From positions 62,001-126,000 of the forward strand of contig JAQAJJ010000002.1 in the NCBI GenBank assembly GCA_028278675.1: a DNA stretch of 64,000 nucleotides. The letters are read 5' to 3'. This DNA is from Candidatus Azophilus lithoversatilis (lineage in GTDB: Bacteria; Pseudomonadota; Gammaproteobacteria; Pseudomonadales; Azotimanducaceae). This document shows positions 1 through 64,000 of this stretch, piece after piece. The translations under genes and the position numbers were made by a program. The stretch's first letter is position 1. Every line of letters starts with the position of its first letter. Under the pieces are notes generated by a model. That model had not been told where the DNA came from, did no database searches, and saw nothing but the letters and a program-made list of their open reading frames with translations.

Positions 1-2141
1 TTGATCGCCCACGACTCCCTAATCCGTCCCTCATGGAACAGACCCCACGCGAGCGCGGACTTCATGTCGTCGCTTTGCGCGACGATCCTCGAATTCCCTT
101 CCAAGAAAGCCACCACTGACGGGTGGTCTGTCGGCGGTCGACTCAGTACGCCGACCACCTCGTACGCGTTGTCCAGAGTGGGTTCACGCGAGAACAACTC
201 CCGGACGAGCAGTTCCACCTTCGTCCAGTCCTCCTGCGCCTTCAGGTAGCCGATGAGGTTTCGCAGGTCGATCAGCTCGTTCGAATCCTCATACAGCGCC
301 TCCAGTTGCTCCCGCGGATCGCCTCCTCCCGCAGTATGGAGCGCAACCTCCATGCGTTTACGCGCCTCGTCGACTACAAGGTCATGTCGGTCCTCCAATA
401 CCGCCCGGGCTCGCTCGCTCTGACCGTCGGCCAAGAGCGCCTCAAACAACGCGACCGTAGTCATGGACGTTCCCAGGACGCGGTCAAGCCTCTCGAAGCG
501 TTTCTCAACATACGTGGCGAACTCCCGCGGACCCATGGTGCTCTGATTCAGCAGACACTCCGCGAACACCTCCTCATCCACGAGACCACCGAACTGTTCC
601 CGTTTCCCCAGCTCCTCTCGCAACGCACGACCGTCGAAATCGATCCCGAAAGCCCAAGCGAGCGAAACTAGGCCCACGCCTCTGTCTCTCTCCTCCAAGC
701 GTGCCTGCACCTTCCGACGGCCCCTCGCTACTCCGTCCCCATCGGGGTTCATGAGCTCAAGCCAGCATTGCCAAGCGGCCACGCGCTCCACGATCCTATT
801 GCCCGCAAGAGCCGGCAGACTGCCTTCGACGAACGTGAAACACTCAACTGCCCGCGAGTGCCGCTCCTTCGCCCCGTCCTCCAAGTTCGGACGAATCCCC
901 ATGTACGTCGGAAGGCCTTCTAGGGCCAAACCTCTCCGCTCGGCAGGTAGCAGCAGCGCGGCGTTGATCGTCCCTTCGAGCATTGCCAGGGTCGGCACCC
1001 AACGAGACGCCGACGCCAGCACCCTCAAGCCTTCGGCAGCCTCCTCCCATCGCCCCGACTTGGCCAAGCAAACGCCCCACTCGTGCCATCCCAGATCCTC
1101 GAAGTGATCCGGATTCTTGTTCGGATGCACATCCTCGAACCACTGCAACGCCGCCTCCGGTCCCCGGAAGCGGTGCAACACTCCGAACAGTACCGACCTT
1201 GCCGACGGGCTAGCGACGTCGCGAAGCAGTTGGATCGCGCCATCCTCGTCATCCTCCGTTGACTTGAGCAGGGCATCCACAATCCGCAAATCGCTGTCGC
1301 CGTACGCCTCCGGCAGTTCTTCTCGCATCAGGCGCGCGTCCACGACGGTTTCGGTACTGGACGCCAATAGTCTGCTCGCCCAATAGCACACGGAGTTCCT
1401 CGCTCGTTCAGGCGCCATAGCCAGATCGTCTTGCTCGACCCTTCGCCAAAGCGCCCTCACCCGAGCGACGGCGTCCTCGAAGTCAAACATCCTCCAGGCC
1501 AGAATGGCCGACAGTTCCTCGTCTGCGATCTTCCCGAGCGCCTCCCGACCAGCCGCATCCACAGTCGATGCTCGGTCGATCCGGTCCCCTATCCGATCGA
1601 TCTGCCGGACTACTTCGCTGTGTCCCGCCTGGATCATGCCCGCTACCGGCCGCTGCTCTCGCGGCATGGAAGCGAAGTACCCTGCGGTCAGAGTCGCAAC
1701 TACCACATCGATTGGCACTTCAGCGAAACGAGCCGCTTCTCCCGTCTGCTCCGAGTAACTCTCGGCAAGGCGTCCCCGGATCCCCACTTCATCGTTGGCC
1801 TCCTGTCCCATCACATGCGCCCTGGCAATCGCCAGGAACCCGTCCTCGACTTCCGCGAGTTCCAACCAACTGCGCACCATCGGCTTACGGAAAAAATCCG
1901 GGGCAACGTACGTTTGCTCCCATGCCATCAGCACCGATCGCCACCAACCGTCGTCGACGCTGCCGCCCCGCAATCGACCCAGAGTTTCCTTCAGCACACT
2001 ATCGAACAGGTCCGTGCGCACCTGTGCAGGAGCTCGCGCCCCTTGCCGCTCCGCGCGCAGTCGTCGCACCCTCTTGGCTACCGTACCCGCCAACGGCAAA
2101 AGGGCCTTTGCCGCCACACTCCCCAACATCTCCATGCCCAT
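1..2141 (-). CDS. Large uncharacterised, mostly helical (possibly TPR-like) protein, C-terminus beyond left window edge; downstream partner of the GTPase-like gene
   Basis: Manual reverse-complement translation from ATG at 2141 (MGMEMLGSVAAKALLPLAGTVAKRVRRLRAERQGARAP...) is open to position 1. No tta/cta/tca in that phase across 3..2141; an in-frame TGA lies just upstream of the ATG. Absent from the ORF track because no stop lies inside the window. Confidence 0.8.
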   Translation of the reverse strand, partial: MGMEMLGSVAAKALLPLAGTVAKRVRRLRAERQGARAPAQVRTDLFDSVLKETLGRLRGGSVDDGWWRSVLMAWEQTYVAPDFFRKPMVRSWLELAEVEDGFLAIARAHVMGQEANDEVGIRGRLAESYSEQTGEAARFAEVPIDVVVATLTAGYFASMPREQRPVAGMIQAGHSEVVRQIDRIGDRIDRASTVDAAGREALGKIADEELSAILAWRMFDFEDAVARVRALWRRVEQDDLAMAPERARNSVCYWASRLLASSTETVVDARLMREELPEAYGDSDLRIVDALLKSTEDDEDGAIQLLRDVASPSARSVLFGVLHRFRGPEAALQWFEDVHPNKNPDHFEDLGWHEWGVCLAKSGRWEEAAEGLRVLASASRWVPTLAMLEGTINAALLLPAERRGLALEGLPTYMGIRPNLEDGAKERHSRAVECFTFVEGSLPALAGNRIVERVAAWQCWLELMNPDGDGVARGRRKVQARLEERDRGVGLVSLAWAFGIDFDGRALREELGKREQFGGLVDEEVFAECLLNQSTMGPREFATYVEKRFERLDRVLGTSMTTVALFEALLADGQSERARAVLEDRHDLVVDEARKRMEVALHTAGGGDPREQLEALYEDSNELIDLRNLIGYLKAQEDWTKVELLVRELFSREPTLDNAYEVVGVLSRPPTDHPSVVAFLEGNSRIVAQSDDMKSALAWGLFHEGRIRESWAI

Positions 2142-2208
2142 CCCCTTATCACCTCACGCCGCGCCGACCGCCCGACGACGAGCCTCACCCGCGTCAGACA
2201 TTAGCCGC

Positions 2209-2256
2209 CTGGACGCCAAAGCCGCGGCCAACCTCGCCGCGCTGGCTCCCGTCGCG
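2209..2256 (+). mobile_element. Short IS110-family transposase relic between the two island genes
   Basis: In-frame 'LDAKAAANLAALAPVA' against 'LDAKTAPSLAGLAPVA' of the IS110 remnant at 5.05 kb: 12/16 aa and 39/48 nt identical. Confidence 0.5.
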
Positions 2257-2265
2257 GGCGTATCC

Positions 2266-4566
2266 TTAACCCTCTTCACGGCTTCCCGCCTCGACACGTC
2301 CGTACTCTTCCTCCAACTCGAGGCCGCCGCCCGCCTCCCCCATCGCGAATGCGACTAGCTTCCGCACCTCCGCCACGATTGGTTCGATCCCGGGCACCGG
2401 TGCCGCTGCCCCGTAGATATCGCGCAGCCGCTGCGCCCGCACGTACGAGGAGCCCCGACCCGCGTGCTCAAACGCCTCACCCCACTCATTGAAGTGTTCC
2501 TCTACGATGCGATCCATCGCGAACGAGTGCAGCGCGGTGTAGACCTCGGCCCGAATCCTAGCGATCGCCGCGGCGGCTTCGTCTTGGTCGCCAGCCGTCC
2601 GCTCCCACCTCGCCGGAGCGTCGAGAAACCGCGACGTTGCCTCCGAAAGACGTCCGATGAGTTCCGCCACCGGCATCAGGTGTTTGTACTCGTAGTTGTC
2701 CATTCGATACGTAACACGCCGCGTCAGTGCTCTAACCCGCGCCCAGTGCTCTTTGCTCACCCCGTCGCGCCTCCTATAGCCAAGTCTCGCGTCCCACAAC
2801 GAGTGGAACTCTCGCGATGCCGACTGCACCGCGAACGCGAGCCCTGCCGGGTCGTACATCGGTCGCGCCTGGGGCTGCGGCTCCGGCTCAATGATGGACT
2901 GCACGAACCCCATCAGCTCCCCGAGTTGTTTGCGCGCCCCGCTTGGAATCCCCTCGGCCGGCTGGTCCAACCAGCCCAGCATGAAGCACCTTTCGTCCAG
3001 CCGCCGCTCGAGACCGCCGACGACCACATCACCAATCGCGTCCCGCAAGCGCGCCAACGCGAGCTTCACCGCCCCGAGCACGTGGTCCCTTTTCGCCGCA
3101 AAGTCGGGCAGGTTGTCCCCTTTGACGGCGTCGAAATGCGTGAACGCAACCGCCAGTTTGTCCGCGTGTCCGCCCGTCCCGACCGAACGGAGCACCGACA
3201 AGGGCGCCGCCTGCATCGGCTGCGTCGCGTTGTCAACGACCAAGACCACATCGACCGTTGCGTACCGCGACGTGTAGTGGGTGCTGACGTTCGCTGCGGA
3301 CTCCGGCGTGTGGCCGAGTCCCTCGCCATCAATCAGTACCACCCTCGGGATCTCGCCGCCGAACCCGGTTACGAACGGGCCCCTGACGCGCATGCCCTGC
3401 ACGACAGGCGTGAGCAGCCGCCCGTAGGCCCTGTGATAGTTACTCGAGAACCACCGTGCTTGACGCATAAAGTCGTTCCGGTCGTCGCTCCGAAACGTCC
3501 ACTTCTCCGGCCATCCGCCACGTCTCGTCAGCGTCCCTTGCTCCAGATGAGCGAAACGCCGCAGCACATCTTCAGTGATCGCGTCCACCAGCGCCGCGTG
3601 GTCCGGCAGGCCCTCCGCTTGGTCCACAAAGAGGTCCGACGCCGCCTCCTGGTCTTCCGCCTTCATGTCCTTCAGCGGCTCGTCCAGCACTCCCGCTATC
3701 GCCGCGTCGGCTTGTGCTGCGAGTTGCCGGACCCTTTCCTGGTACCCGTCCAGCGCAGACTGCATCGCCGCGCGTTCCTCCGCCGTCGGCAGCGAGCCCG
3801 CGTCCAGCTCGTCCTCGGGTTCCTCCTCTTCAGTTGCATCCCCCCAGTCGTCCTCTTCCGGTTCTCCCTCGTCCGGCGACCAAGCCCCCAGCAGGTACCC
3901 CAGCCGGAACCGCTGATCCTTATGGTTCAGCAGATCGCGCATCACCCGCTCGTCTGAGCCGTCGCGCCACGCCGTTTTACACGCCTCCGACACCGACTCG
4001 CTCACGTAAGTCCGCACGAGTCTTCGCGGAAAAAAGGTCACGACCGCCTCGAAGTCGCCGGGGCCCACAATCACCTCGATGTCCGCGATCGTCGTCTTGC
4101 CTGTGGATGTCGACGGGAAGCGGTCCCTCGTCGGGTGCGACCCGATCAGTTGGCGCAGCAGCGAGGTCTTTCCCGCCCCCGTCGTGCCGATCAGCATGAC
4201 TCTCGAATAGCCCTCGTCCCTGTCGGGTAGCCGGATTTCCTCCTCACGGATCGCCATCGGGTCCTTACCTGCCGGGTTGTCCATGGGTTCGTAGAACGCA
4301 CGCACGACCACGCTGTGGAATCGCTGCTCGGCTCGACCCCGCTCTGCCACGTTCCAATAGCTCTCATCGCCAAGCAACGCGTTCAGCTCCGCCACGAAGG
4401 CGTCCGCCTCCTCGCTGTCGCTGGTCCCCAGGCCCCGTCGCACCTTGACGCCAATGCGCCCCTCGTCGTCGCGGCAAACCGGATGCCGGAAAGTCACCGC
4501 CCATGCTTTCCGGCCCTGCGTCCTCGACTTCGCCGCGGTATATGTTCTCGCCTTGGTTTCAATCAT
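2266..4566 (-). CDS. Uncharacterised P-loop GTPase/NTPase-like protein
   Basis: 780-aa ORF (start probably MIETKARTY at 4566). Walker A/G1 'VMLIGTTGAGKTSLLRQL', DxxG-like 'VVLIDGEGLGHT', G4-like 'AFTHFDAV'; N-terminal 'WAVTFRHPVCRDDEGRIGVKVRRGLGTSDSEEADAFVAELNALL' resembles integrase Arm/AP2-like DNA-binding domains. Confidence 0.8.
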   Translation of the reverse strand: MIETKARTYTAAKSRTQGRKAWAVTFRHPVCRDDEGRIGVKVRRGLGTSDSEEADAFVAELNALLGDESYWNVAERGRAEQRFHSVVVRAFYEPMDNPAGKDPMAIREEEIRLPDRDEGYSRVMLIGTTGAGKTSLLRQLIGSHPTRDRFPSTSTGKTTIADIEVIVGPGDFEAVVTFFPRRLVRTYVSESVSEACKTAWRDGSDERVMRDLLNHKDQRFRLGYLLGAWSPDEGEPEEDDWGDATEEEEPEDELDAGSLPTAEERAAMQSALDGYQERVRQLAAQADAAIAGVLDEPLKDMKAEDQEAASDLFVDQAEGLPDHAALVDAITEDVLRRFAHLEQGTLTRRGGWPEKWTFRSDDRNDFMRQARWFSSNYHRAYGRLLTPVVQGMRVRGPFVTGFGGEIPRVVLIDGEGLGHTPESAANVSTHYTSRYATVDVVLVVDNATQPMQAAPLSVLRSVGTGGHADKLAVAFTHFDAVKGDNLPDFAAKRDHVLGAVKLALARLRDAIGDVVVGGLERRLDERCFMLGWLDQPAEGIPSGARKQLGELMGFVQSIIEPEPQPQARPMYDPAGLAFAVQSASREFHSLWDARLGYRRRDGVSKEHWARVRALTRRVTYRMDNYEYKHLMPVAELIGRLSEATSRFLDAPARWERTAGDQDEAAAAIARIRAEVYTALHSFAMDRIVEEHFNEWGEAFEHAGRGSSYVRAQRLRDIYGAAAPVPGIEPIVAEVRKLVAFAMGEAGGGLELEEEYGRVEAGSREEG

Positions 4567-4689
4567 TATCTTCGCCCGACGTTGTACCCAGTTGTTCCAA
4601 CTTACCACGCGGCGTCAGGCGACGCAATCGATCGGGTACACCCCGGTACAACAACAGCACCCTTCGATTTGCATCGTGCGGGCAGCAAG

Positions 4690-5369
4690 CCCAGACCGAC
4701 GCCGCCGCCGCGCGCATGCTCGCCGCGATGGGTGCCGCCATCCAGACGCGACTGGACGAACCGCCGTCGGCGACCCAACGCGACCTCGACGAACCCCAGA
4801 CCGCCCGGGACGCGCTGGCGAAGAGCCGGATCGCCGTGCTCAACCGCCGCCACATCGCGCGTCACCCGCTCGTGAAGCACCAGCTGCGTTACCGGCTGAC
4901 CCAGATCGACAACCAGCTCAAGGCCATCGACGCCGCGATCCGCAAGCTCGTCAAGGCGGACGAGGCGCTTGCGCGCAAGGCCGCGGTGCTCACCTCGATC
5001 CCGGGCGTCGCCGCGATCACCGCCGCGGGGCTGCTTGCCGGGATGCCGGAACTGGGCCGTCTGGACGCCAAGACGGCGCCCAGCCTCGCCGGCTTGGCCC
5101 CCGTCGCGCGCGAGTCCGGCCAATGGAATGGCCGCCGCTTCATCGGCGGCGGCCGCGGCCGGGTGCGCAAGCTCCTGTACATGGCCGCCCTGAGCGCCGT
5201 CCAGCACAATCCGGACCTGGCCGGTGTCTGCAGCCGCCTCCGCGAACGCGGCAAGCCGGGCAAGGTCGCGCTCACCGCCGTCATGCGCAAGCTGATCGTG
5301 CTCGCCAGCACGTTGCTGAAGGAAGACCGCGAGTGGACCCCAGCCTTCAGCCCGAGCGCCGGAACATGA
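4690..5369 (+). pseudogene. IS110-family transposase, C-terminal part only
   Basis: '...LTSIPGVAAITAAGLLAGMPELGRLDAKTAPSLAGLAPVARESGQWNGRRFIGGGRGRVRKLLYMAALSAVQHNP...' is typical of the IS110 C-terminal (Transposase_20) domain; the N-terminal DEDD domain is absent. Confidence 0.85.
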
Positions 5370-5477
5370 CAATCAGCCGCCGTACGCAGTCGCCCGCACG
5401 AGGCCCGGATGGCACCTCCGCGACGACGCCGGACGCCCTGCCGCAACCGGTGCCGCACCGCCGCCGTCGCGCGTCGC

Positions 5478-5530
5478 GTTGCATCCGCTATGTGAGGGTG
5501 CTGCGCACCCTTCGACATAGCGGCTGCAAC
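5478..5530. repeat. Long hairpin / inverted repeat downstream of the IS110 remnant
   Basis: GTTGCATCCGCTATGT (5478-5493) pairs with ACATAGCGGCTGCAAC (5515-5530) with one mismatch; inner AGGGTGC-TGC-GCACCCT. Confidence 0.85.
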
Positions 5531-6378
5531 GACTCCCGGCGTTCGCGCAGTTTCCAGCCGCACCACCCCCAAGGCGTTGCCAAACGCCGCCGATCTCCGC
5601 GATATTCCCACCCACTACCAAGCCCGCTCCACCGCGAGCGGCAACGTTGGACCGACCGGTCCTAGTTCGCATCGGAGAAGCGGCGCACCGACGCCAGAAC
5701 CGGGGCACCCGCACGCGGCTCCGGCGCGTGAAGACGCGGCAAGTGCCATGTGACACGAAGCGTACCGGGGGCGACGGCGGCCTCCCGCGCGGCGACATCC
5801 GCGCCAGCGCGAACCGGGGACACCCGGCCAGCGCAACGCCGACTGGCCATAAACCGATTCCCCGCCGGCCACGGGGACGTGCCGACCGACGGCAGCTACC
5901 ACGGGGCGACCGCACGGCTCCCCGAACGCAGCGATCCTGCGACAGTGCGGCAGGAGGCCACCCACGCCTCCCGCGGGTCACGCCCGCGAAGTCGAGCCGG
6001 GCGGTCCCGGCAACACACCGTTTGGGCCACAAGCCCATAGCGACGAAGCAACCCGACGCGATCCATCGGCGCTTCCCAGGCGTCCATGCGCAACCGTGAC
6101 GAAAGCGACATGGACGGGATGCGGCAGGGCATCCCGCGCGGCTTCAACAGCGCGACAACCACCTGCAACGGCGAGAGCAGTCCCGACCGCGTCCGAAAGG
6201 ACGGAACGGGGGCGAGCCGGGGACGGAATCCGACAAGGCGATGGCCGACGTCGTGTCCATTACCCGCGGAGCTGCGAGAAGTACCAGTACGTCCGAGAGG
6301 GACGGCCTGTTCGCAGCGAAGTTCTTACGGAAACACAACTGGATTGCCAGACGCGCCCTGCGCTCGGGAGGAACGCAC

Positions 6379-6786
6379 ATGGGACAGCGCCGGTCGAGAC
6401 TCGACCGCCACGGAACCGAACTGCTCGCCCTGCGGCGGGCCGGGACCACGCTCGCCCAGCTGACCCGCTGGCTGCTCGAGGAGCGGGATGTCGCCGTCGC
6501 CGCCACCACGGTCGGCCGCTGGCTCGACCGAGCGCGGGACCTCGATGTCGGTTTGCCGCCCGACGGATTCGACGCGGCCGGCATCGCCGAAGTCCTCGCC
6601 GAGCGCTCCCGCGCCGAGCGGTTCCCCAGGTACGCGCCGTCGATCCTCGATCGGTTCGCCCACGAGATCCTCCGCCTTCGCGCCGCCGGCGCCGGCATCG
6701 GCGAGTGCCATCGCGCCCTGCGCGAGCGGCACGGCCTGCGGATCGCCCGCTCCACCGTCTCCTGCTGGTTGCGCCGGCATTGCTAG
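6379..6786 (+). CDS. Small protein with two tandem helix-turn-helix-like repeats
   Basis: MGQRRSRLDRHGTELLALRRAGTTLAQLTRWLLEERDVAVAATTVGRWL... then LDRFAHEILRLRAAGAGIGECHRALRERHGLRIARSTVSCWL: two alignable copies. Confidence 0.65.
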   Translation: MGQRRSRLDRHGTELLALRRAGTTLAQLTRWLLEERDVAVAATTVGRWLDRARDLDVGLPPDGFDAAGIAEVLAERSRAERFPRYAPSILDRFAHEILRLRAAGAGIGECHRALRERHGLRIARSTVSCWLRRHC

Positions 6787-6874
6787 GTTCAAGCGCCCGC
6801 GCCGCGGCCGCGACCAGCCGCGCCACCGGTTCCGCTCCAGGCCCGGCGACCCGAAGAAGCAGGCCGCCAGCGTC

Positions 6875-7520
6875 ATGCGCCGCCTGCAGGGCACGCGTAT
6901 CCGGTCTGTCGGCACCGTCAGGAACTACCAGGAGCGCTTGGCACAGGTCGCCGCGCGCCTCGACATGCCGCTGGAGAAGCTGACCCCGGCCGCGGCCGTC
7001 GCCTACATCGAGCGCCGCGCCGCGGAGGTGGGCCAGAAGACGCTCGACATGGAGCGCCAGGCGCTCCAGGCCATGCTGCGCCACGTCAGCTGCGCCACGT
7101 CACCATGCAGCTGCCGCCCGGAAGCACGCTGCGCGTCGTCAAGGCGGTCCGCGCCAGCACCCTCGAACCGTGTGCCTACTCGCCGGCCCAGGTCCGCCTG
7201 GTGGCCGCCCGGCAGGCCGAGCGCAACGCGCTGGCTACCGAGATCGTGCACGCCAGCGGCATACGCGCCCACGAGCTGCTGACCCTCGCCAAGCCAAGCG
7301 AGCAGCCGCCGGACGACCGCCGGGCCCAGTCGCGCCTCACCGGCACCGCGGCCGAGGGCATGAAGTTCGCCGGCAGGGACGGCGTGGTCTACACCGTGGC
7401 GGGGAAGGGCGGTCTCGTCCGCGAGGTCCTGCTGCCGCACCGCCTCGCCGAGCGCCTCGAGGCGCGCCGCCTCGATCGTCCCGAGCGCATCGTCGACCGC
7501 GGCGGTACGGCAATCGCCAT
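6875..7520 (+). pseudogene. Tyrosine recombinase/integrase, frameshifted and C-terminally truncated
   Basis: 'TVRNYQERLAQVAARL...LTPAAAVAYIERRAAEVGQKTLDMERQALQAML' continues after a frame change in 'YSPAQVRLVAARQAERNALATEIVHASGIRAHELLTL...VAGKGGLVREVLLP'. No HxxR box or catalytic Tyr region found. Confidence 0.7.
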
Positions 7521-7592
7521 CTGGCAGGTGTCGTTTCCGGCACTTCCGTCCGAGCGGAAAAACGGTCTCCGGGAGACCGTCGTCTCAGGCGG

Positions 7593-9083
7593 TCAGAGGT
7601 GTTGTCGGGCGCGCAGGTGCAGGTCGCAGGCGCGGCACACGCCGTCGCCTCGGTCGCCGCCGGTTCCCGGCAACTCGAAGAGCCCGCCGCACTGCCGGCA
7701 CCTGCTCTGGCGGGGATCGGCGGCGTCGAACCGGCCGCCGCGCCGCGCACCGGCATCCGCGAGCGACCTCGGCGGCAGCCCCGTCAGGTCGCCGCGCACC
7801 AGCGCCGCGAGGCCCCGCTGCCGCGACCACGCCACGCGCCACTCGCCCAACTTGCCGAAGAAGTCGCGCAGGCGCTCCTCGATCTTCCCGCGGTGCGGGT
7901 CGTCGGCCAGTTCCTCGGCGACGAACCTGGCGATCGTCACGCGCTCCTTGCCGTTCCGGGCGGCACGCTCCGGGGCTGCGCCGCCTCCCTTGCCGCCCCG
8001 TTTGCGGCCGCTCTGCCCGGCCCCCGAGTCCCGGCCGCCGCCGTCGTTCCGGCGCTCCGGGCCACTGGTTCGGTTTTCGACACTACCGGATTCCGCCTCC
8101 GGTTCCCGCGGTCCGGACTTGCCGGAGGAGGTCGCCTCGCCCGAGGCCTTCGACGGCTGGTCTTCCGCTCCGGAGTCTGCGCCGCCGCTGTTCGTTCCGC
8201 CCTCGCGAACCGAGCCGCGCTGTCCGGCGCGGCGCGGACCCGCCTGCCGTTCCGCCGCCCGGCGCCGGCCGCGCACCAGCTTCGCCACCGGCGTGTCGAA
8301 TTCCTCGCCGACCAGCAGCCCGCCCCAGAACGACTCGCCCAGATACCATGCGGTGCGCGGCGCGCCGTCCACCGGCACCAGCAGCCCGTGCCGCATCAGC
8401 GACGCCACCGCCGCTGCGAACGACGCGTTCGTCTTGACGCGCGCCATCGCCATCAGCCCCGCCCGCGTCTCCCAGCACACGAACGCTCCCGTCACACAGA
8501 ACATCGACACCGCCGCCGGCAGCGCCGCCTCGATGGCCGTCAGTTCGAGCGAAACCGCCAGCTCCGCGCAGCGGTTCCAGCGCAGCTCGTGCGTGATCTC
8601 CCGGTCCCGGACCTCGGACAGCCGCCGAACTGCCACGGCCTCCCGCCGCTTGCCGCGGCCGCCGCTGCCGCGCTTCGTCTTCGGCCTGTCCAGGGCCCCG
8701 ACCAGTTCGCGCGTTCGTTCCCGCGCCGGTTCCTCGCCACAGCCCTCCTCGGCGGCGATCGCGCCGCACACCGCGTCCTCGAGCGCCTGACGCGCCGCGT
8801 CCACGTCGGCCGCCGCGTTGAACGACAGTTCCGTCCGTCCGGCCAAGTGGCCGCGCTCGCGCGTCACCACCGCGACCTCCGTCCACCGCGCCACGTACTG
8901 CGTCGGCGTGCGCACCTCGCGCGCGGCGCACCGCGCCACGACGTCGGCCATGGGCGCCGCATCCACCCGGGCGCAGCGGCCCGGGGGACATCTGCGCGTC
9001 GGGTCTTCGGTGTTCGGCAACGTGCCCGACGATGCGGGCGCTACGGGGTCGTGCGGGCGGGGAAGGGGGAGGGTCTCCGGCAT
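7593..9083 (-). CDS. Orphan protein with putative winged-helix-like middle region and C-terminal CxxC...CxxC zinc-ribbon-like motif
   Basis: 496-aa ORF ending '...SRCRQCGGLFELPGTGGDRGDGVCRACDLHLRARQHL'; the real start may be MADVVARC.... Low-complexity Gly/Glu/Arg linker. Confidence 0.55.
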   Translation of the reverse strand: MPETLPLPRPHDPVAPASSGTLPNTEDPTRRCPPGRCARVDAAPMADVVARCAAREVRTPTQYVARWTEVAVVTRERGHLAGRTELSFNAAADVDAARQALEDAVCGAIAAEEGCGEEPARERTRELVGALDRPKTKRGSGGRGKRREAVAVRRLSEVRDREITHELRWNRCAELAVSLELTAIEAALPAAVSMFCVTGAFVCWETRAGLMAMARVKTNASFAAAVASLMRHGLLVPVDGAPRTAWYLGESFWGGLLVGEEFDTPVAKLVRGRRRAAERQAGPRRAGQRGSVREGGTNSGGADSGAEDQPSKASGEATSSGKSGPREPEAESGSVENRTSGPERRNDGGGRDSGAGQSGRKRGGKGGGAAPERAARNGKERVTIARFVAEELADDPHRGKIEERLRDFFGKLGEWRVAWSRQRGLAALVRGDLTGLPPRSLADAGARRGGRFDAADPRQSRCRQCGGLFELPGTGGDRGDGVCRACDLHLRARQHL

Positions 9084-9245
9084 GGCCAGTCGTGCTCCGA
9101 AACGGGACTGGCCCTTCCATATACACGGATTCCGGGGGCATGCAACCAGTGCGGGGGGGTATCCGTAGCCAAAGTTACCATGTGGGAGTCCATACCAATG
9201 CTGAAATGTTTAAAACATCAATTAAAACAATCTGCTACAAAAGTT

Positions 9246-9603
9246 TGGTGGAGGCGGCGGGAGTCGAACCCGCGTCCGTGGGTTCGCCGCAATCGGCTCT
9301 ACATGCTTAGGGTCCGTCTATTGCTTTAACCGCAAGCGGCCCGGCGGTCAGGGCGCTGTTGGCGAGCCCGGAAAAGTTTGACGCTGCCGCCCCCAGGCGT
9401 GGGCGAGAGCGCGATCCTGCTGTCTTTGCCGCCGATTTCACCCCGCAGGCGAGGGATCATCAGCGTTAGCGGGGTTTTAGGCCGCTAGTGCGTAGTTGTC
9501 GTCGTTGGCAACTATGGGTTTGCAGCGATTGTTTAGCGAGAGCCGCTACTCTCTCGGCATGCACCTTTTGCTTTGATACCGACGTCGAGACCGTATCGCC
9601 CCC
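9246..9603 (-). ncRNA. ssrA: tmRNA (ssrA), tag ANDDNYALAA
   Basis: 5' GGGGGCG pairs with 3' CGCCTCC before ACCA; T-arm GCGGGTTCGACTCCCGC; ORF GCC AAC GAC GAC AAC TAC GCA CTA GCG GCC TAA. Confidence 0.97.
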
Positions 9604-9795
9604 AATGGACTTGATTGAACGGAGGCGAAGTTTAGCACGGTGCCGCAATCCGCTACCATCGGGGCATGATGCGGCCGTGGAGCAAGGTTGAGCAGGGATT
9701 TCGGGTCCGTGAGGGTTCCGTCGTTCCAATGAGCGGACCGCAACCCGTTGCTGTGGAGGTGGTTTCGGCGAGCCAGATCGAGGGCGGGACGCTGC

Positions 9796-9836
9796 GCGAA
9801 CCGTTGGTTCGCTTGGTGGTTTCGCTGGCGCGAAAC
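9796..9836. repeat. Two-hairpin palindromic repeat copy
   Basis: GCGAACC-GTT-GGTTCGC followed by GTTTCGC-TGGC-GCGAAAC. Confidence 0.85.
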
Positions 9837-9995
9837 GCCTGTTCGATTGGCGGGCCTCCGCGGAGCGGGGGCACGACGAGCCGAACGTTCGCGCCCTCGC
9901 ATCTTTCCGGCGGGGGGGCGCACCACCCTCGAAATACAGAGAAGCGGAAGCCGCCCCCTGCTCGTCAGCGCAGCCGACGCGCCAAAATTCTTCAC

Positions 9996-11297
9996 GTGGC
10001 CACCGCCCTCGCCCTGTGCCTGACCTCGCTCGCCCACGGCGCTGCTTTCGATCCCCGCGCCTTCGTCAGCCGGGCCGTCGAGTTGATCGAACAGGGGCAG
10101 TTCGCCTTTGCCCGCGCCTGGCTCGACCCGGCGGTGGTGGCCCATCGGTTGCACCCGCGTGAACGCTCGCACGCCTATTACCTGCGCGGCTACAGCTTCC
10201 AGGCCGAGGGCCTGCACGTTTCCGCCGCCCAGGACTACGCCCGCGCCCTGGAGTTTGACGCCGGGAACCCGGCGGCGCTGGTCGCTAGGGGCAGCCTGCA
10301 CTTTCACGGCGACGGGGTGCGCAGCGACAAGGGTCTGGCCTTCGGCTTTTTTGCGCGGGCGGCAGCCGTGGGGCATGCCGGCGGCGAATTCCACTTGGGC
10401 TACGCCTATCTCACTGGCGCGGGGCCGGCCCATGACCTTGATGAGGCCCGCATCTGGCTGGAGCGGGCGGCGGAGCAGGGCCATGAGGCGGCGATGGTGC
10501 AGCTTGCCGCCAGCTACCGGACGGCGTTCACCGACCAGCCGGACCCCGAACAGGCCAAGCATTGGTACGAACAGGCAGTGGACGCCGGCAGCGCTGAAGC
10601 ACCCGTGGCCTTGGGCTACATGGCCCGCAGCGGCGAACTGGAAGGCATCTCTGCGGCCGAGGCCGTGGCCTACTTCAAGCAAGGCGCCGAGCGGGGCTCC
10701 GGCAACGGCATGGCCAACCTGGCCCACGCCTATCTGGTCGGCAACGGCCTCGATCAAGACTTCGACGCAGCACGGAACTGGTTCGCCCGCGCCGCCGCCT
10801 TGCTGGCACCGGGCAGCTTCGTCGGCCTGGGGCACATCCACGAGGCGGGCTTGGGCGTGGCTCAGGACATCGGCGAGGCGATGGCTTGGTATCGGCGCGG
10901 TGCGGAGGCGGGCTTTAGCCGCCCGACCCTTCGCTTGGTGCGCCTGCTGCTGGCGCAAGGCCAGGAGGACGAGGCTTCGGATTGGCTGGAACGGGTGCTC
11001 GCCGCAGGCACCGCCGAGGCGCTCAACGGCTACGCTTGGCTGCGCGCCACTTCCAGCGCCGCCGGTGTGCGCAACGGCGAATTGGCGCTCGCCCAAGCCC
11101 AACAGGCGGTGGCCTTGGAGCAAAATGCGGCCTATCTGGACACCTTGGCCGCTGCCTATGCGGAACTCGGGCAGTTCGACGAGGCGCTGGCCACCCAGCG
11201 CGAGGCGCTGGCCTTAGCCGCTGGCGACGAAGCCTTGGTCCAGGAATTGAATCGTCACTTGGGCGCATATGCGCAAGGCCGACCTTGGCGGGAATGA
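9996..11297 (+). CDS. Sel1/TPR-repeat protein with signal peptide
   Basis: Repeats such as 'ARIWLERAAEQGHEAAMVQLA', 'AKHWYEQAVDAGSAEAPVALGYM', 'AVAYFKQGAERGSGNGMANLAHAYLVG'. The upstream part of the 543-aa ORF overlaps an intergenic repeat, so the likely GTG start is at 9996. Confidence 0.85.
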   Translation: MATALALCLTSLAHGAAFDPRAFVSRAVELIEQGQFAFARAWLDPAVVAHRLHPRERSHAYYLRGYSFQAEGLHVSAAQDYARALEFDAGNPAALVARGSLHFHGDGVRSDKGLAFGFFARAAAVGHAGGEFHLGYAYLTGAGPAHDLDEARIWLERAAEQGHEAAMVQLAASYRTAFTDQPDPEQAKHWYEQAVDAGSAEAPVALGYMARSGELEGISAAEAVAYFKQGAERGSGNGMANLAHAYLVGNGLDQDFDAARNWFARAAALLAPGSFVGLGHIHEAGLGVAQDIGEAMAWYRRGAEAGFSRPTLRLVRLLLAQGQEDEASDWLERVLAAGTAEALNGYAWLRATSSAAGVRNGELALAQAQQAVALEQNAAYLDTLAAAYAELGQFDEALATQREALALAAGDEALVQELNRHLGAYAQGRPWRE

Positions 11298-11307
11298 GGT
11301 TTGCACG

Positions 11308-11727
11308 ATGAAATGGCTGACCATCGCAATCGGCATCTTGGTGGGCATTCCGCTGGCCTACCTCGCTGTCATGTATGCGGCCAGCGAGCTCAGTGGTGAG
11401 GTGGTGGTGCTGCACCGAACCGCCGAAGACGGCTCAATCGATCGGGTGCGGGTCTGGATCGTGGGGAACCGCACGGGAACTTGGATCGAGCATGGCAGCC
11501 CGGATGCCGCTTGGATCGCCCGCTTGGCCGAAGACCCGGTGATCACCGTCGAACGCGGCGGCGAGCCCCGGCAATACCATGCGACAGTCGACCCGGCGGC
11601 GCACACGCTCTATCACCGGCTGCGGGCGGAGGACTACGAATTGGCCGACCAAATCGTGGCCATGTCGCAGGGCGGCACCGAGGCCTGCGACGCAACGCCG
11701 GTGCGGTTGGACCCCGCCCTCGATTGA
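11308..11727 (+). CDS. Membrane-anchored nitroreductase/deazaflavin-like (DUF385-type) hypothetical protein
   Basis: MKWLTIAIGILVGIPLAYLAVMYAASE... N-terminal TM segment, then 'IDRVRVWIVGNRTGTWIEHGSPDAAWIARLAEDPVITVERGGEPRQYHA'. Confidence 0.55.
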   Translation: MKWLTIAIGILVGIPLAYLAVMYAASELSGEVVVLHRTAEDGSIDRVRVWIVGNRTGTWIEHGSPDAAWIARLAEDPVITVERGGEPRQYHATVDPAAHTLYHRLRAEDYELADQIVAMSQGGTEACDATPVRLDPALD

Positions 11728-11824
11728 ATGTTGGAAGCTCCGCGCTTGTGCGCCAGGTGCTGTTTTTGGTACAAGACCGCAGCACCATGAAGTTGCGGCC
11801 TGTGCCGCCCTTGGCTGAATTGCA

Positions 11825-12076
11825 ATGAGCATCGATCAAAAGCGCACGGAAACACTCTTTGACCTGATCTGCGAGCTAGCCGCGTCAGGCCAGGCGGAAT
11901 TTCGCCCCGGCGACCTCTGCACCATTCTGCGGGACCGCAACCAGCCCATGGGCGCGTGGATGGTGCGCCGTGAATTCTCCAAGCTGGAGGTCGAAGGGCT
12001 GATCACCTTCGATCCGGCGAGCGGGGCATGGCGCCGTACCGGCCAAGCGGCCAAACCCGCCTCCGACGCGGCCTGA
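11825..12076 (+). CDS. Small conserved hypothetical protein
   Basis: 83-aa [34 protein letters not shown]..., immediately upstream of xseB. Confidence 0.6.
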
Positions 12077-12080
12077 ACCG

Positions 12081-12335
12081 ATGGCCGATGCCAGCCAGGA
12101 GGGCGCCGATGCCGAGGTCGATTTTGAAGCCGCCTTGAAGGCGCTTGAAGACCTCGTCAAGCAGATGGAATCCGGCGAACTCGGCCTCGAAGCCTCCCTG
12201 GTCGCCTTTGAGCAGGGTGTTGCGCTCACCCGGCAGTGCCAAGCCGCGCTCAAGCAGGCGGAATTGCGTGTGCGCACCCTTACCGAAAACAGCGAATTTG
12301 AAGACTTGGATCTCGGATCGTTGAATGACGGCTGA
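12081..12335 (+). CDS. xseB: Exodeoxyribonuclease VII small subunit
   Basis: [52 protein letters not shown]; overlaps ispA. Confidence 0.95.
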
Positions 12336-13200
12336 GCCGGATGCCGTCCGGGCCGCAATAGAAGAGGCGCTGACGGGTTATCTGCCGAGCCGTTCCCCCA
12401 TTGCCCAGCCGCTGGTGGACGCCATGCGCTACGCGGCCTTGGGCGGCGGCAAGCGCTTGCGGCCCATGCTCACCTGCGCGTCTTGCGTGGCCTTCGGCGG
12501 CCGCGTGAAGGATGCGCTGCCGCCCGCCTGCGCCGTCGAGCTGATTCACGCCTACTCCTTGGTGCATGACGATCTGCCGGCCATGGATGACGATGCGCTG
12601 CGCCGGGGCCGGCCGAGTTGCCACGCCGCCTACGGCGAAGCGGTGGCCATTCTCGTGGGCGACGCACTGCAAAGCCTGGCCTTCGAGGTGCTCGCTGGCG
12701 CGCCGGCGCGAAGCGCCGCCGACCGGGCCGCGGCGGTCAGCCTATTGGCGAAGGCCGTTGGTTGGCAGGGGATGGCCGGCGGGCAAGCCTTCGACATGGC
12801 CAGCGAAGGCCAGCGACTGGGTTTGGCCGAGCTCAAGGCCCTGCACGCCGCCAAGACCGGGGCGCTGATTAGCGCCGCGGTGCAGATCGGCGCCCTGTTC
12901 GGGAGTGCCAGCGAGGCGCAGTTGGCGGTGGCAAAGGACTTCGGCGACCGCATCGGGCTGGGCTTTCAGATCATTGACGACGTTCTGGACGTCGCCAGCG
13001 ACACCGCCACCCTCGGCAAGCTGGCCGGTTCCGACCAACAAGCGGACAAATCCACGTTCGTCACCCTCATGAGTTTGGATGAGGCGCGCCGGGAAGCGCG
13101 GGTTTTGAGCGAGGAAGCCACTGGCCTGTTACGCCGAGAAGGTTTGCAAGACACCTTGCTGGCCGAACTGGGGCGGCAGGCGGTCGACCGCATCAAGTGA
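12325..13200 (+). CDS. ispA: (2E,6E)-farnesyl diphosphate synthase
   Basis: Polyprenyl synthase motifs [31 protein letters not shown]. Confidence 0.95.
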
Positions 13201-13233
13201 AACACGCTGCGCCGGGCCGGTTCCTTGGACCGA

Positions 13234-13500
13234 GCGTCCCGCCCTCGATTGGGCAAGGAGTTTCGCGGCAGCGAAACTCCAATGCGACCGTATGGCCGCG
13301 CGGCGTCCCGCCCTCGATTGGGCAAGGAGTTTCGCGGCAGCGAAACTCCAATGCGACCGAATGGTCGCGCGGCGTCCCGCCCTCGATTGGGCAAGGAGTT
13401 TCGCGGCAGCGAAACTGCAATGCGACCGTATGGGGCAAGGAGTTTCGCGGTAGCGAAACTACAATGCGACCGTATGGTCGCGCGGCGCCCGCCCTCAGTT
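13234..13500. repeat. Tandem array (period 69 bp, about 4 units) of the two-hairpin palindromic repeat
   Basis: Unit GCGTCCCGCCCTCGATTGGGCAAGGAGTTTCGCGGCAGCGAAACTCCAATGCGACC... Cores at 13260, 13329, 13398 and 13442. Confidence 0.95.
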
Positions 13501-13553
13501 TGAATCGGGCGAGACTTTACCCAACGAAATCACAAACAATCCGAGAGGCGATC

Positions 13554-14387
13554 ATGGCGACGGCAATCATTGAAAATTCCCAAGTTCACCGGCTTCATTC
13601 GGAGGTCGTGGGCGACGACTTTGAAATCAGCCTGTTGCCGCCGTTGGTGATGCCGGAGGAGCCGCTGCCGGTGATCTATTTCACGGACGCCAACAACGGC
13701 TTCGGGATGGCGGCGGACATCGTAGGCGGATTGACGCTGGGCGGCGAAATCCCGCCGTGCCTGCTGGTCGGCGTCGGCTATCCCATCGGGCGCGATTTTC
13801 AGCAGTTCATTCGCTTGCGCACGCGGGACTTCTCCCCGTCGAAAGACCCCTACCAAGCTGGGCAGATGGCGCTGGTGGCCGGCAGTGAGGTTCCCTGCGG
13901 CGGTGCGCCGCGCTTTCTGGAGTTCCTGACCACGGAGTTGCGGGACTGGGTGGGGTCAAGGTTCCGGGTGTCGGACGACGCCACCTACGTTGGGGACTCC
14001 ATGGGCGGGCTGTTTGGCACCTACACGCTGCTGAACAAGCCGGCATCCTTCAACCGCTACGTCATCGGCAGCCCGTGGCTGTGCTGGGACCATCCGCTGA
14101 GCTTTGACTTCGAGCGGCGCTACGCCGAAGCCCACGACGACCTGGCGGCCACCGTGTATCTGGCCGCGGGCGATGAGGAGCACATGCTCTACCCCGGCTT
14201 GCCGGAACCGCTCGTGCCGATCTTCAAGACCGCCAACACCGCCGACTACACGCAGCAAATGTCGGATCGGCTCACGGGCCGCAACTACCCCAGCCTCAAG
14301 CTGACCACCCGCGTTCTGGCGGAGGAAACCCACTTCACCATCATCTCGGGCTTAGCGGCGAAGGGCTTGCGGACGGTGTTCAACTAG
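13554..14387 (+). CDS. Alpha/beta-hydrolase, putative esterase (esterase D / enterochelin-esterase-like)
   Basis: 'PVIYFTDANNGF...VSDDATYVGDSMGGLFGTYTLLNKPASFNRYVIGSPWLCW' has a GxSxGG nucleophile elbow. The ORF-track N-terminal extension is the repeat array. Confidence 0.8.
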   Translation: MATAIIENSQVHRLHSEVVGDDFEISLLPPLVMPEEPLPVIYFTDANNGFGMAADIVGGLTLGGEIPPCLLVGVGYPIGRDFQQFIRLRTRDFSPSKDPYQAGQMALVAGSEVPCGGAPRFLEFLTTELRDWVGSRFRVSDDATYVGDSMGGLFGTYTLLNKPASFNRYVIGSPWLCWDHPLSFDFERRYAEAHDDLAATVYLAAGDEEHMLYPGLPEPLVPIFKTANTADYTQQMSDRLTGRNYPSLKLTTRVLAEETHFTIISGLAAKGLRTVFN

Positions 14388-14907
14388 CTCCCTGTCCCAC
14401 CAGCAACCAAGCACCGTAACCCACCAGCCCGGCCATGGCGCCTGCGGCCACGTCGTCGATCATCACGCCGAAACCGCCCTTGAAGCGCCGTTCCAGCGCG
14501 CCAACGGGGAAGGGCTTGAGGACGTCGAAGATGCGAAAGAGCACAAAGCCCACAAACAGCCAAAAAGCCTGCCGGGGCAGCGCCGCCAAGGCAATCCAGA
14601 CGCCGATGAATTCGTCCACCACCACTTCGGATGGGTCGTTCTGCCCGTAGCGCCGGCAAACCTGCGCCGAAGCCAGCCAGCCGACGAGGAAGCCAATGAC
14701 GCATACGCCGATTTGCCACATCGGCTGCGGCGGAATCAGCAGCCACAGGGCCAACCCTAAGGCCGAACCCCAGGTGCCCGGGGCTTTGGGAAGCAGGCCG
14801 GTGCCGAACCCACAGGCGATGAACGTCGTCGGGTGCTTCAAGGCGCGCCAGTTCAGATCAACGGAAATGGCGAAACCCCTGCTCATCAGCCGGCTTGCCG
14901 TCCACAA
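14380..14907 (-). CDS. pgpA: Phosphatidylglycerophosphatase A
   Basis: 'FIACGFGTGLLPKAPGTWGSALGL...DPSEVVVDEFIGVWIAL...RIFDVLKPFP' motifs; follows thiL. Confidence 0.95.
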   Translation of the reverse strand: MWTASRLMSRGFAISVDLNWRALKHPTTFIACGFGTGLLPKAPGTWGSALGLALWLLIPPQPMWQIGVCVIGFLVGWLASAQVCRRYGQNDPSEVVVDEFIGVWIALAALPRQAFWLFVGFVLFRIFDVLKPFPVGALERRFKGGFGVMIDDVAAGAMAGLVGYGAWLLVGQGAS

Positions 14908-15751
14908 ACAAGCCGCCGCCGGCGGCCACTTCGCCGATGACCGCGAAGCGCGCCGTCAAGGGCGGGTGCCGGGTGGTGAAAGCCAGGGCGTAGTCGTCGC
15001 CGCCGGATAGCGCATCGTCAAGCCTGGCGCCCTCGGCCAGGGGAATGGCGGCGCTTTCCAGGTGCAGGCCGACGCCGCTAGCGGCGGCCACATGGCCAAG
15101 GTCGGCCAACAGGCCGTCGGAGAGATCGATGCCGCTGCTGGCGTGGCTGCGCAATTCCGGTGCCAGCGAAAACGGTGGCTGTGGCCGCCAATACGAACGT
15201 TCCAGCGCACTCAGTTGGCCGGGTCGGGAAGCGGCGAGATCGACTTGCCGCAAGGCCGCCGCCGCACCGCCCACCGGGCCGCTCAGGCAGATGGCGTCGC
15301 CGGGCTTCGCCCCGGCGCGCAGCAGCATGGCGCCGGTCGGCACCCAGCCCTGCACGCTCACCGTGATGGCCAACGGACCGGCGGCGAGATTGCCGCCGAC
15401 GATCCGCGCCCCGGCTGCCGCGGCCGCCTCGTCCATGCCCCTGGCCAAGGCCGTCACCCAGTCGGCATTCCCATCCGGCAGGCTGAGCGCCACCAGCGCC
15501 CAGGCTGGGGCCGCCACCATCGCCGCCAGATCAGAGAGGCTCGCCATCAGGCAGCGGTAGCCGATCAGCTCGGCGTCGGCGCCGGCGGGAAAGTGGACAT
15601 CGGCCAAAAAGCTGTCGATCGAACTGGCAATGTCATGGCCCGCCGGTGGCCGGACCACCGCCCCATCGTCGCCCGGCCCCAGCACCAGCCATTGCGGGGC
15701 CTCGCCGCCCAACTGCGCCCCAATGCGTTCGATCAGGGCAAATTCGTCCAT
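14858..15751 (-). CDS. thiL: Thiamine-monophosphate kinase
   Basis: MDEFALIERIGAQL...LGPGDDGAVV...SIDSFLADVHF...GIDLSDGLLADLGHVA. Confidence 0.95.
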   Translation of the reverse strand: MDEFALIERIGAQLGGEAPQWLVLGPGDDGAVVRPPAGHDIASSIDSFLADVHFPAGADAELIGYRCLMASLSDLAAMVAAPAWALVALSLPDGNADWVTALARGMDEAAAAAGARIVGGNLAAGPLAITVSVQGWVPTGAMLLRAGAKPGDAICLSGPVGGAAAALRQVDLAASRPGQLSALERSYWRPQPPFSLAPELRSHASSGIDLSDGLLADLGHVAAASGVGLHLESAAIPLAEGARLDDALSGGDDYALAFTTRHPPLTARFAVIGEVAAGGGLFVDGKPADEQGFRHFR

Positions 15752-16215
15752 CAAGCCCGCGGCCCCATTTCGGTGGGGCGCAGCCGTCCGGCCAGTTTGT
15801 CCAGCACGCCGTTGACGTACTTGTGGCTCGCTTGCGCCCCGAACAGCTTGGCGAGTTCGATGTACTCGTCGATCACCACCCGGGCGGGCACGTCCGGCCG
15901 ATGCCGCAGTTCGCAGGCGCCCAAGCGCAGGATGGCGAGTTCGATGCCGTCGAGGCGCTTCTGGTCCCGGTCGAGCAAGTCGCGGTAGAGTTCGTCGAGT
16001 TGGCTGGGGCTGGCCAGCACCGCGCCGAGCATCGCATCGAAGAAGGGCCGATCGGCCTTGTCCAACGACCCGCTGCCGGTGTACTCCGCGGTCAGCAGCC
16101 TGGCGCTGGTGCGGTTCATCTGCCATTGGTAGAGCGCTTGCACGAGGACGCGGCGGGCTTTGCGTCGCCGCCCCACGTTGACGCCCGGTGCACCTCGTCC
16201 GCCTTGCCCCGCCAT
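15751..16215 (-). CDS. nusB: Transcription antitermination factor NusB
   Basis: RRKARRVLVQALYQWQMN...DIELAILRLGACELRHRPDVPARVVIDEYIELAKLFGAQASHKYVNGVLDKLA-type sequence. Confidence 0.95.
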   Translation of the reverse strand: MAGQGGRGAPGVNVGRRRKARRVLVQALYQWQMNRTSARLLTAEYTGSGSLDKADRPFFDAMLGAVLASPSQLDELYRDLLDRDQKRLDGIELAILRLGACELRHRPDVPARVVIDEYIELAKLFGAQASHKYVNGVLDKLAGRLRPTEMGPRA

Positions 16216-16219
16216 CGCC

Positions 16220-17296
16220 CTAAAACCCCGTCAAGCGCAGGCGCAGGTCTGGGCCAAAGCGTTCGACCTCGACGATTTCGCCCGCCAGGGCTTGCTCCAA
16301 GCGATCGAGAGGCACCTCCAACAAGGGCCGGGCTTGGGCACCGAGAAACTTGGGTGCGAGATAGAGGATGAGTTCGTCGCAGAGGCCTTCCTTGAGGAAG
16401 GCTCCGGCGAGGGCCGACCCGGCTTCGACCAACACCTCGTTGCAGTGCCGCTCCGCCAAGCGGGTCAGCACTTGCGCCAAATCCACTTGTTCCGTGCCGC
16501 AGGGGATGCACTCCGCCTTGGGATGGCCGGCGGTTGCCGCGCCGGCGTGGGCGATTACGACGGTGCCGGGCGGCTCAAAAACTTGCGCATTCGCGGGGCT
16601 GCGCAGCCGGCTGTCCAGGATTACCCGCAGGGGCTGGCGCAACTTGCCGTCGCAGGCGCAGCGGTGGTCGCGCACATTCAGCCGGGGGTCGTCCGCGAGC
16701 ACGGTGCCGACGCCGGTGACCACCGCGCAGCTTTGCGCCCGCCAATGTTGAACGTCCTGGCGCGCCGCCGGGCCGGTGATCCATTGGCTTTCGCCGGATG
16801 CCATGGCGGTGCGGCCGTCGAGGGAGGCGGCCATCTTCACCCGCACCCAAGGACGGGCCAGCACCATGCGCTGCCGGTGGCCAAGGTTCAAGGCTTGCGC
16901 GTGTTCATCGTTGGCCAAGTCCACCTCAATGTTCGCCGCCTTGAGCTGCCCGAGGCCCTTGCCGTTGACCCTCGGGTCGGGGTCGAGCGCACCGACCACC
17001 ACCCGCTTGATTCCAGCTGCAATCAGGGCGTCGGTGCAGGGCGTCGTTCGCCCGTGGATCGAGCAGGGCTCCAAGCTGACGTAGGCGGTGGCGCCCGCCG
17101 CGTCCTGGCCAGCGTCCTTGAGGGCGCGAATCTCCGCGTGGTCCTGGCCGGCCCATTGATGCCAGCCGCGGCCCAACACTTGGTTGCCGCTTGCGATGAC
17201 GCAGCCCACCCTGGGATTGGGCGTGGTGGTGTAGAGGCCCTCTTTTGCGAGTTCAATCGCTTCGGTGAGGTGGGCCTGGTCGGTGCCGGTGATCAT
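16220..17296 (-). CDS. ribD: Bifunctional deaminase/reductase RibD
   Basis: [50 protein letters not shown]-terminal reductase domain. Confidence 0.95.
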
Positions 17297-17751
17297 TGCG
17301 CGCTGTCTTTGAGGCGCAGGATTTCCGACTGGAACTCGCTCACGTCCTCGAAGTTGAGGTAAACGGAGGCGAAGCGCACGTAGGCCACGGGATCGAGGTG
17401 GCGCAGTTCGCCCATGACTTCGCGGCCGAGCATCTCGGCCGCCACCTCCCGTTCGCCGGTGACCCGTATGCTGTGCTTGACGCGGTTGATCAGCGCCTCC
17501 ACGTCCTCCACCGGGACGGGGCGCTTCTCCAGGGCGGTCTGCAGGCCGCGCCGCAGCTTGCTCTCGTCAAAAGGCTCCCGGGAGCCGTCGCGCTTGACGA
17601 TTCTCGGCATGACCAGTTCGGCGGTCTCGAAGGTGGTCCAGCGCTCGCCGCAGTTGCGGCACTCCCGGCGCCGCCGCACCGACTCGCCGGCGCTGACCAG
17701 CCGCGAGTCGATTACCTTGGTGTCGTCGGTTCCGCAAAACGGGCAGTGCAT
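17293..17751 (-). CDS. nrdR: Transcriptional repressor NrdR
   Basis: [17 protein letters not shown]...[17 protein letters not shown]. Confidence 0.97.
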
Positions 17752-17772
17752 GGTTGGCGCATGAAGTTCAGC

Positions 17773-19032
17773 TTAGGGCGAACCATACACCGGAAAGGCT
17801 CGGCAAAGCGCCACCACCTTCTCCTTCACTGCGGCGATCTTGGCGTCGTCGTTGATGTCGCTCAACAGGTCGCACATCCAGTGGGTCAGTTCGGCGCACT
17901 CGGCCTCCTTGAAGCCCCGGGTGGTGACCGCCGGGGTGCCGATGCGCAGGCCGCTGGTGACGAACGGCGAGCGTGGGTCGCCGGGCACGGCGTTCTTGTT
18001 GACCGTGATGTTGGCGCGGCCCAAGGCGGCGTCGGCGGCCTTGCCGGTGATGCCGGTCTCGATCAGGTCGAGCAGGAACAGGTGGTTGTCGGTGCCGCCC
18101 GAGACCACCTTGTGGTCGCGCTCGATGAAGCCCTCGGCCATGGCCCGGGCGTTGGCCAGCACCTGGGCTTGGTAGTCCCGGAACTCCTGGGTCAGCGCTT
18201 CCTTGAAGCACACCGCCTTGGCGGCGATGACGTGCATCAGCGGGCCGCCCTGGGAGCCGGGGAAGAGCGCCGAGTTCAGCTTCTTTTCCACCTCCGGGTT
18301 GGCCCGCGCCAGAATCACGCCGCCCCGGGGGCCGCGCAGGGTCTTGTGGGTGGTGGACGTGGTGACATCGGCGATGGCCACCGGGCTGGGATAGAGGCCG
18401 GCAGCGACGAGCCCCGCGACGTGGGCCATGTCCACCAGCAGATAGGCGCCCACCTCGTCGGCGATGGTGCGGAACCGGGCCCAGTCCATGCGCCGCGAAT
18501 AGGCCGAGAATCCGGCCACGATCATTTTCGGTCGATGCTCATGGGCCAGGCGGGCCACCTCGTTGTAGTCCACCTCGCCGGTGTCCGGGTGCAGCCCGTA
18601 CTGCACGGCGTTGTAGAGGCGCCCGGAGAAGTTCACCTTGGCGCCGTGGGTCAGGTGCCCGCCGTGGGCGAGGCTCATGCCGAGCACGGTGTCGCCGGCC
18701 TCAAGCAGCGCCAGGTAAACCGCGGCGTTGGCCTGGGATCCGGAGTGGGGCTGCACGTTGGCGTAGTCCGCCCGGAACAGCGCCTTGACCCGTTCGATGG
18801 CCAGCACCTCGGCTTGATCGACGTACTCGCAGCCGCCGTAGTAGCGCTTGTGCGGATAGCCCTCGGCGTACTTGTTGGTCAGCGAACTGCCCTGCGCCTG
18901 CCGCACCAAGGGGCTGGCGTAGTTCTCCGAGGCGATCAGCTCGATGTGCTCCTCCTGGCGGCTGTCCTCAAGGGCGATGGCATCGGCGATTTCCGGGTCA
19001 AATGCCCGAAGGGAGGTGCAGGAATTGAACAT
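17773..19032 (-). CDS. glyA: Serine hydroxymethyltransferase
   Basis: [55 protein letters not shown]. Confidence 0.97.
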
Positions 19033-19229
19033 CGGTGGCCTCGTAACGGCTCAAGGAAAGATGAAGAAGCGGCTATTGTAGAGCAACTGCCCGCCGCGCA
19101 AGCATTCTCGCTTCAACTTCAAGGTGAATCACGCTCAGTAACGGATTTTCGCAGGAAGAAGGCTGCGGCCTAGAACCTAGTCGAGGGCAGGATGCCCTCG
19201 AACCAAGGAATTCGTCTGGCTCAATAGGA

Positions 19230-19270
19230 GTTTCGCGCCAGCGAAACCGCAACGAACCGGAGGTTCTCGC
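19230..19270. repeat. Two-hairpin palindromic repeat copy
   Basis: GTTTCGC-GCCA-GCGAAAC then GAACC-GGA-GGTTC. Confidence 0.85.
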
Positions 19271-19299
19271 CCTTGGAGCGGCGCTCGCTGGAGCGTCGT

Positions 19300-20931
19300 C
19301 TATCCACTCCTGCCGGAAAACGCCTGGTCCATGGCGTCGAGCTTGGCCTTGCGCAGGTTCTTGATGACCCTGGGTGCTGCCGCCAGTTCGAGGGCCGCGT
19401 CTTCGGCCGGTTCGTAGCGCGGCCAGTGCGGCAGGCCTTCGCCGTTGGGGTCACCGGTCTTGGCGAAGTTGGTCCAGTAGCCGACCAGCAGCCGGGAGAC
19501 TTCAACGTCGCTCGGGCGCGGGGTGCGGGATGCGCCGCCGACGGTGGTGGCGATGTTGCCGAAAGCGTAGGCGATCTCGGCGGCATGGTAGGCGCCCAGT
19601 CCGGTGCCGTAGTCGCCGCCGAGATCCGGCACATGGCTGAAGAAGTAAAGATAAGCGGGTTCCGGGAAGGGCGCCAGCGCCCGGGCCCAGGTCCGCATCT
19701 GCCAGGCGAACAGGACGTCGGAGCGAATCTGCTGTTGCGCCCGCTGGATGCTGATCTCGGCATCGTCCGCATAGGCTTCTAGGATGGTCTCGGCCCGCCC
19801 GCCCCACGCCTGCTCGACGCCCGCCCGATAGGCGTCGGCGTCCTGCTCCGTGAAGTCCACCCAAAGGGTGGTGCCTTCGTCGGCGTTCGAGCCGATCATT
19901 GTGGGCACCCGGTTGTGGGCGCCGGCGGCGAAGATCTCCGACATCTGCGCCGGGAAGGTATGCCCGTCCACGTTGACCAAGGTGCCGGGGTTCCATTGCG
20001 CTTGCGCGACCTTCGCATAGAGGGTTTCGGCGGGAATGGCCCTGAGTGCGGCCAAGTCCTGGGTGCCGAGCACTTCACCGAGCTCAGCGCCGACCGCGTG
20101 GGCGGAGCGCGCCGACTGCGGCGTGGTGCCGGCCTGGTCCAAGTGCGGATGGGGTGCGAAGCAGCCCCCGGATTGGCCGATGGCGCGGTGAAACAGTCCC
20201 TTGGCCAAGGGAGTCGCCACCTGGTAGCAAACGCTCCAGGAGCCGGCGGACTCACCGAAGATCGTGACGTTGTCCGGATCCCCGCCGAAGGCGGCGATGT
20301 TTGCCTGCACCCACTGCAAGGCGGCGGTCTGGTCCTGAATGCCTTGGTTGCCGGAGGCCTGGTGCGCGGACTCCTCGGTCAAGGCCTCGTGGGCGAAGAA
20401 GCCCAGTGCCCCCAGCCGGTAGTTGATGCTGACCAGCACGACGCCCTGCTCGGTCAAGGCCGCGCCGTCATAGACGTCGAGATGGCCGTGGCCGATCAAC
20501 AGCGCCCCGCCGTGGATCCAGACCATCACCGGCGCGTTGTCGCCGGGGTTGGATCGGGTCCAGACGTTCAGATGGAGGCAGTCCTCGCTGCGGGGGATGT
20601 CGCCCCGGTCGTAGAAGCCGTCGATTCGGTTTTGCCAGCAGGGTGTGCCGAATTCCACCGCGTCGCGAACCGCGGTCCACGAGGGGTGCGGCTGCGGCGG
20701 CTGCCAGCGCCGTTCGCCCACCGGCGGGGCGGCGTAGGGAATGCCCCGAAAGGTGCGCAGGTCGCCGTCCGCGACGCCGCGCACCGGCCCATTGGCGGTG
20801 ACCACCAGGTTGGCGGAGGCGGCGGCAGCCTCGGCATCGCCGCCCTCACCGCCCCCGCTGCAGGACGCGGCGCAGGAGACCAATCCCAGAATGAGTGGAA
20901 TCCATGCCAGCCCCGGTCGTCCTCGCTTCAA
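19300..20931 (-). CDS. Carboxylesterase type B, probable lipoprotein
   Basis: N-terminal lipobox-like signal; 'FGGDPDNVTIFGESAGSWSVC', 'EDCLHLNVWTR'. Confidence 0.9.
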   Translation of the reverse strand: MKRGRPGLAWIPLILGLVSCAASCSGGGEGGDAEAAAASANLVVTANGPVRGVADGDLRTFRGIPYAAPPVGERRWQPPQPHPSWTAVRDAVEFGTPCWQNRIDGFYDRGDIPRSEDCLHLNVWTRSNPGDNAPVMVWIHGGALLIGHGHLDVYDGAALTEQGVVLVSINYRLGALGFFAHEALTEESAHQASGNQGIQDQTAALQWVQANIAAFGGDPDNVTIFGESAGSWSVCYQVATPLAKGLFHRAIGQSGGCFAPHPHLDQAGTTPQSARSAHAVGAELGEVLGTQDLAALRAIPAETLYAKVAQAQWNPGTLVNVDGHTFPAQMSEIFAAGAHNRVPTMIGSNADEGTTLWVDFTEQDADAYRAGVEQAWGGRAETILEAYADDAEISIQRAQQQIRSDVLFAWQMRTWARALAPFPEPAYLYFFSHVPDLGGDYGTGLGAYHAAEIAYAFGNIATTVGGASRTPRPSDVEVSRLLVGYWTNFAKTGDPNGEGLPHWPRYEPAEDAALELAAAPRVIKNLRKAKLDAMDQAFSGRSG

Positions 20932-20947
20932 GGGATTCCCCTGAGGT

Positions 20948-20976
20948 TCCGGCGCGAATCTACGGTTCGCGCCGGA
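20948..20976. repeat. Palindrome related to the repeat family's second hairpin
   Basis: TCCGGCGCGAA-TCTACGG-TTCGCGCCGGA, perfect 11-bp stem. Confidence 0.7.
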
Positions 20977-21046
20977 TCGGTTCGAGATTCGTCCCAGTGA
21001 TGCGCGGGTTGATTCACGGCAAATGCTCCTTGTTGAGGCTTTGGGG

Positions 21047-22408
21047 TTAGGGCAGTCCGGCCACCACGTCCAACGCAGCGCCCAAGGTCTTGACGCCGTG
21101 CACCGCCATTCCCTTGATCGGGTCGCGGGGCTGGTTGGCGTGGGGGGCGATGGCCGTCTTGAAGCCGTGCTTGCGGGCTTCGCGCAGGCGCTCCTGGCCG
21201 TTGGCCACAGGTCGCACTTCGCCGGTCAGACCCAGCTCTCCAAACACGATCAGATCCTTTGGCAAGGCGCGGTTGCGCAGCGACGACAGCACCGCCAGCA
21301 GCGCCGCCAGATCGCCGCCCGTCTCGGCGATGCGCACGCCGCCCACGACGTTGGCGAAGACATCCTGATCCGCCAATTGGATGCCGCAGTGGCGGTGCAG
21401 CACTGCGAGGTGCATGGCGAGGCGCTGCTGGTCCAGGCCCACGGCCACCCGCCGGGGGTAGCCGCCCTGCACGTCGTCCACCAGCGCCTGCAGCTCGACC
21501 AGGATGGGCCTCGTGCCTTCCCAGACCACCGTGGCGACGCTGCCGGGGGACTGCGCCTCGCCGCGCTGCAGGAAGATCGCCGATGGATTGGCGACTTCCC
21601 GCATGCCCTTGCCGGTCATGGCGAATACGCCGAGTTCGTTGACCGCCCCGAAGCGGTTTTTCAACCCGCGAAGGGTGCGGTAGCGGCTGCCGGCGGGACT
21701 GTCGAGCATCATGAAGCAGTCGATCATGTGCTCAAGCACCTTGGGTCCGGCGAGGTTGCCCTCCTTGGTAATGTGGCCGACCAGCACCACCGCGGCGCCG
21801 GTGCCCTTGGCCAGGCGGGTGAAGTAGGCGGCGGTCTCCCGCACTTGGCTGACGCTGCCCGGCATGCCGTCGATGCTCTCCAATTGCATGACCTGAACGG
21901 AATCGAGCACTACGAGGCTGGGTTTTCGCTCCTCGATCAGGCCAGCGATGGTTTCCGCCCGGGTTTCCGCAGCCACTTCCAAGTTGCCGGCCGGCAGCCC
22001 CAGCCGCTCCGAGCGCAGGGCCAACTGCTGCAGAGACTCCTCGCCAGTGACGTAGAGCACCGGGCATTGCTGGGCCACGCCGGCGCAGACCTGCAGCAGC
22101 AGGGTGCTCTTGCCGGCGCCGGGGTCGCCGCCGATCAATACCACCGAGCCGGGTACCAAGCCGCCGCCGAGCACCCGGTCGAGCTCACCGAAGCCGGTGG
22201 GGAGCCGTCCTGCGGCCTCCGTCTCCACCTCCGAAAGCTTGCGCACTTGTGCCTCGGCGCCGCTGAACCCCAGCTTGGTCGCGGGTGTCGCGCCGATGCG
22301 CAGCTTGGACAGGCTGTTCCACTCGCTGCAGGCGCTGCACTGGCCCTGCCACTGCACATGCTCCGCGCCGCAGGCGGAGCAGACGTAAATCGTTTGGGGC
22401 TTGGCCAC
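21047..22408 (-). CDS. radA: DNA repair protein RadA
   Basis: CSACGAEHVQWQGQCSACSEWNS zinc finger, GGDPGAGKSTLLLQV Walker A, KNRFGA motif. Confidence 0.97.
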   Translation of the reverse strand: MAKPQTIYVCSACGAEHVQWQGQCSACSEWNSLSKLRIGATPATKLGFSGAEAQVRKLSEVETEAAGRLPTGFGELDRVLGGGLVPGSVVLIGGDPGAGKSTLLLQVCAGVAQQCPVLYVTGEESLQQLALRSERLGLPAGNLEVAAETRAETIAGLIEERKPSLVVLDSVQVMQLESIDGMPGSVSQVRETAAYFTRLAKGTGAAVVLVGHITKEGNLAGPKVLEHMIDCFMMLDSPAGSRYRTLRGLKNRFGAVNELGVFAMTGKGMREVANPSAIFLQRGEAQSPGSVATVVWEGTRPILVELQALVDDVQGGYPRRVAVGLDQQRLAMHLAVLHRHCGIQLADQDVFANVVGGVRIAETGGDLAALLAVLSSLRNRALPKDLIVFGELGLTGEVRPVANGQERLREARKHGFKTAIAPHANQPRDPIKGMAVHGVKTLGAALDVVAGLP

Positions 22409-22420
22409 GGAACTAGGCGG

Positions 22421-23812
22421 TTAGGGCGGTTCGAGGTCGTCGTAACGGCCAGGCGCCAGGCTTTCAAACTTCGTCAGCTCGCCGAGGAAGCTGAGCCGTA
22501 TGGTGCCGGTGACGCCATTGCGCTGCTTGCCGATGTTGATTTCGGCGACTCCCTTGTCCGGGGAGTCCTCGTTGTACACCTCGTCACGGTAGATGAACAG
22601 GATCAGGTCGGCGTCCTGTTCGATGGCACCGGAGTCGCGCAGGTCGGCCATCATGGGCCGTTTGTTCTGCCGCTTTTCCACGTCCCGATTGAGCTGCGAG
22701 AGCGCCAGCACAGGGCACCGCATTTCCTTCGCCAAGGCTTTCAATGAACGGGAAATCTCCGAAATTTCATTGGTCCGGTTCTCGGGCGAGCCCGCGATGC
22801 GCATCAATTGCAGATAATCCACCACGATCAGGCCGATGCCGCCCGCTTCCCGCGAAACCCGCCGCACCCGAGCGCGCAGTTCGCCTGGCGTCAGCGCGGG
22901 GGTGTCATCGATGTAGAGCGGCCGATCCTTGAGCCGCGCCACTTCGGCGCTGAACTTGGTCCAGTCATAATCCTCGAGTTCGCCGATGCGCATGCGGCTC
23001 TGATCGATGCGCGCCAAGGAGGACAGCAAGCGCAGCACGAGCTGCTCGGCGGCCATTTCGAGGCTGAACACCACGCTTGGCTTGTCGCACTGCACCACCG
23101 CGTACTCGACGATGTTCATGGCGAAGGAAGTCTTGCCCATGGAGGGTCGTCCAGCGATGACGATCAGGTCGGAGTCCTTGAAGCCGGCGGTCTTCTTGTC
23201 CAGGTCCTCGAAGCCGCTTGGCAGGCCGGGCAATTGGCCTTGGTTCTCGTAGAGCTTGCGCAATTCCTCGGCAGCCCGATGCAGCATGGGCGTCACCGGC
23301 TGCGGCCCTTCATCGCCAATGCGCCGTTCGGCGATGCCGAAGACCTCGCTCTCGGCGAGTTCCACCAGGTCGTCGCCGCTGCGTCCGTCGGGGTCGAAAC
23401 CCGCTTCCACGATGCGCTGTCCGGCGCGGATCAACTGCCGGAGGGTGGAGCGCTCGCGCACGATGCGCGCGTAAGCGGCGGCGTTGCTGGCGCCCGGCGT
23501 GTTTTCCGCCAGATCCGCCAGATAGGCGGCGCCGCCAATGCGGTCGAGCTGGCCGTTGCTGGTGAGCACCTCAGCCACAGTGATGGCGTCTATGGGCTGA
23601 TTGTCCCGCCACAGCCGGTCCATGGCATCGAAGACGATTTTGTGCTCGGAGCGGTAGAAGTCGTTGACGTTGAGGACGTCGATCACATCAATCCAAGCGT
23701 CAGGCTTCAGCATGAGGCTGCCGAGCACCGATTGCTCCGCCTCAATCGAGTGCGGCGGAACCTTCAGCGGGCGCGGGTCCGCAGATTCGTTTGTGGGCGC
23801 TGGTTCGGACAC
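22421..23812 (-). CDS. dnaB: Replicative DNA helicase
   Basis: PPHSIEAEQSVLGSLM...GRPSMGKTSFAMNI...QRNGVTGTIRLSFLGELTKFE. Confidence 0.97.
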   Translation of the reverse strand: MSEPAPTNESADPRPLKVPPHSIEAEQSVLGSLMLKPDAWIDVIDVLNVNDFYRSEHKIVFDAMDRLWRDNQPIDAITVAEVLTSNGQLDRIGGAAYLADLAENTPGASNAAAYARIVRERSTLRQLIRAGQRIVEAGFDPDGRSGDDLVELAESEVFGIAERRIGDEGPQPVTPMLHRAAEELRKLYENQGQLPGLPSGFEDLDKKTAGFKDSDLIVIAGRPSMGKTSFAMNIVEYAVVQCDKPSVVFSLEMAAEQLVLRLLSSLARIDQSRMRIGELEDYDWTKFSAEVARLKDRPLYIDDTPALTPGELRARVRRVSREAGGIGLIVVDYLQLMRIAGSPENRTNEISEISRSLKALAKEMRCPVLALSQLNRDVEKRQNKRPMMADLRDSGAIEQDADLILFIYRDEVYNEDSPDKGVAEINIGKQRNGVTGTIRLSFLGELTKFESLAPGRYDDLEPP

Positions 23813-23935
23813 GACACCGAGTGTTTAAGTGGACTGAGCAGACCGGAAATCGTCATTCTTTCCCGCCAGCATTGCAAGCGAAAGTTTTGCCACGAGGGGG
23901 CAAAAAGACGGTTGCCTTCCATCCCCGATCGTGTT

Positions 23936-23976
23936 TTACTAATGCAAATGCGACTATTTCGCATTTGCATTAGTAA
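23936..23976. promoter_or_regulatory. Perfect 18-bp inverted repeat upstream of the heme receptor; candidate Fur-type operator
   Basis: TTACTAATGCAAATGCGA-CTATT-TCGCATTTGCATTAGTAA, ending at the RBS of the CDS starting at 23987. Confidence 0.75.
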
Positions 23977-23986
23977 GGAGATCAGA

Positions 23987-26209
23987 ATGTTTACCGCTGC
24001 CTGCCGCGCCGCCCTTGGCCTGTTGTGCGCCAGCCTTGCATCCGCCGACGTGGAACCCGAACCCCTCGTCGAAGAGACGATCACTGTGGTCGGAACCCGC
24101 ACGGAGCACAGCTTTGAAGAGGTGGCCGCCACCGTGTCGGTGACCACCGCTGAGGACATCGAGCGGCGCTTGGCGCGCAACATTGCTGATCTCGTGCGTT
24201 TCGAGCCAGGCGTCACTGTCGCCGGCGGCGGGCGCTTCGGTCTCGACGGCTTCACCATCCGCGGCATTGGCGGCAATCGCGTATTGACGCTGGTGGATGG
24301 TGTGCGGGTGCCGGATGAGTTCTCGTTCGGCCCGTTTCTGTCGGCGCGCCGGGACTTCGTGGATGTGGATAGCCTAAGCCGCGCCGAGATCGCCCGAGGG
24401 CCGATCTCCGCCCTATACGGCAGCGATGCGCTGGGCGGGGTGGTCGCGTTCACGACCAAGGCCCCGCAGGACTATCTGGACGAGGACCGGCACCGGCACT
24501 TGGAACTGAAGGCCGGCCACACGAGCGCGGACGACAGCCTCATGGCAGCGGTCACCGCGGCGGCGGGCGGTGGCCGGCTTTCCGCCCTGCTGCACTTTTC
24601 CCAGCGCCAGGGACACGAGCGGGACAACGGCGGCAACGCCGCCGGTGCCGGTCCAGCGCGAGAGCGCCCCGATCCGCAATCCATCGACACCGCCAATCTC
24701 ACGGCCAAGTTCGCCTTCGCGCCGAGCAACGCGCACCGCTTCACCTTGGGCTTCGACGACTACCGCAACGAAACCGACACCCAGATCCTGTCGGATTACG
24801 GTCTCTCCGTGTTTGGCGCGACCATCGACCGACGCAACGCCCGGGATGCGCGCGACCGGCAGCGATGGTCCCTCGCCTATCGCTTCACGGGCGTCACCGC
24901 ATTCGCGGACAGCGTGCACTTGGTCGGCTACGAACAGCGCTCGAAGACCGAGCAGTCCACGTTGGAAGACCGCACCACGCGCACCCGCGCCGTCCAGACG
25001 CGGACCCGCGACGCCGAGTACAAGCAGAAGATCCGCGGTGCCTACGCGCAGTTCGGCAAGGTCTTCGACCTTGGCCCATCGCGGCACCTAGTCACCTACG
25101 GAGCGGACTACTACGAGACCGACAACCTGTCGTTGCGCGACGGCGCGACCTTTGACGCGACCGGGGCGCCGATGCGCGAGTTCCATCCCTACCCGACAAG
25201 GGATTTTCCGCCCACGAAGGTCGTGCAGATCGGCATCTTGGCGCAGGACGAGATATCGCTCTTCGATGGTCGGCTGCTGCTCTCCCCCGGTGTGCGCTTC
25301 GACCGTTTCGACGCCGACGCCGCGCCGGACGCCGTCTATTTCGTCGGCAATCCGGGCTCCCCTGCGCCGGAGGACTACGCGGATTCCGAGGTCACGGTAA
25401 AAATGGGCGCCGTATGGGCCGCCGGACACCACACTTCGCTGTTCGTCCGCTACAGCGAAGGCTTTCGGGCGCCGCCGTACGACGACGTCAACGTCGGGTT
25501 CACCAACTTCCTCGGCGGCTACAAGACGGTATCCAGTCCCAGCCTGTCCTCCGAGCGCAGTCAAGGGGTGGAAGCGGGCCTGCGGTGGTTCGGAGACGCT
25601 GGCCAGATGCGCTTCTCCGCGTTCCGCAATACCTATGACGACTTCATCGAGTCGTTCGCAGTTGCCCCGGCCTTCGCGGGGAGTCGCGGCGTGGATCCGC
25701 AGGACGGCCTGCTGACCTTTCAGTCCGTCAACCGCGCCCAGGTGCGCATCGACGGCGCCGAACTGTCGGCGCTCCTGGACGTCGCGCGCTGGCTGGCCGG
25801 GCAGCAGGATGTGACCTTGCAGGCGGCGATCGCCTGGGCGCAGGGCAGGGACCGGGAGAGCGGCGAGCCGCTCAACAGCATTGAACCCCTGACGGCGGTG
25901 CTTGGGTTGGGTTACGAAGCGCCGAGCGGCCGCTGGGGTGCCCAACTTCGGTGGACGCTGGTGGCTGGCAAGGATGTCTCCGAGATCGACGCAGCCGAGA
26001 CGCGGATTCCGACCAGCGGATATGGCATCGTGGACCTCCTCGGCCACGTGCGCCTTACCGATCGCATCCGGCTGAACGTCGGGCTGTTCAACCTTGCCGA
26101 TCGAACCTATCTGCGTTGGGCTGACACGGCGGCCATTGGCCAGGACGCGCCCACTCGATTCACGCAGCCCGGCTTCCACGCCGGCGTCACCCTGCGAGCG
26201 GAGCTTTGA
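23987..26209 (+). CDS. TonB-dependent heme/hemoglobin-type receptor
   Basis: Signal peptide; plug 'EETITVVGTRTEHSFEEVAATVSVTTAEDIERR', 'TIRGIGGNRVLTLVDGVRVPD'; C-terminal beta-barrel; first gene of a heme ABC cluster. Confidence 0.92.
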   Translation: MFTAACRAALGLLCASLASADVEPEPLVEETITVVGTRTEHSFEEVAATVSVTTAEDIERRLARNIADLVRFEPGVTVAGGGRFGLDGFTIRGIGGNRVLTLVDGVRVPDEFSFGPFLSARRDFVDVDSLSRAEIARGPISALYGSDALGGVVAFTTKAPQDYLDEDRHRHLELKAGHTSADDSLMAAVTAAAGGGRLSALLHFSQRQGHERDNGGNAAGAGPARERPDPQSIDTANLTAKFAFAPSNAHRFTLGFDDYRNETDTQILSDYGLSVFGATIDRRNARDARDRQRWSLAYRFTGVTAFADSVHLVGYEQRSKTEQSTLEDRTTRTRAVQTRTRDAEYKQKIRGAYAQFGKVFDLGPSRHLVTYGADYYETDNLSLRDGATFDATGAPMREFHPYPTRDFPPTKVVQIGILAQDEISLFDGRLLLSPGVRFDRFDADAAPDAVYFVGNPGSPAPEDYADSEVTVKMGAVWAAGHHTSLFVRYSEGFRAPPYDDVNVGFTNFLGGYKTVSSPSLSSERSQGVEAGLRWFGDAGQMRFSAFRNTYDDFIESFAVAPAFAGSRGVDPQDGLLTFQSVNRAQVRIDGAELSALLDVARWLAGQQDVTLQAAIAWAQGRDRESGEPLNSIEPLTAVLGLGYEAPSGRWGAQLRWTLVAGKDVSEIDAAETRIPTSGYGIVDLLGHVRLTDRIRLNVGLFNLADRTYLRWADTAAIGQDAPTRFTQPGFHAGVTLRAEL

Positions 26210-27069
26210 GGGTGCGAGGCGCCCTCGCCCTTGCGGCCATGCTGGCTGGCGGCGGCTTCGCCTGCGAGCCAGCCGCAGACGCGTCGAGAATCGCTGTCGC
26301 CGGTGGTTCGCTGACCGAAATTCTGTACTTTCTCGGTGCGCAAGACCATATCGTGGGGGTGGAATCGACGGCCAACTATCCCCCCGAGGCGGTCCGTCAT
26401 CCTTCGATGGGTTACGTGCGCGCCCTGTCGGCGGAGGGCCTGCTCTCCCTGTCGCCGAGCCTCGTGCTGGGCGAGGATGACATGGGACCGCCGGAGGTCC
26501 TGGCCCAGATCCGCCGTGCGGGCGTCGATGTGGTGCGAATCGAGGCGATGCAATCCGCGCAAGGGATTCTCGCCAAGGTGCGTTGCGTGGCTGCCGTGCT
26601 GGGTCTTCAGGAGGCCGCTGAGGCCCTGATCGCCGCTCGCCTCGCTCCCCAAGCCGCGGCGCTGGCGGCACTTGCGGCCTCCGCATCGCCATCGCGACCA
26701 CGCGTGGCGCTGCTGCTCGGCACCTCGGATGGTGCGCCCTTGGTCGCCGGTCAGGGAACGTCCGGCGATGGGCTGCTGCGCATGATCCAGGCCGAGAACG
26801 TGTTCGGAAACGTCGTGGGTTGGAAGCCGATGTCTGCTGAAGCGATGGCGGTGGTCGACCCCGACTTCGTGTTGATGGCCGCTCGGGGCAGCGCCGAGCT
26901 GGAAGCCGCGCAGTCCGCGGCATTGTCGCCCGCCCTGCGGCTCACCACGGCGGCACGGGCAGGACGCATTGCCGCGCTGGATGGCATGGCCCTGCTCGGA
27001 TTCGGGCCCCGTACGCTTTCGACCGCTCTGGAGATTGCACGAACACTGCAGGAACCTTGGCCCGAATGA
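26206..27069 (+). CDS. Hemin ABC transporter substrate-binding protein (HmuT-like)
   Basis: 'RIAVAGGSLTEILYFLGAQDHIVGVESTANYPPEAVRHPSMGYVRALSAEGLLSLSPSLVLG'. Confidence 0.92.
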   Translation: MRVRGALALAAMLAGGGFACEPAADASRIAVAGGSLTEILYFLGAQDHIVGVESTANYPPEAVRHPSMGYVRALSAEGLLSLSPSLVLGEDDMGPPEVLAQIRRAGVDVVRIEAMQSAQGILAKVRCVAAVLGLQEAAEALIAARLAPQAAALAALAASASPSRPRVALLLGTSDGAPLVAGQGTSGDGLLRMIQAENVFGNVVGWKPMSAEAMAVVDPDFVLMAARGSAELEAAQSAALSPALRLTTAARAGRIAALDGMALLGFGPRTLSTALEIARTLQEPWPE

Positions 27070-28130
27070 CGCCGGACACCCCGATGTCCGCGGACTCATC
27101 GATGTCCGCGGACTCCTCGACGGTATGGATTTGGGGCCTGCGGAGGCAGCCCGCGGTGTTGGTGTTGCTTGCCGCGGGTCTCGCCGCCGTTGTCGCGGCA
27201 GCGCTGACCTACGGGGCCGTCCCCCTCTCGCTTAGCCACCTGTTCGACGCCGGAGCCGATTTGGAGCGGGCGGTATTGTTCGGCATCCGCGCACCGCGCG
27301 TGGTCTTGGCAGGACTCGTCGGCACCGCCCTGGCCGTTTCAGGCGCCTGCCTGCAAGGCATGTTCCGCAATCCGCTTGCGGATCCGGGCCTCATCGGGGT
27401 CTCGAGCGGCGCTGCGGTGGGTGCGATTGCCATGATCGTGCTCGGCTCAGCCCTTGGGCTCGCAAGCTGGGCGACGCCTTTTGCGCTGCCCCTGGCGGCC
27501 GTCGTCGGCGCTGTGCTGGTTACTATTCTCCTCTATGGCTTTGCGAACCGTTACGGTCACTTCAGCGTCGTCACGATCCTGCTCGTGGGCATTGCCCTCA
27601 ACGCGCTTGCTGGGGTGTGCATCGGCGTCTTCCAGTACGTCAGCGACGACGGACAGCTGCGCAGCCTCGTCTTCTGGATGATGGGTAGTTTCGGGCGCGC
27701 CACGTGGCTCATCACCATCCCGGTCGCGCTGTTGATTGCCGCCGCCTATTTTGTGCTCCGCCGCCAAGCCCGGCCCCTCGACCTGCTGCAGCTTGGCGAA
27801 CCGCAGGCCTTCCACCTTGGCGTGGACGTGAAGCGTGTGCAGAAGCGGGTCATCTTCTGCTCCGCCACGGCGGTCGGCGCGGGCGTCGCAGCATCCGGCA
27901 TCGTCGGTTTCGTGGGCCTCGTCGTGCCCCACGTGGCGCGTCTGCTTGTTGGGTCCGGGCATAGCTGCCTGATGTCGGCGGCAGCCCTGCTCGGGGCGGG
28001 CTTGACCATCTTGGCGGACCTTTTCGCACGCACGGTGATGGCCCCGGCCGAACTCCCGGTGAGCCTGGTCACAAGCGCACTCGGTGCCCCGTTCTTCCTT
28101 TGGCTCATTGCCCGGGTGAGGCCGCAGTGA
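27066..28130 (+). CDS. Hemin ABC transporter permease (HmuU-like, FecCD family)
   Basis: 'IRAPRVVLAGLVGTALAVSGACLQGMFRNPLADPGLIGVSSGAAVGA', 'FVGLVVPHVARLLVG'. Confidence 0.93.
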   Translation: MTPDTPMSADSSMSADSSTVWIWGLRRQPAVLVLLAAGLAAVVAAALTYGAVPLSLSHLFDAGADLERAVLFGIRAPRVVLAGLVGTALAVSGACLQGMFRNPLADPGLIGVSSGAAVGAIAMIVLGSALGLASWATPFALPLAAVVGAVLVTILLYGFANRYGHFSVVTILLVGIALNALAGVCIGVFQYVSDDGQLRSLVFWMMGSFGRATWLITIPVALLIAAAYFVLRRQARPLDLLQLGEPQAFHLGVDVKRVQKRVIFCSATAVGAGVAASGIVGFVGLVVPHVARLLVGSGHSCLMSAAALLGAGLTILADLFARTVMAPAELPVSLVTSALGAPFFLWLIARVRPQ

Positions 28131-28912
28131 CCCTCGCCGCACTCAGGGTGGGGTTGCGGCTCGGCCAAGCGTCGGTGCTGGAAGACGTCTCCATCGAGGT
28201 GGTTCCCGGCACCCTGACGGCACTCATCGGGCCGAACGGAGCGGGCAAGTCGAGCTTGGTCCGGGTGCTCTCCGGGGAGTTGGCGCCCACCGCCGGCGCG
28301 GTGCGGCTGGGCGGCGTTTCCCTCGACCGTCTTGGCGCCGTGGAACAGGCGCAGCGGCGCAGCGTGATGACTCAGTCCGCTGATGTCGTTGTTGACTTCC
28401 AGGTCGAGGAGATCTTGCGCATGGGCTGGGTGCATGGAGGCCGGGAACAGTTGAACGCATCGCTCGGTGAGCTAGCCCAGGCGTGCGCCATCCGCCACCT
28501 GCTCGGCCGTCGGTTCCGGACCTTGTCTGGAGGCGAGCGGCAGCGGGTGCAGTTTGCTCGCGCCCTATTGCAGGTTTGGTCGGGCGGCGAGAGCGGCGCA
28601 TCGCGATACCTGCTGCTCGATGAGCCCACGTCGAGCCTCGACTTGGCCCACGAACAGCTTGTGTTGCGCTTGGCCAGCCGCGCGGCGCAGCGGCGCATCG
28701 GCGTTATCGCAGTGCTCCACGATCTCAACTTGGCGGCTCGCTTTGCCGATCGAGCCGTGCTTCTGTCGGGAGGCAAGGTCGCCGCGAGCGGTCCGCCCTG
28801 CGCAGTGTTTCGGGACCGCCGGCTGACCGATGCATACGGCACGCCCATTCGCGTTGAGCGGCACGAAGCCCTCAAGCGCCTGGTCGTACACACTCTATCC
28901 GTCTCAGCATGA
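28127..28912 (+). CDS. Hemin ABC transporter ATP-binding protein (HmuV-like)
   Basis: IGPNGAGKSSLVRVLSGEL, LSGGERQRVQFARAL, YLLLDEPTSSLD; GTG start overlaps the upstream stop. Confidence 0.93.
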   Translation: MTLAALRVGLRLGQASVLEDVSIEVVPGTLTALIGPNGAGKSSLVRVLSGELAPTAGAVRLGGVSLDRLGAVEQAQRRSVMTQSADVVVDFQVEEILRMGWVHGGREQLNASLGELAQACAIRHLLGRRFRTLSGGERQRVQFARALLQVWSGGESGASRYLLLDEPTSSLDLAHEQLVLRLASRAAQRRIGVIAVLHDLNLAARFADRAVLLSGGKVAASGPPCAVFRDRRLTDAYGTPIRVERHEALKRLVVHTLSVSA

Positions 28913-28996
28913 GAGGCGCCAACACGGGGTGGCGCTGACGGCGAACATCCGTCCCTGAAATCAATACAACACCAAACTCGCTTGAGGAGACAGCCT

Positions 28997-29335
28997 ATGT
29001 TCATTGCCATGAACCGCTTCCGAATCGCCCGCGGCCATGAAGCCGACTTCGAGCGCCTGTGGCGCGAGCGTGAATCGTTCCTCGACAAGGCGCCAGGATT
29101 CCGCTCTTTCGCGCTCCTCAAGGGGCCGGTGGGCGACGATCATGCGCTCTATGCGTCCCATACTGTCTGGGAGCGGCGGCAGGCGTTCGAGGCGTGGACG
29201 CAATCCGACCTCTTCCGCAAGGCACATGCCCAACGCAGTGCGCCGAATGGAACCTACTTGGGCCATCCCGAGCTTGAGATGTTCGAGGCGGTCTTGCTGA
29301 CCGACGCCGTGCAGGTGGCCCAATCGCAGGTCTAG
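28997..29335 (+). CDS. ABM-domain monooxygenase, IsdG/HmoB-like heme-degrading candidate
   Basis: MFIAMNRFRIARGHEADFERLWRERESFLDKAPGFRSFALLKGPVG...YASHTVWERRQAFEAWTQSDLFRKAH. Confidence 0.8.
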   Translation: MFIAMNRFRIARGHEADFERLWRERESFLDKAPGFRSFALLKGPVGDDHALYASHTVWERRQAFEAWTQSDLFRKAHAQRSAPNGTYLGHPELEMFEAVLLTDAVQVAQSQV

Positions 29336-29570
29336 CCAAGGGTGGCTGCCGGATTCCGGTGAGAGGGGTGCCCTCCGGATTCTTCAACTGGACCGGGCTC
29401 AGGCTCCCGCGCCTCGCGGCGTCCGTTAGTGGCCGTGTGCCCTGACGGGCAAGCCCAAGGCTTGAAGCACCTTGTTGACTCAACGGGTCCGGCCCCATCG
29501 CCAAGCCGTTTGCACCGGGGAACCATGTTATCGTTTCCTCTTGTGCGCCAGCGGAGGCAAGCCTTTCGTC

Positions 29571-31139
29571 ATGCCGGACAACTTGGATCGAACCCTGCCC
29601 GAGGTTCTTCGGGATGCCACGGACCGCTACCCCGACCGGGCTGCCATCGTTGGCGGCAAGGCGGCGATCACCTTCTCGGCGCTTAAGGCGGGCGCCGATC
29701 GCTTGTCCAAGTCGGTCATTGCCTTGGGCCTTGAACCGGGCGAGCGCTTTGTCATCTGGGCGCCGAACGTCGCCGAGTGGGTCGTGGCGGCGCTCGCCGG
29801 ACAGCAGGTGGGCGGCGTGCTCGTGCCCATCAACACCCGCTTCAAGGGCGAGGAGGCTGGCGACATCGCGCGCCGTTCGGGGGCGCGGCTGGCCTTCGCG
29901 ACCGGCGAGTTCCTGGGCGTGGACTATGCGGCGCTGCTGACCGCTCAGCCCTGCCCCGCTCTGCGCCAGGTGGTGCGTCTGAACGGCTCCGGCGGCGAAC
30001 TGTCGTTGGCGGCCTTTGCCCGGCTTGGTGAAGGGGTGTCCGATGCCGATCTCCAGAGCCGCATCGAGGCAGTGCGTCCCACGGACGTTTCCGACGTTCT
30101 GTACACGTCGGGCACCACTGGTGCACCCAAGGGGGCGATGACCACCCACGGACAGAACATCGCCACGTTCATGGAATGGTCCGAGGCCGTGGGCCTGACA
30201 CGGGAAGACCGTTACTTGGTGGTGAACCCGTTTTTCCACTCGTTCGGCTACAAAGCGGGCTGGCTGGCGGCTTTGTTGCGCGGTGCGGCGGTCTATCCCG
30301 AAGCCCAGTTCGATGCGGCGCGGTTGCTGCGCCTCATCGAGCGGCAGCGCATCACCCTGCTGCCCGGACCGCCCACGCTTTTTCAGTCACTGTTGATCCA
30401 TCCAGGCCTGCCCGACGCGGACTTGAGCTCATTGCGCTGCGCGGTGACTGGGGCCGCTTCGGTACCGGTGCAGTTGGTTCGGGACATGAAGCAAACGCTC
30501 GGCTTCGATGAGGTTTATACCGCCTATGGACTGACTGAGTCATCCGGAGTGGTGTCGATATGCCGGTCGGGCGACGATTTGGAGACCATAGCCAACACCT
30601 GCGGGCGGGCCATGCGCGGGGTCGAGATCCGAATCGCCAGCGTCAACGGCGACGCACTGCCGGCTGGCACCGCCGGTGAAGTCTGGGTGCGCGGCTTCAA
30701 TGTCATGCAGCGCTATTTGGATGATGCGGCCGCGACTGCCGCCGCCATCACGCCGGACGGTTGGCTGAAAACCGGCGATATCGGCGTTCTTGATGAGCGG
30801 GGCTACCTAAAGATCACCGACCGCCTGAAGGACATGTACATCTGCGGTGGCTTCAACTGCTATCCGGCGGAGATCGAAAATCGCCTGCTCGACCACCCGG
30901 CGGTCGCTGATGTGGCGGTGGTGGGCGCGCCCCACGAACGGTTGGGTGAGGTGGGCCATGCGTTTATCGTTCCGGCGCCGGGCACCCGTCCGAATCCAGA
31001 CGAAGTGCTGGCCTGGGTGCACAGCCGCATGGCCAATTTCAAGGCACCGAGGCGGATCACTTGGATGGACGAACTGCCGCGCAACGCCTCCGGCAAAGTC
31101 CAGAAGTTTCGACTGAAGAATGATGCGGCAAATGCCTAG
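29571..31139 (+). CDS. Acyl-CoA synthetase (FadD3-like, AMP-binding)
   Basis: 'DVLYTSGTTGAPKGAMTTHGQ', 'GWLKTGDIGVLDERGYLKITDRLKDMYICGGFNCYPAEIE'. Confidence 0.92.
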   Translation: MPDNLDRTLPEVLRDATDRYPDRAAIVGGKAAITFSALKAGADRLSKSVIALGLEPGERFVIWAPNVAEWVVAALAGQQVGGVLVPINTRFKGEEAGDIARRSGARLAFATGEFLGVDYAALLTAQPCPALRQVVRLNGSGGELSLAAFARLGEGVSDADLQSRIEAVRPTDVSDVLYTSGTTGAPKGAMTTHGQNIATFMEWSEAVGLTREDRYLVVNPFFHSFGYKAGWLAALLRGAAVYPEAQFDAARLLRLIERQRITLLPGPPTLFQSLLIHPGLPDADLSSLRCAVTGAASVPVQLVRDMKQTLGFDEVYTAYGLTESSGVVSICRSGDDLETIANTCGRAMRGVEIRIASVNGDALPAGTAGEVWVRGFNVMQRYLDDAAATAAAITPDGWLKTGDIGVLDERGYLKITDRLKDMYICGGFNCYPAEIENRLLDHPAVADVAVVGAPHERLGEVGHAFIVPAPGTRPNPDEVLAWVHSRMANFKAPRRITWMDELPRNASGKVQKFRLKNDAANA

Positions 31140-31449
31140 GCTCGATGTGACCGGCCGGGCTGGGGCCCGGCATCAGCTAAACGCTGACGCCGGTGGCACC
31201 CTGATGGAGGCGCTGCGCGACGCGGACATGGGCATCGAGGCCATCTGCGGCGGGCAGTGCGCCTGCGCCACCTGCCATTGCTGGGTGGCTGCGGATTGGT
31301 TTGCCCAACTGCCCGATGTTTCCGATGACGAACGGGAGCTGCTCTCCAGCTTGGATCACTACGATCCCTTGCGGTCGAGGCTGACCTGCCAGCTTGAGAT
31401 CACGGACGTCCCCAATGGCCTGCCGCTGATCGTTGCGCCGGAGGAGTAG
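31126..31449 (+). CDS. 2Fe-2S ferredoxin
   Basis: 'AICGGQCACATCHCWV...RLTCQL' C-x5-C-x2-C...C pattern. Confidence 0.9.
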   Translation, partial: RQMPRLDVTGRAGARHQLNADAGGTLMEALRDADMGIEAICGGQCACATCHCWVAADWFAQLPDVSDDERELLSSLDHYDPLRSRLTCQLEITDVPNGLPLIVAPEE

Positions 31450-31472
31450 CGAGGCATTCAATCGGCGGCGGC

Positions 31473-31513
31473 GCGAACCTTTGGTTCGCGTTGTGGTTTC
31501 GCTAGCGCGAAAC
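31473..31513. repeat. Two-hairpin palindromic repeat copy
   Basis: GCGAACC-TTT-GGTTCGC followed by GTTTCGC-TAGC-GCGAAAC. Confidence 0.85.
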
Positions 31514-31575
31514 GCCTGTTCCATCAAACGGATCCCGCGGACCGAGGGCAGGAGGCCCTGGTTCGAGATTGAGCG

Positions 31576-32778
31576 CTAGGTGGTGGCCAGCCGGGGCAAG
31601 GTGTAGGACTTCAACTCACCGACGTAGTCGCGCAGCGCTTGAATGCCGGTGGCCTCGGCGTCTCGGCACCAGTGGCGCAGCGCCGCCAGCAAGTCGTCGG
31701 CGTTGCCGCCGCGCTTGGCCCAGATGTCGTGCAGGCGCAGGCGCAGATTGTGGGCCGCGGCGAGGGTTTGGCTGGCGCCCACGGCCGCCTCGATGTGCCG
31801 CCTGCCACTGGCGCTAACGCGCGCCTGTTCCCGGCACAGGGCGGCCCGCGCCTGCCGGAACAGCTTTTCGGTGGCTTGGTCCGCCTTGGCGCACTCAAGT
31901 TTGATGAGCGGCTTGACCACTTGATTTTTGTATTTGGCCATCAGCCGGAAGCGGTCGTTTAGCACCGCCCAAGCGGTATCGATGTCCAGCGTGGTCTTGC
32001 CGGGCACCTGCTTGACGATGGGACCGGTGCTTTTCGGCTTGGCCAGTCCAAAGGCCTGGAAGAGGCGGATCCACAGCCAGCCGATGTCGAACTCCCACCG
32101 CTTTTGCGAGAGCTTCGCGGAATTGGGGTAGGCGTGATGATTGTTATGCAGTTCCTCGCCGCCGATCACGATGCCCCAAGGCAGCATGTTGGCGCTGGCG
32201 TCAGGCGATTCGTAATTGCGGTAGCCCCAAACGTGGCCGATGCCGTTGATCACGCCAGCTGCGAGCACCGGAATCCAGAGCATCTGCACCGCCCAGACCG
32301 TCAGGCCGATGAAGCCAAACAGGGCAATGTCGATCGTGAGGAGACTGAGAACGCCGATGGTGGGGTAGCGAGTGTACAGGTTGCGCTCCACCCAGTCGTC
32401 CGGGCAGCCGGACCCGTAACGCTCCATCGAGCGGCGGTCGGCGGCTGCGACCCGGTAGGCTTCGGTGCCCTTCCAGAATATCGTCCCCAACCCTTGTCTC
32501 TGGGGGCTGTGTGGGTCGTCGTCGGTTTCAGTGGTGGCGTGATGCTTGCGATGCACCGCTACCCATTCCCGAGTGATCATGCCCGTGGTGAGCCACGACC
32601 AGAAGCGGAAGAAGGTTTGCAGCGCCGGGTGCAGGTCCAGCGCCCGATGGGCAGCGTGACGGTGCAGATAGACCGTCACGGTGATGATGGTGATGTGCGT
32701 GGTTGCCAAGACGTAGGCGACGATGCCCCAAGCGGAGAGATTCCAAAGTCCATGGCCAAGCCAATCCAGTATGTCCAA
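31576..32778 (-). CDS. Fatty acid desaturase (delta-9 acyl-CoA desaturase type)
   Basis: Histidine boxes HRHAAH, HRKHHATTE, HNNHHAYP. Confidence 0.9.
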   Translation of the reverse strand: MDILDWLGHGLWNLSAWGIVAYVLATTHITIITVTVYLHRHAAHRALDLHPALQTFFRFWSWLTTGMITREWVAVHRKHHATTETDDDPHSPQRQGLGTIFWKGTEAYRVAAADRRSMERYGSGCPDDWVERNLYTRYPTIGVLSLLTIDIALFGFIGLTVWAVQMLWIPVLAAGVINGIGHVWGYRNYESPDASANMLPWGIVIGGEELHNNHHAYPNSAKLSQKRWEFDIGWLWIRLFQAFGLAKPKSTGPIVKQVPGKTTLDIDTAWAVLNDRFRLMAKYKNQVVKPLIKLECAKADQATEKLFRQARAALCREQARVSASGRRHIEAAVGASQTLAAAHNLRLRLHDIWAKRGGNADDLLAALRHWCRDAEATGIQALRDYVGELKSYTLPRLATT

Positions 32779-32953
32779 CGGCAGTCGCTCCCGTAGCTCG
32801 TTTCGGTGAAGTGTCTCCCCCCTGCGCCCATTGGCAGGGCCGTCTCCGCGTTGCGGCGGATGAGTTTGCTCTCTACGACCCCGTTCGCCTCAACCGCGGG
32901 CGGAGGCGGACTGTGACAACAACACACTCACATTGCAAGCCTTTCGGCCAACC

Positions 32954-34093
32954 TCAGCCCGATGGGCAGGGGCTGGGGCCGGTGGTCGCACGCGCCAGCA
33001 TGCGCAACTTGGCAGCGGGCTCGTCGATGTCCATATAGCATCCTTGCAAGTGGCGCGCTCCCAAATTTGGATCGAAGCCGGTGCGACCGTGCAGCACCCG
33101 GGTGTTGTTGAGCATCAGCAGATCGCCGTCGTTGAACCGGGTGCGCAACACGAACTCCGGGTTGGCCAGCAGCTCGGCGAAGCGTCGTCTCGTTTGGTGG
33201 TAGTTTTGGGTGGCGGCTGCGCTCATCAACGGCAGATGGTCGAGCTTGGTGTTGTAGCGAACGCCGGTCATGCGGCCCTGCGGGTTGCGCACAATCAAGG
33301 GCCCCTCGCTGACCAGTTCCGCTTCGGCGTCCATCCACCAGAAGCGCAGCGGCACGGTGGCGAGCTGTTCGAAACCTTCAGGGTCTTCGGCGGCCAGCGC
33401 CTCCCCGGCCGCCAAGGCATCCGCTAAGGTGGTTTTGCCGCTCGGATTTTGGTTGACCAGGCAATGCAGGAACTGGATGCCCGGCATCGGATTCCGGTAG
33501 GGGAGATCGGTGTGCGGGAACAGGGCCACGCTGCTGTAGGCGAGGTCGTTGGATTGCGGGCGGGCATAGACGTCGAACAAGCGCCCGAAGTTGGTTTCCC
33601 GAATGCGGCCGAAACGGGACGCCATATCGACCAGCGAGCCGGGCTCCTGGGGCGTTCCGGTAAAGATGACGAAGCCCTGCGCGAAGAACAGCTCGATGGC
33701 TGCCCGCAAGCCCTCGCGATCGGCTACCGACGCCCAGGGAACGGCCTTCGTCAGCGGCGAATTCCGGTGCCAAGGGATTTGCGGGGGCGTGACGGGCGGC
33801 GGCGCGATCTCTTCGGCTAGGGCTGCGTGCGCGAAGACGCCTGTGTAGCCGTCGCTGAAGCGCAGACACAGGCTGCCAAGCTTGGCCGAAGCATCGACGA
33901 TGCTCAGATCGGACGGGAGCACATGGGGGTTGTAGAGGCGTTGCCGGGTGACCGGGTCGAGCGCCTCCGGCTCACGAACCCGTTCGCGCAGCCAAAGGGC
34001 CGGCAATTCGCGCTCCCGCCGGCCCGGCCCGTCGGTAACGGAAGCGAACACTCTGAATCCTTGGGGGCTTGATTCGATTCTAAGCGCATCCAT
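32954..34093 (-). CDS. TauD/TfdA, gamma-butyrobetaine hydroxylase-like Fe(II)/2OG dioxygenase (TmpA-like candidate)
   Basis: 'PHTDLPYRNPMPGIQFLHCL', 'NNTRVLHGRTGF...LQGCYMDID'; start ATG at 34093. Confidence 0.88.
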   Translation of the reverse strand: MDALRIESSPQGFRVFASVTDGPGRRERELPALWLRERVREPEALDPVTRQRLYNPHVLPSDLSIVDASAKLGSLCLRFSDGYTGVFAHAALAEEIAPPPVTPPQIPWHRNSPLTKAVPWASVADREGLRAAIELFFAQGFVIFTGTPQEPGSLVDMASRFGRIRETNFGRLFDVYARPQSNDLAYSSVALFPHTDLPYRNPMPGIQFLHCLVNQNPSGKTTLADALAAGEALAAEDPEGFEQLATVPLRFWWMDAEAELVSEGPLIVRNPQGRMTGVRYNTKLDHLPLMSAAATQNYHQTRRRFAELLANPEFVLRTRFNDGDLLMLNNTRVLHGRTGFDPNLGARHLQGCYMDIDEPAAKLRMLARATTGPSPCPSG

Positions 34094-34203
34094 AAACGTA
34101 CCTCCCCACGGGCTGCCATCGAAATTATCCGCCCCGCGAAAACGGCTTGCAAGCGGGAACGAGCAGTAGCGAACAGCAAAATGAAGCGAATGGAAAGGGG
34201 TGG

Positions 34204-34788
34204 CTAAACGAATTCCGCGCTGACGGCGGCGAAAAGCTGATGGACAAGCGGCTCGAAATGGGCCAGGGGCTTGGTGAGGTAATTTGGATCGAAGCAGTTC
34301 TGGTCCCAACGCTCGCAAAAATCCACACAGGCTGCGTAGTGGGGATGGTCCGCGTAGCGATCCCGCTCGTTCGGGTCGCGTTGGTAGTGGGCAAACCAAT
34401 AATAGCCTTGGAACAAGCCATGATGCCGCACGACCCACCAGTTGCGCTCGCTGACGTAGGGCTTGAGGATGGCGGCGGCCACTTGGGAATGATTGTGCGG
34501 GGAGATCTGATCGCCGATGTCGTGTAGCAGGGCGACGGCGATGGTCTCGTCGTCCGCCCCGTCCGCCTCCGCCCGAGTGGCCGATTGCAGGACATGCTGC
34601 AGGCGGGAAATGGGGTACGGCGAGGGGCCGTCCATGGACTTCAGCAAAGCAATCATCCGCTCGGCCACTTGGTCCGCGTTGGCCGAATCGTGCTCCGCGA
34701 TCAGGTCGTAGTCAGCGCGGGTGCCGTCCGCCATTGCCGTGAAGCTGACGCGGGGCGCCACTGAGCCGTCCGTTCCCGTTGCGCTCAT
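34204..34788 (-). CDS. HD-domain protein of the PhnZ/TmpB-like diiron oxygenase type
   Basis: 'PYPISRLQHVLQSATRAEADGADDETIAVALLHDIGDQISPHNHSQVAAAILKPYVSERNWWVVRHHGLFQGYYW'; 194 aa. Confidence 0.8.
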   Translation of the reverse strand: MSATGTDGSVAPRVSFTAMADGTRADYDLIAEHDSANADQVAERMIALLKSMDGPSPYPISRLQHVLQSATRAEADGADDETIAVALLHDIGDQISPHNHSQVAAAILKPYVSERNWWVVRHHGLFQGYYWFAHYQRDPNERDRYADHPHYAACVDFCERWDQNCFDPNYLTKPLAHFEPLVHQLFAAVSAEFV

Positions 34789-34854
34789 CGGCCACTCCTG
34801 TGCCGGGTTGCCAGTGTCCGCAATCCTATTGCACACAGGCACTGGCGAACAAGC

Positions 34855-35308
34855 GTGGCCGCGGATTGCGCATGGCTGGGCACCACGGTCGAAAGCCAGC
34901 GTTGGGCTGACAAGCGCCTGCCCCACCTTGCCGACGCGGGTGTGCGCATTCGCTTCGTTTCTTGTGAGCCCGTGCTCGATCAAGTCGAGCTGGCGCCTTG
35001 GCTGGAACGCAAGGCTGTCAATTGGGTCATCGCGGGCGGCGAGAGCGGCCCGCACGCGAGGCCGAGCGATCCCAATTGGTTCTATGGCATCCGGGATCAA
35101 TGCATCGCCTACGACACGCCGTTCCATTTCAAGCAATGAGGAGATTGGGCACCCGCCGATGCAGTGCCTGGAGCCGTGCCAAAGTCCGTCGTCAATGGTG
35201 GAACACACTCCGCCGCGATGGGTCGATACGGCAAGAAGACCGCTGGCCGGGTTCTGGGCGACCGGAATTGGGGCGGCCTGCAGGTTACTTCAGGACGCGG
35301 CCGACTAG
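34855..35308 (+). pseudogene. Decayed phage Gp37/Gp68-type (DUF5131) gene, N-terminally truncated with an in-frame TGA
   Basis: 'WLGTTVESQRWADKRLPHLADAGVRIRFVSCEPVLDQVEL...VNWVIAGGESGPHARPSDPNWFYGIRDQC...FHFKQ*GDWAP...RYGKKTAGRVLGDRNW'. Confidence 0.8.
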
Positions 35309-35635
35309 CTTCATGGGACTGCCCCTGACGCCGAACGGATCGATCATTACGAATGCTGGCGCTCGTGTGCTGCATCGGCTTGTGCTCCTCAAGCAATTGC
35401 CGTAGGCGACGGGCTCTCGCTGGGTCTGACTCAACAAAGTGAAACACGATCTCAACGTCGCGCAATCCATCGCGACCAAGGGGGAGCCCTGTTGCCCGCT
35501 CTCGCACTCCCCAGGACCGGCGAAACCGTCTATGAACAACAACCGTCCGTTCCATCGGCTGAGTATTGGAAACCAGCCGTTGAGGTAATGTCGCAGCAAG
35601 CGGTGCTTGCCGGCGGTTTGCTCGTCGAGCGGCTA
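35285..35635 (-). pseudogene. Decayed three-Cys-motif partner protein (TcmP) fragment
   Basis: '*PLDEQTAGKHRLLRHYLNGWFPILSRWNGRLLFIDGFAGPGECESGQQGSPLVAMD' with matching residues split over two frames ('GLRDVEIVFHFVESDPARARRLRQLLEEHK' / 'AFVMIDPFGVRGSPMKLVGRVL'). Confidence 0.75.
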
Positions 35636-35742
35636 CAGCGGTCTGGTCATTGGGGGGTGCTTGTTGGTCGAGCAGGAATGGACGTCAATTGGGCCGAAGG
35701 ACCGGACCGAGGATATGCCTCGTGCAGGCTGTTCAGGGAGCC

Positions 35743-38076
35743 TCAGGCGGACGGCGTCGGCGATTCCCGAATGGCGGCGTCAAACACTTCAGGGAGGTGC
35801 TCCGCGAAGGTGATGGTCATGTCGTCGCGCACGCTTTCCGGCAGCTTGATGAGGTCCGCTTCGTTGTCCTTGGGCAGCACCACGTGGCGCAGGCCGGCGC
35901 GATGGGCGGCCAGTACCTTCTCCTTGACGCCGCCGACCGGCAGCACCAATCCGGAGAGGGTGAGCTCGCCGGTCATGGCCAAGTTCTTGCGCACGCACTT
36001 GCCGCTGTAGGCGGAGTAGAGGGCGGTGGCCATGGTCACGCCGGCCGAGGGGCCGTCCTTGGGCACGGCGCCGGCCGGCACGTGGATGTGGATGCCGCAG
36101 TCCTCGATGGTGGTGCGTTCCAACCCTAAGGTATCGGCGATGGACCAGATGTAGCTGCGCGCCGCCTTGGCGGACTCCTGCATCACTTGGCCCAAGTGGC
36201 CGGTGAGGGTGATTTTTTCGTCCTTTTGGGTCAGCGCCGCCTCGACGTAGAGCACGTCGCCGCCGGTCTCGGTCCAGGCGAGTCCGGCCGCCACCCCGGG
36301 CGCGATCTGCTCGCGGCTCTTGTCGGACTGGAATTTCTCCGGGCCGAGCAGTTCGCCCAGTTGCTCAAGACCGATTTGGCCTTCCGCATCCTTGGCCGTC
36401 ACCACCTGCCGTGCCCGCTTGCGGGCCAGCCGCCCGATGACCCGCTCCAACTCCCGCACCCCGGCCTCGCGGGTGTAGCGGCGGGTCATGTAGGTGAGCG
36501 CCTCATCGCTGATGTCAAGCTGCGCCTCGCTTAAGCCCGCGTCGGTCTGCTGGCGCGGAATCAGGTACTCGCGAGCGATGGCCCGCTTCTCCGCGTCGCT
36601 GTAGCCGGACAGCTCCAGCACCTCGATGCGGTCGAGCAGCGGCCGCGGAATGCCTTCCAGCGTGTTGGCGGTGGTCAGGAACAGCACCTTGGAGAGGTCG
36701 TAGGGCAGGTTGAGGTAGTTGTCGCGAAACTCCTTGTTCTGCGCCGGGTCAAGAATCTCCATCAACGCCGCCGCCGGGTCGCCGCGAAAATCCCGGCCGA
36801 GCTTGTCGATCTCGTCAAGCATGAGGATCGGATTGGTGACCCCGGCGCGGCGCACGCCCTGCAGGATGCGCCCCGGCATGGCGCCGACGTAGGTGCGGCG
36901 GTGGCCGCGCAGCTCGGATTCGTCGTGCAGGCCGCCGAGGCTCATGCGCTCGAACTTGCGGCCCATGGCCCGGGCAATGGATTGGCCCAGCGAGGTCTTG
37001 CCGACGCCCGGCGGACCGACGAAGCAGAGGATGGGGGCCTTGGCGTCGGGGTTGAGTTGCATGACGGCGAGGGATTCGAGAATCCGCTCCTTGACGTCCT
37101 CCAGTCCGTAGTGGTCCTCGTCGAGCACCGTGCGGGCGTGGTCGAGGTCGAGCTGATCCTCCGTGCTTTCGCTCCACGGCAGTTCGGCCACCAGTTCCAG
37201 GTAGGAGCGGGCGATCTGGTAGTCCGCGGCGTGGTTGGACATGCGCCCCAAGCGCTTCAGCTCCCGGTCCACTTCGGTGCGCACGTTGTCCGGCAGGTGC
37301 GCCTCCTCGATCTGCTTGCGCAGTTCGGCGACGTCCTCGTCGTCCTGCTCACCCAAGGCTTCCTCAATGGCTCGTTTCTGCTGGCGCAGCAGGTGTTCGC
37401 GCTGCTGTTGGTCTATGTCCTCCCGAGCCTGCTGGGCAATTTGCCGCCGCAGTTCAGTGACCTTGAGCTCGTGGCGCAGAATCTCGTGGACGTGCTCCAT
37501 CAAGGCCCGCACGGTGTCGCATTCGAGCACCGCCTGCTCCTGGTCCAGCGGGATGCTGACCAGGTTGGCGACCCGGTACATCTGGATGATCGGGTCGTTG
37601 ATGGAACCGATAAGCTGCTGAAACATCTGATCGCCGTTGTCGCCGCCGTAGAGGTGGGCGATGCGCTTGGACAGTTCCAGGTTTTCGCCGAGCAGCGCGT
37701 CCACATGGGCGGCGTCCTCGCCTGCATCTTCCATCTTGAGTGATGGCAGGCGCTCGTACTCCGCCTCTAGGTAGTCGTCGTGCTGGGCCGCTGGGCGCAG
37801 GCGCACCCGCTCGGCACCCTGCACGATGACCTGGGAGCCCTTGTCGCGCTTCTCGATGTGGTTGATGGTGGAGATGGTGGCGATCTCGAAGAGGTTATCC
37901 CAAGTGGGATCCTCGACGCCCGCCTCCTTCTGGGCGGCGGTGATGATGCGCCGACCGGCTTCGACCCCGGCCTTGACCGCCGCGAGGGATCGTTTGCGGC
38001 CCACGGCCAAGGGAATGACGATCTGCGGAAAGACCACCGTGTTCTTCAACGGCAGCACGGAATAGGTTTCAGCCAT
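35743..38076 (-). CDS. lon: Endopeptidase La (Lon)
   Basis: FVGPPGVGKTSLGQSIARAMGRKFERMSLGG; 'PKDGPSAGVTMATAL' catalytic Ser. Confidence 0.97.
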   Translation of the reverse strand: MAETYSVLPLKNTVVFPQIVIPLAVGRKRSLAAVKAGVEAGRRIITAAQKEAGVEDPTWDNLFEIATISTINHIEKRDKGSQVIVQGAERVRLRPAAQHDDYLEAEYERLPSLKMEDAGEDAAHVDALLGENLELSKRIAHLYGGDNGDQMFQQLIGSINDPIIQMYRVANLVSIPLDQEQAVLECDTVRALMEHVHEILRHELKVTELRRQIAQQAREDIDQQQREHLLRQQKRAIEEALGEQDDEDVAELRKQIEEAHLPDNVRTEVDRELKRLGRMSNHAADYQIARSYLELVAELPWSESTEDQLDLDHARTVLDEDHYGLEDVKERILESLAVMQLNPDAKAPILCFVGPPGVGKTSLGQSIARAMGRKFERMSLGGLHDESELRGHRRTYVGAMPGRILQGVRRAGVTNPILMLDEIDKLGRDFRGDPAAALMEILDPAQNKEFRDNYLNLPYDLSKVLFLTTANTLEGIPRPLLDRIEVLELSGYSDAEKRAIAREYLIPRQQTDAGLSEAQLDISDEALTYMTRRYTREAGVRELERVIGRLARKRARQVVTAKDAEGQIGLEQLGELLGPEKFQSDKSREQIAPGVAAGLAWTETGGDVLYVEAALTQKDEKITLTGHLGQVMQESAKAARSYIWSIADTLGLERTTIEDCGIHIHVPAGAVPKDGPSAGVTMATALYSAYSGKCVRKNLAMTGELTLSGLVLPVGGVKEKVLAAHRAGLRHVVLPKDNEADLIKLPESVRDDMTITFAEHLPEVFDAAIRESPTPSA

Positions 38077-38170
38077 GGGGCCTCATCGGGTGTGTTGCAA
38101 TGAACCTATATGGCGACGAATCGCGCCGGATTCAAGTGGGGGAATTGGCGCCCGGCTCACAATGTCCGCG

Positions 38171-39232
38171 CTAAGCCGCCAACTGCTGGGCGCGGGCGGC
38201 CTCCTCGCGCACCAGTTCCGGCGCGCCCAGGGCCTGGCGGTTGAAGCCGATGCGCTTGAACCAGTAGTGCAGCCCCAGGAGGTCGGTGAAGCCCATGCCG
38301 CCATGCACCTCGGTGGCCGTGCGGGCGACGAAGGTGCCCACTTCCGCTAGATGGGCCTTGGCATGGCAGGCGGTCAGGTGGGCCTCCTCCGGCACCTCGC
38401 TCAGGGCATGGCCGGCGTACCAGACCAGCGCCCGGCACGGTTCCAGGTGGGCGGCCATTTCCGCGCACATGTGCTTGACGGCCTGGAAGGAGCCGATGGG
38501 GCGGTTGAATTGCTCGCGCTCCTTGGCGTAGGCGACGGCTTGGTCGAGCATGTTCTGCGCGGCGCCCAGGGTGTCCGCCGCCAGCATCACGCGCCCGGCG
38601 TCCAGCACTGCCTGTAAGTGGGCCGGATCGGTGCTCAAAGGGATGGCGGGGCAATCGTTGAACACCAACTCTCCAGTGGGCCGAGTTTTTTCCACGGTCG
38701 CCAACGGCCGATGCTCAAGATCGCTGGCGCAGACCAAGTGAAGGCCCCGGTTCGAGTCCGCCACTAGATATTCGTCCGCGCCGTAGTCCAAGACGTAGAG
38801 CGCCTTGCCGTTGAGCTTGCCATCAGAGGCGCGGACGCCCGCCTCGGCCCGGGCGGCGATGGCCTCGCCCAAGGCGATGCCCATGCGTAGATCGCCTGCG
38901 GCCAAGCGCTCCAGGCGTTCGCCTTGGCCACCGGCCAGCAACAGCGCGGTTGGCCCCATCACCGCGGAGCCAAGGAAGGGGCTCGGCGTCGCGTGGTGGC
39001 CCAGGCATTCGGCGGCGATGGCCGCATCCAGGGGCTTGAGCCCCACCCCGCCGTGCGCCTCCGGCGCCAGCAGCGCACAGACGCCGAGTTCAGCCAGTTC
39101 GGCCCACACCGCGCTCGCGGATTCCTCCCCGGCCGCGATGCGCCGCACCCGTTCCAAGCCGACCTGTTCGGCGAGAAAGGCGTTGAGCGTATCTTGAAAC
39201 AGGGTTTGCTCTTCGGAGAGTCCGAAATCCAT
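38171..39232 (-). CDS. Acyl-CoA dehydrogenase family protein
   Basis: MDFGLSEEQTLFQDTLNAFLAEQV...QFNRPIGSFQAVKHMCAEM...ATEVHGGMGFT. Confidence 0.92.
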   Translation of the reverse strand: MDFGLSEEQTLFQDTLNAFLAEQVGLERVRRIAAGEESASAVWAELAELGVCALLAPEAHGGVGLKPLDAAIAAECLGHHATPSPFLGSAVMGPTALLLAGGQGERLERLAAGDLRMGIALGEAIAARAEAGVRASDGKLNGKALYVLDYGADEYLVADSNRGLHLVCASDLEHRPLATVEKTRPTGELVFNDCPAIPLSTDPAHLQAVLDAGRVMLAADTLGAAQNMLDQAVAYAKEREQFNRPIGSFQAVKHMCAEMAAHLEPCRALVWYAGHALSEVPEEAHLTACHAKAHLAEVGTFVARTATEVHGGMGFTDLLGLHYWFKRIGFNRQALGAPELVREEAARAQQLAA

Positions 39233-39341
39233 GGCGATGCTCCCTAAGCCACTAGATTCCTTGATCGCGGGTCAAGATTGCCACATGAGCCAACTCTTGC
39301 GCCCGGCGCCCGGCGACTCGTTGGTCTGAGGCATCGCCCCG

Positions 39342-40544
39342 TTAGGCCGTAGCCGCGGCTTTCGCAGCGACCTTGGGCTCCCGCGGCAGCCCCAGCCCCC
39401 GCTCGCTGATGATGTTCTTCTGTATCTGCGAGGTGCCGCCGCCGATGATCAGGCCCAAGTAGTACATGTAGTGCGTCTGCCAATTACCGTGATCGCGCAA
39501 ATAGGGGTTTTTGCCGTAAGCGAGTCCTAACTCACCCATGGCGTCGATGCCCAGTTGCTCCAGCTCGTGGCGCAGTTCCGTGCCTTGCAGCTTGACCACC
39601 ATGCGGGCGAGGCTGGCGTCCTTTTGGTTGATGCGGGCGGAGAGGATGCGCATGTCATTGAAGCCGAGCGCCATCACCCGGCCCTGAATGCGCATCAGCC
39701 GGTCGCGGTAGGCGGGCAGGTCGATGACCCGGCGCCCGTCGATGGTCTCGCTGTGCATCAGCTTGATGAGCGCGTTGAGCCTTGAGAGCATGATGTTGGG
39801 ATCGCCCAAGGAATCCCGCTCGTGGCGCAGAATGGCGTTGGCCACCTGCCAGCCCTCGCCCCGGGTGCCGACGATCTGCTGCTTGGGCACCCGAACGTCG
39901 GTGAAGAAGACCTCGTTGAAGTTGGCCGCTCCGGTCATGTCCACCAAGGGCCGGATTTCGATGCCGGGGGTGTCCATGCGGAACAGCAGGAAGGAGATGC
40001 CTTGGTGCTTGGGCGCATCCGGCTCGGTGCGCACCAGGCAGAAGATCCAATCTGCCAGATGCGCGGTGCTGGTCCAGATTTTCTGCCCGTTGACCACCCA
40101 CTCGTCGCCGTCGAGCACCGCCGCGGTGCGCAGGCTGGCCAGGTCGCTGCCCGCGCCCGGCTCCGAGTAGCCTTGGCACCACACCATCTCGCCGTGGATG
40201 GTGGGCCGGATGAAGGTCTGCTTCTGCTCTTCCGACCCCACCTCAAGCAGCGTCGGCACCAGCATGGAGATGCCCTGCCCGCCCAACCCCTGGCTGACTT
40301 GGGCATTGGCGAACTCCTCGGCAATGATGCGCGAGGCCAGCACGTCGGGCTCGGCCCCAAAGCCGCCGTAGGCCTCAGGAATGGTGCGCGCCGCATAACC
40401 GTGCTCGATCAGTAGCTTCTGCCAGTCAAGCACCGCCTTGGAGCGCATGTTTCCCCCCTTGGGGGCTTGGTCGCGGTGGGCGCTGATGAAGTCGCGCACC
40501 TCGGTGCGAATGGCCTCGTACTCGGCCCCGTAGGAAAGGTCCAT
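39342..40544 (-). CDS. Acyl-CoA dehydrogenase family protein
   Basis: 'WCQGYSEPGAGSDLASLRTAAVLDGDEWVVNGQKIWTSTAHLADWIFCLVRT'. Confidence 0.93.
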   Translation of the reverse strand: MDLSYGAEYEAIRTEVRDFISAHRDQAPKGGNMRSKAVLDWQKLLIEHGYAARTIPEAYGGFGAEPDVLASRIIAEEFANAQVSQGLGGQGISMLVPTLLEVGSEEQKQTFIRPTIHGEMVWCQGYSEPGAGSDLASLRTAAVLDGDEWVVNGQKIWTSTAHLADWIFCLVRTEPDAPKHQGISFLLFRMDTPGIEIRPLVDMTGAANFNEVFFTDVRVPKQQIVGTRGEGWQVANAILRHERDSLGDPNIMLSRLNALIKLMHSETIDGRRVIDLPAYRDRLMRIQGRVMALGFNDMRILSARINQKDASLARMVVKLQGTELRHELEQLGIDAMGELGLAYGKNPYLRDHGNWQTHYMYYLGLIIGGGTSQIQKNIISERGLGLPREPKVAAKAAATA

Positions 40545-40667
40545 GGGCGTCCTTGGCTGGTGATTGGCGGAATGTGGATGCTATCAGATTCGGATGGGGG
40601 AACCGGAAGGGCTGGGGATCAATGGGCTGGGGATCAATGTCGAACAGGGATCCTCGGCCCAGCAGGA

Positions 40668-40706
40668 GTTTCGCGCAGTGAAACTACAACGCGACCGTTG
40701 GGCCGC
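40668..40706. repeat. Degenerate two-hairpin palindromic repeat copy
   Basis: GTTTCGCGCAGTGAAAC then GCGACC-GTTG-GGCCGC. Confidence 0.65.
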
Positions 40707-40789
40707 TGTGCGTTCGCGCTGCGGCTAGGTCGGGAGCGAGAACGCTATGTGGTGGTACCCCAACCGTGGTGCTTTCCGCTGACGGGGGC

Positions 40790-41038
40790 TTAGTGTTCCG
40801 TATCCCGAGGCGGCAAGGGGTCATTGCCAGGGGCGATAGTGTCCTTGCTCCTAATGCGCCCATCCATCCCCATCGTTGTGAGTTCTCCTCCGCCTTTTTT
40901 TTGGAGCAGTTCCTTGGCTGAATCGAGCGCATCGCGCTGGGTGGAGTGTACGCTGGATGGACGACTCGCGTCGTTGCGCTTGTTGGCCCATTGGCCATCT
41001 GGCCGACGGTAAACCGTACGGTCTTGATCCTTGCTCAT
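40790..41038 (-). CDS. DUF2188-like small protein
   Basis: 'VYRRPDGQWANKRNDASRPSSVHSTQRDALDSAKELLQKKGGGELTTMGMDGRIRSKDTI'. Confidence 0.75.
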   Translation of the reverse strand: MSKDQDRTVYRRPDGQWANKRNDASRPSSVHSTQRDALDSAKELLQKKGGGELTTMGMDGRIRSKDTIAPGNDPLPPRDTEH

Positions 41039-41310
41039 GTATGGCTCCGATGTTAGTGGTTGCGTTAACACCGATACCTTTGGTCAGGATCTCGGTTTTC
41101 AAGGTCTGCATGTGAAATTCCTTCATCGAGGAGCGGTCGAGCAGCACGGCGGGGTCATCGCCCAGGGGCATATGCTCCCGCATTCAGTACAACCCGAATG
41201 CTGCCAGAAGCTACGCCGCCCCCCAAACCGAGCTACAAGCTGTCAGATTCAGTCGCGGCTATCGGAAGGCCGGGAGACAAGTTCGAACCCAATTCCTCGT
41301 CATTCGGCAC

Positions 41311-42717
41311 CTAGGGGCTTCTGCCGCCAGAGTTCAGAATTCCCCCCACGATGTTTTGCAGGCGCTCGACCAGATAGAGCGGCAGGGACACAAGCCAGTA
41401 GTGGACCAGGCGGGAGGAGTTTTTGGTGCGCACTTGCGCCTGCACCTTCTGGAGGCTTGGCGGAGAGGCGTCAAACCGAACCGCCAAGGTGGTTTCTTTC
41501 TCCGCTACGAACTGGTGCAGCGATTTGAGGGTGCCGGCGCGGCCTGCTTTAACCTCTATTGGCACAATCTGACCCGCCAGTTCGACCACATAGTCCACCT
41601 CTGCGTTGTTGGACCGGCCCTCGCGCAGCCAGTAGGTGAGTTCGCGATTGGGTCGCCGGGCCAGCAGGTACTGAAGGTGCTGGCCGATGAATTGTTCGGC
41701 GCTGGTGCCAGAGTTGACTAAATCGGTGGTTCCGGTGGCCTGAATCGTTTCCCACCCGACGCCGCAGATCGCGTTCATCAGCCCAACGTCCAGAAAGAGC
41801 AGTTTATAGACGTTCTCTTTGAGGTCAGCCTCTAGCGGCAGGCCGGAACAGGCACTGTGGGTCACCTTGGCAACAACCCGAGCCATTGCCAACAAGTCGA
41901 TGTCGCGGCGAATGGTTGCGCTCTGGTCGTTTGGCGAGATGTTGCTGAACTTCACCTTGCGGCCGGGCTGGCGGGCCGCGAAGTTGAAAACGCGCAGCAT
42001 CCGTGTCATGTCGCGGCGAGCGGCGTATTTGGGGAAGTCATCGCGATAGGCGTCAATGATGTTGGCGTGGATGCCGCTGACATCGCGCAGACTGCCGGAA
42101 TCGGCGAAGACGCGCACGGCCTCGGGCATGCCGCCGACATATTGATACAGCCGGAGGTGCTCCAAAAGGCGCTCATGGACTACTTTCGGAATTGGGGTGT
42201 TGTGCCCAATGGGCCACTCAAACTGGTCAATGGTGCGGGCGAGCCCGCCCTTGCCGATGCCGTTCAGGAACTCTGTGAAGGTCATGGGCCCGACTTGGAG
42301 GTACTCCACCCGGCCTACTGGCATGGAGAAGGCGTGATTCGCCAACGCAAACTCCATCAGCGACCCGGCGGCCATGACGGGTAGGCGGGGCATTTCCTCT
42401 AGAAAGTACCGCAACGATGCGATGGCGGCGGGCACGGCCTGAATCTCGTCGAGGAAGAGAATGCCTTCAGCCGACAATGGCGCATCGAGAATGCTATGGA
42501 GCATGTTCACAATGGCCAACGGATCGTTGCTCGCAAATGCCTCACCGAGGTATGGATGCCGTTCCAGATTGATGGCGGACAGGCTTCTGCCCTCTTCCTT
42601 GGCGAGCAGTTCCACCAACGTGGACTTGCCGACCTGCCGTGCCCCACGAATCACCAATGGTTTGCGCCGCCGGGAGTGCAGCCAAGTGCTAAGGTCTATC
42701 GATTGGTGTCTGTCCAT
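41311..42717 (-). CDS. AAA ATPase with DUF4143 C-terminal domain
   Basis: 'KPLVIRGARQVGKSTLVELLAK', 'ILFLDEIQAVPAAIASLRYFLEEMPRLPVMAAGS', 'LTYWLREGRSNNAEVDYVVEL'. Confidence 0.9.
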   Translation of the reverse strand: MDRHQSIDLSTWLHSRRRKPLVIRGARQVGKSTLVELLAKEEGRSLSAINLERHPYLGEAFASNDPLAIVNMLHSILDAPLSAEGILFLDEIQAVPAAIASLRYFLEEMPRLPVMAAGSLMEFALANHAFSMPVGRVEYLQVGPMTFTEFLNGIGKGGLARTIDQFEWPIGHNTPIPKVVHERLLEHLRLYQYVGGMPEAVRVFADSGSLRDVSGIHANIIDAYRDDFPKYAARRDMTRMLRVFNFAARQPGRKVKFSNISPNDQSATIRRDIDLLAMARVVAKVTHSACSGLPLEADLKENVYKLLFLDVGLMNAICGVGWETIQATGTTDLVNSGTSAEQFIGQHLQYLLARRPNRELTYWLREGRSNNAEVDYVVELAGQIVPIEVKAGRAGTLKSLHQFVAEKETTLAVRFDASPPSLQKVQAQVRTKNSSRLVHYWLVSLPLYLVERLQNIVGGILNSGGRSP

Positions 42718-42733
42718 GTTCAGGGTATACGTC

Positions 42734-42780
42734 AACAGGGGCCAAAAATCCATCTTTTAATATGATTTTTGACCCCTGTT
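42734..42780. repeat. 17-bp inverted repeat at the 5' end of the DUF4143 gene
   Basis: AACAGGGGCCAAAAATC ... GATTTTTGACCCCTGTT, one mismatch, 13-nt loop. Confidence 0.8.
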
Positions 42781-42916
42781 TTCGTATCTTAGAGCACATG
42801 ATGGCGATCCAGCACTAGACTCCAAGGCAAGGGCGGGATGCCCTCGAGCTGGGGGATGGATTCGAGCGGAGCCCGGACTTAAGGGCATCTTGCCCTCACG
42901 CCATACGAAACCGCTC

Positions 42917-43333
42917 TCACTCGTTGTCGAGGTATTCGGCCTTGAAGGCGTCGGACGGTTCGATTGGCATCCCAACGTCAACGAGCACACCGTTGGGATC
43001 CACGCACATGAAGTGTCTTTGTCCGTATTCCTCGTCCGCAATGCGCGCCACTAAGTCCGCTCTGTCCTGGAACTTCGAATAGACGGCTTCGACGTCTTCG
43101 ACCTCCAACGCCAGGCTGACGCCTTTGGCAATGGCCCGAAACGCTGGGGGGATGAGTTCGTGGTCGTAGCGCTGGACACCCAATTCAAGTTCTCCGTTGG
43201 CGCCCCCTGCCAAGTTGACGAACCAGTCACTGTCGAACTCGACTTGGAAGCCCAACAGCCGACAATAGAAGTCCTTCGTCTCTTCGAGTTTTTCCGAGTA
43301 GATCACCGGAAACAGCCTCGCAAGTTTCGTCAC
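42917..43333 (-). CDS. VOC/glyoxalase-family protein
   Basis: 'LFPVIYSEKLEETKDFYCRLLGFQVEFDSDWFVNL...FMCVDPNGVLVDVGMPI'. Confidence 0.88.
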   Translation of the reverse strand: MTKLARLFPVIYSEKLEETKDFYCRLLGFQVEFDSDWFVNLAGGANGELELGVQRYDHELIPPAFRAIAKGVSLALEVEDVEAVYSKFQDRADLVARIADEEYGQRHFMCVDPNGVLVDVGMPIEPSDAFKAEYLDNE

Positions 43334-43489
43334 TCAACACCTCGTTCCTAAATGCTTCACCTTCGCAGCTTACACGGGAGGGCCTCCCGGAACACCGCAG
43401 AGATTCCTGACGGTATCATCACACGTCCACACCTCGAGTAGGAAGCCAGTCAATGACTCCCTCTGATGCACGGGTGCCCACCCAACCGA

Positions 43490-43816
43490 ATGCAGGCGCA
43501 GCAAGTGGTTCTTGAGTTGGCGTTGCTGGACGTGAAGCCCGGCGAGGAAAACGACTTCGAGGCGGCGTTCGCCCGTGCCCAGTCGATCATCGCGTCGATG
43601 GGCGGCTACATTTCCCACGAACTGCAGCGCTGCGTGGAGAATCCCAGCCGGTACGTTTTGCTGGTTCGCTGGGAAACGCTGTCCGACCACACGGAAGGGT
43701 TTCGAGGCTCCCGCGAGTACCAGGAGTGGAAGCGGCTGCTGCACCACTTCTATGACCCATTCCCCACCGTGGAGCACTTCGAATTGGTCGAGCGCGGCAC
43801 AGCGAAGGTGGCGTGA
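43490..43816 (+). CDS. Antibiotic biosynthesis monooxygenase (ABM) domain protein
   Basis: 'LELALLDVKPGEENDFEAAFARAQSIIASMGGYISHELQRCVENPSRYVLLVRWETLSDHTEGFRGSREYQEWKRLLHHFY'. Confidence 0.85.
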   Translation: MQAQQVVLELALLDVKPGEENDFEAAFARAQSIIASMGGYISHELQRCVENPSRYVLLVRWETLSDHTEGFRGSREYQEWKRLLHHFYDPFPTVEHFELVERGTAKVA

Positions 43817-43929
43817 TCCGGCTAAGGCCGGTCCAACGGGGTTGATCTAACGCGCCCCTGGGGGGTGGCGCTGCGCGGAGTCTGTCACCGTGGACTATGA
43901 TGGCCCGCTCCACCCAAGGATCCTGTGGC

Positions 43930-45123
43930 ATGAAGGAAAGAGGGCCGAATACCTTGGCCGTGCATGCGGGCGAGGTGCCTGATCCGGTGACGGGCGCGTC
44001 CGCGCCGAACCTGGTCATGTCGTCCACTTTTGCCTTGGACGAACCGGTCGGGTTCTCCATCAACGCGTTCGAGGGCGAGCGGCCCTACATCTACACCCGC
44101 TGGGACAACCCCACCGTCAGGATGCTGGAGGAGAAGCTGGCGGCGCTCGAGGGCGTGGAGGATTGCGTGGCCTTTGGTTCCGGCATGGCCGCGACTGCGG
44201 CGGTGCTGCTGGCTGGCCTCAAGGCGGGCGATCATGTGGTGATGAGCGACGTCAACTACGCGGGCACCGCCGAGCTGGCGCGGCACACGCTGCCCGAATA
44301 CGGGATCGAAACGACGCCGGTGGACACCAGCGACCTGTCCGCGGTGGCGGCGGCGATGCGGCCGCAGACGCGGATGCTCTGGATCGAGACGCCGGCCAAT
44401 CCCATCCTGCGCCTGACGGACATTGCCGCGGTCGCCGCCATTGCCGCAGCGCATGAGGTTCCGCTGGCGGTGGACTCGACCTTCGCCACCCCCATCGCCA
44501 CCCAGCCGTTGGCGCTCGGCGCCGACTTCGTGGTGCATTCGCTGACCAAGTACATCGGCGGTCACGGCGATGCCCTCGGCGGGGCGGTGCTGGGCAGCCG
44601 GGAACGCATCGAGCCGTTGCGGACCAACCCGCTGGTGCACTTCGGAGGTGTGATCAGTCCGTTCAACGCTTGGCTGATCGCCCGCGGCGCGGCCACGCTG
44701 CCGATCCGCATGCGCGCCCACGAGGAGGGCGCCAAGCAGGTTGCGGCATTCCTTGAAGACCACCCGGCGGTGGGGCGCGTCAACTATCCGGGGCTTGCCT
44801 CCCACCCGCAGCGGGCGTTGGCGGAGCGGCAGATGGCCAACTGCTCCGGCACGCTGTCCTTCCAGGTTCGCGGCGACGGGGAAGCCTTGGCGGCGCGGAT
44901 GGCCAAGCAACTGGAGATCATCCACTACGCGGTGTCGCTCGGCCATCACCGCAGCCTCATCTATTGGATCGACACCGACGCCATGATGGCGTCATCCTTC
45001 CATCTCGAAGGCGATCAGCTAGCGGGCTACCAGGCGTTCGCCGGCGACGGGGTCTTCCGCCTGTCCGTTGGGCTCGAGGATGGGCAAGACCTGTGCCGGG
45101 ACCTGGATCGAGTACTATCCTGA
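43930..45123 (+). CDS. PLP-dependent trans-sulfuration enzyme (cystathionine gamma-synthase / methionine gamma-lyase family)
   Basis: 'YIYTRWDNPTVRMLEEKLAALEGVEDCVAFGSGMAA', 'HSLTKYIGGHGDALGG' (PLP Lys). Confidence 0.9.
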   Translation: MKERGPNTLAVHAGEVPDPVTGASAPNLVMSSTFALDEPVGFSINAFEGERPYIYTRWDNPTVRMLEEKLAALEGVEDCVAFGSGMAATAAVLLAGLKAGDHVVMSDVNYAGTAELARHTLPEYGIETTPVDTSDLSAVAAAMRPQTRMLWIETPANPILRLTDIAAVAAIAAAHEVPLAVDSTFATPIATQPLALGADFVVHSLTKYIGGHGDALGGAVLGSRERIEPLRTNPLVHFGGVISPFNAWLIARGAATLPIRMRAHEEGAKQVAAFLEDHPAVGRVNYPGLASHPQRALAERQMANCSGTLSFQVRGDGEALAARMAKQLEIIHYAVSLGHHRSLIYWIDTDAMMASSFHLEGDQLAGYQAFAGDGVFRLSVGLEDGQDLCRDLDRVLS

Positions 45124-45126
45124 CCC

Positions 45127-46110
45127 ATGAGCGACCCCTACGTCATCTACGGCGGCGAACTGAGCTACTTCACGCGCAAGCTGGAGGCGGCCTGCATCTT
45201 CTACGGCCTCGACTTCGAGATGCGCAGCAAGAACAAGCACGATCCGGCGGACATCGAGCGCCGCTCGGGCACCCACCAGGTGCCCGTGCTGCAAACCCCG
45301 GACAACTGGATGATTGGCGACACCACCCCGATCCTGCATCTGCTCGACGCCCGCGTTCCCCGCCGCCGGATGTTCCCGGAAGGTCCCCTCGGCGTCCTCG
45401 TTCATATCGTGGAGGAGCACTTCGACGAGTGGGTCGCCCGCACCATGGTCCACTATCGTTGGCACTACCCCGACAGCGCCCTGTTCGCTTCGACGCGGAT
45501 GGCGGACGGCATGGCTGAAGTGGCGGAGCGGGTGCGCACCTGGGGGCCCCGAGCCTGCCGGGCCACCGGCACCGAATCCGAGACCCAGCGCCAGGCGGCT
45601 GAAGACGAATATGTGCGCATCCTGGAGGCTGCCGAGGCGCAGCTCGGCAAGACCCGCTACCTGCTCGGCAACCGGCCCTGCGCCGTGGATTGCATCGTCC
45701 TCGGCGGGTTGCGCGCCCACACGCACATGGACCCGGACCCGAAAAAGGTCACCGCGGGCTACCCGCGGGTGGTCGCCTTCTCCGAAGGCGCAGCCGACGG
45801 CTGGGACGGCAGCGGGGAGTTGGCGCCCTTCCCGGCGTCAACCGATTTCGCCCGCTTCGTGCTGGGGGAGATGACCACCACTTACCAGCCCTATGCGCTG
45901 GCCAATCGAGCCGCCCAGCAGGCCGGGGCCAAAGCCTGCCATGCGCACATCTACGGCGAGGACGTGAGCTACCTGTCGCGGCCGTATCCGGAGCGGTCGC
46001 GGCAGATGATTCTCGACAGGATCAGCCACAGGCTGTCGGATGCGGATCGCCAGCAAGTCATCGACTGGCTCGCCGAGGTCGGCCTGCACTGCTTCATCCC
46101 CGGCGCTTAG
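45127..46110 (+). CDS. Glutathione S-transferase family protein
   Basis: 'YVIYGGELSYFTRKLEAACIFYGLDFEMRSKNK...THQVPVLQTPDNWMIGDTTPILHLLDARVP'. Confidence 0.8.
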   Translation: MSDPYVIYGGELSYFTRKLEAACIFYGLDFEMRSKNKHDPADIERRSGTHQVPVLQTPDNWMIGDTTPILHLLDARVPRRRMFPEGPLGVLVHIVEEHFDEWVARTMVHYRWHYPDSALFASTRMADGMAEVAERVRTWGPRACRATGTESETQRQAAEDEYVRILEAAEAQLGKTRYLLGNRPCAVDCIVLGGLRAHTHMDPDPKKVTAGYPRVVAFSEGAADGWDGSGELAPFPASTDFARFVLGEMTTTYQPYALANRAAQQAGAKACHAHIYGEDVSYLSRPYPERSRQMILDRISHRLSDADRQQVIDWLAEVGLHCFIPGA

Positions 46111-46145
46111 CGACGCTCAAGCCCGTTTGCCCAGGAACGTCCCAC

Positions 46146-46784
46146 ATGCAGACCGATCGCTTGGCCATGCTCGACACCATGGCCCGCATGCAGGAAGCCC
46201 ACAACCGCCAGGTGCATGCGGACTGGCGCGTCAAGCACTATGAGTACTACCGCGCCGTCTGGATCGAGTGCGCCGAGCTGCTCGATCATTTCGGTTGGAA
46301 GTGGTGGAAGCGGCAGGTGCCGGACTTGGCCCAGGTGAAGCTTGAGTTGGTGGACATCTGGCACTTCGGCTTGAGCGAACTGCTGCGCGCGGATGCCGTC
46401 AGGCCGGAGCTTGCCGACGCGCTGGACGTGTCGCCCTTGGAGGAGCCGGACCCGGACCCGGAGGGCCTGCGGCAAGCGGTTGAAGCGCTGGCGGGCGCCT
46501 GCCTGGCGTCCAGGGGTTTTTCCGTCGAACGGTTCGCCGACGTGATGCGGGCGCTGCCGATGTCCTTCGACGAGCTTTTCCGCCTCTACGTGGGCAAGAA
46601 CGTGTTGAACGGATTCCGGCAGGACCACGGCTACAAGGACGGCACCTACCGCAAGACTTGGGCAGGGCGGGAGGACAACGAGCATCTCATGGAACTGCTC
46701 GATGGCGTTGACGTGCCCGCAACGGCGGCGGCAGACCTCTACGCCAAGCTCGAAGCCCGCTACTTGGAAACGGCCGCCCGGTAA
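46146..46784 (+). CDS. All-alpha dimeric dUTPase
   Basis: '[44 protein letters not shown]...[25 protein letters not shown]' (ExxE / ExxD metal motifs). Confidence 0.88.
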
Positions 46785-47272
46785 ACCGCAGCGGTGTCTG
46801 CGTCGAAGCAGGCGAAAGTCACCTTGCGCACGGAACCGGCTGGCGCCGCCCGCACTTCGGCTACCGCGATTTCCGTGGCCGGGTCCAGCGGATAGCCGTA
46901 AACCCCGGTGCTGATGGCGGGAAAGGCGAGGCTCGTCAAGCCATGCTCCGCAGCCAGCGCCAGACTGTTGCGGTAGCACGCCCGGAGCAAGTCCGGCTCG
47001 CCCTGTTGGCCACCGTGCCAGATCGGCCCCACAGTGTGGATGACGTGGCGGGCGGGCAGGCGGTAGCCGTCGGTGATCACCGCTTGGCCGGTAGGACAGC
47101 CGCCGATGGCCCGGCATGCCTCAAGCAGTTGCGGCCCGGCGGCGCGATGAATCGCCCCATCGACTCCGCCGCCGCCGAGCAGGCGCTCATTGGCCGCGTT
47201 GACGATGGCGTCCACCGCCAGTTGGGTGATGTCGCCGATGTGAATTTCGATGTCCGCTGTTTCAATGTTCAC
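46760..47272 (-). CDS. Macro-domain protein, O-acetyl-ADP-ribose deacetylase-like
   Basis: '[37 protein letters not shown]', '[14 protein letters not shown]'. Confidence 0.93.
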
Positions 47273-47339
47273 GAGGCCAACTTAGAGTCGCCAGCGGCGG
47301 TTTGCAACGTGGCGGTTGAGCAGTGACACTGCGCTGCCC

Positions 47340-47918
47340 ATGAGCATGAGCAGGCGCCAAACGGTACAGCGGCGACGGGAAGCCGGCGGCGGTGACGCTC
47401 TGCTAGGGGAACTCCAGCAACGGCTGGCCGGCTGGCGGCCGCAGTTCATCGGCACCCTGATGTTCATTCGCGATGGCGGCCGGGTGCTGCTGATCCGCAA
47501 GCAGCGCGGCTTGGGCGCGGGCCGCATCAACGCGCCGGGCGGCAAGATCGAAGCGGGTGAATCGCCCCTGGCCTGCGCGGTGCGGGAAACCCGGGAAGAG
47601 ATTGGCGTGACCGTGCGCCAAGCGGCCCTGATGGCCGAGCTGCGGTTCGTTGAGCGGGTGGACCAGCAATGGTACGGCTACGCCTTCGTCGCATCGGACT
47701 ACGACGGCGTGCCGACGGAGACGGTCGAAGCAACACCCCATTGGTTTGCCGTTGATGACATCCCCTACGACGAGATGTGGGAGGACGACCGCCTCTGGCT
47801 GCCCCACGTGCTGGCCGGACGCTTCGTCAAGGCCAACTTCCTGTTCGAGTCCAGCGCCGCGCTGGCCCACGAACTGCGGTGGACGGCGATACGTCAAGGC
47901 GGGTTGCAGCTGCGCTGA
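47340..47918 (+). CDS. NUDIX hydrolase, MTH1/MutT-like 8-oxo-dGTP diphosphatase
   Basis: Nudix box '[24 protein letters not shown]'. Confidence 0.9.
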
Positions 47919-48126
47919 CGCGCCGGTTACCGGGTCCGTATCCACTCGTGGGCCGTTCCTCGGAGCGTCCCGCCCTCAATGGGATCCCGTGGTTCGGTGC
48001 GAGGGCGTCCGGCTCTCGGTCCGGGCTTCGCTCAAGGCTGTTCCGCCGCTTGAGAGTTGCAATTCGCCATTGCCGGTTTGCTGCCAACATGTTGAACTAG
48101 GCGACCGCACAGCAGTAGGAATCCCC

Positions 48127-48828
48127 ATGACCGTAGAACGGCCCAGTGGCCGGGCGTTTGACGAATTGCGTCCGGTGCGAATCGCACGAGGCTTCACTCG
48201 GCACGCCCAAGGCTCGGTGCTCATCGAATTCGGCGACACCCAAGTGATCTGCACGGCCTGCATCGAGTCCCAAGTGCCTCGGTTTTTGCGCGGCAAGGGC
48301 ACCGGCTGGGTCACCGCCGAGTACGGCATGCTGCCCGGCGCCACCCACAGCCGGAGCGACCGGGAAGCGGCGCGCGGCGGACAGGGTGGCCGCACGGTGG
48401 AGATTCAACGGCTGATCGGGCGCGCCGTTCGCTCCTGCGTCAACATGAAGCGCCTGGGCGAGCGCACGGTACGCCTCGACTGCGACGTGATCCAGGCCGA
48501 CGGCGGCACCCGCACCGCATCGATCACCGGCGCGGTGGTGGCCCTGCGCGATGCGCTCGACAAAGTGCGCGCCCAGGCCGCATTCCGGGAATTCGCCGCC
48601 TCGGTGTCGGTGGGCATCTGGCGGGGCGTCCCGGTGCTGGACCTCGACTACGCCGAGGACTCAACGGCGGACACCGACATGAACGTCGTGATGCTGGCAT
48701 CGGGCGGCTTCGTGGAGATTCAGGGCACGGCGGAGAAGGCGCCCTTCGACGAAGCCGAGTTTTCCGAAATGCTCAGGCTGGCTAGACAGGGTGCTACGGA
48801 CCTCATCGCGCTGCAAAGGACGGCTTGA
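48127..48828 (+). CDS. rph: Ribonuclease PH
   Basis: '[44 protein letters not shown]...[20 protein letters not shown]'. Confidence 0.97.
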
Positions 48829-49481
48829 CGGTGGGCGCTGCCGGGACCAAGGCCGACTTTGTCGCCTCGATGATCCGCCAAGGCGTGCTGCGCTTTGGCG
48901 AGTTTGAGTTGAAGTCCGGGTTGCGCAGCCCCTATTTCTTCAATCTCGGCAACGTCAGCGGCGGCGCGGAACTGGCCGAACTCGGCGGCTTCTACGCCGA
49001 CGCCATCCAAGCCTCCGACCTTGCGTTCGACGTGCTGTTCGGCCCCGCCTACAAGGGCATCCCGATTGCCGTGGCCACCGCCATCGCGTTGGCGCAGCGG
49101 GGACAATCGGTGGGTGCGGCTTTCGACCGCAAGGAAGCCAAGGCCCACGGCGAGCGCGGCAAGCTCATCGGCGCGCCGCTCAAGGGCCGCGTCCTGATGG
49201 TGGACGATGTGGTCAGCGACGGCGCCACCAAGGAGGAGGCTGCCGCGGTCATCAAGGCGGCTGGCGCCGAACTGGCCGGCCTCGTGGTGGCCTTGGATCG
49301 GCAGGAGATCATCGCTGGCGGCCAGACCGCCGTCGAGCGCCTCAAGGACCGCTTGGGCGCTCCAGTCCTCAGCATCGCCGCCTTGGCTGACGTGATCGCC
49401 TACTTCCACGCCCAGTACGCCAATGCGCCAAGCGAAAACCTCGACGCCCTGCTCCGCCACCGGGAGCTTCATTGCCGCTAA
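48825..49481 (+). CDS. pyrE: Orotate phosphoribosyltransferase
   Basis: '[16 protein letters not shown]', '[21 protein letters not shown]'; overlaps rph. Confidence 0.95.
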
Positions 49482-49640
49482 CCCCCAAGGTGTGCGGTTT
49501 CGATCCCTAAGGCGCCTAAGGCATCTCGGGGCCGCACGAGCGGAATGTTGGTCGGCATTCCAATTCGATGTTGACTCCACTCTAACTAAACGGCAATATG
49601 TGGCCGATAAAGTAGGAATTTCGCCCTTTTAAGGCCAACA

Positions 49641-50000
49641 ATGGCACATTCCATAAGTGCGTTGGAGACCTCGCCCAAGCTACGGATCGAAGTGGGCAGG
49701 CGGCTTGCCAAACTGCGCCTTGCCCGGAATGTCACTCAGCAGATGCTTGCTCGCGAAGCCGGCATCGGTCTGCGCACCCTGCGCCGGCTGGAAGCCGGTC
49801 AAACAACAAGCCTCGACACCTTTCTCCGCGTCGTCATCGCGCTCGACTTGGGCGACGGTCTGCTGACCGCCGTTCCATCCTATGACATTCGCCCCATCGA
49901 ACGTGTGGAGAACCGCGGGAGGGAGCGCCGCCGCGCCCGCCCGAAGGCCGTAAGCCAGCAAAGCGGTCCCTGGACTTGGGGAGACGAGTCGCGTGACTGA
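49641..50000 (+). CDS. XRE-family regulator, HipB-like antitoxin
   Basis: 'LAKLRLARNVTQQMLAREAGIGLRTLRRLEAGQTTSLDTFLRVVIALDLGDGLL'. Confidence 0.85.
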   Translation: MAHSISALETSPKLRIEVGRRLAKLRLARNVTQQMLAREAGIGLRTLRRLEAGQTTSLDTFLRVVIALDLGDGLLTAVPSYDIRPIERVENRGRERRRARPKAVSQQSGPWTWGDESRD

Positions 50001-50562
50001 CGCTTTGGTGAACTTATGGGGTCGCCGTATCGGGGGGGTTTCGTGGGAGGGTGGACGAGCGGTGGGCATCTTCGAGTACGACCCGGCGTTCCGGGCGGCG
50101 GGGATGGAACTGTCACCCTTCGTTATGCCACTCCGCGAGGCGCCCTACGTCTTCCCCGCCCTCAGCAGCAGCACCTTCATCGGGCTGCCCGACCTCCTCG
50201 CGGACGCCCTGCCGGGCCGTTTCGGCAATCGGCTGATCGATGCTTGGCTGGCGACGACGGGGCGGCGGTTCGACCTCGCGAGACTGCTGGCGGAACGTCT
50301 TCTGAATCGCCACCAGAGCGAACCCCTGCGGGCAGTCACCAAGTCTTATACCTACCGGCAAAAGGCGCAGCGGGCACTTGCGGCCGAGTTTCTGGCGCCC
50401 ATTGATGCGGTGGATGCCTTTTTGGCGGGTGACTGCTCCGAGGAACGCCAGACGGAGGCGGCCGAGCACTTCGCAATATCCCCGTACGCAATTCAGTCCT
50501 TGCTCGTGAACAACCACCGGCTCGGTCATCAGGGGGCACCGGAAGCGCTCGACCGCCTGTAG
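49993..50562 (+). pseudogene. Chimeric ORF: HipA N-terminal domain joined to an ImmA/IrrE-like C-terminal segment
   Basis: N part 'RIGGVSWEGGRAVGIFEYDPAFRAAGMELSPFVMPLREAPYVFPAL...FIGLPDLLADALPGRFGNRLIDAWL' is HipA-like; C part 'TYRQKAQRALAAEFLAPIDAVDAFLAGDCSEERQTEAAEHFAISPYAIQSLLVNNHRL' resembles ImmA/IrrE peptidase tails. Confidence 0.7.
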
Positions 50563-50781
50563 GGACGGCTGACCGACAACGCCCTTCCTTTGCCTCTATG
50601 TCTTGAGCGTTGTCCATCCGGTGGAACCATAGTGACACTACGGAGAGTTGGCGGTGCTCGAACCGTTCGAGGCATCCTTAAGTACTCGGGACGAGATTTG
50701 GTCAATCGTCCCCGTCGGTGCAGCGTGAACGCGGGATTTCGTGGACAATGACGGTACATTGATTCCAGATCTGGAGTGCTA

Positions 50782-51543
50782 ATGAACTACGTTGAGCCCG
50801 CTGCGGCGCACGAGATGGACGGCCTGCGTCTGGCCCTGACTGCGCACGCGCCGGCGCCGTACAGCCTTTCGGCGCGCGCGATACTCGATCACCACGGCGT
50901 CTCCTACGTTCCCGTGCTGCAGGTCGGGGGCGGCGGCAACGAGGACCTCGTGGCGTGGACCGGGCACCGTAACGCGCCGGTGGCGGTGTACAACGATGAG
51001 GCGCCCCGCGTCGGCTGGCTCGAAATTCTGCATCTTGCCGAGCGATTGGGGGCCGGGCCTTCCCTGATTCCGTCCGACATCGATGACCGCATGTTGATGG
51101 TGGGCCTCGCCAACGAACTGATCGGCGAGAACGGCTTCATCTGGAACCTGCGGCTCGTGATGCTCGGCTTGGGTGGCCCGGAACGGGTTGCCCAGGAGCG
51201 CGTCCGCAACCCGATGTACGACCAGTACGGCTACAGCGAGGCAGCGGCCGCGGTGGCCGTGGATGGCGCCAAGGCGACGATGGAGCGGCTGACGGCCCAG
51301 CTCATCGCCCAGCGCAAGGCCGGCAGCCGCTACATCGTGGGGAAGGCGCTCAGCGCCGTTGACATCTACTGGGTGTACTTCTCCCAAGGGGTGGGGACGT
51401 TTCCGGAAGCCCGCTGCCCGATGCCAGCGGGAATGCGCAAGGCCTACGAGATCGTGGGGAGCCTGCTCGGCGAGCTTGACCCCATACTCGTAGAGCAACG
51501 CGATTGGGTGCTGGCCGAACACGGCCTGCCGTTGGACTTCTGA
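50782..51543 (+). CDS. Glutathione S-transferase-like protein
   Basis: 'YSLSARAILDHHGVSYVPVLQVGGGGNEDLVAWTGHRNAPVAVYNDEAPRVGWLEILHLAERL'. Confidence 0.75.
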   Translation: MNYVEPAAAHEMDGLRLALTAHAPAPYSLSARAILDHHGVSYVPVLQVGGGGNEDLVAWTGHRNAPVAVYNDEAPRVGWLEILHLAERLGAGPSLIPSDIDDRMLMVGLANELIGENGFIWNLRLVMLGLGGPERVAQERVRNPMYDQYGYSEAAAAVAVDGAKATMERLTAQLIAQRKAGSRYIVGKALSAVDIYWVYFSQGVGTFPEARCPMPAGMRKAYEIVGSLLGELDPILVEQRDWVLAEHGLPLDF

Positions 51544-51906
51544 TCGGTCGAGCGCGCCGGAGCGCAATCCCCGGATGGGGCAGCAACAGAGCACCGAGGT
51601 AGCGACAGGATCGATTTGCCGCTGCCCGGACGCCACTACGGCTGGCCGCTCGACAGCATCCTTTCGCTTCAGCGAACCGCTTGAACCCAAACGAGGGCGG
51701 GACGCCCTAGCGCCGAGGGGCTCGGCTGAGGCCCTGGCCGGAGTTTCGCGTGGCAAAGCTACAACGAGAACCGAAAGTTCGTGCCGGTCCGTGGGCATCT
51801 TGCCCTCGCAACGAACCCCGGACAGACAATCCAGAATTGCTCAGATGTCGAGGTAATGACTTAATCGTGCTACATTAAAGTGGTTTAATGACTCACTAAG
51901 CCAACA

Positions 51907-52224
51907 ATGCCAACACCTCACCACCCACCTGCGGCAGCCCGCAGAGCGCTATTGCAACTTGGTGCCGACATGCGCGAAGCCCGTCTCAGACGGAGTTTGA
52001 CCATGCAGATTGTTGCGGAGCGCGCCTTCACGTCCCGCTCCACCTTGCAGCGGGTGGAAAGCGGCGATCCCGGGGTGAGCATCGGCATCTACGCCGCCGT
52101 GCTGCACACGCTGGGACTGCTCGACGGTCTGCGCGAAACCGCTCACATCAACCGCGACCAAGTGGGTCAAGCGTTGGCGGCAGCGGCGCTCCCGAAGCGC
52201 GCCAGGAGTTCGCGCCATGGCTGA
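51907..52224 (+). CDS. XRE-family regulator, HipB-like antitoxin
   Basis: 'LGADMREARLRRSLTMQIVAERAFTSRSTLQRVESGDPGVSIGIYAAVLHTLGLLDGL'. Confidence 0.85.
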   Translation: MPTPHHPPAAARRALLQLGADMREARLRRSLTMQIVAERAFTSRSTLQRVESGDPGVSIGIYAAVLHTLGLLDGLRETAHINRDQVGQALAAAALPKRARSSRHG

Positions 52225-52327
52225 CATTGAAGTGTGCGCTGCGGTTGGAGACGAAACGCAACGGGTTGGCCTCTGGCGCTGCCGAAGTCGGAATCAGTTG
52301 GGGTGTGGCGCAGATCCGAGCCAGTAG
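52217..52327 (+). pseudogene. Truncated hipA N-terminus
   Basis: ATG overlapping the hipB stop; 'MADIEVCAAVGDETQRVGLWRC...' resembles HipA N-termini but stops after 36 aa. Confidence 0.6.
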
Positions 52328-52803
52328 TCAAGAGCCTTCTGGATGTCCATACCGTAGCTTTCAAGACGGACCTGTGCCGAATCGACGACGTGGCTGGGGA
52401 AATGACTGGCCCGGGCAATGACGAGCGCCTCGAAGCTCAATTCAAGGATGCCGAGCTCATTGAGAATGCGAAAACCATCCGAAGGGCTAGGCTTTAGTGT
52501 CATGTCCTCCACCGTCTTGACTTCTCCGTCCCTTCGAATCTTCTGGCGGGTCCTTGAAAGCCGTATGGTCTTGCCCCGCTCCTCGCTGAGTAATTCCTCA
52601 AACGCGTAAATCGTGCGCCAGACATCGTGGGCGATTGTGCCAACCTCGGCGGATGGCTGAATCCGTACAAGCCTCTCGAATGCAGCCCTGTAAACGTCGT
52701 CGGCGTCCCTTAGACGGGCGTTTTTCGTGATCTGACGCAGGCTCGCGGGCTCATCGCGCTTTTGGATGGCTTCGAAAATGCGTGTGCGATCCGGCGATGT
52801 CAT
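52294..52803 (-). CDS. Conserved hypothetical protein
   Basis: 169-aa ORF MTSPDRTRIFEAIQKRDEPASLRQITKNARLRDADDVYRAAFERLVRIQPSAEVGTIAHDVWRTIYAFEELLSEERGKTIRLSRTRQKI... Confidence 0.7.
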   Translation of the reverse strand: MTSPDRTRIFEAIQKRDEPASLRQITKNARLRDADDVYRAAFERLVRIQPSAEVGTIAHDVWRTIYAFEELLSEERGKTIRLSRTRQKIRRDGEVKTVEDMTLKPSPSDGFRILNELGILELSFEALVIARASHFPSHVVDSAQVRLESYGMDIQKALDYWLGSAPHPN

Positions 52804-52866
52804 GTAGGAGATTTCTCCTTGGCGGTCCAGGCATCCAGTGCCCGACTCTCCCCGGTTTTCAGCGGC

Positions 52867-53436
52867 CTAGTTAAACAACGCCGCCTGCAAGGCCGGCCAA
52901 TGGTGGTTGAGCTGCGCAGTGGGTTGCGCGGTGAAGTCCGAGCGGACGAATTGGGCGATGCGGCCTTCGGCGTAGGCGAGCAGCAGGTTGGCGGCCTTGG
53001 CGGGGGCGAGGCGTCCGGGGGATTCGGCGTTGCGCAGGATTTGGCGGATTTCGGTTTCCAGGCGGTCGAACAGTTCGCGCATCCGGCCGCGCAGGCGGGC
53101 GGTTTCGCCCTGCAGGACGTCGCCGCTGAGCAGGCGCATGAAGCCGGGGTTGCGCTCCGCGAAGGTCAGCAGCAGGGTGATGATCTGGCGGCACTGCTCG
53201 GCCTCGCCCAGCGGTTGCTCGGCGATGTGGTGGATGCGGGGGAACAGGCTCTCCTCGACGAATTCGATCAAGGCTTCGATCATCTTCGCCTTGCTGGGGA
53301 AGTGCCGGTAGAGGGCCGCTTCGGAAACGCCCACATGGCGGGCGATGGCGGCGGTGGTGATGCGTGAGCCGGGCGCCTCCTGCAGCATGGTGGCGAAGGC
53401 TTGCAGTATCTCCTGGCGGCGGTTGGCGCTGGCCAT
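52867..53436 (-). CDS. slmA: Nucleoid occlusion factor SlmA (TetR-like)
   Basis: 'RRQEILQAFATMLQEAPGSRITTAAIARHVGVSEAALYRHFPSKAKMIEALIEFVEESLFPRI'. Confidence 0.93.
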   Translation of the reverse strand: MASANRRQEILQAFATMLQEAPGSRITTAAIARHVGVSEAALYRHFPSKAKMIEALIEFVEESLFPRIHHIAEQPLGEAEQCRQIITLLLTFAERNPGFMRLLSGDVLQGETARLRGRMRELFDRLETEIRQILRNAESPGRLAPAKAANLLLAYAEGRIAQFVRSDFTAQPTAQLNHHWPALQAALFN

Positions 53437-53449
53437 GGCTCTCACTCCG

Positions 53450-55734
<2,285 letters not shown>

Positions 55735-55744
55735 GGGCGTGGTC

Positions 55745-57052
55745 CTAGCTATGCCCGCTCGAAGTGGCTACCGAAGACAGCGGTGTGGCCCTCAATTTCG
55801 GCCTGGCGTTGGGCATTTCGCTGGCGGGTCGAAAAAACAGGTCGGCCAGATGTTGGATGAGGCTCGCGGCCAGCGCCGCCTTGCTCTGGTAGGAGAGTTC
55901 GACCTCGCCGTCCGCCCAGATCAGGGTGGCGGCATTGTGGTCGCTGTTGAAACCGATCTTGGGATTGGAGACGTCGTTGACGACGATGGCGTCGAGGCCC
56001 TTGCGGTGGCGCTTGTGCCGGGCGTTGCTCAAGGCGTTCTCGGTTTCGGCGGCGAAGCCGACCACCACCGGGGCGTTAGGCAATTCCGCCACCGAGGCAA
56101 TGATGTCGGGGTTTTCCACCAAGGTGAGCGACGGCGGGCCCGCGTCGTCGTCGACTGCCCTGGCCTTTTTTATTTTCTGCGGCGCTTGGGCTGCGGGGCG
56201 GTAGTCCGCCACCGCCGCGACACCGACCACCAGCGCCTGTTCGGCGGCGCGGGCCTGCACCGCCTCAAACATCTCAAGGGCGCTGGTCACCTCGATGCGT
56301 TCGACGTTGTCCGGCGCGGGCAGGCCGCAAGGTCCGGAGACCAAGGTGACGCGGGCGCCCGCATCGGCAGCCGCCTTGGCGATGGCGTAGCCCTGCTTGC
56401 CGGAACTATGGTTGGACAGGAAGCGCACCGGGTCGAGCGCCTCCCGTGTCGGCCCGGCAGTGACGAGCACGTTGAGGCCCGCAAGGCGCGGGTTGGCAGG
56501 ATGCCGGGACTTGAATGCCGCCTTCACGGCATTGAGCAGGGACTCCGGTTCTGCCATGCGTCCGGGGCCCACGTCGCCGCAAGCCTGCTCGCCCTCGTCG
56601 GGGCCAATCAGGCGCTTGCCGTCGGCGGCGAGGGTGGCGGCGTTGCGTTGGGTGGCGGCGTCGCGCCACATCGCTTGGTTCATGGCCGGCGCCAGCAGGA
56701 CCGGCGCATCGCTGGCCAGGCACAGGGTGGTGAGCAGGTCCGGCGCGGCCCCTTGGGCCAGGTTGGCCATGCAGTGGGCGGTGGCCGGGGCGACCAGGAT
56801 CAGGTCCGCCCAGCGGGCCAGTTCGATGTGGCCCATGGCGGCTTCGGCTTCCCGGTCCCAAAGGTCGTCGCGCACCGGGTGCCCGGAGAGCGCCTGCAGG
56901 GTGACGGGCGTCACGAACTGCGCCGCGCCCTTGGAGAGCACCACCTGCACCTCGGCCCCTTCGTTGCAGAGATGTCGCACAAGAATTGCAGACTTGTAGG
57001 CTGCAATTCCGCCTGTCACCCCAAGCAAAATATGTTTCCCAGCAAGCGTCAT
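55745..57052 (-). CDS. coaBC: Bifunctional phosphopantothenoylcysteine decarboxylase/synthetase
   Basis: 'ILLGVTGGIAAYKSAILVRHL', 'APAMNQAMW', 'VLVTAGPTREALDPVRFLSNHSSGKQGYAIA'. Confidence 0.97.
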   Translation of the reverse strand: MTLAGKHILLGVTGGIAAYKSAILVRHLCNEGAEVQVVLSKGAAQFVTPVTLQALSGHPVRDDLWDREAEAAMGHIELARWADLILVAPATAHCMANLAQGAAPDLLTTLCLASDAPVLLAPAMNQAMWRDAATQRNAATLAADGKRLIGPDEGEQACGDVGPGRMAEPESLLNAVKAAFKSRHPANPRLAGLNVLVTAGPTREALDPVRFLSNHSSGKQGYAIAKAAADAGARVTLVSGPCGLPAPDNVERIEVTSALEMFEAVQARAAEQALVVGVAAVADYRPAAQAPQKIKKARAVDDDAGPPSLTLVENPDIIASVAELPNAPVVVGFAAETENALSNARHKRHRKGLDAIVVNDVSNPKIGFNSDHNAATLIWADGEVELSYQSKAALAASLIQHLADLFFRPASEMPNARPKLRATPLSSVATSSGHS

Positions 57053-57081
57053 GCTTGCATCTTAGCAGCAATGGACCGCGA

Positions 57082-57774
57082 ATGAATCGAACGCCACCCG
57101 GCGAGCGGCTGCCCGCCGACCGGCCCCGGCAACGGCTGCTCGCCGCCGAGCAGGACGCGCTCAGCGACGCCGATCTGCTGGCCGTGCTGCTGCGCGGCGG
57201 CGCGGCCAATGCCAGCGCCATCGACGTCGCCAACCGTCTGCTGGACAAATTTGGCGCCATGCATCGGGTGCTGGACGCCCCGGCGCGCGAACTGCTCGGA
57301 AACCCCGGCCTCGGGCCGACTCGGGTGGCCAGCCTCAAGGTGGTTCTGCCGATCACGGCCCGCTATGCGGCCAGCCGCATGAAGGAGGTGCCCACCTTCG
57401 GCGGCTCCAACGACGCTTCAATGTTCCTGATGGGGGCCTATTCGGGTATCGAACGGGAGGTTTTTGGCTGCCTGTTTCTCGATGCGCGCAATCGTCTGCT
57501 CCGTTTTGAAAAACTGTTCTTCGGCACCGTGGACCGGGCCGATGTTTTTCCGCGGGAAGTCGCCAAGGCGGCGCTCGAATGCAACGCCGCGGCGGTCATT
57601 TTCGCCCACAACCACCCTTCCGGGGTGCCGGAGCCATCGGTTTCCGACATTCATCTCACCGACCGCCTTGTCGCCATATTGAAGGAGCTCGACGTGGAAG
57701 TGCTCGACCACGTCGTGATCGGCGGCAACCAAACGGTGTCGATGGCGGAGCGGGGCATGATCGCCACTGAGTAA
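57082..57774 (+). CDS. radC: RadC family JAB-domain protein
   Basis: 'GERLPADRPRQRLLAAEQDALSDADLLAVLLRGG', 'AVIFAHNHPSGVPEPSVSDIHLT'. Confidence 0.96.
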   Translation: MNRTPPGERLPADRPRQRLLAAEQDALSDADLLAVLLRGGAANASAIDVANRLLDKFGAMHRVLDAPARELLGNPGLGPTRVASLKVVLPITARYAASRMKEVPTFGGSNDASMFLMGAYSGIEREVFGCLFLDARNRLLRFEKLFFGTVDRADVFPREVAKAALECNAAAVIFAHNHPSGVPEPSVSDIHLTDRLVAILKELDVEVLDHVVIGGNQTVSMAERGMIATE

Positions 57775-57789
57775 CCTGTTTTGCGCGGA

Positions 57790-57878
57790 GTTTCGCGCCA
57801 GCGAAACGCTCCCCCGGCCCACGAGCCCCGACCGACCGCAAGCGCGGACCAAAGGTCCGCCGCGACCGTCAGGTCGCG
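57790..57878. repeat. Two-hairpin palindromic repeat copy with an additional hairpin
   Basis: GTTTCGC-GCCA-GCGAAAC; GCGGACC-AAA-GGTCCGC; CGCGACC-GTCA-GGTCGCG. Confidence 0.85.
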
Positions 57879-57942
57879 CGTTCGCGTGGACACTGGCGGA
57901 AGCCTTTGGTATAAACGCGCCCTCATTTTTTCGGGGCCTCCC

Positions 57943-58179
57943 ATGTCTCAGGTGTGCCAAGTGACCGGCAAGCGGCCGATGTCGGGCAACAATGTCAGCC
58001 ACGCGCAGAACAAGACGCGGCGGCGCTTTGCGCCGAATCTGCACTACCATCGGTTTTGGTTGGAGGACGAGAAGCGCTTCGTGCGGCTGCGGGTGTCCGC
58101 CAAGGGCATGCGCATCATCGACAAGAAGGGCATCGACCAAGTGCTGGCCGACATGCGGGCACGGGGCGAGAAGGTCTAG
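57943..58179 (+). CDS. rpmB: 50S ribosomal protein L28
   Basis: [39 protein letters not shown]... Confidence 0.98.
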
Positions 58180-58226
58180 CTAATCCGGGGCGACAACGTA
58201 GCAGCCAACTGCTAAGGAGGCCTGTC

Positions 58227-58388
58227 ATGGGCAATCGGGAGAAGGTCAAGCTGGTGTCGAGCGCCGGCACCGGCCACTACTACACCACCGACAAGAACAA
58301 GCGCAGCACGCCGGATAAGCTGGAGATGAAGAAGTTTGATCCGGTGATCCGCCAGCACGTCCTCTACACGGAATCCAAAATCAAGTAA
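58227..58388 (+). CDS. rpmG: 50S ribosomal protein L33
   Basis: [53 protein letters not shown]. Confidence 0.98.
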
Positions 58389-58400
58389 CCGCCTTCCTCA

Positions 58401-59228
58401 GTGCCTGAGCTGCCGGAAGTCGAAACCACCCGCGCTGGCTTGAAGGACCGCATCACCGGGCAGCGATTAGCTGGCTGGACGTTGCGCACCCCATCCCTGC
58501 GGTGGCCGATTGAGATCCCCGCCACCCTACGTGGGGAGCCTTTGCTGGCCCTGAACCGCCGGGGCAAGTACCTGCTGTTTGAGTTTCCAACGGGCACCCT
58601 GCTGGTGCATCTCGGCATGTCCGGCAGCCTGCGCCTTCTGGCAGCGCCGGAGAATCCTGCCCGGCACGATCATGTGGACCTCGACTTTGGCGCCGCCTTG
58701 GTGCGCCTTAACGACCCGCGCCGCTTCGGCTGCGTGCTTTGGCACCCGGCGGGCGCGCCGCCCCATCCCCTGCTCGCCCACCTCGGCGTGGAGCCGCTCA
58801 GCGGCGAACTGACCGGCCGTTACCTGAAGGAGCGGGCACGCAAACGCAAGGTGGCCGTCAAGAACTTCATCATGGACAGCCGCATTCTGGTGGGCGTCGG
58901 CAACATCTACGCCGCGGAAGCCCTGTTCCTGGCCGGCGTTCGCCCCTCGGTGGCTGCAGGCCGGCTGACCTTTGTGGCTTGGACGAGCCTCGCGGGGGCC
59001 ATCAAGCAGGTGTTGTCCCATGCCGTAGCCGTCGGCGGCACCACCCTGCGCGATTTCGTCAACAGCGACGGCCAGCCCGGCTACTTCAAGCAGCAACTCA
59101 ACGTGTACGGCCGGGCGGGAGCCCCTTGTCGGCGTTGTGGCGGCGCACTCAAGAGTCAACGCCTTGGCGGGCGGGCGACAGTGTTCTGCCCAAGCTGCCA
59201 ACGCCCTTGGGGATGGCCTGCGGCCTGA
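58401..59228 (+). CDS. mutM: Formamidopyrimidine-DNA glycosylase
   Basis: MPELPEVETTRAGL; C-terminal zinc finger CRRCGGALKSQRLGGRATVFCPSCQ. Confidence 0.97.
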   Translation: MPELPEVETTRAGLKDRITGQRLAGWTLRTPSLRWPIEIPATLRGEPLLALNRRGKYLLFEFPTGTLLVHLGMSGSLRLLAAPENPARHDHVDLDFGAALVRLNDPRRFGCVLWHPAGAPPHPLLAHLGVEPLSGELTGRYLKERARKRKVAVKNFIMDSRILVGVGNIYAAEALFLAGVRPSVAAGRLTFVAWTSLAGAIKQVLSHAVAVGGTTLRDFVNSDGQPGYFKQQLNVYGRAGAPCRRCGGALKSQRLGGRATVFCPSCQRPWGWPAA

Positions 59229-59474
59229 AGTGATGTCATCGCGCTGGGCGTCGTCGCCTTTCGGAACTTGTGCTGGAAAGCGTCCCGCCCTCGCTTCGGC
59301 CATGCGCCGTTCACATCGCATGAGATTCAAACTGAGCCACTACCGGAATCCGATTCACCGGAATCCGATTCAGCTTGTCAGTGCCTTGGAGCGGGCTTAG
59401 CATGGCACTTCAGCCACAGCACTTGGCGGACGCTGAGCTGTGACATTGCTGCCAGCCGATACGGAGAGAAGACC

Positions 59475-60530
59475 GTGGCCAGTTCGCTTGAGCGGTCCGC
59501 AAAGTTCCATGAGCCACCGTTTTCCGGGGCTGACTTTCCCGGCTGCGACCCGGTGCGCATCGCCCGCGAGGACGTCCGCGACCACGAGGACCGCTACGAG
59601 TTTTGGGACGCTGACACCGAAATCGCGTGGGTGGTGCGCGAGGGCCCAAGCGTTGAGCACGAGCACCCTTGCCAGCGTCTCGCGCAGGTGGTGGAACGCA
59701 TCGCCCTTGAGCGCGGCTCGCCCATCGAGGCGTTCGGCACCGCAGCGCTGACGCTGCGCAAAGGGCGGCGCGAGTGGTGGCGCGTCCTGCGAGCGGATCA
59801 GATCTTCTACTTGCACCCCCAGGTTGGTCGCCCTCGTGGCGGGTCCATTGCTGTCAGCGAGGACCGGTTGCCGGATGTGGTGCTCGAAGTGGACCATACC
59901 ACCGATGTGCGTCGCCGCAAGCTCGGCATCTATGAGTCTTGGGGTGTGCCGGAGCTCTGGGTGGAGGTGCCCGACAGCCCGGCGCCGAGCCGACCCAAGG
60001 GTGTGCACCCCGGCTTGACGATCTATGTGCTTGAGGATGGCGCCTACCGCGAAGTCCCCAAGAGCCGGGCGTTTCCGGGCTGGGGCGCTGGCAAGATCCA
60101 CTTGGCGCTGAATGAGCCACGGCTGTCTAGCGTGACACTGCGGGAGATCGTTCGCGTTGGCCGGGCGCTCGGCAAGGCTGAAGGCACCGGGCCGGATGAC
60201 GATCCTCAACTCGGTGGCCATCGGCGCCGCATGTTGCAGGTTGGGCTGCAACGCGGACGCCTTGAGGGTCACGCGCAAGGGCAGGCGGAAGGCCATGCTA
60301 AAGGGCAGGCGGAAGGCCGTGCTAAAGGACTGGCTGAGGCACGGGATCAAGCCTTGGCGGCGCAGCGGTCGCTGCTCGGCATGCAGGCGCAGCGCAAGTT
60401 CAGCGATGCAGTGGCGGTGCAGCTTGGGTTGCTGTTGGAAAGGGCTGAGAGTGCGGATCAGTTTTCCGAAATCGCGCAGTTGATCGTCGATTGCGGCACC
60501 GATGAGGAGGTTTCTGCCCGCTTGCGGTGA
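59475..60530 (+). CDS. Uma2-family putative restriction endonuclease
   Basis: 'RLPDVVLEVDHTTDVRRRKLGIYESWGVPELWVEVPD' PD-(D/E)XK-like core; repetitive C-terminal 'GHAQGQAEGHAKGQAEGRAKG'. Start uncertain. Confidence 0.85.
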   Translation: MASSLERSAKFHEPPFSGADFPGCDPVRIAREDVRDHEDRYEFWDADTEIAWVVREGPSVEHEHPCQRLAQVVERIALERGSPIEAFGTAALTLRKGRREWWRVLRADQIFYLHPQVGRPRGGSIAVSEDRLPDVVLEVDHTTDVRRRKLGIYESWGVPELWVEVPDSPAPSRPKGVHPGLTIYVLEDGAYREVPKSRAFPGWGAGKIHLALNEPRLSSVTLREIVRVGRALGKAEGTGPDDDPQLGGHRRRMLQVGLQRGRLEGHAQGQAEGHAKGQAEGRAKGLAEARDQALAAQRSLLGMQAQRKFSDAVAVQLGLLLERAESADQFSEIAQLIVDCGTDEEVSARLR

Positions 60531-60654
60531 GTTGGCCCGGCGCCGAAAATTGACAGCCACCGCCTAAACCCCAAAAATACGCAGTTCCGTGCGCTGTAGG
60601 GCGCAAAATTTCCTCGAAATCAAACGGTTGACCAATAGGTCCAAGGCTGCTGCC

Positions 60655-62424
60655 ATGAGCGAGACGTTGTCCGGCGCCGACATGCTGGTGCGGGCGCTGC
60701 AGGATGAAGGGGTGGAGTACCTGTTCGGCTATCCGGGCGGGGCGGCGCTGCACATCTACGACGCCATCTTCAAGCAGCAGAAGGTGGAGCACATCTTGGT
60801 GCGTCACGAACAGGCGGCCACCCACATGGCCGACGGCTACGCCCGGGCCACGGGCAAGCCCGGCGTGGTGCTGGTCACCTCCGGCCCCGGCGCGACCAAT
60901 GCCATCACCGGCATCGCCACCGCCTACATGGACTCAACCCCCTTGGTCGTCATTTCCGGCCAGGTGCCGACCTCGCAGATCGGCACCGACGCCTTTCAGG
61001 AGACCGACATGGTCGGCGTCTCCCGGCCTGTGGTGAAGCATAGTTTCCTGGTCAGGGATTGCGCCGAGATTCCGCGTACGATCAAGACCGCCTTCCACAT
61101 CGCCACTACCGGACGGCCCGGCCCAGTGGTCATCGACGTGCCCAAGGACATTACCGACCCGGCCATCACGGCGCCCTACGACTACCCCGAGGCGATCAGC
61201 CTGCGCTCCTACAAGCCCGCCAAGCGGGGCAACGGCCGCCAATTGCGCAAGGCGGCGAGGGCGCTGGCCGAAGCCGAGCGGCCCATCATCTACAGCGGCG
61301 GCGGCGTGGTGCAGGGCGATGCGGGCCCGGCGCTCACCCGGCTTGCGCACCGGTTGGGGGCGCCGGTCACCAACACCCTGATGGGCTTGGGCGCCTTTCC
61401 CGGCGACGACCCGCAGTTCATCGGCATGCTGGGCATGCACGGCACTTACGAAGCCAACATGGCCATGCATCACGCGGATGTCATCTTTGCGGTCGGCGCC
61501 CGTTTTGACGATCGGGTCACCAACAACCCGGATAAGTTCTGTCCGAATGCGCGGATCATCCACGTCGATGTGGACCCGGCCTCCATCTCCAAGATCATCA
61601 ACGCCGACATCCCCATCGTCGGCGATGCGCGCAGTGTGCTTGAGGAGCTCGATGCGCTCGTTGAAGCGGAACTCGGCAAACGCCCGGAGCGGCCCGCAGC
61701 CGCGGCCGGCAAGGCGTGGTGGGGCCAAATTGGCGAGTGGCGCGACGCCTACGGGCTTGACCACGTGATGAAACCTCGGGAGGATGGCGTCATCCTGCCG
61801 CAGCAGGTGATTCAGAGCCTATACCGGGCCACCGGGGGAGAAGCCTACGTCACCAGCGATGTGGGGCAGCACCAGATGTTCGCCGCGCAATACTACAAGT
61901 TCCCCGAGGGGCGCCGCTGGATCAACTCCGGCGGCCTGGGCACCATGGGCTTCGGCCTGCCGGCGGCCATGGGCGTGCAGTTCGCCTACCCGAAGGCGAC
62001 GGTGGCCTGCGTCACCGGCGAGGGCAGCTTCATGATGAACATGCAGGAACTCTCCACCTGCCTGCAGTACGGCTTGCCGATCAAGATTATCTGCGTCAAC
62101 AACCAGGCGCTCGGCATGGTCAAGCAGTGGCAGGACATGCAGTACAGCGGCCGCCATTCGCAAAGCACGTACAGCGACTCGCTGCCGGATTTCAAGACGC
62201 TGGCGGAAGCCTTCGGCCATTTGGGCTTCCGCATCGATCACACCAGCGACCTGGACGCCGCCATGGACGAGGCCTTCAGCGCCAAGCTGAAGGACAAGGT
62301 TGTGTTCGTGGACGTTTGGGTGGACCCCGATGAGCACGTCTATCCGATGGCCATCAAGGGCGGCTCCATGCGTGACATGTACCTGAACAAAATCACCACC
62401 AGCCAGCAGGGAGACTACATGTGA
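60655..62424 (+). CDS. ilvB: Acetolactate synthase large subunit
   Basis: '[39 protein letters not shown]', ThDP motif '[31 protein letters not shown]'. Confidence 0.97.
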
Positions 62425-62915
62425 GCCGCCGGGTGCTGGCCGTGCTGCTTGAGAACGAGCCGGGCGCCCTGTCCCGGGTGGTGGGGTTGTTCGCGCAGCG
62501 CAACTACAACATCGAGACCTTGACCGTGGCCCCCACGGAGGACCCCACCCTGTCCCGCGTGACCTTGAGCACCGATGGCTCGGACCAGAAGATCGAGCAG
62601 ATCACCAAGCACCTCAATCGCTTGGTTGACGTGGTCAAGGTGCTGGATCTGCACGAGGCCGCCTGCGTCGAGCGGGAGCTGATGTTCGTCAAGATCAGCG
62701 CCCAGGGGGCCGACAGGGCGGAGGTCAAGCGCACCTGCGACATCTTCCGCGGCCAGATCGTCGATGTGACCGCCACCGCCTACACCGTGCAGTTGACCGG
62801 GGAGAGCGGCAAGCTCGATGCCTTCATTCGCGCCCTGGACCGCTCCGCGATCATCGAGGTGGTGCGCTCCGGCGTGTCCGGCATCAGCCGCGGCGAGAAG
62901 GTGCTGAGCGCCTAA
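62421..62915 (+). CDS. ilvH: Acetolactate synthase small subunit
   Basis: '[44 protein letters not shown]'. Confidence 0.97.
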
Positions 62916-62971
62916 GCCCCGCGTACTTTGCGGCACCGGACACTGACCTTAAATTGGCCCCACAACACTGA

Positions 62972-64000
<1,029 letters not shown>

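Follow-up and report, generated by a model that had tools for sequence, protein, structure and literature searches.

A predicted dynamin-type GTPase and a predicted TPR-PIN-Gre-like fusion protein encoded side by side in a bacterial island

Two large genes lie next to one another on the minus strand of a bacterial island, one encoding a GTPase-like protein (B) and the other a much longer protein (A). Do they form one two-component defence module, or are they separate genes that have come to be neighbours? A preliminary description favoured the first answer, proposing an undescribed, possibly defensive pair in an ssrA-linked island beside IS110 scars, and it presented A as a large protein of unknown function. 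The window considered here is the whole stretch of DNA that was analysed, 64,000 nucleotides in length, and corresponds to C17:62001-126000 of a 3.77-Mb draft genome.

The locus and its surroundings

The main elements of the locus, in window coordinates, are these:

2269..4566, minus strand: gene for protein B, 766 aa, a stand-alone gene with an ATG start and an in-frame GTG at 4608
1..2141, minus strand: N-terminal 713 of the 2065 aa of protein A; the gene runs on to window position -4056
4503..5369, plus strand: IS110 family transposase fragment upstream of B (PF02371, E 1.7e-16)
2204..2260, plus strand: IS110 transposase remnant of 57 bp in the gap between A and B, 81% identical to 5056-5112 (E 5e-10)
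9246..9603, minus strand: tmRNA (ssrA), with its 3' end towards the island

Both open reading frames are real and co-oriented, as had been described. Gene A had been taken to be open at the edge of the window, with a length of at least 713 aa; the open edge is correct, and the contig continues leftward to complete the gene (C17:57944-64141, window 2141 down to -4056) at 2065 aa. The B stop at 2266 and the A start at 2141 leave a gap of 124 bp. The IS110 scars are likewise genuine, consisting of the PF02371 fragment and the 57-bp piece, the latter lying in the gap in the orientation opposite to that of A and B. A 55-bp imperfect palindrome (window 5477-5531) is located just downstream of the IS110 fragment.

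The tmRNA (ssrA) is there, but the 20-mer at its 3' end occurs only once in the whole genome, providing no second att copy, so that integration of the island at ssrA is not proven. The left side of the island holds a C5 methyltransferase with an EcoRII-C endonuclease as well as a truncated M.Eco57I-like methyltransferase. Two tandem, overlapping Arm-type tyrosine integrases are also found in the island at window -11708 to -9316 (L002:4292-6684), and an Eco57I-like restriction-modification gene, broken into a pair of overlapping frames and probably a frameshifted pseudogene, at window -9247 to -6285 (L002:6753-9715).

Protein A and the TPR-GreA/B-C-PIN system

The part of A that lies within the window comprises two regions:

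1524..2141, minus strand: N-terminal helical domain of A, residues 1-206, common to its relatives in loci L118 and, by eye, L124
3..1523, minus strand: TPR-like repeat region of A, from residue 207

The N-terminal domain is 31% identical to that of the L118 orthologue over residues 12-170. Matches to TPR models fall below the cutoff in A, near it in L118 and above it in the relative at L122. Beyond the window, A has an HTH at residues 842-904 and the PIN acids D918, E954 and D1198/D1199. A PIN domain of the family type is indicated by a match to PF24407 (HTH_upst_double_PIN) above cutoff (E 3.3e-9) and by conservation of the acidic positions, D918 and D1198/D1199 being retained in all seven aligned relatives and E954 in the four close ones; PF20698 (PIN-TPR-GreABC) scores 21.6 bits, under its cutoff of 27.8. 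From about residue 1450 onward A resembles a separate partner gene of its relatives (hhalign 99.5%, E 1.5e-22, about 570 columns). These partner genes carry PF24388 (Permuted_GreAB-C, E 1.1e-7 and 3.9e-10), and it is through homology to them, not by a match of its own, that A acquires a GreA/B-C assignment; the C-terminus of A alone falls short of the model.

Downstream of the close relatives in Agrobacterium fabrum (L014, 1529 aa) and Methylophaga (L015, 1366 aa), and overlapping each of them, is a second gene of about 630 aa, the Permuted_GreAB-C partner. The fused form of A is found again in L118 (2051 aa), and L124 has the two-gene form. Other N-terminal domains occur among these relatives: PNP in L122 and, by eye only, alpha/beta-hydrolase in L014.

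A TPR-GreA/B-C-PIN conflict system has been described, as a prediction, by Kaur et al. 2021, eLife (PMC8195603); its Gre-like domain is predicted to dock on phage-hijacked RNA polymerase, its PIN nuclease to cut the transcript, and its variable N-terminus to serve as a second-line effector. The HTH and PIN domains, the PIN acids and the homology to Permuted_GreAB-C partners together identify A, on sequence grounds, as a fused variant of this system, with a predicted RNA-cutting activity. A therefore loses its standing as a protein of unknown function. Neither protein had been recognised in the preliminary description as part of a named defence system; A is of the TPR-GreA/B-C-PIN kind, and B was matched by none of the systems searched. 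A shares with the described system the PIN-type acidic residues, the homology to a Gre-like partner and a location in a defence island, and has putative TPR-like repeats; among its relatives, L122 begins with a PNP domain and L014, by eye, with an alpha/beta-hydrolase. A differs from it in having a permuted Gre-like region that follows the PINs, in its HTH and double-PIN arrangement, in an N-terminal domain matched only in L118 and, by eye, L124, and in being fused, whereas two relatives keep two genes. If A works as the described system is predicted to, its Gre-like domain would dock on RNA polymerase hijacked by a phage, its PIN nuclease would cleave the transcript, and its variable N-terminus would act as a second-line effector.

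Several further observations were made around A relatives. In L120 (561-1706) a PNP-bDLD3 gene lies directly upstream of an A-like protein, which fits the published picture of conflict systems. In L118 (2264-15091) the 2051-aa orthologue lies 22 bp downstream of HmaB-like and HmaC-like genes, as if it had replaced or joined an Hma helicase module. A 940-aa viral-contig protein situated among phage structural genes (L117:1729-4551) has a weak, 26% match to the PIN region of A that is possibly spurious. Searches of phage records by tblastn, with A and with B, gave no matches.

Adjacency of A and B

The two-component module had been put forward with the proviso that homologues of its members should co-occur. 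They do not. A scan of ORFs with the A core covered about 105 B loci beyond the present genome and detected no A relative in them; its hits were confined to the two loci that had been fetched for A itself. Among 80 other B-bearing genomes a single one has A, on a different contig from B, which is no more than the background of 6 in 399 genomes of a phylum sample that includes the present one; none of seven B-bearing plasmids has A. The shared strand, the 124-bp gap and the common defence island speak for a single two-component defence module; against it stand, besides these counts, the IS110 remnant that separates the genes and the fact that A relatives have a partner of their own, which in A is already fused. 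We regard a joint module as very improbable. With co-occurrence no higher than background and an IS110 remnant in the gap, the adjacency is best read as an IS110 accident. The account that we consider probable is one of independent defence genes adjoined via IS110, A being a fused TPR-HTH-double-PIN-GreAB-C protein and B a soluble, lone dynamin-type GTPase. What remains of the original proposal is the possible defence setting and the large GTPase, both of which are supported.

Protein B: fold, spread and possible function

The following elements of B can be placed on the minus strand:

4279..4539, minus strand: N-terminal domain, residues 10-96, three beta strands and helices
4165..4188, minus strand: G1/Walker A motif GTTGAGKT, residues 127-134
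4090..4125, minus strand: switch-I-like motif DRFPSTST..KTT, residues 148-159
3547..4026, minus strand: helical insertion, residues 181-340, between switch I and G3 in the AF2 model
3307..3336, minus strand: G3 motif LIDGEGLGHT (DxxG), residues 411-420
3130..3141, minus strand: G4-like motif THFD, residues 476-479

The G1, G3 and G4-like motifs had been read correctly from the sequence, as had the acidic stretch, a linker at residues 235-257 within the helical insertion. Across 57 B homologues of 32-55% identity there is no variation at G127, G130-T134, D413, G416, G418 or H419, and conservation of THFD is 90% or higher; motif invariance of this kind means that the motifs are not there by chance. 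The AF2 model built from the 57-sequence alignment (pLDDT 89, pTM 0.86) retrieves dynamins in Foldseek: SynDLP (E 3.4e-7), IniA (7.5e-6) and MxB (5.4e-4), and also Fzo1 and BDLP. Whole-chain TM-scores against dynamins are low (0.2-0.4), and the match is thus mainly one of the G domain. The Dynamin_N model touches 16 of the 57 family members. With G1, G3 and G4 motifs invariant or nearly so, and with Foldseek and Dynamin_N in agreement, the assignment of B as a predicted dynamin-superfamily GTPase with a helical insertion inside its G domain is well supported. No specific family model for B was matched in Pfam, NCBIfam, PADLOC or PHROGs, and a fold search of BFVD gave no match below 1e-3.

The N-terminal domain (model pLDDT 85) has no significant Foldseek match in the PDB. 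The domain, which bears the motif FRHP..D..GK.G..VRRGLGT..EA, is present in 50 of the 57 aligned homologues. An Arm/AP2-like DNA-binding fold, suggested by the GK.G..RRGLGT..EA portion, found no support in the Foldseek result or in hhalign, where the comparison with integrase Arm domains reached only 2.5%.

Like SynDLP, IniA, BDLP, DynA and Mx, B has a predicted dynamin-superfamily G-domain fold and a large helical C-terminal part; unlike them, it carries an extra helical segment inserted between switch I and G3, has THFD where G4 is normally found, and combines a novel N-terminal domain with the lack of a membrane paddle. The LeoA dynamin models of PADLOC offer a parallel in being large GTPases in a defence context, but the similarity is confined to the P-loop (E 0.004 over 24 residues) and B has no gene pair. 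Likeness to Septu (PtuA/PtuB) and PARIS (AriA) enters only via the ATPase fusion and HNH gene of a distant homologue (L095, below); for the B of the window there is no match to a PtuA or AriA ATPase with a nuclease.

About 100 homologues of B, drawn from plasmids, 80 genome contigs over many phyla and 15 viral contigs, are distributed over Pseudomonadota, Cyanobacteria, Actinomycetota, Bacillota, Chloroflexota, Acidobacteriota and others. Across these loci B has in general no conserved partner gene; it mostly stands alone, on defence-rich plasmids and in islands, or as a moron in prophage tail operons. In L098, L105, L109 and L110 the homologue stands by itself on the opposite strand, surrounded by prophage tail genes, a position that makes it moron-like; these contigs are of alphaproteobacterial type, with a terminase near the B homologue. 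Neighbours of B include BREX (L011), type I R-M (seven loci) and DISARM DrmD-like helicases (four loci), as well as Hachiman, AbiEi and SIR2 proteins. PADLOC and Pfam give a mixed picture of the neighbourhoods overall, in which metabolic genes are common, and in the absence of a matched control we claim no enrichment. B apparently represents a dynamin-type family that is widespread, unnamed and set in a defence context.

Fusions occur at the edge of the family. In L095 (164-3878) a distant homologue (E 1e-20) is joined to an AriA/PtuA-type ABC ATPase (1.3e-39, 1.7e-26), and a PtuB-like HNH gene (3.4e-13) follows; L006 (335-2203) contains the start of the same arrangement. Separately, in one subfamily of B (L062:12220-13689, L066 and L069) the B gene overlaps another of 490 aa, whose product ends in a SEC-C-like motif and has an N-terminus that looks nuclease-like by eye.

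What, then, may B do? From these features we infer antiphage activity, as we do for A, along with every mechanistic step given for either protein: most likely B is an autonomous antiphage GTPase resembling Mx and GBP proteins. Infection would trigger GTP binding and assembly through the N-terminal domain, the helical insertion or both; assembled B would stop the phage as Mx or GBP proteins do, and in side branches a B-type GTPase would be coupled to nuclease effectors.

In the main rival reading B is a dynamin of the DynA or SynDLP sort that remodels membranes, repairing or sealing them under infection or stress, and does not attack phage. The folds closest to B are those of bacterial membrane dynamins, and B. 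subtilis DynA, the precedent for dynamin-based phage resistance, confers that resistance at the membrane (PMC8844932). B, however, lacks any transmembrane stretch or hydrophobic paddle (maximum 19-aa hydropathy 1.18), carries an unusual insertion in its G domain, and has a relative in which the GTPase is joined to a PtuA/AriA-type ATPase and neighboured by a gene for an HNH nuclease, an arrangement better suited to a sensor; we consider a membrane role unlikely. That B might instead serve the maintenance of mobile elements, or counter-defence, is suggested by its carriage on plasmids and prophages and by some neighbourhoods in which known defence genes are absent; with BREX, type I R-M, DISARM and Hachiman among its neighbours elsewhere, and with the AriA/PtuA-type fusion accompanied by a PtuB-like HNH gene, we find this quite improbable. 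The proposal that B founds an undescribed, widespread group of autonomous immune GTPases, Mx/GBP-like and equipped with a new N-terminal sensor, whose side branches activate PtuA/AriA-type ATPases and nucleases, is advanced tentatively, at somewhat less than an even chance.

The significance of the locus is different for its two genes. A supplies a complete representative, in fused form, of the predicted RNA-polymerase-targeting TPR-GreA/B-C-PIN system. If B is antiphage, then dynamin-type immunity of a soluble, single-gene kind would be widespread in bacteria, even on prophages; the fusion branch would link a dynamin switch to nuclease effectors; and the family would constitute a direct bacterial parallel to the Mx and GBP proteins.
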